NCBI GenBank assembly: GCA_015231955.1
Contig: JADGAN010000006.1
Coordinates: forward strand, 62,001 to 126,000
DNA from: Oligoflexia bacterium
Lineage (GTDB): Bacteria; Bdellovibrionota; Bacteriovoracia; Bacteriovoracales; Bacteriovoracaceae
Reading direction: 5' to 3'
Length of the DNA stretch: 64,000 nt
Numbering within the stretch: position 1 is the stretch's first letter; the number at the start of each line of letters is the position of its first letter. This document shows, in pieces, positions 1 through 64,000 of the stretch. The translations under genes were made by a program, and so were the position numbers. Below the pieces are notes generated by a model. That model saw only the letters and a program-made list of their open reading frames with translations, ran no database searches and had not been told where the DNA came from.

Positions 1-437
1 TGGGCCGCCACACTCATCTTGCTTAACAGCTTTATTAACTCCTCACCAATATAGGCGGCAAGGCGTTCGGCGGTAATATTGGGGAGGGGGAGGAGTAACG
101 TATCATGCTTGGGAAGTGAAAAACTGCTTTCCCCAACTTTCAAGAGGAAATTCGCTGCATAGAGGGGATCTTCTACGATGCTCAACTCTCGATTGTAAGT
201 GGGAAGCAGGGTTTTGTGATCGAGAGAGCTACAGAGCTGTTTGATGAGCGGTTTTAAGTCATCAAAGTCTAAAACCATATCTTGTTCTAGCGTGTTCGTT
301 GAGAGCTTTAAACGGACTGCATAGTTGTGTCCATGTAAAAGCTCGCGCCGCTCTTTACTATAGATGACAAAATGGGCCGATGAAAAGTGGAACGACTCCT
401 TGTAGAGACAAATTTGATAACGACACTTCGTCGACAC
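1..437 (-). CDS. 6-pyruvoyltetrahydropterin synthase / QueD family protein (PTPS-III-like), 3' end off the window
   Basis: Partial: the gene runs off the left edge. It starts at a GTG at 437 with AAGGAG six bases upstream and an in-frame TGA just before it. The visible 145 residues show the family zinc ligands: His in FSSAHF near residue 19, then LHGHNY near residues 34-39. A late NITAERLA stretch matches the family's usual PTAENLA. The residue where QueD carries its catalytic Cys (CxxxHGH) is Arg here, and a Glu sits three residues before HGH (ExxHGH). In the literature this pattern marks PTPS-III enzymes, which replace FolB in folate synthesis by making 6-hydroxymethyldihydropterin. I infer folate rather than queuosine synthesis; pabB at 22467-23648 is consistent with that but distant. 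Family call is secure, substrate is not. Confidence 0.85.
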   Translation of the reverse strand, partial: MSTKCRYQICLYKESFHFSSAHFVIYSKERRELLHGHNYAVRLKLSTNTLEQDMVLDFDDLKPLIKQLCSSLDHKTLLPTYNRELSIVEDPLYAANFLLKVGESSFSLPKHDTLLLPLPNITAERLAAYIGEELIKLLSKMSVAA

Positions 438-596
438 TCATCACTCCTTAGTTAATAAGCAAAAATTAAATATTTTTTCACACTAAGTCTACATATAACT
501 ATGCTTTAAATTGTGAAGAGGATAGGAATCGGATGGCCTTTTAAGTGCAAAAAATGTAGCTTATTGCAGAGGCATTTTTAGTTTGAAGGAGCTCTT

Positions 597-1106
597 TTGA
601 ATCTCACCATTGAATTTGACACTAGCATCAAGAGTTGGCGCTCTGGGGAAGAGCAGCTTTTGCAGCAATTGATTCGCCGGCTGTGTAAAGCTGTCTTACA
701 GGAAAAGTGGTTTTTACAGCAAAAACTTGGAACTGTGATGTGCCACGTTTGGGTGGTAGGGGCCAAGCGGATCCAAGGGATGAATAAAGTTTATCGCCGC
801 AAGGATAAGGTAACTGATGTTCTCTCTTTCCCTCAATACGATCAGCAGTGGTGGAACTCTTCACTCAAAAAACGCAAAGCACACCCCTGTATGCACCTTG
901 GGGATGTGGTGGTTTGTTATCAGAAGGCCTTACAAGACGCTAAATGCTTCGGCATCAGCTTTGAGGAAGAGATAGCAACTCTTTTAGTGCATGGGGTGCT
1001 TCACCTGGTGGGTTTTGATCATGAGCGCTCAAAACTAGAGGAGAAGAGAATGTTTTCCTTACAAGAGAAGTTGGTCAATACAATTTTAAAAAAGGCAAAG
1101 GTATAG
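597..1106 (+). CDS. ybeY: Endoribonuclease YbeY, rRNA maturation factor
   Basis: A 169-residue protein with the YbeY zinc signature HGVLHLVGFDH at residues 132-142 (ligands His132, His136, His142). Residues 63-78 match the conserved block that includes TDVLSFP. The family is a single-strand endoribonuclease involved in 16S rRNA 3' end processing and ribosome quality control in the cytoplasm. The start is a TTG at 597, preceded by GAAGGA; no ATG lies nearby in frame. It ends six bases before prfB and is probably cotranscribed with it, as a first gene of a translation-related run. Length is typical. Confidence 0.93.
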   Translation: MNLTIEFDTSIKSWRSGEEQLLQQLIRRLCKAVLQEKWFLQQKLGTVMCHVWVVGAKRIQGMNKVYRRKDKVTDVLSFPQYDQQWWNSSLKKRKAHPCMHLGDVVVCYQKALQDAKCFGISFEEEIATLLVHGVLHLVGFDHERSKLEEKRMFSLQEKLVNTILKKAKV

Positions 1107-1112
1107 AGTTCA

Positions 1113-2288
1113 ATGGAAGATTCACTGACGATAAAATTGGAAGAGCAGAAGGCGAGCGTTGCAGAGTATCGGGAAAAGCTGCAACTGATGGGAGAGCTTT
1201 TGGATATCGCTGGCAAAGAGAAGCGCTTAGAAGAGATTCGCGAACTCGAAGAGAGGGAGGATTTATGGCAAAATCCTGCGCAAGCACAAAAAATTATGCA
1301 GGAGAAGTCGCGCTTAAATGAGGTGCTGGCGTCGTACGAAAATTTAAAGAAAATGATTGACGACTATGGGGTGTTGGAGGAGTTTTCTTTAAGTGGTGAC
1401 GATGAGGATTCCGCCCGTGAGGCGATTGCACTCTATGGGAAGATGGCCCCGGCCATTGATAGCGCAGAACAAAAGGTGCTACTTTCAGGGGACATGGATT
1501 ATAACAATGCCATCGTTTCCGTGAATGCGGGGGCCGGTGGAACTGAGTCGTGCGATTGGGCGATGATGCTTTCGAGGATGATTATTCGCTGGAGTGAACG
1601 CCAGCGTTTCAAGCTGAAAACCATTGATGTTCTTGAGGGAGAAACTGCAGGAATTAAGTCGATGACCTTACTAGTGGAGGGGCCATACGCTTTTGGCATG
1701 TTAAAATCGGAGACGGGAATTCACCGCTTAGTGAGGATCTCCCCTTTTGATTCGAATGCGAGAAGGCACACCTCCTTTGCCTCGATCTTTGTTTCACCAG
1801 AGATTGATGATGAGATTGAGATTGAGATTGCTGATAAAGATTTAAAGATCGATGTTTATCGCGCGGGAGGAGCAGGTGGGCAGTCGGTCAACACCACCGA
1901 CTCTGCAGTTCGGATTACACACTTGCCAACGGGGATTGTGGTTACCTGCCAAAATGAACGCTCACAACTACAAAATAAAATGTTCGCGATGAAGGTGCTA
2001 CGCTCACGCCTTTATGAAAAAGAGATGGAGAAGAGGAAGGCCAAGCAACAGGAGATAGAGGGAGAGAAGAAAGAGATTGGTTGGGGATCGCAAATTCGCT
2101 CTTATGTGCTTCACCCTTATAAGCTAGTCAAAGATCATCGCACTGGTGCTCATGTGGGAACGGCGGATAAGGTACTTGATGGTGAGATCGACGATTTTAT
2201 TCGCGCCTTTTTAAAGTGGTACCGGATGAAAGGCTCCACTCCCTATGTGGGTGCAGGTGATCTACCAGAAGATGAGGATGATCTTTAA
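1113..2288 (+). CDS. prfB: Peptide chain release factor 2 (RF2), no programmed frameshift
   Basis: A 391-residue class I release factor. The GGQ motif that triggers peptidyl-tRNA hydrolysis is at residues 255-257, and the SPF tripeptide that reads UGA/UAA is at 210-212, so this is RF2 and not RF1. The N-terminal helical domain is followed by the usual core. In many bacteria prfB needs a +1 frameshift at an in-frame UGA near codon 25; here the frame is open from the ATG at 1113 through the DIAGKEKRLEEI region, so the autoregulatory shift is absent. The shine-dalgarno is weak (AAAGG about ten bases upstream), and the start lies close behind ybeY. Confidence 0.95.
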   Translation: MEDSLTIKLEEQKASVAEYREKLQLMGELLDIAGKEKRLEEIRELEEREDLWQNPAQAQKIMQEKSRLNEVLASYENLKKMIDDYGVLEEFSLSGDDEDSAREAIALYGKMAPAIDSAEQKVLLSGDMDYNNAIVSVNAGAGGTESCDWAMMLSRMIIRWSERQRFKLKTIDVLEGETAGIKSMTLLVEGPYAFGMLKSETGIHRLVRISPFDSNARRHTSFASIFVSPEIDDEIEIEIADKDLKIDVYRAGGAGGQSVNTTDSAVRITHLPTGIVVTCQNERSQLQNKMFAMKVLRSRLYEKEMEKRKAKQQEIEGEKKEIGWGSQIRSYVLHPYKLVKDHRTGAHVGTADKVLDGEIDDFIRAFLKWYRMKGSTPYVGAGDLPEDEDDL

Positions 2289-2302
2289 TCTTTAAGAGGA
2301 TA

Positions 2303-2974
2303 ATGGTCTTTATGAGTCTTAGTGTAATTGAGCAGCTGGCGCCTTTTATGAGCGAGCATCGGCGAGAACGCATTGAAGAGATTTTGCGCTCGCGTACTTA
2401 TAGTATCACTCCTGTTCTCGACACCATCTATGATGAAGGCAATATTAGTGCAGTCATGAGGAGCGCTGAGATTTTAGGGTACCAATCACTGCACCTGATT
2501 CGCTCAGAAAAAACTAAGGCCTCCAGTCGGATTGCGCTGGGGAGTGAGAAGTGGGTGGAGCTGTTTCAATACCGAACGCGCGGTGATTGTATCAACTGTT
2601 TGCAGAAGAAAGGGTATCGCTTGGTTGCTACTTCACTCGCCCCCGGGGCGGTTCCTCTTGATGAGATCGATGTAACCACAAGACCCATGGCGCTGATCTT
2701 TGGGAACGAGAAGGAAGGAGTGAACCGCGAAATTTTAGAGGTGGCGGACGAGATTTGTTACATTCCGAGTGTGGGGTTTACTGAGAGTTTTAATATTTCA
2801 GTGGCAGTGGGGATTGCGCTTTATAGTATCTATAAGAGGCGCATGGAAATTTTAGGCAAGCATGGTGATCTTTTGCCAGAGGATATTGAGAGGTTACGAA
2901 CGCGTTTTTATACCAAGAGTGTAAAACATAGTGATCAAATATTAAAATATATAACCAAAGCGAGGGAGCAATGA
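2303..2974 (+). CDS. trmH: TrmH family RNA 2'-O-methyltransferase
   Basis: A 223-residue SPOUT methyltransferase. The three SpoU motifs are visible: NISAVMRSAE at 47-56, the GNEKEGV loop at 134-140 and IPSVGFTESFNIS at 154-166, which form the knotted SAM site. The N-terminal LRSRTYSITPVLD segment resembles TrmH, which methylates G18 of tRNA, more than RlmB. The substrate is inferred. Two ATGs compete for the start: 2303 sits two bases after AGAGGA, and 2312 has eleven bases spacing. The stop overlaps the lysS start as ATGA, implying translational coupling. Confidence 0.85.
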   Translation: MVFMSLSVIEQLAPFMSEHRRERIEEILRSRTYSITPVLDTIYDEGNISAVMRSAEILGYQSLHLIRSEKTKASSRIALGSEKWVELFQYRTRGDCINCLQKKGYRLVATSLAPGAVPLDEIDVTTRPMALIFGNEKEGVNREILEVADEICYIPSVGFTESFNISVAVGIALYSIYKRRMEILGKHGDLLPEDIERLRTRFYTKSVKHSDQILKYITKAREQ

Positions 2975-4584
2975 GCGAAATAAAGCAGGGTAAAGATTTT
3001 TATATCAAGAGGTGGCGTGATCTCGATAATGAACAGATCCGTGTTCGCTTGCAAACGGAACAGGCGATGCGTGAGGGGGGATGCAACCCTTATAAGAATG
3101 GTTATAGTGCTGATGTACGCGCCGATGAGTTGCATACTCGTTATGGCCATTTAAGTAAAGAGGAGATCGCAGAGGTAAGCCATGGCCGCAGCTATAAGCT
3201 TGCAGGGAGAGTGCTCTTAGTGCGCTCTTTTGGCAAGGCCGCTTTTTTAAGTTTTGATGATGGCAGCAGTGAGCGTTTTCAAATCTATATTAAAAATGAA
3301 GAGATGAGTGAAGAGAGTGTGCGGGAGTATAAATTTCTCGACTACGGCGACATTGCCTATGCTGAGGGTGAGGTGTTTAAAACCAACAAAGGGGAGCTCT
3401 CGCTTAAAGCAAAAGAGTTTCGCATTTTAACCAAGTCGCTGCGTCCACTACCTGAAAAATTTCACGGTCTAAGTGATCCAGAACTTCGCTATCGTATGCG
3501 CTATGTGGATTTGGTGATGAATCCCAAAGTGCGTGAGACCTTTCGGGTGCGTGCTCAGGTGGTAAAATTTATTCGTAACTTCTTTTATGAGCGTGACTAC
3601 TTAGAGGTGGAGACACCGATGTTACACTCGATTGCTGGAGGTGCCGCTGCACGCCCTTTTATCACTCACCACAATGCTCTTGGCATGGACATGTTCATGC
3701 GAATTGCACCAGAGCTGCATTTAAAGCGACTGATTACCGGCGGTTTTCAGAGGGTGTTTGAGATGAATCGCTGTTTTCGCAACGAGGGACTTTCGATCAA
3801 GCATAATCCAGAGTTTACTTCGATTGAGTTTTATCAGGCCTATGCTACCTTTAAAGATTTGATGAAACTGACCGAGGATCTCTTGGCAGAGCTCGTTCAA
3901 AATATTTTTTGTAGTTCAGAAATTACCTTTGGTGAAAATAAGATCTCTTTTGAGCGCCCTTTTCGGCGACTAAGCATAAAAGAGGCGGTCTCTCACTATG
4001 CGGGGATTGCTACAAGCGAGATCGAAGACCGGGCAAAATTGATCTCCCTTATTGAGAAGAAGCGAATCGATCAAGGGGGGAGTATCGATATGGAGGAGTG
4101 GAAGGCCATGAGTCAAGAGGATCTCTTGATGGTGGTCTTTGATGAGTATGTGGAAAAAAATCTGATTGCCCCAACCTTTATTACCGATTATCCGACGGCG
4201 GTGTCACCACTTTCGAGAAGGAACGATCAAAATCCAGAGATCGTTGACCGCTTCGAGCTCTATATCAATGGATGGGAGATTGCTAACGCCTTTTCGGAGC
4301 TGAACAATCCTCAAGATCAATTGGAGCGCTTTTCAGAGCAGGCCATGCGTAAAGAGGGTGGAGATGTAGAGGCCTGTGATGTGGATTACGATTATGTTCG
4401 CTGTTTGGAGCAGGGTATGCCACCAACAGCGGGAGAAGGTATTGGTATTGATCGTCTCTGTATGCTGCTGACTAACTCACCTAGCATTCGCGATGTGATC
4501 TTCTTTCCACAATTAAAGCGAGAGGCCTTCTTTACTGAAGGCGAGGGCGAGAACGAGAGCGAGAGCGAAGGGGATCATGTTTAA
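2971..4584 (+). CDS. lysS: Lysyl-tRNA synthetase, class II
   Basis: A 537-residue LysRS2. An OB-fold anticodon-binding domain spans about residues 75-155. The class II catalytic domain follows, with motif 1 around 196-218, motif 2 FEMNRCFRNEG near 263-273, and motif 3 GEGIGIDRL in the last 60 residues. It charges tRNA-Lys in the cytoplasm. The last 15 residues are an acidic Glu/Ser/Gly tail written by a short GAGAGC-rich repeat, probably dispensable. The 3' end overlaps lolC by eight bases. A LysRS gene directly upstream of lolCD is a conserved arrangement in several delta-type proteobacteria. Confidence 0.96.
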   Translation: MSEIKQGKDFYIKRWRDLDNEQIRVRLQTEQAMREGGCNPYKNGYSADVRADELHTRYGHLSKEEIAEVSHGRSYKLAGRVLLVRSFGKAAFLSFDDGSSERFQIYIKNEEMSEESVREYKFLDYGDIAYAEGEVFKTNKGELSLKAKEFRILTKSLRPLPEKFHGLSDPELRYRMRYVDLVMNPKVRETFRVRAQVVKFIRNFFYERDYLEVETPMLHSIAGGAAARPFITHHNALGMDMFMRIAPELHLKRLITGGFQRVFEMNRCFRNEGLSIKHNPEFTSIEFYQAYATFKDLMKLTEDLLAELVQNIFCSSEITFGENKISFERPFRRLSIKEAVSHYAGIATSEIEDRAKLISLIEKKRIDQGGSIDMEEWKAMSQEDLLMVVFDEYVEKNLIAPTFITDYPTAVSPLSRRNDQNPEIVDRFELYINGWEIANAFSELNNPQDQLERFSEQAMRKEGGDVEACDVDYDYVRCLEQGMPPTAGEGIGIDRLCMLLTNSPSIRDVIFFPQLKREAFFTEGEGENESESEGDHV

Positions 4585-5776
4585 TATTTTAAAGATCTTT
4601 AATTGGTATGGAAAAGGTGTTTTCAAGATGGCCTTGGGGGCGATCTTTAGTTGTGCCTTTTCCATCACCGTCATCCTTGGTACCATCGGGATAATGGATG
4701 GTTTTGAAAAGTCGGTTAAAGGGGCGCTTCGCAAGTGTAGTGGCGATTTGTTGGTTTTTAAAAAGAGTGTTTGGTTCTCTCATGCGGAGGATGACTCTTT
4801 TCTGACTTCCAAGATAAAGAGTGTGTATGCACCGGTACTGCAAAGTGAGGCCTTTCTCATTCATCATGAAAAATCGTCTGCCGTTTTGGTGATGGGAGTG
4901 GATGAGAAGAGTTTTGCAGAGGTTGTTGGGAATAAATTTCAATTTGAAAGAGAGGGAGAGAGTGGGATTGTTGTTGGGAGTGAACTTTTAAAGCAACAAA
5001 AGATTGCCATTGGCGATGAAGTGGTGCTGGCCTTTGCAAATAGTGGAGGAGAGCAAGGGGATGCGCTCTTACCAGTCTTGGAGCGTTTGCGGGTGGTGGG
5101 TGAGATTCATCATGGTATTTATAAAAAGGATTCACGTTTTATTTATATCAAGCGCTCTACACTGCAGGCGGTGACTCGTACCTCGGAGGATGTGTACAAT
5201 TTACTGATGGTGCGTGCAGGATCGAATCATCTTGATAGGAGTGTGGATGTAGATGAACTTCGCGATCAGTTGCAGCTCGATCTTGGCGATGGGTTTTTAG
5301 TGCGAAGTTTTTGGCAAGAGTATGATCTGCTCTTTCAAGCAGTAAAGGTAGAGAAGTTTATTATTGCACTGGTGTTGCAAGTGATTGTGGTGATCTCTAT
5401 CTTTAATATTCTCGCTTTTCTCATCTTCTTTAATGAGCGGCATGCGGCCGAGATTTTTTTACTGGAGACTTTAGGAGTGAGCAAACGGAAGCTGGCACAG
5501 CTGTGGCTAGTGGCGGTGCTTGCACTTTGGGCGATCTCCTCGGCGCTAGCAATCGTGCTGGTAAAGCTTCTCTCTTATGCGCTTTCACACCTATCGTTTC
5601 TGAAACTTCCAGGGGAGGTGTATAACCTCTCTCGTCTTAGCTTAGAGCTGGGCGTAGGAGATTATCTTTTGGTATTTATAATGGTGCTGGCCTGGATTTT
5701 ACTTATCGTGGGGATTGGGGTCTATCGATTAAAGAAGCGCTCTGTTTTGTTGGGACTACGGAAGGAGTTTTTATAG
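4577..5776 (+). CDS. lolC: Lipoprotein-releasing ABC transporter permease LolC/LolE
   Basis: A 399-residue inner-membrane permease with the FtsX/MacB topology: a TM helix near residues 15-37, a large periplasmic domain to about 260, then three TM helices near 262-288, 312-340 and 355-382. With LolD it would extract mature outer-membrane lipoproteins from the inner membrane and hand them to LolA. Only one LolC/E-type gene is present in the locus, so a homodimeric permease, as known in other bacteria with a single LolC/E-type gene, is likely. It overlaps lysS by eight bases and its stop shares one base with the lolD GTG. Confidence 0.88.
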   Translation: MFNILKIFNWYGKGVFKMALGAIFSCAFSITVILGTIGIMDGFEKSVKGALRKCSGDLLVFKKSVWFSHAEDDSFLTSKIKSVYAPVLQSEAFLIHHEKSSAVLVMGVDEKSFAEVVGNKFQFEREGESGIVVGSELLKQQKIAIGDEVVLAFANSGGEQGDALLPVLERLRVVGEIHHGIYKKDSRFIYIKRSTLQAVTRTSEDVYNLLMVRAGSNHLDRSVDVDELRDQLQLDLGDGFLVRSFWQEYDLLFQAVKVEKFIIALVLQVIVVISIFNILAFLIFFNERHAAEIFLLETLGVSKRKLAQLWLVAVLALWAISSALAIVLVKLLSYALSHLSFLKLPGEVYNLSRLSLELGVGDYLLVFIMVLAWILLIVGIGVYRLKKRSVLLGLRKEFL

Positions 5777-6444
5777 TGTTTGCGATTCAGGTAAAAAATT
5801 TGCAAAAGAGTTTTGGACAAACTTCGGTCTTAAAAGGGGTCAACCTCTTTGTGAGCGGTGGAGAGCAGTGTGTGATTCAAGGGGCTTCAGGTTCGGGGAA
5901 GTCAACACTTCTGCATATTATCGCTGGACTAGAGACTGCTAGTAGTGGGCAGGTCAGTGTTGGGAGTGTGCAGGTGAATCAGCTGAGTGATGATGAGCGT
6001 GCGCAGTATCGCAACCTTGTGATTGGGCTTATTTTTCAGTTTCACTACTTGCTTCCTTCGCTTACCTCTATGAATAATATTTTGCTACCGGCAAAGATTG
6101 CATCGTTTAGTCGCGCTGAATTGAATAAACTGCGAGAGCGCGCATGCGAAATTGCGCGTCACTTAGGGGTGGAGCACTGCCTTGAAAAGCACTCGTATGA
6201 GATGTCGGGAGGGGAGCAGCAGCGTGTAAATCTCATTCGCGCGATCTCACTTAGACCCAAAGTATTGTTATGTGACGAACCCACTGGTAATTTAGATTCA
6301 GCAAATTCAGAAAAAGTGACTTCGCTGCTCCTAGACACTGCAAGGGAACAAGCAACGACGCTAGTCGTAGTTACACATAACGAAAAGATGGCGGGCAAAT
6401 TTTCAAGGCAAATTTTAATGGCCGATGGAGTGTTATCGGAGTAA
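5776..6444 (+). CDS. lolD: Lipoprotein-releasing ABC transporter ATPase LolD
   Basis: A 222-residue ABC ATPase. Walker A GASGSGKST is at 36-44, the Q-loop FQF at about 87-89, the signature SGGEQQR at 144-150, Walker B VLLCDEP at 163-169 and the switch His in TTLVVVTHNE near 200. It supplies energy to the LolC permease for lipoprotein release. The start is a GTG at 5776 overlapping the lolC stop by one base, so the pair is translationally coupled. Length and all catalytic motifs are normal for LolD. Confidence 0.92.
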   Translation: MFAIQVKNLQKSFGQTSVLKGVNLFVSGGEQCVIQGASGSGKSTLLHIIAGLETASSGQVSVGSVQVNQLSDDERAQYRNLVIGLIFQFHYLLPSLTSMNNILLPAKIASFSRAELNKLRERACEIARHLGVEHCLEKHSYEMSGGEQQRVNLIRAISLRPKVLLCDEPTGNLDSANSEKVTSLLLDTAREQATTLVVVTHNEKMAGKFSRQILMADGVLSE

Positions 6445-6517
6445 TTTTGAAGGATTATACATAGACAGTGTGGTGGTAAAGAGTATGGAGATAGAGAGTT
6501 CTCGTCAAAGGGTTAGA

Positions 6518-8884
6518 ATGGTAATCCAGTGGTGTAGTCGTGCACTTGTTCTTATTGTCTTATTCTTTGTTTATCTCTTTGAAAGCACCTCACTGGTGCT
6601 CGCGGTAGAGAAGGGAATTGAGAAAGGGACTGCCAAGGAGAGTGAGCAGCTTTTTAAAATCGACGAGGTGGAGATTCGAGGCAATCGCAAGATTGAAAAA
6701 GAGGCCATCTTAGAAAAGATTTTATCAAAGAAGGGGGTAACGCTAGATAAGCGGATGCTCCAAAGCGATATTCAAACCATCTATCGTATGAAGTATTTTG
6801 ATACGGTGGAGGCCCATCAAGAGATTCGTGAAGGAAAAAATTTTTTAGTATGGGTACTGCGAGAGCGGCCGATCATCAAGAGCATTACTTTTAGTGGTAA
6901 CGACGATTTAAGTAAAGACGATTTAACGGAGAAGATTAAGAGTAAGGAGTTTTCCATTCTCGATATTCACACCGTAAAATCGGATATCGGTGAACTTAAA
7001 AAATTGTATGAGGAGAAGGGATTTTATCTGGCCTCCATCGACTATGAGATTAAGCGGATTGATGAGGAGAATGCAGAGCTTATCTTTAAGATTAAAGAGT
7101 ACGATAAAGTACGTGTAAAGAAGATTACGATTTTAGGCAATCGTGCTTTTAGTGATAAAGAGCTAAAAGAGTTTATGCGTACCCGAGAGGAGACGCTGCT
7201 CTCGTTTATGAATGACACGGGAAGTTTTCGCGATTTCGATTTTGAGACCGATATCGAGCGCCTCAAATATTTTTATAAGTCCAAGGGTTACTTGCAGGTT
7301 AATATTGGAAAACCACAAGTGACAGTCTCAGAGGATAAACGCTGGGTCTTTATCTCCTTTAGGATTACGGAGGGGCCCTCCTTTAGTGTAAATAAGATTT
7401 TCTTTGAGGGGGATCTGCTCTTCCCTGAAGAGAAGTTTCGTGAAAAGATTGCACTTAAAGAGGGAGAGACCTACTCCGAAGAGTCACTACGAAAAGATAT
7501 TGTGCTCTTGACAGAGCTTTATCAAGATGAGGGTTACGCTTTTGCCAACGTCATTCGCAATTTGCAAATGGTTCCTGGCGAAAATAAAGTGGATATTCAC
7601 TTTGCCTTTGAGAAAGGAAAGATTGCTTACTTCGGTAAGATTGTCATGAAGGGGAACACACAAACGCGCGATAAGGTCATTCGTCGAGAGCTGTTGGTGC
7701 GTGAAGGGATGAAATACTCGGGGTCGCTACTGCGACAATCAAAGGAGAATGTAAGCCGTTTGGGATTTTTTGAAGCAGAGGCGATTGTTTTCAATACGGT
7801 TACGGTAAAAGATCGTGACGATGTTTTGGACTTAGAGATCTCCATTAAGGAAAAGAATACGGGAGAATTTCGTTTTGGTGCCGGTTATTCGACCGCGACT
7901 GCTGGCTTTATTCAAGCATCGGTGACTAAGCACAATTTCAGAGGCCTAGGACAAGATCTCTCAGCGACCATCAACTGGGCCAAGAGTACGACGGAGTATC
8001 GTTTGGGATTTACTGAGCCCTACCTCTTTGATAGCAAATGGACGGCGGGTGGTGATCTTTACTATCGTAAAGAGGAGCTTCGGGACTATTTTACCAATGA
8101 GAAAGGTGCCGAATCGCGTATTGGTTATCCGATCTTTGATTTTACACGCCTCTACTTACTCTATAACCTTGATTATAAAAAGATTCGCAAGAAATATGTT
8201 AATGGCATTGCGCTAAATCCGATTTTGGATGAGACGCTCGAGAATGGAACGGCCTCGTCATTAAAACTCCTCTTAGAGTATGATAAGCGTAATGATCGCT
8301 GGTCACCAACGGGAGGAATGTTACTTCGTGCCTCTTTCCAATACGTGGGACTTGGTGGTAGTAAGATGTGGTCGCGTTCAGAAGTTGATGGCCGCTACTA
8401 TTACAATATTATAGATGATTTGGTCTTTAGAACTAGGGCCACTGCTGCACAAATTTATCGCCGAAATAATAAGCGTGTACCAAGAGATGATCGCTTATTC
8501 TTAGGAGGTCCACGTGACCTTCGTGGCTTTGACTTTCAGTCGATTGGCCCGATGATAACGACGACGATTAAGAATGAGAAGAATGAGGATGTGGAGTTTA
8601 CCTATAATATGGGCGGATTGTTTACCCTCTACGGTTCGATGGAGTTAGAGTATCCGCTGGTAAAAGAGGCGGGAGTGAAGTGGGCCACCTTTGTGGATGC
8701 TGGTAACATTTTTGAGAAGTATCTTGGAGAAAAGAATAACTATGGACTGCGCTCCGACTGGGGGTTTGGTCTTCGTTGGTTCTCACCCATTGGGCCTTTG
8801 CGCTTTGAGTGGGGTTTTCCACTCGATCGTAAGCCAGGAGAAGAGACACAACAATTTCATTTTGATATCGGACAAGTTTTTTAA
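6518..8884 (+). CDS. bamA: Outer membrane protein assembly factor BamA
   Basis: An Omp85 protein of about 788 residues. After a signal peptide there are repeated POTRA domains over roughly the first 390 residues, then a C-terminal beta barrel. The barrel keeps the loop-6 motif LRGF inside GGPRDLRGFDF, which is diagnostic of the family. It inserts beta-barrel proteins into the outer membrane. I chose the ATG at 6518 because AAAGGG precedes it and a good signal peptide follows. The frame is open back to 6425 inside lolD, with another ATG at 6485, so the start is uncertain. skp follows immediately. Confidence 0.94.
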   Translation: MVIQWCSRALVLIVLFFVYLFESTSLVLAVEKGIEKGTAKESEQLFKIDEVEIRGNRKIEKEAILEKILSKKGVTLDKRMLQSDIQTIYRMKYFDTVEAHQEIREGKNFLVWVLRERPIIKSITFSGNDDLSKDDLTEKIKSKEFSILDIHTVKSDIGELKKLYEEKGFYLASIDYEIKRIDEENAELIFKIKEYDKVRVKKITILGNRAFSDKELKEFMRTREETLLSFMNDTGSFRDFDFETDIERLKYFYKSKGYLQVNIGKPQVTVSEDKRWVFISFRITEGPSFSVNKIFFEGDLLFPEEKFREKIALKEGETYSEESLRKDIVLLTELYQDEGYAFANVIRNLQMVPGENKVDIHFAFEKGKIAYFGKIVMKGNTQTRDKVIRRELLVREGMKYSGSLLRQSKENVSRLGFFEAEAIVFNTVTVKDRDDVLDLEISIKEKNTGEFRFGAGYSTATAGFIQASVTKHNFRGLGQDLSATINWAKSTTEYRLGFTEPYLFDSKWTAGGDLYYRKEELRDYFTNEKGAESRIGYPIFDFTRLYLLYNLDYKKIRKKYVNGIALNPILDETLENGTASSLKLLLEYDKRNDRWSPTGGMLLRASFQYVGLGGSKMWSRSEVDGRYYYNIIDDLVFRTRATAAQIYRRNNKRVPRDDRLFLGGPRDLRGFDFQSIGPMITTTIKNEKNEDVEFTYNMGGLFTLYGSMELEYPLVKEAGVKWATFVDAGNIFEKYLGEKNNYGLRSDWGFGLRWFSPIGPLRFEWGFPLDRKPGEETQQFHFDIGQVF

Positions 8885-8927
8885 GCGTAGTTAATAATAG
8901 AGTTAACCCTATACCTATGGAGCATGT

Positions 8928-9479
8928 ATGATTTTGGGAAAAAAATTAATGGTCAAAGTTTTGATGATGGCACTGTTTGTGGTGTGTGTGAATCTGGGCA
9001 TACGTAGTGCCGATGCAGAGGCAAAGATTGTGGTTGGGCTTGTGGATATGCAAAAAGTGCTTTTAAGCATTGATGAAGGCAAAGGCGTACGCAAGCAACT
9101 TGAAGATGATCTCAAAAAGAAACAAGACTCTTTGAAAAAAGATGAAAATAAGTTTAAAGATCTTCAAGATAAGTTTGAAAAGCAAAGAAGTGTTTTAAAT
9201 GAGAGCAAACGTACAGAGAAGGAGAAGGAGCTGCGTGATCTTTATGTGGAACTTCAAGAAAAAACCATGAAGTTTCAACAAGATTTACAAGATCTTGAGC
9301 GAACCTTAAAGAAGCCTCTGATTGATAAAATAAAGAGTGTGGTAGAGACAGTCTCTAAGACTTCAAGTGTGGATCTGACCTTCGAAGTAGGAACTACTCC
9401 ACTAGTGTATGCTGAAACGAAAAAAGATATCACTGAAGATGTGATTAGTGCTTACAATAAACAATACCCATCGAAGTAG
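8928..9479 (+). CDS. skp: Periplasmic chaperone Skp/OmpH family
   Basis: A 183-residue secreted protein. A signal peptide ends near ADAEA at residues 28-32. A VGLVDMQKVL beta segment follows, then a long Lys/Glu/Gln coiled coil from about 50 to 140 that forms the chaperone tentacles. Skp trimers hold unfolded outer-membrane proteins on the way to BamA. The gene lies between bamA and lpxD, the classical skp position. The ATG at 8928 has GGAG five bases upstream. Confidence 0.9.
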   Translation: MILGKKLMVKVLMMALFVVCVNLGIRSADAEAKIVVGLVDMQKVLLSIDEGKGVRKQLEDDLKKKQDSLKKDENKFKDLQDKFEKQRSVLNESKRTEKEKELRDLYVELQEKTMKFQQDLQDLERTLKKPLIDKIKSVVETVSKTSSVDLTFEVGTTPLVYAETKKDITEDVISAYNKQYPSK

Positions 9480-9501
9480 TTGGACGCATAAGTAATAAAT
9501 T

Positions 9502-10545
9502 ATGGATTTAAGAACACTGATTGCCTATGAACCATCACTGAAACCCTTTGATGATCACTTTGGAAGCGATTTTGATACCTTGACCACCGCAGATGTAGCG
9601 CAAGCGCGAGCGCTCTTTTTTATTAAAGATCAAAAGTACCTTACACGCTGGCAGGCGCAGAGTGATCATGAACATTGGCGCTCTTGTGGCGCCATCCTTT
9701 CGGAATCGCTGGCAACAAAAATTGATTTGCAACTCTTTTCGGGAAAGGTTTTATTGGTGGCAACGGTTTCAAATGTAGACCTTGCCATCTCCAACCTCTC
9801 CTATCCCTTTTATCAAAAAAAGATGCAAGGAGTGAATCTTTTTCGCGATGGCCGTGCCAGCGGAACCGCCGAAGTGGCCGCGAGTGCGATGATTGCTGAT
9901 CGAGTTTTCATTGGAGAACACTCTTTTATTGGAGAGAATGTTGCCATTATGGCGGGTGCGATGATCGGGCCTTATGTGCGAATTGAAGACAACTCTATGA
10001 TTGCTTCGAATGTTTCCATCTATCCATGGGTAAAGATTGCGAAGGGGTGTCGTATTCATTCAGGTACGGTGATTGGTGCCGATGGTTTTGGCTATAACTT
10101 TGATGGTAGAGAACATCGTAAGGTTTGGCACATGGGTGGAGTGGAGATTGCTAGTGGGGTGGAGATTGGTGCTAACTCTGCTGTCGATGCGGGTGCTTTT
10201 GCACCCACCACGATTGGGAGTGGAACCAAGATTGATAATCATGTGCAAATTGGACACAATTGCAAAATTGGCAAAGGTGTGATTATTTGTGGACAAGCAG
10301 GAATTTCTGGAAGTGCGGTGATTGGGGATTATACCGTCTTTGGAGGTCGAGCAGGTTGTGGTCCTAATGTTGTTATAGGATCGCAGTGCCAAGTGGCCGG
10401 TGGGGCGATGATCAATTGCGATTGGCCCGACAAGAGCGTGCTAGGAGGTCACCCTGCAAGACCATTATCAGAGTGGATGAGGGGGCTTGCATTTATTAGA
10501 CGTGAATCGCTTAAAGGAGAAAAGCAGAAAAATGAAGCTTCTTAA
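9502..10545 (+). CDS. lpxD: UDP-3-O-acylglucosamine N-acyltransferase LpxD
   Basis: A 347-residue acyltransferase for the third step of lipid A synthesis. The N-terminal uridine-binding domain covers about 1-105, then left-handed beta-helix hexapeptide repeats run from about 115 to 320. The IGADGFGY motif is at 191-198 and the catalytic His is His252 in the QIGHNCKIG segment. It adds the 2-N-linked hydroxyacyl chain from acyl-ACP. The C-terminus overlaps upstream sequence of fabZ by about 14 bases. If the sugar is GlcN3N rather than GlcN, the natural substrate would carry a 3-amide. Confidence 0.95.
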   Translation: MDLRTLIAYEPSLKPFDDHFGSDFDTLTTADVAQARALFFIKDQKYLTRWQAQSDHEHWRSCGAILSESLATKIDLQLFSGKVLLVATVSNVDLAISNLSYPFYQKKMQGVNLFRDGRASGTAEVAASAMIADRVFIGEHSFIGENVAIMAGAMIGPYVRIEDNSMIASNVSIYPWVKIAKGCRIHSGTVIGADGFGYNFDGREHRKVWHMGGVEIASGVEIGANSAVDAGAFAPTTIGSGTKIDNHVQIGHNCKIGKGVIICGQAGISGSAVIGDYTVFGGRAGCGPNVVIGSQCQVAGGAMINCDWPDKSVLGGHPARPLSEWMRGLAFIRRESLKGEKQKNEAS

Positions 10546-11041
10546 AGAGAGTGTAATGCAGTTTCTCCCTCATCGTGATCCCTTCCTCTTCATCGATAGT
10601 GTGGAGGATATTTGGGATGCTAAGGGAGTGTCGTTTTTAAAAGAGGATGGATCACCAACAAGATTGGTGGAAAATGTAGACGATCTATCAGGACTTCGAA
10701 TACGCGCCCACTTTTATGTGGATGCCAAAATGCCCATCTTGCAGGGCCACTTTCCAGGAAGACCGATCTTACCGGGAGTGGTGCAAGTGGAAATGATGGC
10801 ACAAGCGGCCTGTTTTGGGATTCGTCCCCTCTATGCTGAGTTAAACGATGTGCAAATAGAGGTGCACTTAATGAAGATCGAGAGTGCCAAGTTTCGAAGG
10901 CCCATTCTTCCTGGAATGCAACTGACGATAGAGGCGATTTGTACCAAGAGGCGCGGAAGCATGCACTGCTATCAATGCATGATACGCTATGAAAATGAAG
11001 TAATGTCTGAGTGTGAAGTAATGGCACACCATAAGTTTTAA
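10532..11041 (+). CDS. fabZ: 3-hydroxyacyl-ACP dehydratase FabZ
   Basis: A 169-residue hotdog-fold dehydratase that removes water from 3-hydroxyacyl-ACP in fatty acid synthesis and competes with LpxA/LpxD for the same substrate. The catalytic segment [11 protein letters not shown] is at 72-82, with His73 and Glu87 in the expected places. Between the LPHRDPF box (12-18) and GHFPG there are about 25 more residues than in E. coli FabZ, so this is a long version with an insertion around residues 35-62. The start at 10532 is the first ATG after AAGGAG (spacing is long); an upstream TTG/ATG inside lpxD is less likely. Confidence 0.9.
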
Positions 11042-11060
11042 TTTAATACAAGGAAATTTT

Positions 11061-11867
11061 ATGAGCGCAAATAATAATAGTAATATTCATGCTACCGCTG
11101 TCATTTACGAGGGGGCCAAGGTACATCCAGAAGCAAAAATTGGCCCTTATTGTGTAGTGGGTGCTAATGTAGAGATTGATGAAGGGACGCTTCTACACGC
11201 TCATGTGGTAATCGATGGACATACTACCATTGGTAAGGGAAACCAATTTTACCCTTTCTGTTCTATCGGTGCTCCACCTCAAGATACTAGCTATAAGGGG
11301 CAACCCACAAAAGTGGTGATTGGTAATAACAATACTTTTCGTGAATACGTTTCGGTTCATCGCGGAACTTTAAAGCAAGATGAGATCACCATCATTGGTG
11401 ATAACTGTTTTTTTATGGCCTATGTGCATATTGCTCACGATGTAGCGATTGGGAACAAAGTGGTTATCGTCAATAGTGTCAACCTTGCAGGACACGTCTC
11501 GATTGGAAACAATGTTATCATTGGTGGCGGGACTAATATTGGACAATTTATAAGTCTTGGTCGCGGCTCCTACATTGGTGGAGCAACGGCAATCGATCGC
11601 GATATTCCTCCCTTCTGTACTGCTTATGGAAATCGTGTACAGCTAAAGGGCATTAATATTATTGGACTGCGTAGGCAAGGGCACGATCGTCGTGTGATCT
11701 CGGAGACCACAGAGTTTTATCGTGCAATGGAGGCCTCATCACTCTCTCCGCGTACATTTGTAGAAAAAGAGGAGCACTGGCAAGAGTATAAAGAAAACCC
11801 TCTAGTGCAAGAGATGGTGAGCTTTATTAAAAAGAGTGAGATTGGGATTGCAAGTTTTAACTCTTAA
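11061..11867 (+). CDS. lpxA: UDP-N-acetylglucosamine acyltransferase LpxA
   Basis: A 268-residue left-handed beta-helix protein with hexapeptide repeats over residues 10-190 and a helical C-terminal region from 195. The catalytic block FMAYVHIAHD lies at 118-127, with His126 matching the general base of E. coli LpxA. It performs the first acyl transfer of lipid A synthesis in the cytoplasm. The next gene encodes a Gfo/Idh oxidoreductase; in organisms with GnnA this neighbour makes the amino-sugar precursor that LpxA then acylates with an amide bond. Whether this LpxA prefers O- or N-acylation cannot be read by eye. Confidence 0.95.
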   Translation: MSANNNSNIHATAVIYEGAKVHPEAKIGPYCVVGANVEIDEGTLLHAHVVIDGHTTIGKGNQFYPFCSIGAPPQDTSYKGQPTKVVIGNNNTFREYVSVHRGTLKQDEITIIGDNCFFMAYVHIAHDVAIGNKVVIVNSVNLAGHVSIGNNVIIGGGTNIGQFISLGRGSYIGGATAIDRDIPPFCTAYGNRVQLKGINIIGLRRQGHDRRVISETTEFYRAMEASSLSPRTFVEKEEHWQEYKENPLVQEMVSFIKKSEIGIASFNS

Positions 11868-11890
11868 AAAATAGTGATGAGGTAAAAAGC

Positions 11891-12847
11891 GTGAAGAGTA
11901 AAGTAAAAGTAGTGGTGATTGGCCATGGTTATCTTGGAAGGTGGCATACGCAAAAAGTGGTACAAAGTAATTTTGCCGAACTGGTGGCGATTGTGGATAG
12001 TTCAGCTACCACAAGAGAAGAGGTGGGAAAACTCTATCCAAACGTGAAAGTATTTACGGCACTAGAAGATGCTCTACCTTTTGTTGATGCTGCAATTATT
12101 GTAACGCCAACAAGCGGCCACTATGAATGTATTCAAAAGATTTTAGCAGCAAAAAAACATATCCTCTGTGAAAAACCACTCTGTGCTACTGAGGCCGAGG
12201 CAATTGCGATTCAAAAAATCATTGCAAATGAGAAAGAGCTCATCTTACAAGTTGGCCATAGTGAGCGCTTTTCACAAGCGTGGGAGCTTTTAAGAGAGCA
12301 TCCTTTACTTTCAAAGATAGCTAATGCCAAAGGTGGAGAGATCTATCTTAATCGTTTGGCCCCCTTTAAGGCGCGTGCACTCGATGTGGATGTGATTCAA
12401 GATTTGATGATTCACGATATCGACCTCATTCAATTTTTGCGCAAAGAGAGTTTGCAAGAGCTTTGTGAGCTAACTGCACGAGGATTTCATGTTGTCAGCA
12501 ATACCTTTGATGTGGTTCATGCCAGTGCCCTCTTGCCCTCTTCGGAGACAAAAGTTCATCTGAGGGCCGCACGCAATTATGTAAGGAGTGATCGCAGTGT
12601 GGAGATCATTAATGATCAAGGAACTATTTTAGTGAACCTTGCCGAAAATGAGATCACCTTTGTGGATAATCTGGCGCAAGAAGGGGCAGCACAAAGAGTC
12701 TCCTTTGAAAAGCGCGATCATCTGGCTTTGGAGCAGGAGGCGTTTTATAACTCCATCCTAAAGGGCACAAGTATTGCGGTTACTTTTGAAGAGGGCATTA
12801 ATGCTGTAAAGGTGGCGCAACAAATTTTACAAAAAATTTCAAAATAA
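11891..12847 (+). CDS. Gfo/Idh/MocA family oxidoreductase, GnnA-like by position
   Basis: A 318-residue NAD(P)-dependent sugar dehydrogenase. The N-terminal Rossmann motif VVIGHGYLGRWH is at 8-19, the family EKP motif at 94-96, and a substrate-domain stretch GHSERFSQAW near 127. It starts with GTG. In Acidithiobacillus and Leptospira a Gfo/Idh enzyme (GnnA) lies between lpxA and lpxB and oxidises the 3-position of UDP-GlcNAc before a transaminase (GnnB) adds an amino group. The position here is identical, but no transaminase is present in the locus. Lipid A with GlcN3N has been reported for Bdellovibrio. Function in lipid A sugar synthesis is an inference from position; the family call is firm. 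Confidence 0.75.
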   Translation: MKSKVKVVVIGHGYLGRWHTQKVVQSNFAELVAIVDSSATTREEVGKLYPNVKVFTALEDALPFVDAAIIVTPTSGHYECIQKILAAKKHILCEKPLCATEAEAIAIQKIIANEKELILQVGHSERFSQAWELLREHPLLSKIANAKGGEIYLNRLAPFKARALDVDVIQDLMIHDIDLIQFLRKESLQELCELTARGFHVVSNTFDVVHASALLPSSETKVHLRAARNYVRSDRSVEIINDQGTILVNLAENEITFVDNLAQEGAAQRVSFEKRDHLALEQEAFYNSILKGTSIAVTFEEGINAVKVAQQILQKISK

Positions 12848-12880
12848 ATTCTTAAGCAGCAAAGCAATACGAATCGAATA

Positions 12881-14077
12881 ATGAAAGAGAAAATCCATTG
12901 TCTTATCATCGCCGGAGAAAAATCGGGTGAAGAGCATGCACTAACTTTTTTGCCAAAGCTTAGAGAGCTTTGTGGTGAGCGTGTGCACTTTTTTGGGGTA
13001 GGCGGCGATGAGATGCGAGACCAGCATCACGTTGAACTCCTCTACCACTTAAACGATTTTTCAAGCTGGGGACTCTCTGAAGTCTTGGCCAAGATCCCCT
13101 TCTATATCAAGGCACTCCACCGCTTGCAACAAGAGGTGGAGAAGCGCCAGGTGCGCGTTGCCATCTTGATCGATTTTCAAGATTTTAATTTTCGTTTGGC
13201 GCGTGCTTTGAAAAAGAGAGGAGTAGATGTTCTTTACTATGTGGCCCCACAGGCGTGGGCCTGGAGGGAGTGGAGGGCCTTTGTGTTAGGGCAAACAGTG
13301 CACACCCTCTTTACCATTATTCCTTTTGAAAAGGAGTGGTTTTTAAAGCGAGGGGTGGCACGAATTAAGGCCATTCCTCATCCAGCGCTAGTGCGTGTGC
13401 AAGAGGAGGTGTTGCAAAGGGGACTTGAGCAGGAGTATGCAACGCTTTTTCAGAAAAGGTTACAAAGGCGTAACAATAATCAGAGGAGCTTTAAGATTCT
13501 CTTACTGCCAGGGAGTCGCACCCATGAGGTGAAAAATTTGCTTCCCGATTTTTTACAAGTGGTTTTAAAGCTTAAGCATAGCTATGGTATCGGCGTGAGT
13601 GTGAGTATTGTCAAGTCGCCTACGGTGGCCGCTCACCATTATGCGATAGCAGCAGGGATCATTGGTTATGAGGATGAGTATACCTCTAGTGATTTGTTAC
13701 AAGCGATGTTTAAGGCCGATCTTTGTTTGGCCTCAAGTGGAACGGTGACTTTGACTGCTGCAATTATGGGACTCCCCACGGTGGTATGCTATAAGGTTTC
13801 GATGCTGACAGAGTTGGTCTTTAATCATTGGGTGGGATATGAGGGAGCGGTTTCACTTCCCAATATTGTTTTAGGCAAAATGGTGTTCCCGGAATTGCTC
13901 CAAGAGCGTGCCACGGCAGTGAATATGCATACGCACTTAGAGCAGTGGATTTGTCATGAGGAAAAACGTTTAAATATTGTAAAGGAACTAAAATCGCTAC
14001 ACGCGCTTTTGCAAGGAGATGATTTTTCTCTTCCGAGTTATCTTGGTGATGTTATTATGGAGAAGAGGAGCGAGTAA
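12881..14077 (+). CDS. lpxB: Lipid-A-disaccharide synthase LpxB
   Basis: A 398-residue GT19 glycosyltransferase that joins UDP-diacylglucosamine to lipid X. The N-terminal IAGEKSGEEH at residues 10-19 corresponds to the family's AGExSGD box (the Asp is Glu here). The VLYYVAPQAWAWRE segment near 114-127 and LLPGSRTHEVKNLLP near 208-222 are family hallmarks, and CLASSGTVTLTAA near 285-297 lies in the nucleotide-binding half. It acts peripherally at the inner membrane. The start at 12881 follows a 33-base gap; lpxK starts two bases after its stop. Confidence 0.93.
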   Translation: MKEKIHCLIIAGEKSGEEHALTFLPKLRELCGERVHFFGVGGDEMRDQHHVELLYHLNDFSSWGLSEVLAKIPFYIKALHRLQQEVEKRQVRVAILIDFQDFNFRLARALKKRGVDVLYYVAPQAWAWREWRAFVLGQTVHTLFTIIPFEKEWFLKRGVARIKAIPHPALVRVQEEVLQRGLEQEYATLFQKRLQRRNNNQRSFKILLLPGSRTHEVKNLLPDFLQVVLKLKHSYGIGVSVSIVKSPTVAAHHYAIAAGIIGYEDEYTSSDLLQAMFKADLCLASSGTVTLTAAIMGLPTVVCYKVSMLTELVFNHWVGYEGAVSLPNIVLGKMVFPELLQERATAVNMHTHLEQWICHEEKRLNIVKELKSLHALLQGDDFSLPSYLGDVIMEKRSE

Positions 14078-14079
14078 GC

Positions 14080-15159
14080 ATGAAACAGTTCTTGTGGTCT
14101 TTGGTCTTTGCAGTGTTAAATCCACTAGTTGATAACATTTATCGGATTCGGCGAAAACTCTATCTTTATGGTAGCAAACACTCGGTGGCCTTTGCGGTTC
14201 CTGTGATCTCGGTTGGCAGTTTGGCCATTGGAGGATCGGGAAAGACGCCGCTTGCACTGTTTTTGGCAAAGATGCTAGGAAAAGAGCGAAGGGTGATGAT
14301 CCTTTCGCGTGGGCACAAAGGAAAACTGGAGAACTCTCACGGGGTGCTCATGGCGGGAGATCGTTTTCAGGCAGATCCAGCACTTTATGGCGATGAACCG
14401 ACAATGATGGCACGGCATCTCTATGCAGGCAGCTCCATTGTGGTCGGAAAAAGACGCTTGCATAATTTTTATCGTTACTTCTCCAAGTGTAAACCTCAAG
14501 TCGTGATTTTAGATGATGGCTTTCAGCATTTAAAGATTCGCCGTGATCTCGATATCATTGCCTTCGATGCGCTCTTGCCGCTGTCGCAATATAAGATGTT
14601 TCCTAGTGGGCAATTGCGAGAGGGACCATGGGCACTTTCCAATGTGGCGGGTGAAGTGGCGGTAGCGGTGATTACCCGGGCCAACCTTGCAAGTGAGGAG
14701 AAGCTTTCAGCGCTAGAGAGTTATATTCATAGGCATGCTAGTGAATCGATCAAGATTTTTAGAGTAGGCTACTATGCTACAGCACTATTTGATCAATACT
14801 ACGAGAAGATTTACTCTACTTTACCTAGTGAGAATCAAGGCACAAAGGTGATTGCACTTACAGCAACCGCCCCTTTTTCTGCAAAAGTTTTTTTTCAGAT
14901 GTTAGAGAGCTTGGGATTTACCTTGGTTGAGAAGATTACTTTACCAGACCATTTTGCATTTAAAGGGAGCGAATTTTCTAAAGTCCTCAAGCGAGCACAG
15001 CAGGAGGATTTGAAAATTGTGGTAACGGAAAAAGATATTGTGAAGATTAATCGTCGATACTTTGATGAAAGGATACTTTTTCTGGGGATTGAGCTAAAAG
15101 TGATTACAGGAGAGAATGAGTTCAATGAGTTAATATTAAATTCATCACTATCCGGTTAA
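14080..15159 (+). CDS. lpxK: Tetraacyldisaccharide 4'-kinase LpxK
   Basis: A 359-residue membrane-associated P-loop kinase that phosphorylates the 4' position of the lipid A disaccharide. An amphipathic or membrane N-terminus leads to the P-loop SLAIGGSGKTP at about 47-57. The conserved DDGFQHLKIRRDLDI box lies near 147-161. The gene follows lpxB with a two-base gap. Length matches the family, and no key motif is missing. Confidence 0.92.
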   Translation: MKQFLWSLVFAVLNPLVDNIYRIRRKLYLYGSKHSVAFAVPVISVGSLAIGGSGKTPLALFLAKMLGKERRVMILSRGHKGKLENSHGVLMAGDRFQADPALYGDEPTMMARHLYAGSSIVVGKRRLHNFYRYFSKCKPQVVILDDGFQHLKIRRDLDIIAFDALLPLSQYKMFPSGQLREGPWALSNVAGEVAVAVITRANLASEEKLSALESYIHRHASESIKIFRVGYYATALFDQYYEKIYSTLPSENQGTKVIALTATAPFSAKVFFQMLESLGFTLVEKITLPDHFAFKGSEFSKVLKRAQQEDLKIVVTEKDIVKINRRYFDERILFLGIELKVITGENEFNELILNSSLSG

Positions 15160-15166
15160 GCTATTC

Positions 15167-16450
15167 ATGAAGAGAGATTGTTTTTTTTTATTATTGGCCC
15201 TTCTGGCACTTTCTTGTAGCCCTAATCCCTATAAACAGCGCTCGGATCCCTTTAAACTTTTCAACGCTAATTTACAGGCAAATACAGATGCAAATGCCAG
15301 CAAGCTACCTCTCAAAGAGAATTTGATGAAGCAGTTCTCTTTAGAGCAAAGTTCCTTTGATAAGTTTCAAGAGGCGCCAGTTGCTACTCCCAAAACCACT
15401 CCCCTTAAAAAGAGTAAGCAGAACCCTGTACTCACCCCTCCTGTGGAAAAAGTAGGGCCGAAAGCAATAGCTATAGTAGAGGAGGTTCCTGAGAGTAGTT
15501 GGTCGTTTTCTTCTATAGAACGGAAGATTATCAAGGGAGAGTATCCTCCTGTAAACTATCCTGGAGAGTTTAAAGAGTACGATAAGCGCTCCCTACCCAT
15601 TTGGAAACTCTTTACTCCTAATATCTACTTAGGAGCGAAGACCGAGATGACGATTAAGTACCTAGGGATTAATTGTGGAAATATTGCCATCTATGAGAAA
15701 GAGATTGTCAAAATGGGAGGAGATGCAGAGCGCATGGCGTTTCACTTTTTTGCGCGAGTGCAGTCTGCTCCTTTTTATGAATCGTTTTATAAGTTAGACG
15801 ATTATGTCGAGGCCTTTGTGGATATTGATTCCTTTCTGCCGATAAAATACACGCTGGTGCAAAGAGAGAGTAAGCAAAACGTTGATGATTTACAACTCTT
15901 TGATCTGGATAAACTCGTAAACTACTATCGCTATAAACGAGTAAAAAAGAGTGAAACCAAAGAGGAAAGTAAAGAAAGCATACTACCTCGACTGATTCTC
16001 GACTCTTTCGCTCCTCTGTTTTTTATTCGCGGCCTTCCGCTTAAATTTGGAGATGTGTATGAATTTCCTGTGATCACCCGAGGTACGGTGTGGATTTTAA
16101 AAGTAAAGGTGGCACAAGAAGAGATAGTGACGATTCAAGGGAAGAATTTTTCGGCGATTCGCTTAGATGCAGAGACACAGTTTCCCGGGGTGCTGAAAAA
16201 GCGTGGGGACATTAATTTTTGGGTCTCAAAAGATGATGTGAGAAGGCCACTTAAATTTATGGCCAAAGTGAAAATTGGAAAAATCGAGGGAGAGTTGACT
16301 AATTTTACCGAAGGGACAAAATATGTTGCTCAAAAAACAGCAACAGCAACACCAACAACAGCAGCAGCAGCATTCAAGACCGATTCACGTTTAAAAGCAA
16401 ATACTGGAAAAGCTGGACAAGCAAAAATCAAATCACCCGCAGATATTTAA
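15167..16450 (+). CDS. DUF3108 domain lipoprotein
   Basis: A 427-residue probable lipoprotein. A short hydrophobic signal ends in LALSC at residues 13-17, a lipobox with Cys17. A low-complexity linker follows to about 120. Residues 150-390 resemble DUF3108 domains: ECF-like GAKTEMTIKYLGINCGN near 158-174 and a periplasmic beta-rich fold. The last 40 residues are Ala/Thr/Lys-rich, encoded by CAA/CAG repeats around 16335-16375. It sits seven bases after lpxK at the end of the lipid A run, so a link to LPS or envelope assembly is plausible. Exact function is unknown. Confidence 0.65.
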   Translation: MKRDCFFLLLALLALSCSPNPYKQRSDPFKLFNANLQANTDANASKLPLKENLMKQFSLEQSSFDKFQEAPVATPKTTPLKKSKQNPVLTPPVEKVGPKAIAIVEEVPESSWSFSSIERKIIKGEYPPVNYPGEFKEYDKRSLPIWKLFTPNIYLGAKTEMTIKYLGINCGNIAIYEKEIVKMGGDAERMAFHFFARVQSAPFYESFYKLDDYVEAFVDIDSFLPIKYTLVQRESKQNVDDLQLFDLDKLVNYYRYKRVKKSETKEESKESILPRLILDSFAPLFFIRGLPLKFGDVYEFPVITRGTVWILKVKVAQEEIVTIQGKNFSAIRLDAETQFPGVLKKRGDINFWVSKDDVRRPLKFMAKVKIGKIEGELTNFTEGTKYVAQKTATATPTTAAAAFKTDSRLKANTGKAGQAKIKSPADI

Positions 16451-16529
16451 AAAATGATTGGCCGCTTTCAAAGTGATAAACACGTCAAAAGAAGAGATGC
16501 ATTGCGTGCTGTAAATGAGTGATAGTACA

Positions 16530-16550
16530 ACTCTTTTCGAGCTAAAGAGT
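16530..16550. repeat. Small stem-loop between convergent genes
   Basis: ACTCTTT and AAAGAGT form a perfect 7-bp inverted repeat around a 7-base loop, in the 142-base gap between the DUF3108 gene (+) and the RND gene (-). No T-run follows on either strand, so it is at best a weak terminator. Confidence 0.35.
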
Positions 16551-16592
16551 GCACCAATGCCAAGTGGAAAAAAGCGCCTTGGCCATCATGAT

Positions 16593-19500
16593 CTAGCGAG
16601 AAAAAAATGATTTGGCCCGCTCAAGATAAATCACGAGAGGAGGAATCATGATAAAAGTAAAAAAAGTGGAGGCCATCATCCCTCCAATCATCACTGAGGC
16701 CATCGATGCTTTAACCGTATGAAGAGTGAATAGTTGTGGAAGAGTTCCTGCAATAATTGCAATAGTTGTCATCAGAATGGGACGAAGTCGCTCACGGCCT
16801 GCAAACAACAAAGCATCGATTGGAAGAAGTCCCTCATTCAGTTTAGTCAATGTGAGGTCTAATAGTAAAATCGCATTATTCACCACTAGCCCAACTAACA
16901 TCACAATTGCCAACATGCTTCCAATATTAATGGAGTGTCCGACAAAGAAGAGGAAGAGAAAAACGCCGGTCATGCCAGTCACAATAGTCGATGCAATCAC
17001 AAAAGGATAGGCCAGGGAGTTCATAAGAGCAGCTAAAACCATGTACGTCAGGATCGTTGCAAGAATAAAAGCTTTACCAATTTCACGAGAAGACTCTTCT
17101 TGCATTTCTGCATTTCCGGAAAAATGGTATCCATGTCCAGGTGAGAAGGGAAGAGTATTAAACTCTTTTTTGAGTAAATTTTGCACCTCCCCTGCGGTTG
17201 ATTTAGAGAGAAAACTTTCAATCTTGATAATTCGAGTGCGATCACGCCTTTGCAGAGGAGGAATAGACTCTGCAAAAAAGTTTTTACCCAGTTTTAATAG
17301 AGGCACTAACCCTTTTGTACCAAGGATGCTAATGTTCTTAACATCACTAGGGCGGTTCCTATAGTTTTTGTCTAGCTCCACGTTGATCTTGTATTCCTCA
17401 CCATCTTCCCGAAAAATATTGGAATCATCTCCATAAACAGAGGCGCGTAAAGTTTGCGCCACTTGCACATTGGTGACTCCATAGGAGAGCATCGCCTTTT
17501 CATCAGGAAGAAAACGAATTTCTGTTTTGGGCATTTTATGAGAAAGAGAGAGAGATCTAAAAAAACCACTTTTAATCATAATCTCTGATATTTTCTCTGC
17601 ACTGGCCACCATTTCATCATAGTTACTACCATAGACATCGATCGAAAAATCACTTGCGGCCCCTGCTTTGCCCTCTCCTCTGGACATGGAAATTTCAGCA
17701 TCGGGAATCGTTGCTAGCAGAGGAATAAGTTCGTTAATAATTTCTAAATCACTTCTTCTGCTTTTGGCCGGTGTAAGATCCACGGTGATCGAGGTATTTT
17801 CAAGGCCGTTGTGACCAATGGTTGTAAGCACATGAGTCACTTCGGGAATTTTCTTCAAAAGTTCCTCAATCTTTTTGGCGCTATTAGAACTTCTTTCTAG
17901 GGTCGAATCCTTTGGCATAGTCAGTGAAACATTAATTTTTTCTTGATCAAATTGTGCAAAAAACTCATTACCTATATAGGGAACAATGGCCTTAACCGCA
18001 TAGAGCGATATGATGCAAAGTAGGAGAGTACTTTTTTTATATTTTAAAATAATTTTTAACACCGTTGAGTATTCGCTCACTATAAAATCACAAAGGTAAT
18101 CCATCCAACGAGTGACAATAAATTTCTTTTCCTCTGGACGATGTTTGAGGAAAAGTCCACAAAGCATTGGTGTAAAGGTAAAAGTGGTGAGCAGAGAAAA
18201 AAGCGTTGTATAGACCACTGTTAGACCAAACTGTTTCATAAATTGGCCAACAATTCCACCCATAAATCCAATCGGAGTAAACACCACTACATTGGTCATC
18301 GTTGAAGCGAACACGGCAACCGCCACTACTTTAGTACCTGCAATAGCGGCCTCTTGAGGTGGAAGACCCTCCTTTAACTTCACAATGATACTTTCAATAA
18401 TAACAATAGCATTTGCAATCAATGTTCCAAGCGCTGTCCCTACGGCCATCAAGGTCATCATATTAACACTAAAATTGGAGGCATCTACCAATAAGAAAGT
18501 TGCAATAAGCGATGTGGGAATAACCAGCACCGCGATCATCGTCACTTTTAAATCCCCTGTGAAAAGATAGAGGATGATGATAGTCAGCAAAATCCCAAAG
18601 AGAATGTTCACCATCGCCTCTTTGGTGTCATCAACAATCTTTTTAGAGCCGTCAGCGGCCACTGCTAGTGATAACCCTTTGGGAAGGTTTTCAGAGAGTT
18701 TCGGCATCGCTTTTTTTAGAGCATTTACCACAGAGACAGCATTCCCATCAGAAGCTTTTTTAAGTGCTAAGGTCACCACGCTCTTGCCATCATAGCGAGC
18801 AATGGTCTCTGCATCCCTTGAGCCATCAACAACCTGAGCTACTTCCCCTAAGCGAAAAGAGGTTCCTTCTCGCGAGGCCACTTGGGTATCCTCAATTTTT
18901 TTTATATTTTCAAATTCACCCACAAAGCGTACCGAGATATTTTTTTCACTTTTCTCGATAGACCCTCCTGGAATATTAAGATTTTTATAGGAGAGCGCTT
19001 GAATAATATCGGTAATACTTGCATAATGATTGGCCAACTTTTTAGCATCTACCTCAACATTAATTTGGCGTTTTTTTCCACCACTAAGTTCAATGGTGGC
19101 CACCCCTTTAATGGAAGCAAGTTTTGTGCGTAATTTTTTATCGGCGTATTCATACAGTTCACTCTCACTATACTGTCCATCGGAAAGTAACACGAGTTGC
19201 GCAACCGGTTTTACTAAAGGATCAAATTTTTCAATAATCGGTTTTTCCGCTTTTTCTGGCAGATCTTTGATGATCGCCTCTACCTTATCTTTGACTTCAA
19301 TCGATTTAATGTTTGCCATAACACCAAGATTAAACTCCACAGAGATCATGGCAAAATTTTCATAGGCAAAGGAGTGAAGTTTTTTAATCTCTGAGATTTC
19401 ACTAATGGCATCTTCAATCTTTTTGATAACTTGTTGTTCAATTTCAAGGGGAGAAGCACCAGGGTAAACAACCTTGATATTAACAATAGGGAAATCCACT

Positions 19501-19610
19501 TTAGGAGTATCTTCAATATTTAAATTAAAGAAAGAGACAAAACCTAATATAACAAAAACTAAAGTAAGCATAAGTGTCGCAACTGGATTTTGTACAAAAT
19601 ATCGAATCAT
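16593..19610 (-). CDS. RND superfamily (AcrB-like) inner-membrane pump lacking the proton-relay aspartates
   Basis: A 1005-residue RND protein with the standard two-fold plan: TM1 at 10-30, a large periplasmic porter/docking loop, TM2-6, a second loop from about 545, and TM8-12 at the end. The family GALGTLIANAIV region of TM4 is at 391-402. AcrB has Asp407-Asp408 there (LLVDDAIV); this protein has Ala399-Asn400. The TM10 Lys940 position is Asn911 in GLVVNNAIL, a substitution seen in many relatives. With no TM4 acid visible, ordinary proton antiport should not work. The gene follows a tiny adaptor and a TolC-like gene and is probably under the TetR gene upstream. Substrate unknown. Confidence 0.9.
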   Translation of the reverse strand: MIRYFVQNPVATLMLTLVFVILGFVSFFNLNIEDTPKVDFPIVNIKVVYPGASPLEIEQQVIKKIEDAISEISEIKKLHSFAYENFAMISVEFNLGVMANIKSIEVKDKVEAIIKDLPEKAEKPIIEKFDPLVKPVAQLVLLSDGQYSESELYEYADKKLRTKLASIKGVATIELSGGKKRQINVEVDAKKLANHYASITDIIQALSYKNLNIPGGSIEKSEKNISVRFVGEFENIKKIEDTQVASREGTSFRLGEVAQVVDGSRDAETIARYDGKSVVTLALKKASDGNAVSVVNALKKAMPKLSENLPKGLSLAVAADGSKKIVDDTKEAMVNILFGILLTIIILYLFTGDLKVTMIAVLVIPTSLIATFLLVDASNFSVNMMTLMAVGTALGTLIANAIVIIESIIVKLKEGLPPQEAAIAGTKVVAVAVFASTMTNVVVFTPIGFMGGIVGQFMKQFGLTVVYTTLFSLLTTFTFTPMLCGLFLKHRPEEKKFIVTRWMDYLCDFIVSEYSTVLKIILKYKKSTLLLCIISLYAVKAIVPYIGNEFFAQFDQEKINVSLTMPKDSTLERSSNSAKKIEELLKKIPEVTHVLTTIGHNGLENTSITVDLTPAKSRRSDLEIINELIPLLATIPDAEISMSRGEGKAGAASDFSIDVYGSNYDEMVASAEKISEIMIKSGFFRSLSLSHKMPKTEIRFLPDEKAMLSYGVTNVQVAQTLRASVYGDDSNIFREDGEEYKINVELDKNYRNRPSDVKNISILGTKGLVPLLKLGKNFFAESIPPLQRRDRTRIIKIESFLSKSTAGEVQNLLKKEFNTLPFSPGHGYHFSGNAEMQEESSREIGKAFILATILTYMVLAALMNSLAYPFVIASTIVTGMTGVFLFLFFVGHSINIGSMLAIVMLVGLVVNNAILLLDLTLTKLNEGLLPIDALLFAGRERLRPILMTTIAIIAGTLPQLFTLHTVKASMASVMIGGMMASTFFTFIMIPPLVIYLERAKSFFSR

Positions 19611-20033
19611 TTATTTTCCACCAAGCAGATTTAAGTTTGTATTTGCATTTGAAATTGAATTGACCTTGTCTCCATCTTTTAAAATAGAGCTTCCTTCTGC
19701 AACATAATCAGTGGCATCACTGACAGAAGCAACAGAGGTAATAAAGAAGAAATCACCTTTCTCTCGAATTACTGTTATAGGAACTAATTTTGCAGTACCT
19801 TCCTTTACTATAAAGATAAAAGGATGGTTCTCCTTGTAAATAATGGAGTTGCTGGCAATGCCTTCGCTTATTTTACCAGTGATAACAGGTTTCCCCTTTG
19901 ATTCATAAATAGAGAGAGTACTGGGGATCACTTTTTCCCGCTGACGAATTATTTCGTTTTTTCTCACTATTATTTTTCCCATCAAAAGAAGTAGGAGGGT
20001 CACATAAAAAGACCCGCGTATGAAATTCTTCAT
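19611..20033 (-). CDS. Truncated RND periplasmic adaptor-like protein
   Basis: A 140-residue protein with an N-terminal hydrophobic helix (about 10-21) and a beta-rich domain. Residues 55-128 read like the membrane-proximal end of RND adaptors: SNSIIYKENHPFIFIVKEG, then KLVPITVIREKGDFFFITS, then a final EGSSILKDGDKV. The lipoyl domain and alpha-hairpin that normally reach TolC are not encoded. The start overlaps the TolC-like stop as ATGA and its stop abuts the RND start, so no missing part lies next to it. It could be a decayed adaptor or a deliberately short one. An ordinary adaptor has about 350-400 residues. Confidence 0.65.
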   Translation of the reverse strand: MKNFIRGSFYVTLLLLLMGKIIVRKNEIIRQREKVIPSTLSIYESKGKPVITGKISEGIASNSIIYKENHPFIFIVKEGTAKLVPITVIREKGDFFFITSVASVSDATDYVAEGSSILKDGDKVNSISNANTNLNLLGGK

Positions 20034-21364
20034 TGCATACCATCCTCTACGCTAACTCTTTCTATAAGGGCCTGCGCTTGTAATAATGAAAATTTTGATT
20101 TTGCAAGTGCTACTCGCTGTCCTGTTAATGCTAACTCTAAATCATTAACTTCACTGAGCGCAACATTTGCAGCAGCATAACGTTTACGAGCAAAGAGATA
20201 ATTTTTTTCTGCCAACAAAACTGCCTCTAACCCTGCATGAAGGGTTCTCTGTGCTGTTTCATAATCGGTGATTGCATTCTTAAGTTGCACTTCAAGATCC
20301 TTCTTTACTTTTTCTTTTTCAAGAACTGCACTTCTCTTCTCGATAACAGCACTTCGATAAACGGCTTCCGTTGACCCTCCATGAAAGATAGGTATCGTGA
20401 GCTTAATCCCAATAGCGGCCATACTTTTCATATTATCACTCCCTATGGTAGCTTCATAAGAATCCCCGAAATAGTTGAAACTTGCAAATCCTGCCAAGAG
20501 AGGAAAGTGAGCGGCCCGGTTAATCTTGATCATATCATCGCTCATCTCAATTTTTTTATCCAAAGCGAGCAGACGAGGGTCAACCAAAGATAAATGTCGT
20601 TTGCTCGGAGTATTTGGAATATGATGACGAACTTCACTGCTCATTTCTTCGATCGAAGGGGCCACTAGCAAAATGGCCTCATCTGCTGTTAGTGCCGTTA
20701 AACGTTTTATAAAATGCAGACTTTTCTGATGCCCCCCTAAAGCTTCTTCTTTACTGGCCACTCGTCCAGCAACATCGGCCTCAATTTTAATCGCTTGTCC
20801 TTGGGGAATTTTTCCCAGTGCATATCGCTGTTTGGTAATATCTCGATTGATGAGGGCATTCTTATAAGAGCTTTCTGTAATATCCAAAACCTCTTTTGCA
20901 AAAAGCGCTGTGTAATATGCCAATTTTGTTTGATAGATGATCTCCTGATTTGCAATTGCTTTACCAATTACAGAGGCCTCTTTGGCCTTTTTTGCTAATT
21001 CAATCGCCGTCGAAACTTTACCAAAGGCCCAAAGAACTTGAGTTACTGTGGTGTTAATCGATGCTTCATAATCTTTTTTTAGGGGGATTTTTACTTTAGG
21101 CATCGGAGCTGGAAGATTCATCTCATTGTTAGGGATAATAGGATAGTGGGTATAGCTAATGGTTGTATCGATTTGAGGCAAGACTCCACCATAAATCTCT
21201 TGATATTTTTCCTCTATTAGCTGCTGCTGCTGATCCGCAAGCGCCACCGCTTCACTGGCCTTGAGTGCAAGCGTCGTGGCCTCTTGAAGGGTTAATACAC
21301 GTGCCTCTACCCTCCCACCACTAGCGATGAAACAATACAATATTAAGATAAATATCGTTTTCAA
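20030..21364 (-). CDS. TolC-family outer membrane efflux protein
   Basis: A 444-residue outer-membrane channel subunit. A signal peptide ends around residue 20 (GGRVEA). Two OEP repeats follow; the first starts with LTLQEATTLALKAS near 24-37, and the second runs over roughly 245-440 with long heptad-rich helices such as EKEKVKKDLEVQLKNAITDYE. Such proteins trimerise into a tunnel across the outer membrane. The start lies 12 bases after the tetR stop, and the gene overlaps the adaptor by four bases, giving a tetR-tolC-adaptor-RND operon. Confidence 0.85.
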   Translation of the reverse strand: MKTIFILILYCFIASGGRVEARVLTLQEATTLALKASEAVALADQQQQLIEEKYQEIYGGVLPQIDTTISYTHYPIIPNNEMNLPAPMPKVKIPLKKDYEASINTTVTQVLWAFGKVSTAIELAKKAKEASVIGKAIANQEIIYQTKLAYYTALFAKEVLDITESSYKNALINRDITKQRYALGKIPQGQAIKIEADVAGRVASKEEALGGHQKSLHFIKRLTALTADEAILLVAPSIEEMSSEVRHHIPNTPSKRHLSLVDPRLLALDKKIEMSDDMIKINRAAHFPLLAGFASFNYFGDSYEATIGSDNMKSMAAIGIKLTIPIFHGGSTEAVYRSAVIEKRSAVLEKEKVKKDLEVQLKNAITDYETAQRTLHAGLEAVLLAEKNYLFARKRYAAANVALSEVNDLELALTGQRVALAKSKFSLLQAQALIERVSVEDGMQ

Positions 21365-21376
21365 CTTTTCTCCTTT

Positions 21377-21979
21377 TTATTTACTCAGATGTTCTAAAAT
21401 GGAATCTGCAACTGCTACCATGACCTCTTCTGCAAAATTTTTTCCAAAGAGATTGCCAATAATAGGTCCCTCTGCATGCCCACTTTCAATCATGAGAATG
21501 AGATGTAAAATTTGAACATTCACTACATGAACCGCCCAAAAAATATCTTTCTCTTTTATGTCATGGCCAATTTCTCGTTTTAACACCTCTTGAAAGTGGA
21601 TAATACCAAAAGGAAAATGAGGTCGATTTTTTTTCCAAAAATCTTTCAAATCAAGTCTCTCATGAAGAAGGACTAGACGAAAAATAGGAATGATAAGATC
21701 TTTTTTAGCAAGGAAGAGATGCAATAACTCAATGCTTAATTGTCTAAAGGTGATCGTCTTATTGCTCACCACAATCTTAGAAAACTCATCACTCATCTGT
21801 TGATGGCCAGTCTCCATCACAGTCAAAAGCAGATTTTCTTTACTGCCAAAGTGGTAGTTAATAGAAGCAACATTGACTCCCGCTTTTTTTGCAATCTCTC
21901 GTATAGAAGCAGAGTGATATCCTTTGCAAGAAAAGAGTTCTCTAGCTTTTTGAAGGATTTTATTTTCAGTTTTGGCCAT
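21377..21979 (-). CDS. TetR/AcrR family transcriptional regulator
   Basis: A 200-residue regulator. The N-terminal HTH is standard: ILQKARELFSCKGYHSASIR at 8-27 leading to the recognition helix in AGVNVASINYHFGSKENLL at 33-51. The C-terminal ligand domain is variable and helical. It is the first gene of the efflux-like operon and probably represses it and itself. A perfect 8-bp-arm palindrome lies 32-49 bases upstream of its ATG. Inducer unknown. Confidence 0.9.
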   Translation of the reverse strand: MAKTENKILQKARELFSCKGYHSASIREIAKKAGVNVASINYHFGSKENLLLTVMETGHQQMSDEFSKIVVSNKTITFRQLSIELLHLFLAKKDLIIPIFRLVLLHERLDLKDFWKKNRPHFPFGIIHFQEVLKREIGHDIKEKDIFWAVHVVNVQILHLILMIESGHAEGPIIGNLFGKNFAEEVMVAVADSILEHLSK

Positions 21980-22010
21980 TTTTCATGAAACTTTTATTCT
22001 AAACGATTGT

Positions 22011-22028
22011 TTTAAACAGTTGTTTAAA
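22011..22028. promoter_or_regulatory. Probable TetR operator
   Basis: TTTAAACA-GT-TGTTTAAA is a perfect inverted repeat with 8-base arms and a 2-base centre. Immediately beside it, at 22000-22012, a related AAACGATTGTTT half-palindrome repeats the AAAC...GTTT pattern, suggesting two bound dimers. The pair lies just upstream of the tetR ATG at 21979, where an autoregulator would bind. Assignment to this TetR is by position. Confidence 0.55.
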
Positions 22029-22466
22029 TTATTGTCACAAAAACCTTGTACTAGCAAGCGAGATTTTATTATTGAAAAACACCTCAGGGTATTTCAAAGG
22101 ACAATGTGTTATGAAGTAGTTCTTCCATTGAATCTCACTTTTTTGGTTTTGGAGTTTTTGGATCAGATTTATCTGTGCGATTTATCTTTTGGGTGTGGCC
22201 GGTCTCCCGCAATCCTTAAAGCTTAATTTCCCATATGATGACTCGCTGCGCTTTTCTTGTAAAAGCCCCCCAGTTTTTTCCATAATGGAAATGCTAAGTA
22301 AACAATGCTTTTTTGATAAAACTGGAACTGGAGATTTAGGGGGTCAAGCAGTACTACAGTCTTCGGAAAATTTACTTTGGCACGTGCGACTTATGGGGTT
22401 GCGGAAAAACAGATGATAGAGCTTGTTCCAGTGGATACAAGATTGAGGTTGCCAGAGGGCAAATTC
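22029..22466. other. Intergenic region between tetR and pabB
   Basis: About 440 bases between the divergently placed tetR start and the pabB 3' end. I see no convincing intact gene. The left part presumably carries the tetR promoter. The right part has an open frame without a good start, discussed separately as a possible transposase remnant. C-runs and G-runs at 22267-22272 and 22338-22343 flank short, partly complementary CCAGTT/AACTGG segments, but no clear terminator. Confidence 0.5.
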
Positions 22467-22508
22467 TCATATTTTGTTCAAGAGATCAATAAAGCTTTTA
22501 ACTTTTAG
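22413..22508 (+). pseudogene. Possible IS1182/DUF772-type transposase N-terminal remnant
   Basis: A short frame of 31 codons; the frame itself is open back to 22320. Its LVPVDTRLRLPEGKFSYFV segment resembles the N-terminus of IS1182-family (DUF772) transposases, which typically read L(L/V)PxxL...LPEGHLAYF. It stops inside the 3' end of pabB on the opposite strand. No inverted repeats or DDE domain are visible. It may be a chance resemblance, since half of it is antisense to pabB. Confidence 0.25.
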
Positions 22509-23648
22509 CTTCATCTCTTGGTACTCTTGTTGTGGTTTACTAAGCAAAGTGATGCCGCCACCGGCACCATACGTGAGTAAATTTTTTTTGAAATCGATTA
22601 CTGCTGTACGAATGTTAATCGAGGCCTTGATTTTTTTGCGATGAAGAATAATTGTGCTGCCAGTGTAAAACCCACGCGGAGAGTGTTCAAGTTTTTGTAA
22701 AATGCGCATAGAGGATTTTTTTGGAGCACCGGTGACACTTCCTCCGGGGAATATATTTTCCAAAACTTTTCCAAGCGTCGTGGCACTAGGGAGCTCCACC
22801 TCAATGATAGAGTACTGGTGCATGATTTGCGGAACCAAGAGGCGTGCTTTATGTTTTAACACTTTTGCATAAGCATAAGGGTGGGCAATCTTTGTCAGAT
22901 CATTTCTTAGAAGATCGGTAATCATATTGAGTTCAGAGCTCTCCTTGGGACTTGCTAGCATCTCTTGCCACGCTTTTTGTAAATCGATATGGCCATGGAG
23001 GTGGATACTGCCCTTGATGGGACGAGTTTGGAGTTTACACTTAGAGATCTCAAAGAGCGACTCGGGAGAGTTACTTAAAAGCAGCAGATTTAATTTAGGA
23101 ATAGAGGTTGCATGGGCAAAAGGGGCCAGTGCTTTACTGTTGGAAAAAAATTGATCAATCAAGTCGTTCACTCTGCTTTGATGATCGATTGTAAAGTGGT
23201 GGTTAAAGGTAAGGTTAAATTGGTAACAATCTCCGTTTAGGAGGTGCTCATAACCGAGTTTAAAGGCCTGCTTATACTCTTGATAGCTAGGGATAGGGGC
23301 CACAGGAGTTAGTGCAGGGAGAGGTGTGGAAGCAGAAAGTTTTTGTTTGGAAACTCTTGTTGCCTTGAGGTAGTGGATCTCTAGTGCTAGAGGTGTGCTT
23401 TCTTCAATATTAGAGGGAAGATCAAGGCGGTTATAATAGAGGCCAAACTCATAGCTTAAGTGAAATACGATTGGGGTTTTATAATCCACATTTAAAGCAA
23501 AAGTAGTAAGGTGCTCCTCTAGTTTTTTGAGGGAAAAAGCAACGCTTATCCCATTCAAAAGATCGAGGCGAGTGTTTCTGTAATAGGCATAGGCGCGAAG
23601 AGGATGGGTGAAGATTTCGTGGGGAAGGCGGGTAAATAGGTCATTCAT
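22467..23648 (-). CDS. pabB: Aminodeoxychorismate synthase component I (PabB)
   Basis: A 393-residue chorismate-utilising enzyme. The NGDCYQFNLTF block lies at 138-148 and SNSPE at 192-196. The PIKGS motif at 210-214 has Lys212, the nucleophile specific to PabB; anthranilate synthase has PIAGT. MITDLLRNDL near 240 and the FPGGSVTGAPK box near 313-323 complete the active site. It makes 4-amino-4-deoxychorismate for folate. The partner PabA and lyase PabC are not in the window. It starts 11 bases after dnaB and is probably cotranscribed. Confidence 0.9.
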   Translation of the reverse strand: MNDLFTRLPHEIFTHPLRAYAYYRNTRLDLLNGISVAFSLKKLEEHLTTFALNVDYKTPIVFHLSYEFGLYYNRLDLPSNIEESTPLALEIHYLKATRVSKQKLSASTPLPALTPVAPIPSYQEYKQAFKLGYEHLLNGDCYQFNLTFNHHFTIDHQSRVNDLIDQFFSNSKALAPFAHATSIPKLNLLLLSNSPESLFEISKCKLQTRPIKGSIHLHGHIDLQKAWQEMLASPKESSELNMITDLLRNDLTKIAHPYAYAKVLKHKARLLVPQIMHQYSIIEVELPSATTLGKVLENIFPGGSVTGAPKKSSMRILQKLEHSPRGFYTGSTIILHRKKIKASINIRTAVIDFKKNLLTYGAGGGITLLSKPQQEYQEMKLKVKSFIDLLNKI

Positions 23649-23659
23649 TTTTTTTATGC

Positions 23660-25123
23660 TTAGGCCTCGAAGAAATCTACTGTATCCATCGTGGGAGTAT
23701 TGCTATTGGTATGTGCATGGGGATTATAGTGCTGCTGACCTTGACCTCCCATGTCGGCATAAGGATCGTGGGCCAGCGGTGCAAAGGTAGTATAGGGTCC
23801 GTGAAAGGCAAGCTTTACAGTACCAGACTCTCCTGAACGGTTTTTGCCAATGATGACCTCCGCGACCCCTTTCTCCTTGCTAGTATCGGGAAAGTAAAAA
23901 TCATCGCGATAAATCAGTAACACCACATCGGCATCTTGCTCGAGTGATCCCGATTCACGAAGATCGGATACTAGAGGGCGCTTATCTACTCTTGCTTCTA
24001 CCCCACGATTGAGCTGAGAAAGTGCAATGACAGGACAAGCAAGCTCTTTGGCGAGCATCTTTAAATGGCGAGAGATCTCAGCAATCTGCTGCTCTCTAGA
24101 AGGATTTTTCGTGTGTGGGCGTAGGAGTTGCACATAATCAACGACAACAATACCAAGGCCATACTCGGCCTTGATTTTACGGCACTCACTTTGAATATCT
24201 AAAACCGTAGCGTTGCCATCGTCGGTGATAAAAATGGGCAGCGAAGAGATCTGCTGAATGGTGCGGCCAATTTTTTTGAGCTCATTCTCATTTAAGTTTT
24301 TACTGCGAAGTTTTTTAAACTCCACCTGAGCATTGCTGGAAAGGATACGTAAACTAAGCTCCGACGACATCATCTCTAAAGAGTAGATCATAGCGGGAAG
24401 TCCAGAGCGTTTGACAGCATTGACTGCGACGTTGATGGCCAGAGCAGTCTTACCCATGGCCGGCCTTGCCGCCAAGATGATAAGTTGCCCAGGCTGCAGT
24501 CCGAGAAGGAAACTATCGAGCTTATCAAAGCCCGTGGAAAGACCACTGATCTCACCTAAATGGCGCTGTCCCGACTCCAGATCTTGAAGGTTTTCAGTCA
24601 GGCAGGCGGAGAGTTTTTTGATCCCACTACTGCGAATATCTTGAGTGATCTTGAAGAAGTCTGCCTCTACGTCGGAAATGAAGGAGCGACAGTCGTTGCC
24701 ACTAAAACTTGAGGCCGCGCTCACCACTTTATTGGCCGTCTTGATCACGCTCCTTAGAATTGCCTTATCTTTGACGGTCTTGGCGTAGTGATAGATGTTG
24801 GCCGAGGAGGCCTGCTCTTCAATTAAGTTTAAGATAAAGGCCTGTCCCCTTAGCTCCTCTTGTCCAAGGGTCTCCATCTTGCCTAAATCGGAGAGGCGTG
24901 AACAAACGGTGACGTAATCGACAGGGCGATTAGCGAGCACTAAATCTTGAATGCACTCGAAGACGACGCGATATTGGGGATTGTAAAAATCTTCTCGTTT
25001 TAAGGAGAGATCGACAATATCATTATAGGCATCGTTGTCGATCATCAGGCACCCGATCAGTGACTTTTCTGCTAAGAGATCGTGAGGAAGTTCGAGGGTG
25101 GTTGTCGAAGATGATACAGGCAC
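23660..25123 (-). CDS. dnaB: Replicative DNA helicase DnaB
   Basis: A 487-residue hexameric helicase. An N-terminal DnaB domain (about 10-115) is joined to the RecA-like motor, with Walker A ARPAMGKT at 219-226, the SLEM motif just after and Walker B IVVVDYVQLL near 325. It unwinds DNA at the replication fork. The C-terminal 30 residues are Gln/His/Asn-rich. It lies downstream of the rpsF-rplI operon, behind its terminator, as in many bacteria. Confidence 0.95.
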   Translation of the reverse strand: MPVSSSTTTLELPHDLLAEKSLIGCLMIDNDAYNDIVDLSLKREDFYNPQYRVVFECIQDLVLANRPVDYVTVCSRLSDLGKMETLGQEELRGQAFILNLIEEQASSANIYHYAKTVKDKAILRSVIKTANKVVSAASSFSGNDCRSFISDVEADFFKITQDIRSSGIKKLSACLTENLQDLESGQRHLGEISGLSTGFDKLDSFLLGLQPGQLIILAARPAMGKTALAINVAVNAVKRSGLPAMIYSLEMMSSELSLRILSSNAQVEFKKLRSKNLNENELKKIGRTIQQISSLPIFITDDGNATVLDIQSECRKIKAEYGLGIVVVDYVQLLRPHTKNPSREQQIAEISRHLKMLAKELACPVIALSQLNRGVEARVDKRPLVSDLRESGSLEQDADVVLLIYRDDFYFPDTSKEKGVAEVIIGKNRSGESGTVKLAFHGPYTTFAPLAHDPYADMGGQGQQHYNPHAHTNSNTPTMDTVDFFEA

Positions 25124-25229
25124 TTTTTAATTTCTCCGTTCCATGATCGTATGAATGTCTATAGGTGTATTAAAGGACTATTTTTAGCGAGACTCATTCG
25201 AAAATGAAATGCCCGATGAGAAAAAATGG

Positions 25230-25281
25230 AAAAAAAAAAGCACCGAACAAAGAGTAATTGATTCTCTTTGTCAGGTGCTTT
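25230..25281 (-). terminator. Rho-independent terminator after rplI
   Basis: On the minus strand AAAGCACCT...CAAAGAG pairs across a nine-base loop with CTCTTTG...GGTGCTTT, followed by a run of about nine T. The stem is about 18 bp with one mismatch region near 25245-25246 and 25272-25273. It ends the rpsF-rpsR-DUF2232-rplI transcript, just before dnaB. Confidence 0.85.
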
Positions 25282-25291
25282 CAATGCCAAA

Positions 25292-26002
25292 TTACTTTTG
25301 CTTTTTACTTTTTTCCTTGCCACCCTTCTTCTCTGCTTTATTCTCGGTAGCTGCTGCTGCTGCTGCTGCTGCTTCTACTTTTACTACTTTTGCTACAGGT
25401 GTAACGCTTGCAGCACTGCTGCTCTCTTCACCCTCTTCCTCACCAAGTTTGAGTGCGCTTCGCTCACGCTCTTCTTGCATGCGCTTCTCCATCTCGTCCT
25501 TCTCTTTTTGTGCTTGCTTTCTTAATTCCGATTTCTTCTTCAGTTCATCAATTTGCTTTGGATCAACGCTTACTTTAAGTTTAAAGCTTGCTTCAACATC
25601 AGCAAAAATTTTCACTGTAATATCGAAATCACCCAACTCTTTAATAGGTGCGTCCATATTGATCCAGCGGCGCTCAATTTCAATACTTTTACTTCGAAGT
25701 TCATTTACAAGTTCATTGCCTGTAACTGCACCAAACAATTTGCCATTACCGCCAACGCGCTTAACCAGTTCAATGCTAAGACCGTCGATCTGCTTTTTAA
25801 TCACAGTTGCTTGATCACGTTGGCCATTGATTTTTTTTAAGAGGCGGCGCTTTTGATCCTCTACAAATTTTTTGTTTTGCTCGTCAGCAATCACTGCCAA
25901 TTTTTTAGGAATAAGAAAATTACGAGCGTATCCTACTGATACGTTGACAACATCACCGACGTTGCCCAAGGTTTTGACATGTTCTTTTAAAATCAATTTC
26001 AT
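25292..26002 (-). CDS. rplI: Large ribosomal subunit protein bL9, with long C-terminal extension
   Basis: A 236-residue bL9; the family is usually about 150. The N-domain MKLILKEHVKTLGNVGDVV with its GYARNFLIP motif is at 1-32, followed by the connecting helix and the C-domain to about 150. Residues 150-236 are extra: a Lys/Glu helix (KKKSELRKQAQKEKDEMEKR), an acidic patch, an eight-Ala run and a Lys-rich end. bL9 bridges the 50S L1-stalk base outward and limits frameshifting. The start overlaps the DUF2232 stop as ATGA. Confidence 0.93.
   Translation of the reverse strand: MKLILKEHVKTLGNVGDVVNVSVGYARNFLIPKKLAVIADEQNKKFVEDQKRRLLKKINGQRDQATVIKKQIDGLSIELVKRVGGNGKLFGAVTGNELVNELRSKSIEIERRWINMDAPIKELGDFDITVKIFADVEASFKLKVSVDPKQIDELKKKSELRKQAQKEKDEMEKRMQEERERSALKLGEEEGEESSSAASVTPVAKVVKVEAAAAAAAATENKAEKKGGKEKSKKQK
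25350..25373 (+). repeat. (GCT)8 trinucleotide repeat inside rplI
   Basis: Eight tandem GCT units, read on the minus strand as an eight-alanine run near residue 215 of bL9. Slippage would change the tail length in frame. Confidence 0.85.
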
Positions 26003-27027
26003 ATTGTATCTCCTCGATCTAATTTTTTTGAGATCAGTTTTCTAAAATCCACCCACATATCGAAAAGGCCTACCAAGGCCAAAATCCAATAGCTGGTGAT
26101 CACCGTTAAAATAATAAGCAAGGAACGAAAGATGCCTTCAATCTTAAGAAGGGTGAGCAGCTCTACAAAGATGCCAAAGCCTTGGAAGAAGTAAAAGACT
26201 CCAAAGCAAAAGAGCAAATTTTTACCCACAATCATGGCAACATTTGGCCATACATAGGGTTCAAGCAACATTAAGAGCAACACTGCAATCAGCGGCCAAA
26301 TCATTACATCCGGGGTTTTAAAGTGAAGTAAATCACGGATGGTGAATGGGTAGCTGATATGAGCGGCGAACAAGTAGGGTCCTCGCAGCAGTAGCCCGAG
26401 ATTGGTCCAAAGGGCAAAGAAGATAGAGATAAAAAGGGTGAAAGGTAATCCTGCTAGGATATCTTTGGTTAGCTCTTTTGGATTAGCAAAAGTCTCTAAT
26501 AAAACTTTCTTATCCTCACTTTGTAGCCCAAGATTTTTCCCCTCATCTGTTTTAAGCTTAGAGGAGAATTCACCAATTTTTTTCTCTAGTTCACCACTAA
26601 GTCCAGCGGGAAGTGAGAGTGAGAGTGCACCTAGCATCAGTCCGGCCACTACTACCAAAATGCTACCGCAAACCATGAGCCCTCTTAAGGGATGAAGCTT
26701 ACGGTAAATCACTTCTGCAATTAAGTATGCAAGAAGTGCAGAGGTAAGGTAGGAGTAGAAGACCATGGAACCTGGAAGTAGCTTCGTTCCATAAAAGAAG
26801 GTGGCAGTCGCCCCACAAAGTATCAGCAATGTTCCTTGAAGTCGTCCATGCATCAGCAGCAAAAGTGCAAGTACACAAGGGGTAAAGATCGACATGATAA
26901 AGCTAGCGGTAAAAACTAGGGAGATAACAAGTAAAAAGAGCGGGCGTCCCCATGCAGGAGTACCACCTGAAGGCGTTGCGCTATTTGCATTTGTATTACC
27001 AAAACCTAGATTCATCGCTTGTAACAT
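25999..27027 (-). CDS. DUF2232 (YybS-like) polytopic membrane protein
   Basis: A 342-residue integral membrane protein with about eight hydrophobic segments, e.g. near 29-46, 50-72, 80-104, 115-137, 195-215, 240-258, 270-290 and 305-328. A family of this kind (YybS/DUF2232) sits between rpsR and rplI in Firmicutes and in delta-type proteobacteria, and the position here matches. No enzymatic motif is visible. The predicted product has a short Asn/Ser/Pro-rich N-terminal tail. Function unknown; operon with bS6, bS18 and bL9. Confidence 0.7.
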   Translation of the reverse strand: MLQAMNLGFGNTNANSATPSGGTPAWGRPLFLLVISLVFTASFIMSIFTPCVLALLLLMHGRLQGTLLILCGATATFFYGTKLLPGSMVFYSYLTSALLAYLIAEVIYRKLHPLRGLMVCGSILVVVAGLMLGALSLSLPAGLSGELEKKIGEFSSKLKTDEGKNLGLQSEDKKVLLETFANPKELTKDILAGLPFTLFISIFFALWTNLGLLLRGPYLFAAHISYPFTIRDLLHFKTPDVMIWPLIAVLLLMLLEPYVWPNVAMIVGKNLLFCFGVFYFFQGFGIFVELLTLLKIEGIFRSLLIILTVITSYWILALVGLFDMWVDFRKLISKKLDRGDTI

Positions 27028-27066
27028 GATCTAACCCAATCCTTCTCTTTCTCTTTAAGCTCTCGC

Positions 27067-27459
27067 CTACTGTGCTGTATGGTTTGAGATGTAAGAGAGT
27101 AAGCACATATTACGACCACGCTTGATAGCGGTGGTTGCGTGACGTTGGTGAGTAGCACAGAGTCCGCTAATTCTTCCTGGAGAAATTTTTCCAAACTCAT
27201 TGACTAACCAAGCGTAGCTGTGTGGATCTTTCCAATCAGGGTTGCTCTCTTTAGCACAAAACCAGCAACTCTTTTTTCTTGAAAACATTCTACGATCTTT
27301 ATCCATATCATAAGGGCGTTTTCCACCTCTGCCAGACGCTTCTGAATCGTCATCGCCACCCATCTCATCATCCATATCGCCAAGATCGTAGGTTGATGCA
27401 TTCATACGAGGATCGGTTGTCTCTTTATCATCATTGTTATTGTAGTGATTAGCACACAT
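27067..27459 (-). CDS. rpsR: Small ribosomal subunit protein bS18, zinc-binding form with acidic N-terminal extension
   Basis: A 130-residue bS18; normal length is about 75. The core from about 57 has SCWFCAKE with Cys65 and Cys68, then GLCATHQRH (Cys101, His104) and AIKRGRNMCLLSY, so it is the Cys-bearing (zinc) type. The first 55 residues are an acidic Asp/Gly/Asn-rich head that ordinary bS18 lacks. The ATG at 27459 has AAGGAA eight bases upstream, which supports the long form. bS18 binds bS6 on the 30S platform. Confidence 0.93.
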   Translation of the reverse strand: MCANHYNNNDDKETTDPRMNASTYDLGDMDDEMGGDDDSEASGRGGKRPYDMDKDRRMFSRKKSCWFCAKESNPDWKDPHSYAWLVNEFGKISPGRISGLCATHQRHATTAIKRGRNMCLLSYISNHTAQ

Positions 27460-27507
27460 ATTTTAAATTCCTTTTTAGTTTAAACTTTAAAGTTACATGT
27501 TTGGTTG

Positions 27508-27852
27508 TTAACTATTTTTTTGTAGAGGGCACTTGTAGTTTTTCACCAAATTTTCCTGTTGGTGTTCATCCCCCAATTGCACAATCATGGAACGAATCAC
27601 ATTTTCATTAATTCTCATTTTTCGTTCAATTTCGGCATTTGCTTTATTGTTAGAACGATACATAAAGTAGAGATAGCGTCCGCGCTTTGCTCTCTTCTCG
27701 GTTGGCTGTGCCAGTGTACGCACCCCCCAATCGTCATCGATGAGGATCTCGCCGTTACTTTCGGCCACAACACTAGTAACAATGCCCTTGATAGATGCTA
27801 ACTTCTCATCATTAGTATCCGCTTGGGCCAAAACTGCTGTTTCGTAAATCAT
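27508..27852 (-). CDS. rpsF: Small ribosomal subunit protein bS6
   Basis: A 114-residue bS6. The MIYETAVLA start, the conserved WGVRTLAQPTEKRAKRGRYLYFMYR segment (about 42-66) and the ferredoxin-like fold fit the family, though the last beta-strand region is short. It binds bS18 in the 30S platform. It is the first gene of the operon, 49 bases upstream of rpsR; no ssb or priB gene lies between them. Confidence 0.93.
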   Translation of the reverse strand: MIYETAVLAQADTNDEKLASIKGIVTSVVAESNGEILIDDDWGVRTLAQPTEKRAKRGRYLYFMYRSNNKANAEIERKMRINENVIRSMIVQLGDEHQQENLVKNYKCPLQKNS

Positions 27853-27977
27853 AGAAACTCCTTGTTGAAATAAAGTTTTGGGCGCACACTTTCAGCAACC
27901 ATGTGCGCACGGCAAAAATTTTCTTAAAAACGTAACACGCTAAGATTGAAATAACAACCTCTAAGCTTTAGCTCTCG

Positions 27978-29546
27978 CTAAAATTCTTGAGCATAGATGT
28001 CGTATTGTTCGATATGATAGTTATTCTCGGCCCTAATGATAAAGGTCTTGGAGTATTGCTCCTCTAAGGTCTCGATGATGTCAAGCTCTTTACCACTAAG
28101 CTGAGCACTCACTTCAGGGTGAGCGTAGACGTAGATCTTTTGCCCTTTGGCCTTCTTCACCACCTTGATTAGTTCACGAATCAAGTCGTAACAAACGGTG
28201 GTGGGGGACTTTACGCGGCCCGTTCCTTCGCAATAGGGACAACTATTACAAAGAATGCGGGGAAGGGTTTCCCGTGTGCGTTTTCTTGTCATCTCAATAA
28301 GGCCCAGTGCTGAGATAGGAAGCACATTGGTTTTGGAGCGATCTTTTTTCAAAGCTTCGAGTAGTGCTTGGTAAACACTATTTCGATGCTCCTCCTTCTC
28401 CATATCGATGAAATCGATGATGATGATGCCACCACAATTACGAAGGCGCAACTGATAGGCAATCTCTTTAACCGCCTCTAGGTTGGTCTTTAAAATGGTC
28501 TCTTCTGGTGTTTTCTTGCCTACAAATTTTCCCGTGTTGACGTCGATGGAGACTAAGGCCTCTGTCTGATCAACATTGATGGAGCCGCCCGATTTGAGGT
28601 AGATTTTGTTGCTAATTCCTCGTTCGATTTCTAGTTCAATTCCATAGTATTCGAAGATGGGAGTGTCATCGTTATAAAGTTTAATTTTCCCTTTCATGGT
28701 AGGAAGGAATTTACTGGTGAATTTTTCCACTTGGTTATAGGTGTGTTTGGTATCCACTACGATAGTGTCTACATCCTCATCGGTGATGTCACGAAGTACC
28801 CTCTGAATAAAGGTTAAATCTTGATAGATGAGTCCGGGTGCCTTCACCTTGCCGGCCTTTCGTAGTACCTCCTTCCAGATTTTCACCAGCATATTGAAAT
28901 CGGATTTTAATAGTTTATACGATTGGCCTTCTGCCACTGTACGGGCAATGATCCCTTTTCCCTCTGGACGAATGGAATCGAGGATCTCTTTTAAGCGTGC
29001 TCGTTCTGCCTCCTCTTGAATTCTCCTAGAAACACCGGTGTGCTCAATGAAGGGCATAAATACCACATGCCTACCCGCTAAAGTGATGTGCCTGGTAACT
29101 CGCGGTCCTTTGGTTCCTAGCGGCTCCTTCGCCACCTGTACGATGACCTCTTTGCCCTCTTTCAAGATGGAGTCGATCGAGATATCTTTGCGCAGCTTTA
29201 ACACCGATTCTGTAAAGGTGCTCATCTCGTCAGGAATGACATTCCCAACTTCCGGGCGCTCCTCTTTGGTACGATTCTTAATCATCTCCCTCTGCTCTTC
29301 GATCGAGGGGATGTAAGCATCATCAACATAGAGAAAGGCCGCCTTTTCTAGCCCAATATCGATAAAAGCAGATTGCATCCCTGGTAACACACGAATGACT
29401 TTCCCTTTGTAGATGTTGCCGACAAAGGGGCGATCATCGCGTTCATCACCTGGACGATCGATCAAAAGATCGAGGATCTCTCCATTTTCGATAAGGCCTA
29501 CTCGCTGCTCACTTAGTGTCTGATTAATGATGAGTTCTTTGGCCAT
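27978..29546 (-). CDS. rng: Ribonuclease E/G family protein (RNase G)
   Basis: A 522-residue RNase E/G without the long degradosome scaffold, so RNase G-like. An S1 domain occupies about 38-130 (VGNIYKGKVIRVLPGMQSAFIDIG). The catalytic DNase I-like domain has VSIDVNTGKF near 320-329 and GGIIIIDFIDM near 357-367, with the metal-binding Asp residues. The zinc link is CNSCPYC near 424-430. It processes 16S rRNA and decays mRNA. It lies upstream of the rpsF operon on the same strand. Confidence 0.93.
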   Translation of the reverse strand: MAKELIINQTLSEQRVGLIENGEILDLLIDRPGDERDDRPFVGNIYKGKVIRVLPGMQSAFIDIGLEKAAFLYVDDAYIPSIEEQREMIKNRTKEERPEVGNVIPDEMSTFTESVLKLRKDISIDSILKEGKEVIVQVAKEPLGTKGPRVTRHITLAGRHVVFMPFIEHTGVSRRIQEEAERARLKEILDSIRPEGKGIIARTVAEGQSYKLLKSDFNMLVKIWKEVLRKAGKVKAPGLIYQDLTFIQRVLRDITDEDVDTIVVDTKHTYNQVEKFTSKFLPTMKGKIKLYNDDTPIFEYYGIELEIERGISNKIYLKSGGSINVDQTEALVSIDVNTGKFVGKKTPEETILKTNLEAVKEIAYQLRLRNCGGIIIIDFIDMEKEEHRNSVYQALLEALKKDRSKTNVLPISALGLIEMTRKRTRETLPRILCNSCPYCEGTGRVKSPTTVCYDLIRELIKVVKKAKGQKIYVYAHPEVSAQLSGKELDIIETLEEQYSKTFIIRAENNYHIEQYDIYAQEF

Positions 29547-29606
29547 GAAAATTCCTAAGTTCTAACGTTCAATTTTTTATTTCTTATCATCTATATTTTA
29601 CAGCAA

Positions 29607-30107
29607 CTAGAAGGTAAAGCTCTTTGAAAAAAAGAGTGGAAAAATTCCCCCTTTTTCTGCATCAGGCCTCTTTCCCCCCCTCTTCTCCGTTGCTGCTAGT
29701 GAGTGCCACAAGTAGCGATCTTCAGTTCTGAAGGAGGGATTGTTTGCGGGAGCATAGAAGGCACTCTCTTCTTCACTACTGTTCGGATCGATCTCTTGAG
29801 TTTTTGTTGCTTGCCCCCAGATGACGATACCCACGCCAATAATCACGCCAACAGAGGCACCAATAAGAATATTTTTTAAATGCTTGCTGGGCCTATCTAC
29901 AAAAGAGAGTGTCGATAGTCCTAAAACGGCACCACCGAGACCACAACCAAGCACAATGCTTAAGTCTGTAATGGGCTGTGAGAGGGCGTTTGTGCTGGTA
30001 GCATCTGTTTGTGCATAGGATTTAGAGAGTGGGAGAGTAGAGAGTAGCAGGAGCAAAGTGGATAAAGTGAGCAAAAAGCTCCGCAAGTTTAAAAAAAAAT
30101 TTTTCAT
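29607..30107 (-). CDS. Hypothetical exported or membrane protein with Gly-rich helices
   Basis: A 166-residue protein of no recognised family. A signal-like segment covers 7-32 (ending SKSYA), then two Gly-rich hydrophobic stretches near 52-68 and 80-102 resembling glycine-zipper helices. The C-terminal 60 residues are polar with no motif. It lies 60 bases upstream of rng on the same strand and is transcribed toward it. Codon use looks ordinary and the reading frame is fully open, so I consider it real. Confidence 0.6.
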   Translation of the reverse strand: MKNFFLNLRSFLLTLSTLLLLLSTLPLSKSYAQTDATSTNALSQPITDLSIVLGCGLGGAVLGLSTLSFVDRPSKHLKNILIGASVGVIIGVGIVIWGQATKTQEIDPNSSEEESAFYAPANNPSFRTEDRYLWHSLAATEKRGGKRPDAEKGGIFPLFFSKSFTF

Positions 30108-30181
30108 AAATCACTATTCCCTTGGCGTATGGTATTATTATTTATTTGTATAAGTTAAAATTTTTGGTATATAGATCTTCC

Positions 30182-30197
30182 TGACCTTAACAGGTCA
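30182..30197. promoter_or_regulatory. Palindrome upstream of the nucleoside operon
   Basis: TGACCT-TAAC-AGGTCA has perfect 6-base arms and lies 35 bases before the deoA start. It is a candidate operator controlling the deoA-punA-cdd operon. No regulator gene is adjacent. Confidence 0.4.
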
Positions 30198-30231
30198 ACA
30201 ATATATTAACATAATAACGAAAAAATTTTAA

Positions 30232-31674
30232 ATGGCGAAAGGGTTTATGAAAACAACGAAGAAAAAAGCAGTGGCACCGGCAAAGGCGGCGAAGAAAGTG
30301 GTGAAGAAAGTAGTAAAGAAGAAAGTAGTAGTAAAAGCAGCAACCAAAACGGAGGAATCAATTTTAAGCGTTCCTCACATTATTGGAAAAAAACGCGATG
30401 GAAAAAGATTAACCGCAGAAGAGATCAAGTGGTTTGTCGATCGCTACACCAGCAAAATAATTCCTGACTATCAAATGTCAGCGCTCCTTATGGCCATGTA
30501 TATTAATGGCATGAGTACTGAGGAGACTGCAGCACTTACCGACACTATGTTGTATTCAGGTACCATTATTAAGCTTGATGATCCCACTGTTATTGACAAG
30601 CACTCTACCGGAGGAATTGGTGATAAGACCACTTTTGTGGTGGCCCCTATTGCGGCAGCTGCAGGAGTGAAAGTTCCAAGCATTGCGGGACGAGGGCTCG
30701 GATTTACAGGCGGCACCGTCGATAAGATTGAGGCGATCAAAGGTTATCAAACCGCAGTTACACTAGAGCAATACCAAAAATTGCTCATGGAAAATGGTCT
30801 CGTGCTGATGGGACAAACTGGTGACTTTGCTCCTGCCGATAAAGTGATCTATGCGCTTCGTGATGTGACTGCAACGGTGAGCTCCATTCCATTGATCACC
30901 GCTTCGATTATGAGTAAAAAGTTGGCCGAAGGCCTGGCGGGAATTGTGCTTGATGTGAAGTATGGTGCTGGGGCCTTTATGAAAGAGTGGAAGGATGCGC
31001 GCGCCCTTGCACAGAGTTTGGCCGATACTGCTGCAAGGTTTGATAAAAAGAGTATGGTTTTTTTAACGGATATGTCACAGCCTTTGGGAATCACCGTGGG
31101 AAATTCACTTGAGGTGATTGAGTGTATTGAGCTTTTAAAGGGAAATGCCCCTAAAGATCTTTACGATATTTGTATTGAACTCTCAGGGGGAATGATCTTC
31201 CTTGCGGGACTTGCAAAAAATCATAAAGAAGGTATGGCCAAGGCCAAAGCTATGGTGGAGAGTGGGGCCGCACTGAAAAAGTTTGAGCAGATGATTGCTG
31301 CTCAAGGTGGTGATGCCAGCTATGTTCATGACTACTCACTCTTTCCAACTGCAGCAAAGAGGCGTGAAGTGTGCGCTAATGCTGATGGTTACATTGCCTC
31401 CTTTGAAAATGAAGAGATCGGCCATATGTGCACAGAGCTTGGAGGTGGGCGCAAAGTTGCTAACGCTCCGATCGATCATGGGGTAGGTTTTTCCTTCCAT
31501 AAAAAGATTGGTGATAAAATCAAGAAGGGTGACCTCTTAGTAACTATTCACTATAACGCTGATCAAGAATTACTTTGTGAAACGCTGGCCCAGCGTTTTA
31601 TTAATGTTATAATAAAAGTATCTTCAAAGAAGGTTCCTGCTCCTAAATTAATTGCAGAGAGAATTCTACGATAG
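30232..31674 (+). CDS. deoA: Thymidine / pyrimidine-nucleoside phosphorylase with Lys-rich N-terminal tail
   Basis: A 480-residue enzyme that splits thymidine or uridine with phosphate. The conserved KHSTGGIGDKTT is at 123-134, the substrate loop and the glycosyltransferase-4-type core follow to the end. Ordinary family members begin near residue 47 (VPHIIGKKRDGKRL). The first 45 residues here are a histone-like Lys/Ala/Val repeat (KKVVKKVVKKKVVVK), with no good ATG later to remove it. The start at 30232 has no strong Shine-Dalgarno; a second ATG at 30250 has AAAGGG close upstream. It leads a salvage operon with punA and cdd. Confidence 0.9.
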   Translation: MAKGFMKTTKKKAVAPAKAAKKVVKKVVKKKVVVKAATKTEESILSVPHIIGKKRDGKRLTAEEIKWFVDRYTSKIIPDYQMSALLMAMYINGMSTEETAALTDTMLYSGTIIKLDDPTVIDKHSTGGIGDKTTFVVAPIAAAAGVKVPSIAGRGLGFTGGTVDKIEAIKGYQTAVTLEQYQKLLMENGLVLMGQTGDFAPADKVIYALRDVTATVSSIPLITASIMSKKLAEGLAGIVLDVKYGAGAFMKEWKDARALAQSLADTAARFDKKSMVFLTDMSQPLGITVGNSLEVIECIELLKGNAPKDLYDICIELSGGMIFLAGLAKNHKEGMAKAKAMVESGAALKKFEQMIAAQGGDASYVHDYSLFPTAAKRREVCANADGYIASFENEEIGHMCTELGGGRKVANAPIDHGVGFSFHKKIGDKIKKGDLLVTIHYNADQELLCETLAQRFINVIIKVSSKKVPAPKLIAERILR

Positions 31675-31705
31675 ATGGTTTTGGTTTGATCAGGATAATG
31701 AAAAA

Positions 31706-32524
31706 ATGTACGAAAAGCTAACCGCTGCTACTAGGTATATCCAATCGATTCGCACAAGCGTTCCTCAAGTAGGTATTGTTTTAGGTTCGGGACTTGGGTG
31801 GCTTACCGATGAAGTTCAAAATCGCACTGCCATTCCTTACTCAGAGATCCCTTACTTTGCGAAGACGACTATTAAGGGACACGAAGGCCAATTGATTCTA
31901 GGAGAGCTGTGCGGTGTTAAAGTGGCAATACTGCAAGGGAGGGTTCACTTTTATGAAGGACACTCTATGGAAGAGGTGGTCTTTCCTGTGCGTGTACTCT
32001 CTACGCTAGGAGTAGAGAGTTTGATTCTAAGTAATGCTGCCGGAGGGATTAACTATGACTATCGTCCCGGTGATTTAGTTTTGATTGAGGATCACATCAA
32101 CTTGATGGCACATAACCCTTTAATTGGGCCAAATATTGCGGAACTTGGACCACGCTTTCCCGATATGACCACTGCTTATGAGAAACACTTACGAGATGTT
32201 TTTATAAAGGTGGCCTGCGATATCGGCCTCGATTTAAAGAGTGGTGTCTACTGTGCGCTTTTAGGTCCAACCTATGAGACACCGGCAGAGATCAGGATGC
32301 TGCGAGCGTTAGGTGCAGATCTTGTCGGAATGAGTACTGTACCCGAGGTGATTGCTGCTAATCACTTAGGACTTAAAGTGGCGGCCATCTCCTGCGTTAC
32401 CAATTTAGCGGCAGGGATGTCGGGAAAAAAACTGGATCACGAAGAGGTGAAGGTAGAAGCAAGCAAGGCCATGAAAAATTTTACAAATTTGTTAAAAGGT
32501 GTTCTCACCCAATTATCAAAATGA
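31706..32524 (+). CDS. punA: Purine-nucleoside phosphorylase
   Basis: A PNP of about 272 residues, family 2 (trimeric). GSGLGWL near residue 27, the ILQGRVHFYEGH motif near 75 and TNLAAGM near 235 mark the phosphate- and base-binding sites. It cleaves purine nucleosides to base plus ribose- or deoxyribose-1-phosphate. I chose the ATG at 31706, with AGGA ten bases upstream; a TTG at 31652 would overlap deoA by 23 bases. cdd follows after 12 bases. Confidence 0.92.
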   Translation: MYEKLTAATRYIQSIRTSVPQVGIVLGSGLGWLTDEVQNRTAIPYSEIPYFAKTTIKGHEGQLILGELCGVKVAILQGRVHFYEGHSMEEVVFPVRVLSTLGVESLILSNAAGGINYDYRPGDLVLIEDHINLMAHNPLIGPNIAELGPRFPDMTTAYEKHLRDVFIKVACDIGLDLKSGVYCALLGPTYETPAEIRMLRALGADLVGMSTVPEVIAANHLGLKVAAISCVTNLAAGMSGKKLDHEEVKVEASKAMKNFTNLLKGVLTQLSK

Positions 32525-32536
32525 GGGACAAAGTTT

Positions 32537-32941
32537 ATGAATCAAAATGAGATCAGAAAAGAACTCAGAGCAAAGGCCATGGAGGCTTCCAAGCACGCCT
32601 ACTCGCCTTACTCTCAAGCAAAAGTGGGTAGTGCGATCCTGACTGATAGCGGGAAAATCTATTTTGGCTGTAATATTGAGAATGGCAGTTACGGTGCCAC
32701 GGTGTGTGCAGAGAGAGTAGCGATCTTGACAGCGGTTGCAAATGGTGAAAAGAGAGTAAAGGTGGTCTACGTTTATACAGAAGAGGGTTGGCCTCCCTGT
32801 GGAATGTGTCGACAAGTGATTCGCGAATTTGCTGATGATGATGCGACGATTATTATTGGTGATGCCAAGGGTGCAGAGACAGTGATGACGTTAGAGGAGC
32901 TTTATCCACTATCGTTTCGTCCCGATCACTTGGGTGTATAA
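32537..32941 (+). CDS. cdd: Cytidine deaminase
   Basis: A 134-residue homotetrameric-type CDA. The zinc and proton-shuttle motif CAE is at 57-59, and the second zinc pair is in PPCGMCRQ (Cys88, Cys91). NIENGSYG at 46-53 binds ribose. It converts cytidine and deoxycytidine to uridine and deoxyuridine, which DeoA-type phosphorylase next door could cleave. It ends the salvage operon; a 60-base gap precedes the exonuclease gene. Confidence 0.93.
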   Translation: MNQNEIRKELRAKAMEASKHAYSPYSQAKVGSAILTDSGKIYFGCNIENGSYGATVCAERVAILTAVANGEKRVKVVYVYTEEGWPPCGMCRQVIREFADDDATIIIGDAKGAETVMTLEELYPLSFRPDHLGV

Positions 32942-33001
32942 TTTTGAATTGTTTTTTATATCTTTATTACGGATAGGATTTAGAGGGGATTTTTCTTTCA
33001 G

Positions 33002-34387
33002 ATGAAGATTTTTGAAAAGTGTGAACTTATGGCCGGCACTAGCGAGAGTGATAGTGACCTTTTAAGCAATATAGCTTTTTGTGTAATGGACTTAGAGACC
33101 ACAGGAGGGGATCACAATTTCGATAAGATCATTGAAATTGGGCTGGTCAAAATTGAGAATTTAAAAATTGTGGCAGAACTTTCTTTTCTTATTAATCCAG
33201 AAATTCCTATTCCGGAGTTTGTTCAACGCTTAACTGCGATTAAGCAAGAGAATTTAAAATCGGCAGTCAAGATTGAAGAGGTGGTAGAGGAGATTATTTC
33301 CTTTATTGGGAAGTCCAGTGTTTTAGTCGCTCACAATGCGGCCTTTGATATTCCTTTTTTTAACTCGGTTTTACGGCGATTGCAATACGAAGAGATGAAG
33401 CGCCCTACTATCTGTACCAACATGATGACAAGGCTTCTGATTCCTGAAATTATGAACTCCAATCTTGCTTATGTTGGTGAGCTTTTTGGAATCGGTCACA
33501 GGCATGCCCATCGCGCGCTTGAAGATGCTAAAGTGACTGCCAAACTTTTCCTCCTCTATCTCGATTTTTTTCTCTCTCGAAAAATAAAAAAACTAAATCA
33601 CATCTACTACCCTAAACGTAAATTTGAATTTGATTCTGTCAATTTTGCTCGTGAAGAGTCCAATACCGAGGATATCATCGCTGCTTTATCACAGAACTGT
33701 TATCCCTTTGTGCTTACTGTAAAAGGAAAGAAAGGGGTCATCTTGCACATGCTTCCCGTGATGAAGCAGTCACCACGCGATATTGAAACCATCAAAGGGG
33801 CCCTTGAAAGCACTTCCTGGGATACAGTCACCATCAAAATCATCGGCCATTTCTTTAAGGCCTTAAAGTTGCTCCACTGTCACTTTCACAGTGTCAGCAA
33901 GCATACCCACCCTCCGCTACTCTCTTTTTTACAAGAACGTTACGGGTGGAAAACACTCTTTCCTTCTGATCAAGAGCGTGTTGATGACTTTATTCGCAAA
34001 GGATTCTTGATTGTCCCTCACCTCATCAAAGAGCACTACTCTATCTATGCTTTACACTCTATCTTTCACGGCAAGAGTGAACTCATTTTTCGCTACCCTA
34101 TTCATAAGAAAAAGCTGTTACAATTCATAACTGGCCACGTTCGCCAAGTTCACGCTGGTAATGGCCGCATGAATAAGCGCCCATCCGTGCATATTGTAGA
34201 ACAACTCCGACCGCTCTTTTTTAGCTTTCTCTTCGATGTTATCACTCGCAAAAACCATTACTGTCAGGATTGTTTCTTTTTTTATGCTAGCGATTTCCAT
34301 AAGGCCCCTAATAAATTTAAAGATCAATTGGCCACTTATTTTGCAAGGACACCTAATGGTAGTAAGTATCCGCTAGAACATCTTTAA
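33002..34387 (+). CDS. DnaQ-fold 3'-5' exonuclease with unknown C-terminal domain
   Basis: A 461-residue protein. The N-terminal half (about 25-190) is a DEDDh exonuclease: ExoI VMDLETTG near 29-36, ExoII HNAAFD near 112-117 and ExoIII HRALEDA near 178-184. The remaining 270 residues do not match the UvrC, GIY-YIG or helicase partners I know; they contain Cys/His pairs such as HYCQDCFFFY near 419-428. It may degrade or repair single-stranded DNA or RNA. It is downstream of the salvage operon and ends 11 bases before the converging YihY gene. GAGGGG precedes the ATG at 33002 with long spacing. Confidence 0.8.
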   Translation: MKIFEKCELMAGTSESDSDLLSNIAFCVMDLETTGGDHNFDKIIEIGLVKIENLKIVAELSFLINPEIPIPEFVQRLTAIKQENLKSAVKIEEVVEEIISFIGKSSVLVAHNAAFDIPFFNSVLRRLQYEEMKRPTICTNMMTRLLIPEIMNSNLAYVGELFGIGHRHAHRALEDAKVTAKLFLLYLDFFLSRKIKKLNHIYYPKRKFEFDSVNFAREESNTEDIIAALSQNCYPFVLTVKGKKGVILHMLPVMKQSPRDIETIKGALESTSWDTVTIKIIGHFFKALKLLHCHFHSVSKHTHPPLLSFLQERYGWKTLFPSDQERVDDFIRKGFLIVPHLIKEHYSIYALHSIFHGKSELIFRYPIHKKKLLQFITGHVRQVHAGNGRMNKRPSVHIVEQLRPLFFSFLFDVITRKNHYCQDCFFFYASDFHKAPNKFKDQLATYFARTPNGSKYPLEHL

Positions 34388-34398
34388 CAAGCTTCAAT

Positions 34399-35721
34399 TT
34401 AGGCGATATCTTGGTCGGGGAGTTCGGGAACCTCATCGTCGTGTTTTTTGACATCGCGATTGACTAGATCCATGAGGGTGATATTTTGGAATTTGAGTTT
34501 AAGCGCGGTGGTGTATTCCAGCCAGAACCAATCAAGGGCACTGGTATTTTTGAGATCGCTAGGAATTCCATTGCGCATTTCAATGCGTTCTAAAAATTCA
34601 TAGAGGCTTAGGTGATCGGCAGAGATGGTCGGAATTGCTACCGTTTGTTCTCCATCATTGACAATTTTGACCAGGCCTACTTTTTTTAAGTGGGCGATCA
34701 CCATTTTAGCACGTTCACTGGAGGTTTGTGCAAGCACTGCTAGTTCATCAGGGACAATGCCAACAGCGTTGCTGCCAATGCCTTCCTTGTTGATGACCGA
34801 TTTTTTAATCGCCTCGAAAAGTCCTTGTAAGGCCACTTGCCTAGTTGCTCGATACTCATCTTTTATAGTATTGGGGTCTTGAGCATACATGATAGGAACC
34901 AGAGAGCGCGAGATATTGCAATAGATGTGTGCCCACACACCACTGATAATGGCGAGCATGGAGTTGATAATGATGCAAACGATAAGTGCTGCTATAACGA
35001 GAAGAAGAGAGTCGGCAAGGCCACTACTAATGGCGATTTGTAAATATTTGAAGAAGAGTATTTTAGTGGTTTCAAAAGTTATGGACATAATCATAGAGCC
35101 GAGCAGAGAACTTACCCAGTTTAATTTGTTATGAGAGATGAGTTTAAAGAAAATAGTAAAGGCAAACCAAGTGAGGGCCGGGGTAGCGTAATAGAGAAGG
35201 TTTCGATAGTATCCGCTAGGAGAGAGAAAATTGAGTTGCATATTGGCGAGGATAGAGATGATGAGTAACGTAGGCACCACGGGAACGAGCAGCCAATAAA
35301 CAGCGATGCGATTGCTTAATTTCTTTTGGGTTAGCTCCCCCCAGTAGTTATCAAGCATGTTTTCAAGTGTTAGTAGGTAAGCAAAGAAAGAGATGATCGA
35401 GATAGCAAGGGACACCATTAAGTTTATATGGTTAATGTGGTCGAGTGCGTATTGCTCAAAAATTTTAAGTACAGAATAATCTTGCATGCGTGTAAGTGTG
35501 ATGAAGGCGTCGCTGGTAGCGAGAAATTTGAGGGCGATGACGATCGAGCTTAGGGCAAAAATCAGGCCAATAAAGCTTAAGCTTAGAGTATGAGGAGTTA
35601 ATGAGGAGAGTTTCATGCGAGAGCAGGTAAATTTATTGGAGCGATAGATGTTTACAAAAAGGCCTAAAGGCGTATGAGCAGGCGTTGTTGGCGGATTGGG
35701 TATCGTATTCGGTTGCGACAT
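34399..35721 (-). CDS. YihY/BrkB family inner-membrane protein with C-terminal winged-helix-like domain
   Basis: A membrane protein of about 440 residues. Six hydrophobic helices over residues 45-285 match the YihY/virulence factor BrkB family (once misnamed RNase BN). The family hallmark TQKKLSNRIAVYWLLVP is near 130-147. A soluble C-terminal region from about 310 resembles a winged helix (SERAKMVIAHLKKVGLV), as in longer family members. The ATG at 35721 has GAGG six bases upstream; the GTG at 35733 is less likely. Function unknown. It is convergent with the exonuclease gene. Confidence 0.75.
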   Translation of the reverse strand: MSQPNTIPNPPTTPAHTPLGLFVNIYRSNKFTCSRMKLSSLTPHTLSLSFIGLIFALSSIVIALKFLATSDAFITLTRMQDYSVLKIFEQYALDHINHINLMVSLAISIISFFAYLLTLENMLDNYWGELTQKKLSNRIAVYWLLVPVVPTLLIISILANMQLNFLSPSGYYRNLLYYATPALTWFAFTIFFKLISHNKLNWVSSLLGSMIMSITFETTKILFFKYLQIAISSGLADSLLLVIAALIVCIIINSMLAIISGVWAHIYCNISRSLVPIMYAQDPNTIKDEYRATRQVALQGLFEAIKKSVINKEGIGSNAVGIVPDELAVLAQTSSERAKMVIAHLKKVGLVKIVNDGEQTVAIPTISADHLSLYEFLERIEMRNGIPSDLKNTSALDWFWLEYTTALKLKFQNITLMDLVNRDVKKHDDEVPELPDQDIA

Positions 35722-35855
35722 AATGAACCTCACTAACTAGCATGATTGCATTCTCTTGATGCCTATCGGATAATGTTAGAAAATTGTTTAGGGGAAAAGG
35801 TGAGCAATAAAATTTGTTGTATGAAATTTGTTATAAGCAACAGGGGATGTGAAGC

Positions 35856-37145
35856 ATGCCAGTAGCAGAGAAGGTGTATTCTGTTAGTGAATTGATTTAT
35901 ACCATTAAACATGTTTTAGAAAAATCGATAGCAAGTGTGGTGGTTAGTGGAGAGATCTCCAATTTGTCGGCATCGGCGGCGGGCCACTACTACTTCTCGC
36001 TTAGTGATGAGGAGAGTTTGATTCAAGCAGTTTTATTTAAGATGGATGCTCTTCGCAATCCCATTATTCGTCATAAAAGCATGAAGGATGGTGTGAAAGT
36101 TTGCTGCTCTGGCGAGCTGATGATCTATCCCAAACGAGGCAGTTTGCAACTTTTAGTGCGTAAGTTACAACTGGCGGGAGCGGGCGATTTACAACTGCGC
36201 TTTGAAGCGCTTAAAAAAAAGTTGCAGCTGGAAGGACTCTTTGATTTAGAGAGAAAGCGGGCGATTCCACTTTTCCCTAAGCGAGTGGCGCTGATTACCG
36301 CTAAGGGGGGAGCGGCACTTCAAGATTTTTTAAGTATCTTTAGGCGGCGATCAATGGCCATGAATTTACTGATTGTGCCCGCCCTAGTGCAAGGGGCGGA
36401 TGCTCCGGCCTCCCTAGTAGAAGCGTTAAGAAGGGTGAATAGTCAGAAGAGCAGTAGTGGTGTCGATGTAGTGGTACTCGCTAGAGGTGGTGGATCAATG
36501 GAGGATTTATGGGCCTTTAATGATGAAACGCTTGCCCGTGAGATTTATGCCTCTACCATCCCGGTGATTAGTGCAGTTGGGCATCAGGTGGATTTTACCA
36601 TTGCCGATTACGTTGCCGATTTTCGGGCCGAAACTCCTTCTGCAGCAGCAGAGTTTTTAAGCGAAGGACAGATGAAGCTTGCTATGAAGTTAAAACATCT
36701 TCGTGAAATGTTGTATGTTAAAGGAGTGCAGTTAGAGCAGTGGCTAGCACATACCAAGGCCATCTCCTCCCCCGGGGGATTAGCAGAACTTTTATGGAAA
36801 AAACTTTTAAGTGAGCAAGAGCGGCTTTCACGACTGCGTCTGAATGAGGCCTTTGCTTATCGTAAACTTTTATTGTATGAGCACCGTTATGCCATAGAAG
36901 ATTTTATGCAAAGAGGGGAGCATGCCATGGAGGGAGTACTAAGAGAGCGAGGGTTTACTTTGGAAAAGTGTTATCAAACCTTGACAGCATTAGATCCCAA
37001 AAATGTTTTAAAAAAGGGCTACGCTTATATCAGTGATGAAAATAGCATTGCCATCACCGACTATCAAAAGTATGCGGCCGTTGAAAATGGTCAAAGAGTC
37101 ACCATTCATTTTAGTGATGGCAAAGGTACTGCTGTAAAACTCTAA
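35856..37145 (+). CDS. xseA: Exodeoxyribonuclease VII large subunit
   Basis: A 429-residue XseA. An N-terminal OB-fold (about 25-110: VVVSGEISNLSASAAGHYYFSL) is followed by the catalytic region with VALITAKGGAALQDF near 147-161, the GGGSMEDLWAFND box near 210-222 and the SAVGHQVDFTIAD box near 237-249. A long helical C-terminus follows. With XseB, which I do not see here, it degrades single-stranded DNA from both ends. The gene stands alone upstream of the cytochrome c genes. Confidence 0.93.
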   Translation: MPVAEKVYSVSELIYTIKHVLEKSIASVVVSGEISNLSASAAGHYYFSLSDEESLIQAVLFKMDALRNPIIRHKSMKDGVKVCCSGELMIYPKRGSLQLLVRKLQLAGAGDLQLRFEALKKKLQLEGLFDLERKRAIPLFPKRVALITAKGGAALQDFLSIFRRRSMAMNLLIVPALVQGADAPASLVEALRRVNSQKSSSGVDVVVLARGGGSMEDLWAFNDETLAREIYASTIPVISAVGHQVDFTIADYVADFRAETPSAAAEFLSEGQMKLAMKLKHLREMLYVKGVQLEQWLAHTKAISSPGGLAELLWKKLLSEQERLSRLRLNEAFAYRKLLLYEHRYAIEDFMQRGEHAMEGVLRERGFTLEKCYQTLTALDPKNVLKKGYAYISDENSIAITDYQKYAAVENGQRVTIHFSDGKGTAVKL

Positions 37146-37165
37146 TCGATGAAATTTTAATCTGT

Positions 37166-37194
37166 TTGACAGAATTTAAAAATAGTGTTCAATT
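37166..37194 (+). promoter_or_regulatory. Possible promoter of the resB operon
   Basis: TTGACA at 37166-37171 is a perfect -35. The best -10 at 17-base spacing is TCAATT, a poor match, so the call is weak. It lies 40-65 bases before the resB ATG. Confidence 0.3.
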
Positions 37195-37232
37195 CCCACA
37201 CAATTGATGAATACTTAAAGGCATAATGAGTT

Positions 37233-38630
37233 ATGACTTCATTGCTTAATTTTCTTAAACAAAGTTATAAGCTGCTATCCTCGATGAAGTGTGCACTCTT
37301 CTTTCTGATGCTGTTTATGCTGGGAATGATGGCAGGAACCTTCGTAGAGAGTATTTATGGCACGACCTTTGCTCTGAGGGCGGTTTACCACTCGTGGTGG
37401 TTTTTCTTTATCGAAGCGGTACTGCTTTTGTCCCTGATTTTTTCTGCGATTAATCGTTTGCCTTATAAACAAAGGTTGCTGGGATTTTATATTGTCCACA
37501 CCTCGCTGGTAGCGCTAATCATCAGCTCTGGTATAACCTATTACTTCGGAACAGATGGCAGTATGGTACTCGCTCCCGGAGTTAAAAATTCGCTAGTGGA
37601 GCTCTCTTCGGATATCTTGCGTATCACGAGTGGCAAGGAGAACTACGACTATAAAATCCCTTTCAGCACTAGTGCTAATAAGCTTGATTGGGAGCTTGAT
37701 TTGCCTAATAAGGTGAAGATCCGTGTGCTGAACTATATTCCATTTGCCAAGGAAGCTCTCCGCTGGCAAAGGCGTGACGGTTTTTGGCTTACGACTTGGA
37801 AGATCCGTAAAGGCCAAAGAGAGGGGAGCATTCGACTTGCCAATTATTTTGATGGCCGTTTTAAAAACTATTTTTTACTAGATGGAGTGGAGCTGTTTAT
37901 TGTCCCTTATGAATTCTATCGTACCATGAAAACCTTGCTGCCGAAAAAAGCTATTGATAAAGTCACTCTGTTTATCACCAAAGATGAGAACGATTTTATT
38001 CGCTTAGCTTATGGATCTGGTAAAAAGTGGACTTTTGAAAAATACACTATGGGGGAGTTACAACTTCCAGGTACCGACTTTTCATTGGCCTTGCTAGAAG
38101 AGTTTTCAAATGTAGTTATAAAAGAAAACTACATTCCGGAGAAACCCACTAAAGATAGCAATAAGAATTTACAAGCAATGCAAGTTGCATATCGGGATTT
38201 GCAAGGAATGGAGCAGAAGCAGTGGATAACCAATGCGCAAGAGAAGCAATTGCGTATTGGAGAGAGTGTTTACTTTTTGCAAATCAAGAGCGAAGAGCTG
38301 AAGATTCCGGTGGTACTGGCCCTCGATCACTTTAAAATAGAGTTAGTACCTGGAACCATGCAAGCTGCAAGTTATGAGTCATTTATCACTGTAAGCGATC
38401 AACAACAGCTATCACACATCTCTATGAACCATCCACTAAAAGTCGATGGATACACCTTTTATCAATCCTCTTATTTTCAAGATGATCATGGTAATTACCA
38501 CTCTGTGCTTTCTGTCAATAAAGATCCGGGGCGTGCCTTAAAATACTTAGGTGCTTTCTTGCTGATGATCGGTGTGCTTGTTCACTATTTGATTGTGTAT
38601 AGAGAACCTAAAGGAGGGGAGATGAGGTGA
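37233..38630 (+). CDS. resB: Cytochrome c biogenesis protein ResB (Ccs1)
   Basis: A 465-residue system II heme-handling membrane protein. Three TM helices lie near residues 18-37, 47-72 and 84-104, then a long periplasmic domain, with one more TM at about 435-457. The segment HPLKVDGYTFYQSSYFQDDHG near 391-411 is a ResB hallmark. With CcsA it exports heme and attaches it to apocytochrome c CXXCH. The stop overlaps the ccsA GTG as GTGA. It is the first gene of resB-ccsA-thioredoxin. Confidence 0.88.
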   Translation: MTSLLNFLKQSYKLLSSMKCALFFLMLFMLGMMAGTFVESIYGTTFALRAVYHSWWFFFIEAVLLLSLIFSAINRLPYKQRLLGFYIVHTSLVALIISSGITYYFGTDGSMVLAPGVKNSLVELSSDILRITSGKENYDYKIPFSTSANKLDWELDLPNKVKIRVLNYIPFAKEALRWQRRDGFWLTTWKIRKGQREGSIRLANYFDGRFKNYFLLDGVELFIVPYEFYRTMKTLLPKKAIDKVTLFITKDENDFIRLAYGSGKKWTFEKYTMGELQLPGTDFSLALLEEFSNVVIKENYIPEKPTKDSNKNLQAMQVAYRDLQGMEQKQWITNAQEKQLRIGESVYFLQIKSEELKIPVVLALDHFKIELVPGTMQAASYESFITVSDQQQLSHISMNHPLKVDGYTFYQSSYFQDDHGNYHSVLSVNKDPGRALKYLGAFLLMIGVLVHYLIVYREPKGGEMR

Positions 38631-40210
38631 AACAATTACAAATGCTTCTTTTGATCCTGCTGATACTGTTTCCCACCTATGGACAAGCACTAGAGTTTTG
38701 TCAAAATCCTGCATTGGAAAAATTGCCGATGTTAACTGCAGGGAGGGTCGTTCCACTGTTTGTACATGCACAGGAGATGGTGAAAGGTTTTCTTATCGAG
38801 AAGAAAGGAGATAATGCGCTTACTGCAACGGCACTTTATTGCTACCTCTCGTTAGGGCAAAAAGAGATGGTTAGCGAAAGATTTGCGCTTGTTTTAGGTG
38901 CAAAGGTGAAGCATCCACAACTCAAAGATTTTTTTCACTTGGACAAAAACGACAACAAGGTATCGATCGAGATTTTAGCAAGTAAAAAAGAGGAGCTTTG
39001 GCAGCGTTACCAAATGGAAGTAAACGCTGGCCGTGATCGCGAGGGGGTGGGCCTTGCTTTGGGAGAAGTGCTTTTAGTTTACAACAACTTCGTTATGGTA
39101 ACGGAGGGACGGGATTGGAACTACTTGGAGCGTAGTGGGAAGTGGGCCAAGGTATTAGCGCTCTATCAAGAGCTCTCCGCTAATGCTAATGAAGAAGAGT
39201 TTTCTCGTATTGTGCTTAAGTCAAACGCTTATCTTTCGGCCTCAGAGGTGCAGAGCTTGCAGTTAGTAACTCTCTATGAAAAAAGCCGACCGTTTGCAAC
39301 CGCCATCATTCTTTGCTTGCTAGGATTTTTTTGTGCCCTCCTTGCGATCAAAAGATCCTCTTTTGATCTTGTAGCGCAAATTGTTTTATGGATTACGTTA
39401 ATTGTGGAGGTCTATGGGATCGTGCTAAGAATGATGATTTCAGGGAGAGCGCCAATCACCAATATGTATGAGACTGTACTAATCGCAGGGTGGGGAGCTT
39501 TGCTGTTGGCAGCGCTGATTGTTTATTTTGGTAAAGATAAGGATAAGCGTCTATTGCCTTTGGGATTTGTTTGTAATCTTGCCGCACTTTTTATGATGAA
39601 CTTTTCTACTACCATGTTGGACGCCTCTATTAAGCCGCTGGTTCCGGTTTTGCGAGATAATTTTTGGCTATCAACCCATGTGACCTCGGTGGTTCTCTCG
39701 TATGCGGCGTTTACTCTAGGATCTCTGGTTGCCAATGTTGTGGTGATTGCCTACATCTTCTCCACTCGTTTTTATAAGCAAGTCCAAGAGTGGAATCAGA
39801 TCATCAGAATTACCATGCAGGTGGGAGTGGTTTTTTTAACCATTGGAATCCTCTTAGGCGGTATTTGGGCCGATTACTCTTGGGGAAGATTTTGGGGATG
39901 GGATCCAAAGGAGACGTGGTCTTTGATTACACTGATTGCTTATCTCGTGGTGTTGCATGGTTGGCATGTTGGGTGGTTTCGAGAGATTCTCTTTTCCTTT
40001 GTGGCCATCATTGGCCTTATGCTAGTGCTGATGACTTGGTTTGGAGTCAACTATATTCTCTCTGTCGGTCTGCATAGCTATGGTGTGAGTGCAGGCGGTA
40101 CAATCTTTTTACTCTCCATTTTCATTGTCGAGCTTATGATTTTGTTCCTTGGGGTGATCCGCTATCGCATATCCTATGCAAAGGCAAAGGCAAAGGTAGA
40201 GGAAAGATGA
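38627..40210 (+). CDS. ccsA: Cytochrome c biogenesis protein CcsA/ResC (system II heme exporter)
   Basis: A 527-residue membrane protein. The first half is a soluble, periplasmic-looking region behind a signal sequence, then about eight TM helices from residue 223. The WWD heme-binding motif WADYSWGRFWGWDPKETW is at about 415-432. Conserved His residues flank it (STHVTSVVLSY near 351 and LHGWH near 444). It works with ResB at the inner membrane. It starts with GTG overlapping resB and ends overlapping the next ATG, so coupling is tight. Confidence 0.9.
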   Translation: MKQLQMLLLILLILFPTYGQALEFCQNPALEKLPMLTAGRVVPLFVHAQEMVKGFLIEKKGDNALTATALYCYLSLGQKEMVSERFALVLGAKVKHPQLKDFFHLDKNDNKVSIEILASKKEELWQRYQMEVNAGRDREGVGLALGEVLLVYNNFVMVTEGRDWNYLERSGKWAKVLALYQELSANANEEEFSRIVLKSNAYLSASEVQSLQLVTLYEKSRPFATAIILCLLGFFCALLAIKRSSFDLVAQIVLWITLIVEVYGIVLRMMISGRAPITNMYETVLIAGWGALLLAALIVYFGKDKDKRLLPLGFVCNLAALFMMNFSTTMLDASIKPLVPVLRDNFWLSTHVTSVVLSYAAFTLGSLVANVVVIAYIFSTRFYKQVQEWNQIIRITMQVGVVFLTIGILLGGIWADYSWGRFWGWDPKETWSLITLIAYLVVLHGWHVGWFREILFSFVAIIGLMLVLMTWFGVNYILSVGLHSYGVSAGGTIFLLSIFIVELMILFLGVIRYRISYAKAKAKVEER

Positions 40211-40737
40211 AACAACGCTTGTTTTATTTATGGATCTTTGTTGGAATTTTTCTGCAGATGCATTTGTCTTTAGTGGCAAAGGAGGAGACGACTACGACTC
40301 CACTACGCGCGCAATACTTTTCAAAATTAACCCCCTATTATCCCCAAGGGATGAGCTTGGGCCCGCAGCAGTTTTTGCACAAGAGGGTGATTGTGCATTT
40401 TTGGGCCACTTGGTGTGCGCCTTGTGTGCAAGAGATCCCTCTGATTATCACTTTTTTAAATCAACATTACGATAAGTTTGATGCCTTTTATTTTGTTGGA
40501 CTAGACCAAGATGACAATGATCACGAAAAATTTTGGAGAAAAATGTTCTCAGGAAATGTAAATTTTTTGGGAAAGAACGTTTACTTACTACAAGATAAAA
40601 ATGGCTTAATGAAAAAGTTGGATATAGTGAAGGTTCCAGAGACACACATCTTCCAGAATGGAAAAATAATTCGTAGAGTAGTTGGTACTCATCTTTGGGA
40701 TGATCCAGTGTTTGTGGATTATCTTAAGGCCATCTAA
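40207..40737 (+). CDS. ResA/TlpA-like membrane-tethered thioredoxin
   Basis: A 176-residue periplasmic thioredoxin. An N-terminal signal or anchor (about 5-20) is followed by the fold, with the WCAPC active site at 68-72 inside HFWATWCAPC and the cis-Pro segment VKVPETHIF near 143-151. It would keep apocytochrome c cysteines reduced for heme attachment, as ResA does. It overlaps ccsA by four bases and ends the operon. Confidence 0.88.
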   Translation: MKQRLFYLWIFVGIFLQMHLSLVAKEETTTTPLRAQYFSKLTPYYPQGMSLGPQQFLHKRVIVHFWATWCAPCVQEIPLIITFLNQHYDKFDAFYFVGLDQDDNDHEKFWRKMFSGNVNFLGKNVYLLQDKNGLMKKLDIVKVPETHIFQNGKIIRRVVGTHLWDDPVFVDYLKAI

Positions 40738-40743
40738 TTTTGG

Positions 40744-40769
40744 CTTGGGCCCAAGAGGCGAAGCGCTTC
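40744..40769. repeat. Two adjacent perfect palindromes
   Basis: CTTGGGCCCAAG (40744-40755) and GAAGCGCTTC (40760-40769) are perfect palindromes four bases apart, between the convergent thioredoxin and chemoreceptor genes. With no loop and no T-run they are poor hairpins; they could be protein-binding sites. Confidence 0.4.
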
Positions 40770-40866
40770 TAACAACAATGGCAAAAAATATTTTATTGCA
40801 GATTGCCGATCGAGAGTTTTTTAGGGAATACTCGAGGGATTTCGAAAATAATGTTATCTTTAGGTT

Positions 40867-42489
40867 TTAGGCAGCATTCTGATGTTTATCCCTATCATAT
40901 CGTTCCCACTCTTTGTTATGCTCTCTTGTTTTTATGTGTATTTGCGGTGAAGTTCTTGGTGCTTGTTTAACGATATTAAATTGCGCTGGAGAAGTAGCTA
41001 TGCGTGTACCGTGTACTAGCTCATTTAATTGCTGGATGAGTATTTGCAAAGTCTCTGCTTGTGCTGTCATCTCTTCACTTGAGCTTGCTGCTTCTTCAGC
41101 AGTGCTTGCATTTTCTTGAGTTGCTTTTTCAATTTGGGCCATCGCTTTCGAGATTTGCTTAATTCCATTATTTTGCTCTCTGGAGGCATCAACAATTTGA
41201 GCGGTATTTGTCGAAACAGTTGCGGCCTTTTCACCAGTTTGGAGGAGAATTTTTGCAGTCTTTTGAACGAGGGCATCTCCCTTTTCCACTTTGCTCTTGT
41301 TTTCCTCTGAGATGATCTCTGCTTTTCTTATGCTATTCTTAACAATGCTTGAAATTTCGAGTGCAGCTTTGCCACTCATTTGCGCAAGATTGCCAACTTC
41401 TTGGGCAACAACGGCAAAACCTCGACCATGCTCTCCTGCTCTTTCTGCTTCAACAGAGGCATTGAAAGATAGCAACTTTGTTTGAAATACAATTTCATCA
41501 ATGATCTCCGTTTTTTCACCAATTTCGGCGATGACTGCAACAAGCTGTTTGATTTGCTGGTTTGACTCCATAATTTCTTTTATTGAATTGATGAGTGCTA
41601 CCATTGCATCATTTCCTTGGTTGGCCATGGTGCGAACATCGTCAGAGAGTTGCTTTGCCTTTTCTGCATTCCCGAGGTTGTTCTCAACCATGCCTGTAAG
41701 TTCCTCAAGAGAGGAGGACGTTTCTTCAATAGAAGCGGCCTGTTCACTTGTGGCCGCAGATAGTTGTTGTGAAGCCGATGATAATTGCATAGAGGCAGTG
41801 GCCACTTGCGAGGAGCAGTCGTGGAGACTGGTGGTCGTTTGGTTAATAGTCTTTGTGATTCCATTGGTAATGGCATAAGCAAAGATAAGAGAGAGGATTG
41901 TTGCTGTGATGATACCGATAAGGACAGAGGTGATGACTTGGGAGATAATAGTATCAAACTTTTCATCAGCATTAATCGATTCTTGATGAATAGAGTTCTC
42001 TACAAAACGAGCGGCCGCTACATACTTGCTTAATATATCATCAATCTTTCCATCGAGTGCCATGATAGCTTGCTTGTTGTTTTCGTTGTATCCATTTGCA
42101 AGCATAGGGATTATTTGCTCATCAGAAATTTTAATCATCTCTTTGATATTTTTTTCCATAATTTTGAGGGATTCTTTTTCTTCAGGTGTGTCGACAATTT
42201 GCGCAGCTCTTGCCATGTCTTCATCAACCTCTTGCTTAACCTTAATCCACTCATTCTTTAATTCTTCAGTAACTCCATTGATGACAAAATCAGCAATGGA
42301 GGAATAAATTTTATATCCCATCATTGATGTTTCCATGATAGTAGTTGACTCAGAAGATCTCTTTGCCCCTTCATCTTGTAAGGTCTGTAAATTCAAGAAT
42401 TGAATCAAGCAGTAGATCATGATGATCGTTGTAAGAATCAGTGTGGCAATGAATCCTCCAGATATTTTTTTTGCTAATGATAATTTCAC
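40867..42489 (-). CDS. Methyl-accepting chemotaxis protein without an evident HAMP domain
   Basis: About 540 residues. TM1 lies near 12-31, a helical periplasmic ligand domain (about 34-190), TM2 near 193-216, then the cytoplasmic signalling rod. The hairpin tip reads [31 protein letters not shown], the MCP signature. Between TM2 and the methylation helices there is no HAMP-like pair of helices. The C-terminus has no CheR-docking NWETF. The GTG at 42489 is the best start: AGGAG lies inside the frame ten bases before it. Ligand unknown. Confidence 0.88.
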
Positions 42490-42615
42490 TAATTGCTTTC
42501 TCCTAATCAATTTTTAACAATTTTTATAAAATTGCACACTTTGATCGGCGAATGTATTTAAAGCATTAAAAAAATATTATAATAAGATGATTTAGTGGCC
42601 CATAGAGGAGTTGGA

Positions 42616-42793
42616 TTAGCAGTGAACCTCATTTTTTAGATCTTTGCCTGCAAAGAAGTCACTGATATTGCGTAAGCTGGTTTGCGCGATTTCTCTCATT
42701 GCTTCTGACGTGTTTAACAGCAAAATGATCGACAATTTCCTGATTGATAATGTTATCGAATGCCACAATATCTGTTCCAAAACCATGTAAGTT
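42616..42793 (-). pseudogene. Remnant of a D-lactate dehydrogenase (LdhA-like)
   Basis: Two adjacent frames on the minus strand hold pieces of one D-2-hydroxyacid dehydrogenase. The upstream piece LHGFGTDIVAFDN matches the second strand of the NAD Rossmann fold of LdhA, where ILKGFGMxLxAFDP is usual. The downstream piece SEAMREIAQTSLRNISDFF...GKDLKNEV matches the LdhA C-terminus. A stop codon precedes the first piece, and the frame changes between the two, with the catalytic centre deleted. No function expected. Confidence 0.6.
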
Positions 42794-42903
42794 CTATGTG
42801 CCGGCCGACATTTGGGAGAATAGTACTTAAGATATGCTGATTTACCTTGGTTAAACATTGAGGCAGAGCGAGCGTTAGCGACGTACAGAGTTCTATTAGA
42901 TTG

Positions 42904-44454
42904 CTACTTGGTTTTTGATTTAGCTTTAGGGGAAGGAGTTTTGTCGTTTAAGGTTTTTAAAATTTCTTGGGTGCTATCTCCTTGTAAGAAATTTTTAAAA
43001 ATGCTAAAACTTTTTAAGTAGTTTACGGCCTGGACAACTTGGAAATCCTCTTTTGGAGAGTATTTTTTGAGGATATTATCATTTTCCGCTCCGTCGCCGT
43101 TACCGTCGCCACTCTCTGCATTTTCTTTGCGCTTGTTTTTATGCTCTTTCGCCTTTCTGCGCTCTTCGATCTCTTGGATACGATGCTTACGATCCTCTTT
43201 TTCTTTTTTAAGGCGCAACTCTTTTTCTTGAGGAGTTTCAATGGTGGCATTTAAATGGTTTTTTAGATCCATTTCACGGACGTAACGAATTTTGATGCCA
43301 TCTTTAGTGGGATCGATATCAAACTCTTCTAATTCAATATCGGGGGTGATCCCTAACGCTTGAATGCGACGTTGTTTGGGCGTTAAATATTGGGCAATGG
43401 TGAGTTTGATGCCGTTGTCATCATCGACTTGGCTTACCGCTTGTACCGAACCTTTGCCAAACGATTGTTGACCTAAGATGAGCGCGCGTTCATAATCTTG
43501 AAGTGCTCCTGCTACGATTTCTGAAGCGGAGGCGGAGGAGCCGTTAATGAGCACAGCAACGGGGATGTGTAGCTCTTTTTCCTCTTCGGGTGCTTGGGTG
43601 GCATAGCGAACATCTTTTTTCTCACCATCACGCCCTTCAATAGAGACGACGGGGCCCTCTTTTAAGAAGATGGAAGAGACCTCTACTGCTTCATCTAGTA
43701 AACCACCGGGATTGGAGCGAAGATCAAGGATGATGCCTTGAAGTTTATCCCCACTCTCTTTGCGCAAATTTTTAATCGCTTTACGAATCGCCACTGCCGA
43801 TCCTTTTTGAAATTGGGTAAGGCGAATGAATGCGATGTTAGCAAAGAGCAGTTCCGATTTTACGGGTTGAGTTTTGATTTTTTCACGAATCACTTCAAAG
43901 TGTTTGATGCCCAAGATGCCTTCACGTGCAATCCCTAAAATTGCCTTGGTACCGGAGGCGCCTTTCATCTTTTTTACTGCTTCATCGAGGGAGAGTCCTA
44001 GTGTGGGTTCATGATCGATCTCTATAATTTTATCCCCGGTTTTAAGACCGGCCTTATAGGCGGGAGTATCATCAATGGCGGAAACAATATAGATGATACC
44101 ATCTTTAAGTGTCACTTCAATACCCAGACCTCCAAACTCTCCATTGGTCTCGTCTTGCATTTTCGAGAAGTAATCTTTTTCTAAAAAGGAGGAGTGGGGA
44201 TCGAGTGTCTCCATCATTCCCTTAAGCGCTCCATGCACTACCTTTTCAATATCCACTTCGCGATAGTATTGCGACTCGATCATAAAGAGAACTTTATTGA
44301 AGAGTTCCAAATGTTCAAAGCGCGACTTATTGTCGGTGGGGGGAATGTTTTGAGCGTTGTCGCTGCTTTTGGGGAGTGCCTCTTCTTGGGCCTTGGCCAA
44401 AGAGAAAAAGAGAGAGAAGCTTAGTAAGAGAGCTAGAAAGAGGTGTCGTGGCAT
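42904..44454 (-). CDS. ctpA: C-terminal processing serine protease (CtpA/Prc, S41)
   Basis: A 516-residue secreted protease. A signal peptide ends near AKA at residue 22. A PDZ domain spans about 107-190 (GGLGIEVTLKDG). The S41 catalytic part has ILDLRSNPGGLLDEA near 242-256, the Ser region NGSSASASEI near 304-313 and the Lys in SFGKGSVQ (Lys334). A highly charged tail runs from about 400 to 470. It would trim periplasmic proteins, often cell wall enzymes. It is the last gene of ftsE-ftsX-envC-ctpA. Confidence 0.92.
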   Translation of the reverse strand: MPRHLFLALLLSFSLFFSLAKAQEEALPKSSDNAQNIPPTDNKSRFEHLELFNKVLFMIESQYYREVDIEKVVHGALKGMMETLDPHSSFLEKDYFSKMQDETNGEFGGLGIEVTLKDGIIYIVSAIDDTPAYKAGLKTGDKIIEIDHEPTLGLSLDEAVKKMKGASGTKAILGIAREGILGIKHFEVIREKIKTQPVKSELLFANIAFIRLTQFQKGSAVAIRKAIKNLRKESGDKLQGIILDLRSNPGGLLDEAVEVSSIFLKEGPVVSIEGRDGEKKDVRYATQAPEEEKELHIPVAVLINGSSASASEIVAGALQDYERALILGQQSFGKGSVQAVSQVDDDNGIKLTIAQYLTPKQRRIQALGITPDIELEEFDIDPTKDGIKIRYVREMDLKNHLNATIETPQEKELRLKKEKEDRKHRIQEIEERRKAKEHKNKRKENAESGDGNGDGAENDNILKKYSPKEDFQVVQAVNYLKSFSIFKNFLQGDSTQEILKTLNDKTPSPKAKSKTK

Positions 44455-44474
44455 GATGGTATCTCCTCATTTGA

Positions 44475-45551
44475 TTACAAAGTGGTGACTCTTTTGGGTT
44501 GTAGGCCTAACTTTGAGGCCCAATAGGATACATTTTGAATGAGATCTTGCTTGCGTATTTCTAAGTAAACTTGCCCTTTGCTACCGCTTTCACTGATGAT
44601 GGTTTTTCCAAGCGCGCTACCTTTGTGAATGCGATCGTCTTTGGAAACCATGGGCCTGAAATTTCCAAGGGTGATGGAGCGTAAATCGGCACCATGATCA
44701 ACGATGACAATATTACCGTAGGTGGAGAGAGCTCCGACGTAGACAACTTTGCCGTCGCCAATGGCAGCAACGGGAATGGCATGGTTATGGGCAATTTCAA
44801 AGACAAATCCTTTTTTTTCCATGCGCACTTGTAGGGCATCTTGGACGGCAATGGGTGGAGAGAATTGTTCGGCAGTTGTTGTCGCTTGAATAGCTGTAGC
44901 GGTGGATGCGGTTACAACTCGTGACCTGCTGGGCGATCCTTCGGTGAGTGCGCGTTTTTGATTCTCTAACTCGACTAAAAGTTTGGAGAGTTCTTCGTTG
45001 ATAGCGGTATATTCAAAAAAACGCTCCTTCATCACTTTCAACTCTTTTTGCATGGATTGCTCTTTCGAGATCTCCTCCTCTAGAAAACGCTTTTGTTCAC
45101 TAATTTTTCCACGAAGAATCTGTTTTTTGATGACTGCTTTAAGATCGTGACCTTCATGCCTTGCTTCTTGAGTGAGTAAATCCTCTTGCTCTTGCGAGAG
45201 GGCCCCTTCACTAGCGTAAGCGGTGAGATAAGAGTGCATCAGTTGTTCTAACTCTTTTTTATTAGAGGCAATAGATTGGGAGGACTCCATTAAGGAGTTC
45301 GAGAGGTTAGCGATATCTAAGTCGAGAGTTTTTAATTTGGAAAGCTGTTCTAAGTATTGTTGGTTTTTTTGCGACAACTCTTGCTCTAACTTTAACATCT
45401 GTTGTTGCATCAGGAACTGTTTTCTGTTTTGGACTTTGAGCGTAGGGTGTTTAATGATCGCATAAGCACTTTCAGAAGAGAGTGCAACAAAGCAATAGAG
45501 AGAAAGGCCTAGCAGTGCAGTAAGTTTGTTAGATTTTATCAAAATATTCAT
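44475..45551 (-). CDS. envC: EnvC-like murein hydrolase activator, degenerate LytM (M23) domain
   Basis: About 358 residues. A signal peptide is followed by a long coiled coil (about 40-205) and a LytM domain (about 250-350). The zinc ligands are lost: the HxxxD region reads KGFVFEIAHN, the YAHL region reads ITLGN and the final HLHFE reads QVYLEI. EnvC and its relatives activate amidases and are catalytically dead in this way. Placement next to FtsX, the known partner, supports the call. I chose the ATG at 45551 with GGAGGA six bases upstream; it overlaps ftsX by 23 bases. Confidence 0.85.
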   Translation of the reverse strand: MNILIKSNKLTALLGLSLYCFVALSSESAYAIIKHPTLKVQNRKQFLMQQQMLKLEQELSQKNQQYLEQLSKLKTLDLDIANLSNSLMESSQSIASNKKELEQLMHSYLTAYASEGALSQEQEDLLTQEARHEGHDLKAVIKKQILRGKISEQKRFLEEEISKEQSMQKELKVMKERFFEYTAINEELSKLLVELENQKRALTEGSPSRSRVVTASTATAIQATTTAEQFSPPIAVQDALQVRMEKKGFVFEIAHNHAIPVAAIGDGKVVYVGALSTYGNIVIVDHGADLRSITLGNFRPMVSKDDRIHKGSALGKTIISESGSKGQVYLEIRKQDLIQNVSYWASKLGLQPKRVTTL

Positions 45552-46416
45552 AAGCATTCCTCCAAGTCGTCAGTGCAAACAAAAGGCAGATGATCACTGA
45601 GGTGATTACACCACTAGGCCATGGAGGAGAGAGGAGTAGTGTTGGCAGTCCAATGAGCAGGTGTAAGCAGATAAGGCCGGATACAGAAGTTTTAAGTGCC
45701 ACCAATTTTCGCCGTTGATACATCTCCATAATCATCGATACCTTCATGATTTTTCCGGCGAGGAGGAAAAAAGAGAGCGACCAAACAATGAGAGCAAAAA
45801 TCAGAATCACTTTATCGCCCCATTTTTTGATTGCGGCCAGTAGGGAGTGTGAACTCGTATTGGTATTGCTATTGCTATTTACATGCTCGCTTTTAAAATG
45901 GGCGGGAGTGTTTTTAAGAGGGGTAAATTCGACTTGATGATTTTGGTAGAGTCGTTCTAAATACTTTTTAATCAGCTCATAAGATGCAAGAGAGATCCCA
46001 GGATCTAAAAAAATTTTCATGCCATAATAGTTCCAAGTGGCAAGTTCTGAGGCCAAGGTGATGGAGGAGTCAGCAAGTGCTGCACTCTTTTTATCCAGTT
46101 CATTTAAACTTTGGGTAATTTTTGTTTGTAGTTTTTCAGCAGCTTCAACCTCGAGGCGATAGATTCCAGGAAGTGCCGCAATTTTTTTGTAATTGCTTTT
46201 AACCTCCTCTTCATTTAAGGAGCGAGTTTTCTCCACACTGATCAGCGTATAAAAATGGGGATAAAAAAGATCTTCACCGAAGTGATGCCAAAATTTTTTT
46301 TTTAAGTAGGGACCTTGGTAAAGCACAACTAGCAATAAGATGCTGGAGAGAAAAAATGCCAAACCTCGGAGTGGATGCTTGGAAGTGATTGTAAAAAAAT
46401 TTATGATGTAAAACAT
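45529..46416 (-). CDS. ftsX: Cell division protein FtsX
   Basis: A 295-residue membrane protein. TM1 lies near 17-34, a periplasmic loop follows to about 195, then three TM helices near 203-222, 246-262 and 266-285. This is the FtsX topology, though sequence is divergent. An Asn/Ser/Thr-rich stretch (NSNSNTNTSSHS near 180-191) precedes TM2. FtsX transmits FtsE ATP hydrolysis to EnvC and its amidase during septation. It overlaps ftsE by 16 bases and envC by 23. Confidence 0.75.
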   Translation of the reverse strand: MFYIINFFTITSKHPLRGLAFFLSSILLLVVLYQGPYLKKKFWHHFGEDLFYPHFYTLISVEKTRSLNEEEVKSNYKKIAALPGIYRLEVEAAEKLQTKITQSLNELDKKSAALADSSITLASELATWNYYGMKIFLDPGISLASYELIKKYLERLYQNHQVEFTPLKNTPAHFKSEHVNSNSNTNTSSHSLLAAIKKWGDKVILIFALIVWSLSFFLLAGKIMKVSMIMEMYQRRKLVALKTSVSGLICLHLLIGLPTLLLSPPWPSGVITSVIICLLFALTTWRNAYEYFDKI

Positions 46417-47255
46417 GAATATCCTGAGTAGGTAAGTTGACCATTATTAAGTTGTATAACCTTGCCACTAAGTTGTTTAATCAGTTCTTGGTTGTGAGAG
46501 GCCCAAATGATGGTCATTTCATTCCGATCGTTGTAGTTGCTTAAAACCTCATAGAGTTTTAGTCCACTTTCGCGATCAAGTGCGCTGGTGGGTTCATCGG
46601 CAAGCAAAATTTGCGGTTTGGTCAGGAGTGCACGAATAATCGCCACTTTTTGTTTCATCCCACCATTGGTATCGCCTACTTTATAGTGAAGGCGATCATA
46701 AAGGTCAAAAATTTTGGCCAGCGTTTTTAGCTCGGAGGAAAATTCGCTTGCCGAAGAGTAGAGGGCCGGGTCGTAAGCAAAGTGCAAATTTTCTTCAATG
46801 CTCCAGTTGTTAAGCAGTCGTAGGTCTTGAAAGATAAAAGAGATGTAGCGGTTTTTTTGATTGTTTAAGTGAGGGCCAATGATTTTTCCTCGAGTCGGAC
46901 GAATAATTCCGCCCAACACCTTTAATAATGTGCTCTTGCCTGCACCGGAGGGGCCGGTTAAGAAGATCTTCTCCTTCACTCCTATCTTTAAGTTAATGGA
47001 GCGCAGGGCAGCTATTTTTCCAAACTCCACTGAGAGCTCTTCAAGATTGTAGAGTAGTGTGCCCTTATCCAAAAAGGGTTTACTATGACTAGGGCCTTTA
47101 TAAACGGAGGTACTTGTCGTAAGTGGTGACTTGGGACGAGAGGTGGAGTTAAAGGAGGAGGAGATGGAGGAGGCCACACTGCTTGGCCTGGTGACTGATG
47201 ATGATGCGTTTTTTTTACTCTCTTTCTCTAATGTATAATGATTACGAAATGTCAC
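46401..47255 (-). CDS. ftsE: Cell division ATP-binding protein FtsE, with Ser-rich N-terminal tail
   Basis: A 284-residue ABC ATPase. The core starts near residue 66; Walker A GPSGAGKST is at 101-109, Q-loop FQD near 142-144, Walker B ILLADEP at 216-222 and the switch His in IIWASHNQE. The ABC signature is changed: NGGMKQK at 197-203 where LSGGEQQ is usual. Residues 1-65 are an extra Ser/Thr/Pro/Lys-rich tail. The start is a GTG at 47255 behind a perfect AGGAGG, so the tail is real. It works with FtsX. Confidence 0.88.
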   Translation of the reverse strand: MTFRNHYTLEKESKKNASSSVTRPSSVASSISSSFNSTSRPKSPLTTSTSVYKGPSHSKPFLDKGTLLYNLEELSVEFGKIAALRSINLKIGVKEKIFLTGPSGAGKSTLLKVLGGIIRPTRGKIIGPHLNNQKNRYISFIFQDLRLLNNWSIEENLHFAYDPALYSSASEFSSELKTLAKIFDLYDRLHYKVGDTNGGMKQKVAIIRALLTKPQILLADEPTSALDRESGLKLYEVLSNYNDRNEMTIIWASHNQELIKQLSGKVIQLNNGQLTYSGYSCFTS

Positions 47256-47366
47256 CCACCCCTCCTAGGTTTTGTAACGATCTATCCTTCTTTATTAATT
47301 TTAGCTAAAAAAAGTGCTAGCGAAAAATTTTTTTCACCGATTTATGAAAATAGCGAAAGGGGGAGT

Positions 47367-47618
47367 TTACTGGATCGATTTGTTTTTTTTCTTTTTACGA
47401 TTGTTTTTGGCGACGTAACTCATGATGGAGTCTAAAATGGTTTTGGCCTCTCTTCGTAAGTCATACTCATGTACAAAGCGGTAGAAATTTTCGATGTCGG
47501 AGGAGTGGCGAAAATTTCGTAGGCCCTTATTGGCCAAGGCCTCGCCAGTCAAGGGCTCCTCCACTTTTAGGGGAGAGATATTTAAGTTTGCTGCAGGGGT
47601 GGTGGTGGTTTCCTTCAT
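47367..47618 (-). CDS. Small hypothetical protein upstream of ftsE
   Basis: An 83-residue soluble protein of no known family. The middle (HSSDIENFYRFVHEYDLRRE, about 38-57) looks structured and helical, the first 25 residues are Thr-rich and polar, and the C-terminus is a Lys/Asn cluster (KNNRKKKKNKS). AAAAGGAATTTT precedes the ATG. It precedes ftsE on the same strand by 111 bases. Real gene likely; function unknown. Confidence 0.6.
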   Translation of the reverse strand: MKETTTTPAANLNISPLKVEEPLTGEALANKGLRNFRHSSDIENFYRFVHEYDLRREAKTILDSIMSYVAKNNRKKKKNKSIQ

Positions 47619-47728
47619 AAAATTCCTTTTAGTGTAGTGATCCTTTATAAATTTTCTTATAAACTTTCCTTAATAATGGCAAGTCCCTTCGCCCCTTCCT
47701 TTTAGAGGCGATTATATAACCAGAAGCT

Positions 47729-49333
47729 TTAGTGAGTCAACTTTCTGGCAAAGTTGTGGTTATTATCAATTAATTCATCAAGTCCATAAGCGCGAATCTT
47801 ATTATAGAGCGTTTTGGTGGTGATCCCCAGCTTTGTGGACGCCATGCTCTTATTGCTCTGGCATTTTTGTAGAGTCGCAAGAATAACAATACGCTCGACT
47901 AACTCGAGCGGTACCTCAAGCTTACTCTCCATAAAGATGCTCTCGAGATATTTTTCCAGCATGGGTTTAGTCATATTTTTAAGTTTACTACCGCTTGGTC
48001 TCTCCTCCTCACTATGAGAAGAAGTAAAGCGCACATACTCTGGTAGGTGCGTGGGTAAAATTTCACTCTCGAAAGACATGGTTTTTGCACACAAAATTAC
48101 CTGTTTTAGTTCACTAATGCCAGAAGGCCAAGAGTAATTTTTAATAAACTCTTGCGCCTTTTTTGAGAGGGATTTTTTCTCCCCTAAGAAATGTGCCGCA
48201 AGTTTTAGTGCATCCTCCCCACGATCCTTTAGACGGGGCAAAGAGAGATTCATTGTATGCAAAGAGAAGAAAAATTTTGTGCTTAAAGTCCCTGCAGACC
48301 TGGCGGCAAAGAGGGCATCCAGCTCTTGATTTAAAAGCGAGATAATCCTCACACTCTTCTTTGCTTCTCCAAGATGGTGGCCTACTAGCCACTCTTGCAT
48401 GGGAAAAGGCAGCTCTTCTACGTGCTCTAAGAGCAGCGTTCCCTCGTAGGCCGCGAGGTAGGCCTCGGCCAGAGGAGCAAAATCGTGGTGTTGCTGCAAA
48501 GGAAGCTCTTTAAGGGAGGAGCAATTAACGACGATGAGAGGGTGCTCGCTGGCAGATGTTGCTGCTGCACTAATAGCGTGGATATATTTTGCCAGTGTAT
48601 GCTTACCATCGCCTGCTCTTCCACAGAGGAGAAGGTTGCGATCACTGCTTGCTGCTATTTTTGCTTTGGTTAAGAGTTCTTGAAAAATTTTGGAATCACC
48701 GATTGGCAATTGCGAAGAGGGCGAATCCTCTCTTCTAAAGATAGCGCCATGGTGCTTGTGTCCCAGCTTTTTCGCCTCGGCAACTTTAATTTTATGAGTC
48801 AGTACGTCGTTTAAGTAACGAGCAGAAAGAATAATTTGCAAATTACTAAGAGGGACAGCAATTTCCGAGAGCAGGGAGAGAATAGCGGTAATATCGTTAT
48901 AATCAAAGGGGCATGCCTTGCTATTCTCATTTCGTTGCAAACAAAGCACCGCCAGTAAAATATTATTACTGATAATAGGAATAGAGAGTTCTGCAATAAC
49001 CTCTTTGGCATACAAGGCGGGTGTATAGAGAGGATCTCTTTTGAGGTTATTACTGTAGTAAGCGCGTTTGCTGCGTATCACTTGTGCTACGATACCATCT
49101 GGAGAGGTCACTTCACTTGCGTCACACTCGTGATTAAGAAGTGAAATGTTTTGATTATTAGGATGAACTTTATAAACGAAGAGTTGATCAACGGCCATCA
49201 TGCTCTGTAAATAGTTCGCGAGCTCTTGAAAAAAACGCTTTTCATCAAGTGTTCCCAGGAGGGTGGTGGTGAGGGAACTTATATTGAGGGCCTGGTAGCG
49301 GACATTTACAGGAACGAGGTGGTGACTATTCAT
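47729..49333 (-). CDS. GAF and AAA+ domain regulator, degenerate sigma-54 activator-like
   Basis: A 534-residue regulator. A GAF-like sensor occupies about 20-170, an AAA+ domain about 205-440 and a Fis-type HTH the C-terminus (residues 495-525, SMASTKLGITTKTLYNKIRAYG). Key AAA+ features are weakened: Walker A reads GRAGDGKH at 238-245, the GAFTGA loop that contacts sigma-54 is absent, and Walker B reads LLLEHVEEL instead of LFLDEI. R-finger candidates Arg367 and Arg371 remain. It may bind DNA without driving sigma-54 transcription. A strong sigma-70-type promoter precedes it. Confidence 0.8.
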   Translation of the reverse strand: MNSHHLVPVNVRYQALNISSLTTTLLGTLDEKRFFQELANYLQSMMAVDQLFVYKVHPNNQNISLLNHECDASEVTSPDGIVAQVIRSKRAYYSNNLKRDPLYTPALYAKEVIAELSIPIISNNILLAVLCLQRNENSKACPFDYNDITAILSLLSEIAVPLSNLQIILSARYLNDVLTHKIKVAEAKKLGHKHHGAIFRREDSPSSQLPIGDSKIFQELLTKAKIAASSDRNLLLCGRAGDGKHTLAKYIHAISAAATSASEHPLIVVNCSSLKELPLQQHHDFAPLAEAYLAAYEGTLLLEHVEELPFPMQEWLVGHHLGEAKKSVRIISLLNQELDALFAARSAGTLSTKFFFSLHTMNLSLPRLKDRGEDALKLAAHFLGEKKSLSKKAQEFIKNYSWPSGISELKQVILCAKTMSFESEILPTHLPEYVRFTSSHSEEERPSGSKLKNMTKPMLEKYLESIFMESKLEVPLELVERIVILATLQKCQSNKSMASTKLGITTKTLYNKIRAYGLDELIDNNHNFARKLTH

Positions 49334-49398
49334 GAGTGATACTCCTAATCTTTTTTTGTTTTGCTTTGTTTCCTTCTAAAACAAATTTGATGCGTTAT

Positions 49399-49427
49399 AT
49401 TATAGCAGTGTAAAGAAAATTTTACAA
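49399..49427 (-). promoter_or_regulatory. Sigma-70-type promoter for the GAF-AAA+ regulator
   Basis: On the minus strand TTGTAA (49427-49422) is separated by 17 bases from a perfect TATAAT (49404-49399), followed about 65 bases later by the start codon at 49333. The -35 matches 4 of 6 consensus bases. Confidence 0.6.
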
Positions 49428-49498
49428 TAGATTTTTTCGCAGTGTATAAAATGTGTACGGCCGTAAAATTTTTTTTGAGAGGGAAAATGTGATTTTCG

Positions 49499-51007
49499 TT
49501 AGTTGGACCAAACGGGGGAGGTGCAATTGCCTAGGTCTCCTGTGATCGCTCCGAAGATTTCTCCATCGCGAGTCATGATGTACAGGTTGTTGACACTAGA
49601 ATATTTGGAGAGAACTCGCTTGGAACTAAAGACAATGAACTCTCCGTCATTGGAAAAATAGGGATTTTCATTGGAGCCGAAATTTTTTGTGAGACGATGA
49701 ATTTCATTGCCAGTAACATCGATGCGATAAATACTGAAACTGCCATCAATCCAAGAGGAGAAGACGATCTCTTTGTTGCTGGGAGAGATGCGAGGAGTGC
49801 CGTGAATCTCTCCCACATAACTGAGACGACGTACCTCTTTTTCTTTGCCGCTAGGATCGAGCATAAAGATGGCGGCATTGCCATGTCTTCCAGACACAAA
49901 CACCATCGATTTTCCATCGGGAGCAAAGAAGGGATCAACATCAACACTAGGGTGATTCGTAAGTGGACGAAGATCTTTTGTCTTTAAATTTAACATATGG
50001 ATTTCAGCATTGCCTTTATGAGTGAGTGTAAGCGCAACATAATTTTCATCGATAAAAAAGACTGCACCGGAATTGATTCCCTCAAGCGAAGAGATCAGTG
50101 TTTGTTTGCGTGTTTGCAGGTCGAGGCGGTAGAGTTCTACATTACGCTTTTTTCCTCGCTCCTCTTTGATAAGGCTGTAGAGAAGGTATTGATTGTTTTT
50201 GGAGATCGCAGGTGAAATGACAATCCCACGATGATTAGTGAGCTTGGTTATGTTTTGCCCATCAAAGTCCATCACATAGATCTCTTTGATGATCACTCTT
50301 CTGCTATAATCGCTACTGCGATCAGAGACAAAAAAGATTTTGCTTTTAAAGATGGCCTCTCGGCCTTTCATTTTAAAAAAAATGTTACTGGCCACTTGGT
50401 GGGCGCTACTACGAGTCGATTCTGCACCGTAACTGATATCTTCTTTATGGATGATGCTGCCTTTGCGAATATCGTAGGCAATGATGGTGCTGTGAACGTT
50501 GCTAGCTCCTTTCCCTTTTCCTGCAGCTGGGCCTGCATCTGGAGCGGTGACAATAGTAACCAGGTAATCGATCTTATTTTCTTGCCAGTAACTATAAGCA
50601 GGCGAGGAGGTTGCCATCAGATCAGCAGCACTGCTTGGAAGTGATCCCGCTTGTGTGCTGGCATTTTGATAATTTTTCGCATCGGTGACCAAGAAGAGAT
50701 GACGGTAAAAAGCGAAGTCGTTTTCGAGGATGCCAATAAAGGAGTTTGCGGACTCTTGCTGTTTTTCTTGAAGTGTGCCTTTGGGTGGCAGTTGAACAAA
50801 CAGCAACTTCTCTTTATCGAGAACCGCCTCGCCTACAGGGACGATATTCATCGTCTTCTCTTTTTCTTTAGGTGCTTCTACGGTTGCGCTGGTTGTGGCC
50901 GCTGAAGTGGTGGTCGCTGTTTTAGAAATTGCACGGGCCCACGACTGTGAAGAGAGGCAGATGCACATAAGAGCTACAAGCGTAAATTTAAAAGTATGTT
51001 TTTTCAT
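49499..51007 (-). CDS. tolB: Tol-Pal system beta-propeller protein TolB
   Basis: A 502-residue periplasmic protein. A signal peptide ends near residue 24, an extra Ala/Thr-rich segment (27-50) follows, then the N-terminal TolB domain to about 215, and a six-bladed propeller with blades marked by repeats such as SPAISKNNQYLLYS, DPFFAPDGKSMVFVSG and NPYFSNDGEFIVFSSK. TolB links the inner-membrane TolQRA to Pal. No pal or cpoB gene follows; downstream lies the GAF-AAA+ regulator. It starts 31 bases after the TolA-like gene. Confidence 0.9.
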   Translation of the reverse strand: MKKHTFKFTLVALMCICLSSQSWARAISKTATTTSAATTSATVEAPKEKEKTMNIVPVGEAVLDKEKLLFVQLPPKGTLQEKQQESANSFIGILENDFAFYRHLFLVTDAKNYQNASTQAGSLPSSAADLMATSSPAYSYWQENKIDYLVTIVTAPDAGPAAGKGKGASNVHSTIIAYDIRKGSIIHKEDISYGAESTRSSAHQVASNIFFKMKGREAIFKSKIFFVSDRSSDYSRRVIIKEIYVMDFDGQNITKLTNHRGIVISPAISKNNQYLLYSLIKEERGKKRNVELYRLDLQTRKQTLISSLEGINSGAVFFIDENYVALTLTHKGNAEIHMLNLKTKDLRPLTNHPSVDVDPFFAPDGKSMVFVSGRHGNAAIFMLDPSGKEKEVRRLSYVGEIHGTPRISPSNKEIVFSSWIDGSFSIYRIDVTGNEIHRLTKNFGSNENPYFSNDGEFIVFSSKRVLSKYSSVNNLYIMTRDGEIFGAITGDLGNCTSPVWSN

Positions 51008-51038
51008 ATGAAGATGATCCTATTAAAAGGGTTACGTA

Positions 51039-51809
51039 TTACATGGGAAAACCTAAAACTATTGATCCTTGTCGGGCCAAATCACGAATCTCTGGTGGGG
51101 GAGGAGCAAAGGGCGCTGCCTGTCGAATAGTCTCTTCCGCTTTTTGATTAAACTCTGAAGCCACGCTTCCTTCAAGGATGCGCAGGTTTAAGAGCTCTCC
51201 TTCTCTAGAGATGAAGATTTGGATACGACACTTTAAGCTTTGATTTAAAAGATGAGAGGGGAGCTTCCAATAACTTCGAACCTTTTCCGCTAGGCCTGCA
51301 CTGTAGGTGAGGAGTAGAGTCTCCTCTTGCGAATCGGTGGTGGCGCCTTTATCGAGGTTACTGCCTTTGCTGAGCTTATTGCCTTCGATGATAAGCTTTT
51401 TTAAATCATCGAGGCCACTCTGGGTTTTTTTATCGAGGGAAGCGCGCTTTTTCTTCTCTTCTTCGGCAAGCTTCTTTTGATTTTGTTCAAAGAAGTATTT
51501 ATCGAGTTCCTTTTCACTCTTTTCTCGTTCTTTATTATCATCTTTTTCTGCCTCTTTAGGGGCCTCTGCTAGCTTTTTCTCCTCTTCTACTGCTTTAGGT
51601 GCAGGGGCCTTAGTCATCGCCTTTAACTCGAGAAGTGTCTCTTTAGGAAGTGAGACCACATCGACACGAAGGGAAGACTCTAGCATTTTTAAGTTGCTAA
51701 GAGTGCGCTCCTCTTGCCAAAGCCACCATCCCCAGGAGATCGCGTAACAGAAGGCGATAAGTAGTGCATGTAATAGGAGGGATTGAAAAAGATATTTTAA
51801 CATAAGCAA
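51039..51809 (-). CDS. tolA: TolA/TonB-type energy transducer
   Basis: A 256-residue protein. One N-terminal TM (about 5-30), then a long Lys/Glu/Ala-rich spacer (60-150) as in TolA, and a C-terminal TonB/TolA domain from about 170: YWKLPSHLLNQSLKC near 182-196 and ILEGSVASEFNQKAEETIRQAAPF. It would couple the TolQR proton motive force to TolB/Pal. Position between tolR and tolB favours TolA over TonB. The start is uncertain: a TTG at 51809 (AGAGGA eight bases upstream) or ATG at 51803. Confidence 0.82.
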   Translation of the reverse strand: MLMLKYLFQSLLLHALLIAFCYAISWGWWLWQEERTLSNLKMLESSLRVDVVSLPKETLLELKAMTKAPAPKAVEEEKKLAEAPKEAEKDDNKEREKSEKELDKYFFEQNQKKLAEEEKKKRASLDKKTQSGLDDLKKLIIEGNKLSKGSNLDKGATTDSQEETLLLTYSAGLAEKVRSYWKLPSHLLNQSLKCRIQIFISREGELLNLRILEGSVASEFNQKAEETIRQAAPFAPPPPEIRDLARQGSIVLGFPM

Positions 51810-51822
51810 ACTTCTATTCCTC

Positions 51823-52257
51823 TTATTCCTCTATTTCCGTCACCAAGGAGATATTGCTGATCCCATTTTGCTTTAAGAAGGACATTAATTTGGCCACTTG
51901 CCCATAGGGAAGTTTGGCGTGTGCACGCAAAAAGATGACATCAGTACGATAAGCAGTAAAGTCGCTCTTGATTTGTGGGATCAACTCATTTAAGAGATAC
52001 TTCTCTTTGCCAATATAGTATTCGCCGCTAAGGGAGACGGAGAGGATGACTTGATTGGAGGTTAAGCGGATGTTGTTCACTTTTTTGGTCTTTGGCAGCT
52101 CCAGCTTTATCCCATTATACATCAAGGGAGCTGTCAACATAAAGATCACCAGCAAAACTAAAACCACATCCACAAACGGGGTGACGTTGATATCGGAGAT
52201 ACTGCGACTCCGCCGCCTTGTCATTGATGAGCTGCCTGATTTAAGATCGAAACCCAT
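51823..52257 (-). CDS. tolR: TolR/ExbD family proton-channel protein
   Basis: A 144-residue protein with one TM at about 27-47. The channel Asp is in TPFVDVVLVLLVIFM (Asp29), the residue needed for proton flow. A periplasmic domain follows. It works with TolQ. It lies 13 bases upstream of tolA and 26 after tolQ. Confidence 0.9.
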   Translation of the reverse strand: MGFDLKSGSSSMTRRRSRSISDINVTPFVDVVLVLLVIFMLTAPLMYNGIKLELPKTKKVNNIRLTSNQVILSVSLSGEYYIGKEKYLLNELIPQIKSDFTAYRTDVIFLRAHAKLPYGQVAKLMSFLKQNGISNISLVTEIEE

Positions 52258-52283
52258 GATCTAGTCCTGTTGTTGTTTTTGTT

Positions 52284-52994
52284 TTAATGGTGCTGGCTTG
52301 GTTTAGCGATCAAGCGTTCAAGCATATTTAGAAAATCGTGAGCATAAGATTCAGTTTGGGAAATAAGTTTATCGCTTTGGTTATTAAAGTGGTTATAAAA
52401 AAAGACGGCAGGAATAGCGGCCGCAAGTCCAATAGCGGTTGCCACTAAGGCCTCGGCAATTCCTGGTGCTACAGCATCAAGACTGGTAATGCCAGAGCTT
52501 AATCCCACAAAAGCATCGATGATGCCCCAAACTGTTCCAAAAAGACCGATGAAGGGGGCAATGGAACCGATGCTTGCAAGTGTAGAGAGGGAGGCGTCGA
52601 TTTTGTCGCTGGTTTCACTGAGGGCGCGTTTAATTGCTCGTTCAATCGAGGTTAGGCCATAGTTAGTGAAATGCTCTTGTAAAACCTCTTTGCCAACATT
52701 TTTTCCCAGTCCATCACGAATCTTTAAAAACTCTTCGTGCCCTTTTTGAAAGACAGACATGGATGGGGAATAGGGAAGCTCTTTGCACTTCAAGTAGATG
52801 TCATTGAGGTTGACGCTACTGCGATAAAAAACCAGGAACTCCAGATCACGAGCATGGAGTTGGTTTAACTCTTTTCGTTTTTTAAAGATGAGTGCCCAGG
52901 AGTAGATGGAAGCGGAGATCAGAGTCAATAACACAATTTTAACCACAATACCCGAGCTTACGATAATCTGTAGAATATTAATTTTGCCTTCCAT
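52284..52994 (-). CDS. tolQ: TolQ/ExbB family proton-channel protein
   Basis: About 236 residues. TM1 is near 9-30; the two long TM segments later carry the channel: GSIAPFIGLFGTVWGI near 138-153 and ALVATAIGLAAAIPAVFFYNHF near 180-201. The ATG at 52994 has GAGGA nine bases upstream and overlaps the stop of the preceding gene as TAATG; a longer frame to 53156 inside that gene is not used. It forms the motor with TolR. Confidence 0.9.
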   Translation of the reverse strand: MEGKINILQIIVSSGIVVKIVLLTLISASIYSWALIFKKRKELNQLHARDLEFLVFYRSSVNLNDIYLKCKELPYSPSMSVFQKGHEEFLKIRDGLGKNVGKEVLQEHFTNYGLTSIERAIKRALSETSDKIDASLSTLASIGSIAPFIGLFGTVWGIIDAFVGLSSGITSLDAVAPGIAEALVATAIGLAAAIPAVFFYNHFNNQSDKLISQTESYAHDFLNMLERLIAKPSQHH

Positions 52995-54115
52995 TAAACA
53001 AAATCCTCTTCGTGCCTGCTCGCACGTATAAGTGGAGATAACTTGATGATTAGATAAATATAGGCGAATAACCAAAATAGTAAATAGGGGAGAGCATTTT
53101 TTTGTGGGAAAAATTGCTGAAGAATAAGCTTCATATCGGAAGTAAAGTGTGACCAAAGTTCATTACTGGGAAGAGATCCTTTATAGTTAAACAAGAGGGA
53201 GGGCGTGGTTGTGGCCGCAGGCAGAAGATTATCAAAATCGACAGAGAGTGTACTAGGAAGAATGGAGAAGTTCATGACCAAATCACAAGGAAGCACAATC
53301 AAGATAAGGTAAAGCGAGATCGCCATTTTTGAGGGCCTTGCTGCAAGATTTAGCAGGAGTGAGAGCGTGCAAAAGTGCATGGTGATCCAAAAATAGAAGT
53401 TGTCACCACGAGGATGGGGAACAATCATGGGGAGGGTGATGGCAAAGAGAAGAGTCGTGGTTAAGGTTGCAGCAAGCCTTAAGAGGAGAGTGCTTAAGGG
53501 GCATAGCTCTTTTATTTTACTTAAGATCCAAATGTCCGACCCATAAAAGATAAAGAGAGTGACAATATAGGAGATAACTTGCGATAAGGGAGACCTCTCC
53601 TCTAGGATGAGGGGAATCAAGTTTTTACTGCTACTGGCAAGGGGTGAGGTGAAGAGTGAGGGAGTGAAGAAGTCAAAGAGAGAGCGAGCGGTCAAATCAT
53701 GGGAAAACAGCAGCACAGAGGCCCAAGAGAAGAGCGAAAGATAGATGAAAAAGGCGAGGTACCCTGGGGTTAGGGCGTTGTCAATGCCTAGCAAGAAAGT
53801 TTTTCTCAGGCCGCGAGAGCGCAAATTGTGAGCATAAGGAAGATAGGTGAGAAGAAATTTTTTTGTTGTCATGGGAATGTGACTATAAGTGAGGATTCTT
53901 AAGTAATAGTAGATGCCAATAATCGACAATAGTTTGGATAATGAGATTATAAGCCACTCATTTTGATAGATCCACTCCCCACTATCCTTAATATTGCCAA
54001 AAATAAAGGTGGTAATCGAGGTGCTGATGGAGAGGAATAAAATGTGCAAAAAGACAATGGTGATACACACAAGGGCGTAATATTTTAAATTGTTAAGCAG
54101 CGAGTTTTCTTTCAT
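52994..54115 (-). CDS. Polytopic inner-membrane protein of unknown function in the Tol operon
   Basis: A 373-residue protein with about eight or nine hydrophobic segments (near 10-34, 52-72, 115-136, 180-200, 209-230, 242-258, 264-280, 343-362). I recognise no family. It shares one base with tolQ and overlaps the upstream gene by four bases, so it is translated in series with the Tol genes. A role linked to the Tol motor is inferred from that only. Confidence 0.65.
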   Translation of the reverse strand: MKENSLLNNLKYYALVCITIVFLHILFLSISTSITTFIFGNIKDSGEWIYQNEWLIISLSKLLSIIGIYYYLRILTYSHIPMTTKKFLLTYLPYAHNLRSRGLRKTFLLGIDNALTPGYLAFFIYLSLFSWASVLLFSHDLTARSLFDFFTPSLFTSPLASSSKNLIPLILEERSPLSQVISYIVTLFIFYGSDIWILSKIKELCPLSTLLLRLAATLTTTLLFAITLPMIVPHPRGDNFYFWITMHFCTLSLLLNLAARPSKMAISLYLILIVLPCDLVMNFSILPSTLSVDFDNLLPAATTTPSLLFNYKGSLPSNELWSHFTSDMKLILQQFFPQKNALPYLLFWLFAYIYLIIKLSPLIRASRHEEDFV

Positions 54116-55056
54116 TGCTTTTCAGACGCCTTTAACCACTGTAACTGAATCTCTGGAGAGGGATAGATTTTTGTATACTCTTTGAAAGTGGGATTGGACT
54201 TGATGAGGGTATCGATCTTAAAGAGTAGATTGTTGTAGCTCTTCCAAAGATTGGGATTGGTGCGAATTTGTGCGCTGATAGTTTTGGTGGTTTCAAACTG
54301 TTGTTGAAAGCTAAACCCTTTTTCAAAGATAAAATAAGAGTAGTTCTTTAACATTTTTTGGAACACTTCTGCTTTGAATTTTTTATTGTAAAAATTCTTT
54401 CCCCAAAACTCATCTAACTCCTTTTCATAAACGTATTGTTGCATGAATCCTGCTTTGGCACGATGAAAATCCTCTAAGATTAACAGGGCAATCTCTAGTT
54501 TCGAGAGATCCATAGCGCGCATAAAGGGAAGAGAGATGAAAAAGATATACTCATCCTTATTGGCAGGAAGTGCAAAATGGGTGGGACTTGCGATGTCGGC
54601 AAGCAAGATTTTTACTTTGATCTCATAGTGGCCTAAACTTTCGAAGAGGTCACGAACCGCTAGGTTTAACCCAAAATCGGGGTGCTCAAAATCCCAGCGC
54701 AGTTTCTGTGCATTTTTAATCAGCCAGTATTCTGAGATGAGTGTCCAAAACTCCTCTGAAGTGGGAAAATTATAGGTGTCGACCTTTTTCTTTAGCAGAT
54801 CTTTTTGTTTGATGATGGCCTCTTCATTCTTTTTTTCTACCACCTCTTCCAGCATATCATTTTTGATGATGCCTTTAATCGCCTTAAAATCGATCGTTTC
54901 TGCTGTCGTGGCCAGGGCCGTGGCCGGAGTCGGCGTTTCTACAGCAAGTGCAGCAATTGCTGCACTTGCTGCTGCGTAAGCGTAGAGCAAGAGAGTCAGC
55001 AGGATCGCAAACACGGTTTTACCTAACTCGCGTCTTCTCCATAATAAGTTGATCAT
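54112..55056 (-). CDS. Exported protein resembling an inactive M48 metallopeptidase
   Basis: A 314-residue protein. A TM or signal region lies at 13-40 (Ala-rich). Residues 160-205 follow the M48 plan: HFALPANKDEYIFF matches NAFALPGGxIFx, then LSKLEIALLILEDFHRAKAG where active enzymes have DELAAVLAHEIAHV. The first zinc His is Leu194 (LEDFH for HExxH), and the expected Glu-bearing segment may be EKELDEFWG soon after, much closer than usual. It therefore looks catalytically dead. It overlaps the SH3 gene by 38 bases and the next gene by four. Confidence 0.6.
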   Translation of the reverse strand: MINLLWRRRELGKTVFAILLTLLLYAYAAASAAIAALAVETPTPATALATTAETIDFKAIKGIIKNDMLEEVVEKKNEEAIIKQKDLLKKKVDTYNFPTSEEFWTLISEYWLIKNAQKLRWDFEHPDFGLNLAVRDLFESLGHYEIKVKILLADIASPTHFALPANKDEYIFFISLPFMRAMDLSKLEIALLILEDFHRAKAGFMQQYVYEKELDEFWGKNFYNKKFKAEVFQKMLKNYSYFIFEKGFSFQQQFETTKTISAQIRTNPNLWKSYNNLLFKIDTLIKSNPTFKEYTKIYPSPEIQLQWLKASEKQ

Positions 55057-55468
55057 AGAGTTTTCCCCAGTAGTAGAGATCGGTTGGTTCTAAGTGCAAG
55101 TGATCGAAAAATTTTGGATAGTTTTTTTGCATGCAGCTCGGGCGTTCTGTAGAGAGCAGCGCCTTTTGCACATACCCTTGAGTGGTCTCGATATCTACAC
55201 TATGCCAATCCTCGGGGATGGCCGCTCCCTTGCCACTAATTTCATAAACTTTCACACTATCTCCACAGGCCAAGGTGTGCAGTGAAGGCGCAAAGCTTGA
55301 GGGATGCTGGTGGATATTGATAAAGAAATGACTTGCGTAGAAGGTACCGATAAATTTTTTTTGCAGTTCGTTTTTGTTGTCGTTGCTACTAGCACTGCTG
55401 CTGTTAATAATGTTAATAACAATAGAAGATAGTAAGAAGAATAGTAGTAAGGTTAATGATCTAAACAT
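55019..55468 (-). CDS. Exported SH3-like domain protein
   Basis: About 149 residues. An N-terminal hydrophobic signal (4-25), an Asn/Ser linker, and a C-terminal region in which GDSVKVYEIS, DWHSVDIETTQGYVQKALL and similar strands resemble a bacterial SH3b domain of about 60 residues, often a wall-binding module. GGAGG lies close before the ATG at 55468. It lies 10 bases after lapB and overlaps the M48-like gene by 38 bases. Confidence 0.65.
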   Translation of the reverse strand: MFRSLTLLLFFLLSSIVINIINSSSASSNDNKNELQKKFIGTFYASHFFINIHQHPSSFAPSLHTLACGDSVKVYEISGKGAAIPEDWHSVDIETTQGYVQKALLSTERPSCMQKNYPKFFDHLHLEPTDLYYWGKLYDQLIMEKTRVR

Positions 55469-55478
55469 CTCTCCTCCC

Positions 55479-56714
55479 TCATATTTTCCATCGAAATTGA
55501 ATCGTCTCCCATTCCCGGCATTGTGGGCACCTCCAGAAAATATTATCTGAGTTATAACCACATTGACTACAGTAGTGTCGAGTAAAAGAATGATGCATGC
55601 TATCTAGGAGTGGTACCACCTCTTTAAGTGCCTCTTGTTCTCTACCCATCTCAATGAGTAGCTTAACGTACTCAATTTTTAAAACCTCATTGGAAACTTT
55701 ACTATTTTTCATCCACTCACGAATGGTATCATAGGCATCGGAGAGCATCTTCTCATCTTTTAAGAGGCGAATCTTGGAGAGAATAACAGAGGGAGAGTTG
55801 TCCAAATCTTTATCTTGCATAGAAAGGAAGAGTGCTTTGATACTCTTTAAGCGCAAAAGATAGAGTTCTCTTGATTTTTCACTCTCCTTTTCAGAAAGCC
55901 CTTCGCTTAACGAAAGAAAAATGAAGGAGGTGTACATGGGCCGTTCTCGTAACACTTCTAATAGCAGTGTTTTGGCATCCTCAATATTCCCGACTACAAG
56001 GTAGAGTTTTAAGCGTAAAATTTTTGCAGAGACAGAGGGTGCAAACTTAAAAGCATCATCGAGCACCTCCATGCTCTCTGCATAGTTGGTGTTTTCAAAA
56101 AGCTGCTTCGCCTTTTGCACTAAAAGGTGAGAGATGGTCTCCGACTGATTTTGATTGGCAACCTTCGAAAGCATCAGGCGATAGCTATAGGCCTCATCCC
56201 AATCTTCAATATCTTCAAAAATGCGACAAAGCGCCAAGATCACATCGGGCTGGTCGCGGCCGATTTTTAAAACATCTTTGTAGGTTTCAATTGCTTTATC
56301 AATAAAGCCACCCTTATCAAAATCGATGGCGAGCTCTTTTAGGGCGCGGAGGCGAGTGAGGTCGGAGATGTTATCTTTGGCCATAAGCGAGCGATGGATG
56401 CTGACCGCTTTTTCAATCTCCCCATTGCTGCGAAAAAGCCCTCCGAGCGCGAAGTAGGTCTCAATGGTTTCGCGATTTAGATCCATGGCATTTAAAAACT
56501 CTTTGATAGCAAGATCACGATTTCCAGAGATAAGGTATTGAGTGGCGTTTAAAAAGATCCTGGACTGGGTTTCAAAGATGGAGGTGCGATACTTTTTGGA
56601 TAAGCGAGTGGTATACTCTTTTTCAATGAAGTAGTGAAAGAGTAATACTAACGTCACAATCATGGCAATGATTGCTAAAATATGCTCTAAAATCCAGGCG
56701 AGTAGTACGTCCAT
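55479..56714 (-). CDS. lapB: LPS assembly/regulation protein LapB (YciM)
   Basis: A 411-residue protein: N-terminal TM (about 8-28), then a TPR solenoid (about 50-365), then a C-terminal rubredoxin-like zinc or iron knuckle with Cys382, Cys385, Cys396 and Cys399 (CSQCG...CPQC). This combination is specific to LapB, which in E. coli steers FtsH degradation of LpxC. It shares one base with the sppA stop region and leads into the SH3 and Tol genes. LpxC is not in the window. Confidence 0.9.
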   Translation of the reverse strand: MDVLLAWILEHILAIIAMIVTLVLLFHYFIEKEYTTRLSKKYRTSIFETQSRIFLNATQYLISGNRDLAIKEFLNAMDLNRETIETYFALGGLFRSNGEIEKAVSIHRSLMAKDNISDLTRLRALKELAIDFDKGGFIDKAIETYKDVLKIGRDQPDVILALCRIFEDIEDWDEAYSYRLMLSKVANQNQSETISHLLVQKAKQLFENTNYAESMEVLDDAFKFAPSVSAKILRLKLYLVVGNIEDAKTLLLEVLRERPMYTSFIFLSLSEGLSEKESEKSRELYLLRLKSIKALFLSMQDKDLDNSPSVILSKIRLLKDEKMLSDAYDTIREWMKNSKVSNEVLKIEYVKLLIEMGREQEALKEVVPLLDSMHHSFTRHYCSQCGYNSDNIFWRCPQCREWETIQFRWKI

Positions 56715-57658
56715 TAATTGACCACAATGCCATTTAAATCGTTTCTATAAAGAAAAAGGGGAATATCTTTGAGGGAGAGGAGTTGTTTTATAGAGGAGGA
56801 GCTTTCTTCTACGGAATCAAGAAAATTCATCAGTGAAAATCCCTTCTTTTGGATTTTTACATAGAGCAGTTGAAAATCACCTTGAAGTTTTAGCTCACGA
56901 TGGATCTCGCGTCCGGCTTCCCATAAGCTGGCCTCTTGGTCGATAAGTCCCGCTTTACGTGCGCTCTCTCCAGAGAAGAGTTGTCCTTGGGCGTGAGCAG
57001 TGAGATCGCCTACGATGCGATCTTTGCGCACACGAAGAATATCATTGACGAACTGTTGATGAACTCCTTTGATGACCGAGTTCAAGAGCTCCTTCTCTTT
57101 GGTGGTAAGGGCACGTGAAGGGTTGCCAGCATCTTTATAGTCTCCCGATTTTAACGTTTCCGGTGCAATCTTTACAAAGTCATAAAGTTTAGAAAGATCC
57201 ATAAACTGCATCAGCACACCAATGGAGCCAGTTAAGGTTCCAGGGTTGGCGTAGATTTTTCGAGTGGCAGCAGCAACGTAATAGCCCCCAGAGGTGGCCA
57301 TGGTACCCATGCTAGCATAGACAGGCTTTATCTTATCGATCCTTAAAATCTCCTGGTAGATTTCTTGGGTAGGTGCAACCGCCCCTCCAGGTGATTCAAC
57401 TCTTAAAATGATCGCTTTGACCTTGGGGTTTTTTTCGGCGCTGATCAGGTTTTCTACCACCTTTTGCGACTCCATGATGACCCCTTTTACCTCCACCACT
57501 CCGATGAGATCCTTGATATTTTTAGCACCCAGTTCCGCCAGTTGTGTTCCATCTGAGGCGCTCTTGATGGTATAGATGGCAAAAAAGAGGAAGGCGAAAA
57601 ACATGATTAAGATCATGAATAACAGCCAACCAATTCCGCGAGTTTTTTGAAAAGACAT
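56714..57658 (-). CDS. sppA: Signal peptide peptidase SppA
   Basis: A 314-residue inner-membrane serine protease of the S49 family, short form. One TM at about 11-32, then the protease fold. Ser123 in TSGGYYVAAA and Lys170 in LKSGDYKDAG match the catalytic dyad. It clears leftover signal peptides. It is the first gene of the long operon sppA-lapB-SH3-M48-like-polytopic-tolQRAB. LapB starts on its last base. Confidence 0.88.
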   Translation of the reverse strand: MSFQKTRGIGWLLFMILIMFFAFLFFAIYTIKSASDGTQLAELGAKNIKDLIGVVEVKGVIMESQKVVENLISAEKNPKVKAIILRVESPGGAVAPTQEIYQEILRIDKIKPVYASMGTMATSGGYYVAAATRKIYANPGTLTGSIGVLMQFMDLSKLYDFVKIAPETLKSGDYKDAGNPSRALTTKEKELLNSVIKGVHQQFVNDILRVRKDRIVGDLTAHAQGQLFSGESARKAGLIDQEASLWEAGREIHRELKLQGDFQLLYVKIQKKGFSLMNFLDSVEESSSSIKQLLSLKDIPLFLYRNDLNGIVVN

Positions 57659-57839
57659 CGGTGTGCACTCCTTAAATAAGAACTCTAATCTCTACTATAT
57701 TAGACAAACTTGATTGCTTAGAACAGATAAAATTATTTTGTTTAGACCTAATAGTTGAGTTAAAGTGTTTGTTAATTTTCTCCGAAGAACTAATAACAGG
57801 CCGTGTGCTGTATTAGCAAAAGCCAGGAGGAGGTGTTCT

Positions 57840-58283
57840 ATGTTTTTTCGAAGAAGAGTTACTATCTTGATTTTAGCGTTCTCCATTATACTTATTCCCT
57901 TTACTATCTTAGTGGCAAAGGAGAAGGCGAAAAAGGCGTCCACGAGCAGTAGTAGTAAGATCCAGCAAAAGAGGTTAAATCGTTTGCTGGAAAAGGCCAC
58001 ATCACACCCTACAAGCAAGAGCAGTGCTTTGGTGAAAGGGAGTAATCCCGAGCATGGTGTGATCTCCGATGCCACTAGCTATCGCTTCGAGCGCACAGAG
58101 GCCAGCGGAGAGCAGGTTCGCGATATCGCTTCTACAGAAAAGGCAAAGAGTGGTGATACCAGTGGTAGTGTTGATAATGGTGATAGTGGACAAATTCCTG
58201 TGGGGTGGCGCTGGAAGTTTCAAGCAAGAGAGAGCTTTGATGAGGGAAATCTTCATCAAAAAAAATCGCGGCTTGCACAGTAA
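57840..58283 (+). CDS. Small exported protein of unknown function
   Basis: A 147-residue protein. A strong AGGAGG seven bases before the ATG at 57840 supports the start. A signal or anchor helix (about 7-26, ITILILAFSIILIPF) is followed by a Ser/Lys linker and polar low-complexity sequence with one ordered-looking segment IPVGWRWKFQARESFDEGN near 115-133. No family recognised. It is divergent from sppA and convergent with the transglutaminase-like gene 16 bases away. Confidence 0.6.
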   Translation: MFFRRRVTILILAFSIILIPFTILVAKEKAKKASTSSSSKIQQKRLNRLLEKATSHPTSKSSALVKGSNPEHGVISDATSYRFERTEASGEQVRDIASTEKAKSGDTSGSVDNGDSGQIPVGWRWKFQARESFDEGNLHQKKSRLAQ

Positions 58284-58298
58284 ACTTTAAGCAAAAGA

Positions 58299-60152
58299 TT
58301 AGTTGGAAGGAAAAACCAGCTCACTTTTTTCATTTAAGGAGAGTGGGATCTTTTTGGCCTGCAACTCTTTATTGAATTCACTGCGACTGATGAGGATGTT
58401 TTTATCTTTGATCGCGCTGAGTTTCCCTCTTAGATCTTTTTGAGTGCCACTATCCTTTAGTTGCAAGGTTAAGGAGACTTTTTCGATAGCAGCAAGCAAG
58501 TCGTGTACTGATTGCAACGCTTCATCGGTTGTAGGACAGCTGCTGCAAAGATTAAGCAGATCACTAAGTCCGGTGTTCAAGCACACGTCACGCACACTGG
58601 CGAGGCGATCGGCCTCTTTAGTCTCGTCGATGCTTGGACCGCTTTGCAAGAGGTACTCTTGGTTTTTTACTACTCTTTTGAGTGTCTCGTTTTCACTAGC
58701 GGCCACCAGGTGACAAGAGTCTGCTTGTGGAATAGGAACCCAGATAAACCCTGGACGATGATCAGCTAGATGTGGGCCACTCCAATTGGAGTAGACGAAA
58801 CCATTTTGCTTGTTTTTGATGATATAGTAGGTGTAGGTGTTTTTGCCAATGCGATCACCACCAGAACGAAAGATATCGTTTTCATCCATGAAACGCACCG
58901 TAGTGGTGTAGTGGTGGACAGTAAATTGATTTTTCAATTGGATGCCTGCCTGTTTTGCCTCTTCAAAGCTTGCCGCTTTAAAAGCGAGAAGCTTATTAAT
59001 CTCTTTTGGTAGTGCAAATTGCTCACGCTTATTTTCTAAGTTAGTGATGAAACTCTCAAGAGTGGAAGAGAGTAACAGATTTTTCTCTTGTATGATTTCA
59101 GAAATTTTTTCATCAGGAGTTTTATTACGTTTTTCAATTAAGATTTTTAAAACCGCATCGATTTCATCGAGGAGATCGAGTTTTGTTTTTTGTAGTTCAT
59201 TACTTGCAAGATAGAAAAAGTGATTGCTGGTGGCGGCATCGTCTGCATCATAGCGAAGGTAAGGCATCTCTTTGCCCTGATGAGAAACCTCAACTGCAGA
59301 AGACTCCATTTCGAAGACGGGTTGGTTCCAGATCTCTTCACCGGGATCTATATTTAAGACAACACCAGCATTAGAGCTAAGTTGCTCTTTAGTGGTGTTG
59401 TGAAATTGGTGGGCGGGGAGTGTCCACTTCACTGGAGAGGAAGGCCCTTCCTTGAGTGTGATCATTCCTAGAGAGTCCATGACAGCATAGTCGCTATCAT
59501 TTAACTCTTTGAATGCCACCATTCCTCCATGGGCCAAGATCACATCCATGTGCTTTTTATGAAAGAAAGCTTGATTGTAGTATTCATTGGGAGCATTTCT
59601 GGCAGAGCCTAGAAAGAGCGAGTTTTTCGAAGGATAAGTTGCGGTGAAAAGTTCTCGAATTTCATTAGCAGAGATAATATTTTTTCCACAAAGGATGCTC
59701 TTTTTTTGCGCAGGATTTACTGTAGGATCAAGTGAGATCTCTTTTTTTACTTTGGGGTCACAAGCGGCCGCAGACCATTGGTGGCACATGCCCCTCCACT
59801 CTGCTTCACCCTCCTCATAATCGTAATCGGCAAAAAATCCATAAAGACTCTCTTCCGCGCCCCTCTTTAAAACGTCGGCACGTGCCTCTTCAAAACGTTG
59901 TAATAAGTTTTTTTCAGAGGTGTCAGTAACAATAAGGCCTGGATTTAAATCAGGCGGAACTAATGCCGTAACATCTTGCTTGTAGCGATCGTGAATGAGG
60001 TATCCTTTATTTAAGGGCAAATAGGTCGAAGAGTGGCCAATTCCACTGCTCACACGTCCTGTCCAAAGTGTAGGATCCTCTGCATGAAGCGCACTTAGAA
60101 CAACTAAAAGCTGAAAGCAAGTCAGCGACAACGTGGAAATTTTTACACTCAT
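58299..60152 (-). CDS. Secreted transglutaminase-elicitor-like protein
   Basis: A 617-residue exported protein. A signal peptide ends near AHA at residue 24. Residues 118-132 contain EWRGMCHQWSAAA, resembling the catalytic Cys box GxCHGWAxA of oomycete transglutaminase elicitors (M81/TGase_elicitor) with Cys123. A second hallmark, EIWNQPVF, is at 273-280, as in the family's VWNQP. The rest, including a helical stretch (310-410) and a Cys-rich end (CLNTGLSDLLNLCSSC near 527-542), is unassigned. Substrate could be host or own envelope proteins; inference. Not in an obvious operon. Confidence 0.55.
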   Translation of the reverse strand: MSVKISTLSLTCFQLLVVLSALHAEDPTLWTGRVSSGIGHSSTYLPLNKGYLIHDRYKQDVTALVPPDLNPGLIVTDTSEKNLLQRFEEARADVLKRGAEESLYGFFADYDYEEGEAEWRGMCHQWSAAACDPKVKKEISLDPTVNPAQKKSILCGKNIISANEIRELFTATYPSKNSLFLGSARNAPNEYYNQAFFHKKHMDVILAHGGMVAFKELNDSDYAVMDSLGMITLKEGPSSPVKWTLPAHQFHNTTKEQLSSNAGVVLNIDPGEEIWNQPVFEMESSAVEVSHQGKEMPYLRYDADDAATSNHFFYLASNELQKTKLDLLDEIDAVLKILIEKRNKTPDEKISEIIQEKNLLLSSTLESFITNLENKREQFALPKEINKLLAFKAASFEEAKQAGIQLKNQFTVHHYTTTVRFMDENDIFRSGGDRIGKNTYTYYIIKNKQNGFVYSNWSGPHLADHRPGFIWVPIPQADSCHLVAASENETLKRVVKNQEYLLQSGPSIDETKEADRLASVRDVCLNTGLSDLLNLCSSCPTTDEALQSVHDLLAAIEKVSLTLQLKDSGTQKDLRGKLSAIKDKNILISRSEFNKELQAKKIPLSLNEKSELVFPSN

Positions 60153-60285
60153 ACAATTAATACCTAATCTCTTTTGGGGCTAACTTTAAGCTGACTTCCG
60201 TTACTTTGTCGGCCTAAAGTTGTCAATAATTTGAGGCAACTCCTTTTTCCTCTTGCGCTGATTGTATTCGTATTTTTTGATTTAC

Positions 60286-60303
60286 TGCCAAAAATTTTAG
60301 GCA
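60286..60303. repeat. Imperfect palindrome upstream of the transglutaminase-like gene
   Basis: TGCC-AAAAATTTTA-GGCA, an 18-base inverted repeat with AT-rich centre, lies between rlmN and the divergent-reading upstream region of the exported protein gene. It could be an operator or a weak terminator for rlmN. Confidence 0.35.
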
Positions 60304-60367
60304 ATAAAGTTATACTTTTGCTAAAAATCAAGGGCTTAAAAAGGTAATGCTCTTTGCTTTTTACAGG

Positions 60368-61459
60368 TTAGCAGTTAGAAGTGGTGATAACCGAGGTTCT
60401 CGTCGCTTTTAGTTGCCCACAGGCGGCGAGGATATCACGGCCTTTGCTTTGGCGAATGGTTGCAGTAAATCCATGCTTTCCTAGTTCATTACAGAACCAA
60501 AGGTTTTTTTCATCAGATGGCCGTTTGAAGCTGTGTCCAGGGTACTCATTAAAGGGAATGAGATTAATTTTTGAGCGTTCCCGAATCAGCAGTTTTATTA
60601 AAAGTTCAAGATCTTCTGGGGTATTGGTCAGCTCATCGATTAAAAGGTATTCATACGTGATACGACGATAGGCCTTAAGGGAGAGTTGATTTAGTGCTGT
60701 AAATAGCTTTTCCAGATTATAGCTACGATTAATGGGCATCAATTGATCACGGATGGCATCACGGGGAGAGTGCAGGGAGACGGCAAGGTTGACTGGAGGA
60801 AACTCATTTAAGAGGAGAATTTTAGGAACCACTCCACAAGTGGAGAGCGTCACTTTTCTTTGGCCAAAGGCGATGCCTTGGGGTTCTAGAAAAATAGTCG
60901 TTGCACGCTTAACCTCTTCATAGTTGTTAAGCGGCTCCCCTTGGCCCATGAAAACCAGGTTGGTGATTTTAGGATAGTAGGTACAGAGGGGATCTTCAGG
61001 TATGATAATGGGATTTTTTAAGAGGAAGCGGTTGACAGCAATATATTGGCCGACAATTTCATGGGCCTGCAAATTTCTCTTCGGCCCTTCGCTACCACTA
61101 AAGCAAAAAGCGCATTTCATGGCACAGCCAACTTGTGTGGAGAGGCATTGTGTAAGGCGATTGGCAGTGGGAATCAACACACTTTCTACACCTTCACCAT
61201 CGTTAAAGCGAAGTAGAAATTTAGTGGTTCCATCAATAGAGCGCTGAATACTCTCGATCAGTGGAAGTTCAAAGGAGAAATCGAGGCAAAGTTGTGCCCG
61301 AAGTTTTTTCGAGACATTCATCCACTGTTCCATGCTTAAGTGCTGATGCTTATAAACCCAAGAGAGCAGTTGTGAAGTAACATAGCTGGAGTATTGCTTT
61401 GTTTGTAAATAGCTTGTGAGTGCTGGCGCTGTTAGCGCATAAAAATTAGCGTTTATCAT
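60368..61459 (-). CDS. rlmN: Dual-specificity RNA methyltransferase RlmN
   Basis: A 363-residue radical SAM enzyme. The cluster motif CAMKCAFC gives Cys112, Cys116 and Cys119; the second catalytic Cys is Cys347 in ILAACGQL. VFMGQGEPLNNY near 168-179 and STCGVVPKI near 204-212 are family blocks. It methylates C2 of A2503 in 23S rRNA and A37 of some tRNAs. It starts with ATG and is probably expressed with the next genes upstream or alone. Length typical. Confidence 0.93.
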   Translation of the reverse strand: MINANFYALTAPALTSYLQTKQYSSYVTSQLLSWVYKHQHLSMEQWMNVSKKLRAQLCLDFSFELPLIESIQRSIDGTTKFLLRFNDGEGVESVLIPTANRLTQCLSTQVGCAMKCAFCFSGSEGPKRNLQAHEIVGQYIAVNRFLLKNPIIIPEDPLCTYYPKITNLVFMGQGEPLNNYEEVKRATTIFLEPQGIAFGQRKVTLSTCGVVPKILLLNEFPPVNLAVSLHSPRDAIRDQLMPINRSYNLEKLFTALNQLSLKAYRRITYEYLLIDELTNTPEDLELLIKLLIRERSKINLIPFNEYPGHSFKRPSDEKNLWFCNELGKHGFTATIRQSKGRDILAACGQLKATRTSVITTSNC

Positions 61460-61509
61460 AACGGGAGCGTTTATAACAAAAACAGCAATCAGTAAATAGG
61501 AAAGTTAAA

Positions 61510-61929
61510 TTAGAACAGTCTCTTAAAGAAATTGCGTCGGTTTTCAGCAGAAAAAGTTGCATCAAAATTACTATTATTATGAAGAGAAGAGAACTCATTG
61601 TCATGAAGAGCGATGGTTTTTCCTAAATTTCCCAGGTCGCTGGTCAGTGCCAGCAAGGTATGGTGGTTTTCTAAGGCCCAATTGTACTCTTCCGTAGAGA
61701 GTGCAATGGCCTTGGGTAGATCCATCTTCTTTAGCAAGTTCTGCGCAAAATCATTTAACTCTTCGGCAGAGTGAAAAGCAGTAGGGAAAAGTTCAAGTGC
61801 TAGTGGGCCTTCGCTAGTAAAGAGAGCGGTGAGGTGAAAATTTTCCGTTTGTAAGGGATCACCATTTTCACTGGTAGAGGAGTAAGTGTGTACAGAGTAG
61901 AGAAGGTATAGGGTGGCAGTTGCAAGCAT
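61510..61929 (-). CDS. Small anchored or exported hypothetical protein
   Basis: A 139-residue protein starting with a hydrophobic segment (about 3-18) and otherwise polar, helical sequence. I recognise no family. It lies five bases after the GH42-like gene and is probably translated with it. Confidence 0.55.
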   Translation of the reverse strand: MLATATLYLLYSVHTYSSTSENGDPLQTENFHLTALFTSEGPLALELFPTAFHSAEELNDFAQNLLKKMDLPKAIALSTEEYNWALENHHTLLALTSDLGNLGKTIALHDNEFSSLHNNSNFDATFSAENRRNFFKRLF

Positions 61930-61934
61930 AAAAA

Positions 61935-63632
61935 TTACTCCTTGTGGCCGAAATCGATAGAGAGAGAGGCACTGGGAAAAAGTTCGATGATAAGCTCTTG
62001 CTCACTCCAGCGTGCTTGGGTATTAATGGCGTCAATCATTTTCATAAAGGTAAAGCGTTTGTGAAAGGGGACTTTTACATATTTTTTATAGCTGGTGGGA
62101 TTGTAGATGGAGAGGCGGCGTACTTCTGAAAAATGTAGCTCACTAGCAAAGGGGGAGCGATTTTTCCAAAGGAAAGAGATCCCTTGATCATAATTAAAGG
62201 AGAGATGGGAGATTTCCAGATAGCTGATGAGATTTTCCCAGAAGGAGAATTTTTTCACCAAAGATTCGGGCGCGATTTGCTCTCCGGCAAATAAGATTAA
62301 CTTGCCTTCGCCAAGGGAAGCATTGGTCATATCACAAAGATAATTAATATTTTGTGTAACAATAGAATTCTCCAAGAAGAAAATTTCTAATTTTTTCTTT
62401 GCCTGGGTGTCGAGTGCTGATGAGTTCACTACGATTTTTCCACCCATCATGAGATGTTTTAAAAGGGTGTGTATCTCTTCCTCTCCGATGTGAGGTAAAA
62501 GACAAAATAAAACTTTACCATCACTTACGGCATCGCTGCTATTCTCTAGGGAACTTTTTAAAAGATAAGTTTGTGGATGGGTCTTTTTTAAGTAGGGCAA
62601 AACTCCTGTTGAGAGTGAGGTTTGGTGACTGGGTAACTCATAAATTTCAAAGAAGTGCATGATGGAAAAAGAGGTATGTTCCGATTCATAGGTTTGCATC
62701 CCCTCTAATTTGGAAGCATAAAATTCAGGTGTGCTTAGCTCTTTAAAGATTTGTGAAAGGGAACGATTTTCTAGTGCTTCAGAGGAGAGCAGTGCTGCGG
62801 AAGGAATGCTCTTTTGCACAAGCGCAGTGATAGTATCTTGAAAAATATATTCGTCCAGGTGAAAATTACAGCTGGCTTTGACCAAGATATCTAAGGGAGA
62901 ACTGAGGAGGAAGGAGAAGGAGAGTTCACCTACCCAGTTATCTTTAAATGCTTCTTTAATAAGTTGCAGATAAAGGTTCTTTACAGTTTTTTGAAAAGCG
63001 TAAGCATGACTATTTTGTTCACTTTGCGCTTTATATTTCAAAAGGCCTTCTTCAAAAGCGCTAGAGCTGTCATCAAGATAAGTAATAAAGCGTCCATCTA
63101 AGTTATAACCGCAGCCCATGGCCGCAACGCTAATATTATTAGCTTGAGGTAAAAGGTGTTCTCTTAATTTTTTTAAAAACTTGCTATAGCTCCAGTAGAT
63201 TTTTGGATCGTAAAAGGAAAACATTTTGTTTAAGAGGTGATCTGTGGTTGCCACCGCATTGATTAGGCCTTGAGGATTTTTGCATAAAATTTTGGCAATA
63301 GAGGAGGGAACTCCACCATTGGCGAGATAGGGAACAGGAGTGAGGGGTATAAGGAGAATTGGATTTAAATTTAAAGAGAGTGCTAAGTTTATCAAATACG
63401 TCAGATTGGTTTCCATCGCTTCTTGACCAAAATCGTAGGAGAGTTCACTTGATGAAGAGAGTGGCGTTTGTACTTGGTGAAATGCCCAGTTGAGGGGAAT
63501 GAACAAAGGGAGGTATGATGTATTTGCTTGTTCGTCGAGGTAGTTTCTTAAGTTATTTTCCCAAAGTGTGCTGGAGTGTTGCCAATAGAAGAAAAAACGT
63601 TCTGCGGTAGTCGGGTGAATAGAAGATGACAT
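61935..63632 (-). CDS. GH42-like (beta-galactosidase-like) protein, possibly inactive
   Basis: About 565 residues. The N-terminal region reads like the GH35/GH42 barrel: INLALSLNLNPILLIPLTPVPYLANGG near 87-113, where such enzymes have a GLxVILRPGPY...GGLPxW segment. A later LPHIGEEEIHTLLKHLMMGGKIVV resembles the trimerisation/glutaminase-like domain of GH42. The expected Asn-Glu catalytic pair is not visible (an AAMGCGYNLDG segment is at that place). I chose the ATG at 63632; the frame is open to 63656. No signal peptide is evident. Confidence 0.4.
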   Translation of the reverse strand: MSSSIHPTTAERFFFYWQHSSTLWENNLRNYLDEQANTSYLPLFIPLNWAFHQVQTPLSSSSELSYDFGQEAMETNLTYLINLALSLNLNPILLIPLTPVPYLANGGVPSSIAKILCKNPQGLINAVATTDHLLNKMFSFYDPKIYWSYSKFLKKLREHLLPQANNISVAAMGCGYNLDGRFITYLDDSSSAFEEGLLKYKAQSEQNSHAYAFQKTVKNLYLQLIKEAFKDNWVGELSFSFLLSSPLDILVKASCNFHLDEYIFQDTITALVQKSIPSAALLSSEALENRSLSQIFKELSTPEFYASKLEGMQTYESEHTSFSIMHFFEIYELPSHQTSLSTGVLPYLKKTHPQTYLLKSSLENSSDAVSDGKVLFCLLPHIGEEEIHTLLKHLMMGGKIVVNSSALDTQAKKKLEIFFLENSIVTQNINYLCDMTNASLGEGKLILFAGEQIAPESLVKKFSFWENLISYLEISHLSFNYDQGISFLWKNRSPFASELHFSEVRRLSIYNPTSYKKYVKVPFHKRFTFMKMIDAINTQARWSEQELIIELFPSASLSIDFGHKE

Positions 63633-63779
63633 AGGACTGATCTCCTGACAGCACAAGTTTATCGATAATTAATAGTAACAATGCGATTATTGTCTGGCAT
63701 GGAAATAATTTACTTTAGGGATTATTTTGAACACCGATAAGCTTGCGAGAAAAAAATTTACCTTAGTAGGAGTTTTGCA

Positions 63780-64000
63780 ATGGCCGACGATGCAACTATT
63801 GTACTAACCGATATGGAAAATGTGCTCGATAGTGCCACTATAGAGGCCAAAAATCGACCGGCCTGTTTTCTTGCCATCAGTGGGGAGATCAGTGGAAAAC
63901 TTTTTGACTTAAAACCTGGCGTGATCATTGTTGGACGTGGAGCGGATAATCTTATTGATCTCGATTTTGCAGGAATTTCTAGGAAGCATTTGAAAATTAC
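63780..64000 (+). CDS. FHA domain protein, 3' end off the window
   Basis: Partial, 73 residues visible. TAGGAG lies seven bases before the ATG at 63780. Residues 30-73 start an FHA domain: a beta-strand region, VGRGADNLIDLDFAGISRKHLKI, with the Gly-Arg, Asn and Ser-Arg-x-His phosphothreonine-site residues. In Bdellovibrio such an N-terminal FHA domain is joined to GGDEF in DgcB; what follows here is unseen. Confidence 0.8.
   Translation, partial: MADDATIVLTDMENVLDSATIEAKNRPACFLAISGEISGKLFDLKPGVIIVGRGADNLIDLDFAGISRKHLKI

Follow-up and report, generated by a model that had tools for sequence, protein, structure and literature searches.

A conserved clade of AcrB-fold RND proteins without the TM4 and TM10 proton-relay residues, encoded beside a stub periplasmic adaptor

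The DNA analysed here, referred to as the window, is a 64,000-nucleotide stretch of contig JADGAN010000006.1 from an Oligoflexia bacterium. Its minus strand carries an operon in which a regulator, a TolC-type outer-membrane factor (OMF) and a small protein precede a gene for an RND inner-membrane protein. The genes, together with the codons of the RND gene that are relevant to the argument, are listed below.

21377..21979, minus strand: TetR-family regulator, heading the operon (PF00440, 65 bits)
20030..21364, minus strand: TolC-type OMF, 444 aa, with a TTG start (PF02321, 138 bits, two repeats)
19611..20033, minus strand: stub periplasmic adaptor, 140 aa, from family profile and fold model
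16593..19610, minus strand: AcrB-type RND inner-membrane protein, 1005 aa, from PF00873 and fold model
18423..18425, minus strand: TM4 codon T396 (AcrB L404), Thr in 16 of 16 clade members and hydrophobic in canonical RNDs
18411..18416, minus strand: TM4 codons A399 and N400 (AcrB D407/D408), from alignment, uncharged in every clade member read
18291..18293, minus strand: TM5 codon N440 (AcrB L449), Asn in 34 of 34 clade members and I/V/L/T in canonical RNDs
18204..18206, minus strand: TM6 codon T469 (AcrB M478), Thr in 34 of 34 clade members and M/V/I/L in canonical RNDs
16878..16880, minus strand: TM10 codon N911 (AcrB K940), from alignment

The RND open reading frame begins with ATG and runs for 1005 codons (16593..19610, minus strand) with no internal stop, as had been described originally. 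It matches Pfam ACR_tran (PF00873) across residues 1-994 with 697 bits, the cut-off being 28. The same frame falls below the cut-off of every NCBIfam RND model compared (RND_permease_1/2, TIGR00915 and the MdtB/MdtC equivalogs), the best score being 640 bits where 1250 are required. A single AlphaFold2 model, built from 17 sequences, has a pLDDT of 80 and fits AcrB, AcrD and MdtF over their full length with a TM-score of about 0.90 (Foldseek), and the VIA fold match covers 986 residues with a Z of 52. By homology and fold, the protein is a full-length member of the RND superfamily (ACR_tran). It shares with the AcrB/MdtB-type permeases (HAE-1, PF00873) the complete fold, two porter loops, 12 TM helices, an OMF in the operon, and the residues equivalent to R/K971 and T978. 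It differs from them in its sub-cut-off NCBIfam scores, in an identity of just 30-32% to the nearest canonical RNDs of relatives, and, along with the rest of its clade, in the absence of D407, D408 and K940.

In an alignment with E. coli AcrB, MdtB, MdtC and CusA and with the RNDs of the window's own genome, these three AcrB residues correspond to A399, N400 and N911, exactly as the original prediction had them. AcrB E414, R971 and T978 correspond to E406, R941 and T948; the position of R971 is Lys in most clade members. AcrB E346 and D924 are also missing, and both vary in canonical RNDs. The relay positions were then read in about 68 orthologues from at least three phyla, and none of them has an acid there. 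The TM4 acid at AcrB 407/408 that characterises HAE-1 proteins is thus absent from the window's RND and from all orthologues read, and the TM10 Lys at AcrB 940 is Asn or Thr across the clade. Written in the order 407-408/940, the pattern reads A-N/N for the window's phylum, for Elusimicrobia and for a MAG labelled Clostridia, and S-N/N for an alphaproteobacterial order. T-S/T occurs in three members from the search of the Elusimicrobia phylum, and I-N/N in one member. The sub-branches with T-S/T or I-N/N (loci L124-L126 and L173) are still uncharged.

The two helices do not carry equal weight. Asn in place of the TM10 Lys is also found in RNDs that keep their acids, two with TM4 DD (L104, L106) and one with TM4 DN (L089), so that only the TM4 loss is exceptional. 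It is the absent first TM4 Asp that is special; the absent TM10 Lys is not so on its own. Another RND of the window's genome (L007, G000:C37) has TM4 DD with the TM10 Lys replaced by Arg.

Orthologues at 40-50% identity are found in the window's own phylum (27 of 369 genomes), in the phylum of the Endomicrobiales/Elusimicrobia MAGs (9 of 295 genomes), in one Clostridia-labelled MAG, and in one alphaproteobacterial order, where 172 of 201 species have them. In a tree of 68 RND proteins from which the three relay columns had been removed, the 32 relay-less proteins occupy one side of a single branch (SH-aLRT 100, length 0.75), and relay loss maps to one change with no reversal. All 36 other proteins in this tree, including HME and other deep lineages, retain D407, which rules out chance as an explanation. 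The dN/dS ratio is 0.03-0.15 in close clade pairs with estimable dS. Conservation of the TM4/TM10 core is 0.71/0.70 in the clade versus 0.73/0.64 in canonical RNDs, and the porter domains are conserved at least as well as those of canonical pumps. The relay-less RNDs are an old, conserved clade of single origin that is under purifying selection.

No acid has taken the place of the Asp pair in the TM core of the clade alignment. The TM acids common to most of the clade (E406 and D/E918) are common to all RNDs, and the sole clade-specific acid, E843, is placed at the end of TM8 that faces the periplasm; a replacement acid was therefore rejected. The original prediction had named two observations that would count against it, orthologues keeping the Asp pair and another conserved TM acid in register with the relay. 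Neither was encountered, the first among the about 68 orthologues read and the second in the clade TM core, and its claim that the standard relay is unusable stands. What the clade has gained is polar and neutral. T396, invariant and clade-specific, lies one turn from N400, and T469 lies one turn from a conserved Ser whose counterpart, AcrB S481, touches D408 (PMC4359379). S472, N912 and T948 (AcrB S481, N941 and T978) are retained, and only Asn, Ser or Thr occurs at the positions of AcrB 408 and 940. Instead of allowing downhill transport, this rebuilt and strictly conserved polar core could equally well serve another ion or hold a locked state. A shortened switch loop was dropped as a special trait; MdtC and others have one equally short.

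The gene directly upstream of the RND encodes a stub of a periplasmic adaptor. In TriA/TriB, MexJ, MacA, BesA and AcrA, the match to the family profile is confined to the C-terminal barrel and membrane-proximal part, and TIGR01730 matches the small protein only from position 172, or from about position 250, to position 321 of 322. Because only this C-terminal part is matched, the small protein is a periplasmic adaptor without the lipoyl domain and the hairpin. It is 188-240 aa long in 80 of 80 complete clade loci, some of which are repeat fetches of one gene. The upstream gene beside canonical RNDs is mostly at least 362 aa, and the few short ones adjoin divergent RNDs such as those of L088, L096 and L113. 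At 140 aa, the window's adaptor is shorter than that of any relative and comprises an N-terminal TM helix and the membrane-proximal domain only, with no beta-barrel, lipoyl domain or hairpin. Its fold model (pLDDT 86.5), one N-terminal helix and a small beta domain, matches BesA and AcrA/MexA over 70-85 columns, BesA being the best, and by this model the window's copy has lost the barrel as well. Neither in the window nor in its relatives is this upstream gene a full adaptor of the tripartite RND efflux kind, with membrane-proximal, barrel, lipoyl and hairpin parts. Since all clade adaptors are stubs, relay loss and adaptor truncation coincide across the clade. The span originally described holds the RND features as claimed, but the truncated adaptor at 19611-20033 lies outside it.

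A hairpin-less adaptor in an OMF-adaptor-RND operon is also seen in the BesABC system of Borrelia. However, BesA, which has no hairpin, retains its lipoyl and beta-barrel domains (PMC3807786), whereas the clade members aligned lack the lipoyl region and the window's copy lacks the barrel too. It was also considered that a full adaptor might be supplied from elsewhere in the cell. Full-length adaptors do occur in the alphaproteobacterial genomes opened, but they adjoin OMF genes of their own, mostly with MacB-type ABC genes; this source was rejected, with sharing still conceivable. A different arrangement is found at another locus of the window's genome (L006, G000:C85, about 5460-9850), where a 1486-aa ORF joins an RND permease to a C-terminal OEP/TolC-type domain. 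It has TM4 D-A and TM10 G, and a 322-aa adaptor frame lies upstream. ORFs of similar length occur in L109 and L113. The RND-OEP fusion is presumably a known fused arrangement.

The TolC-type OMF expected of a tripartite RND efflux system is present (PF02321) and occupies the same place in relatives' loci. The order OMF, small protein, RND is conserved in the relatives opened, and a TetR or MarR gene heads the locus in most of them. TetR is the regulator at many loci within the window's phylum and at those from Elusimicrobia and the Clostridia MAG; MarR is found in the alphaproteobacterial order and in some loci of the window's phylum. In the alphaproteobacterial loci L157-L174, where MarR replaces TetR, the operon is usually located upstream of a housekeeping block comprising HAD phosphatase, rmuC, def, fmt, truA and comEC genes.

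In AcrB, any one of the substitutions D407N, D408N and K940A is enough to abolish both proton translocation and efflux (PMC4359379). It follows from that work that the D407/D408/K940 proton antiport cycle is impossible for the clade protein. The same positions are neutralised in both cases, but the AcrB variants are laboratory point mutants in which a coupled pump no longer works, whereas the clade is a natural lineage with all three changes and additional polar residues in the core. Because the charged relay residues are lost, the clade pumps must work by another route.

The best explanation of the whole is a relay-less, conserved clade whose regulated operon encodes an envelope-spanning exporter of small molecules with an uncoupled porter cycle, a reading that is about evenly balanced between right and wrong. 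Its component claims differ in strength. That this is a relay-free and self-sufficient transport system is quite probable; that transport is specifically downhill or uncoupled is a tentative proposal, somewhat short of an even chance. On this proposal, a TetR or MarR regulator would induce the operon for small-molecule export, and the RND and OMF would dock tip to tip, an arrangement already proposed for BesABC of Borrelia. The neutral Asn/Thr/Ser core would let the two TM repeats shift without protonation, so that the porter domain could cycle without proton coupling while the substrate moves downhill from the periplasm or the inner-membrane leaflet to the outside. The one precedent for a sealed conduit whose adaptor has no hairpin is BesABC, and that system still has the lipoyl domain. 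In a broader form, an AcrB-fold lineage without a titratable TM4/TM10 residue would be driven either by another ion, via neutral Asn/Thr/Ser, or by a substrate gradient, with handover to a TolC-type partner that dispenses with the adaptor lipoyl domain and hairpins; this falls only slightly below even likelihood.

Coupling to another ion, within that best reading, is unlikely for the clade. It may also be taken as an explanation in its own right and is then the chief rival, namely an active transporter in which an ion such as Na+ is bound by neutral Asn/Thr/Ser oxygens that replace the carboxylates, and here too the chance is perhaps one in a few. The residues are in keeping with it, with Asn, Ser or Thr always at 408 and 940, with T396, N440 and T469 new and invariant, and with S472, N912 and T948 kept. 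LeuT-type transporters have neutral-ligand Na+ sites of this sort. One RND run by sodium-motive force has been mentioned, but the known ion-coupled RNDs retain an acid (PMC8277102).

It may instead be that the protein does not transport at all and acts as a ligand sensor, a scaffold or a structural component of an OMF complex that stays in an O-like state for good, which is improbable. Such a role would fit the loss of the residues for coupling and of those parts of the adaptor which recruit and open the OMF, and SCAP, a transport-dead protein of the RND fold, provides a comparison. The fold model is in keeping with this role and also with the exporter reading. Foldseek ranks O-state protomers highest (9fdp; the C chains of asymmetric AcrB trimers), with a TM-score of about 0.90 to AcrB chain C versus 0.83-0.86 to other chains, and AdeB OOO is among its VIA matches. 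The O state of AcrB is the one in which D407/D408 are neutral (PMC4359379); an O-like model is suggestive, and would be compatible with a core fixed in the neutral form. However, the porter domains are no less conserved than those of canonical pumps, an OMF gene is present in the loci opened, and no signalling domain or linked partner gene is found at relatives' loci.

The original prediction had also offered a passive partner. A subunit of this kind would join a canonical proton-driven RND in mixed trimers, in the manner of MdtB/MdtC. Such trimers exist (PMC8277102), and besides this protein the window's genome does encode six of the ACR_tran family, of which three have the standard DD/K. RND subunits of unequal role would be common to both systems, but MdtB and MdtC both keep DD and K, and the clade operon has no partner RND gene. 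All operons opened have a single RND gene, with no second one adjacent as in MdtBC. In the alphaproteobacterial order, whose genomes are 0.6-1.1 Mb, 186 of 191 genomes have an ACR_tran match and about 127 of 191 have exactly one PF00873 match, which is the relay-less protein wherever coordinates were compared. High-scoring canonical RNDs occur in only six genomes of the order among the matches listed. Absence counts and the description as the only RND are approximate because the genome sets are largely metagenome bins. Since the protein is mostly the sole RND in this order, and no other was found in most of its genomes, the passive role is rejected as a general function and is very unlikely overall.

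A decaying pseudogene or a sequencing or assembly error is scarcely credible: the window's adaptor is indeed short (140 aa against 188-240 aa in relatives), but intact frames, identical residues in dozens of species and strong purifying selection refute decay for the clade.

The relay-free exporter reading concerns a protein that is an RND by fold and homology and lacks the functional residues that define proton antiporters. A broad review has it that all RNDs appear to retain at least one central acid (PMC8277102), and no published description of a relay-less RND clade was found in the open-access literature searched. A natural clade present in at least three phyla, and serving as the main or only RND where genomes are very small, dissociates the AcrB fold from proton coupling. 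It offers a natural test of the purpose of the porter cycle and of the adaptor hairpin, and a caution against labelling genes of this sort proton-driven multidrug pumps.
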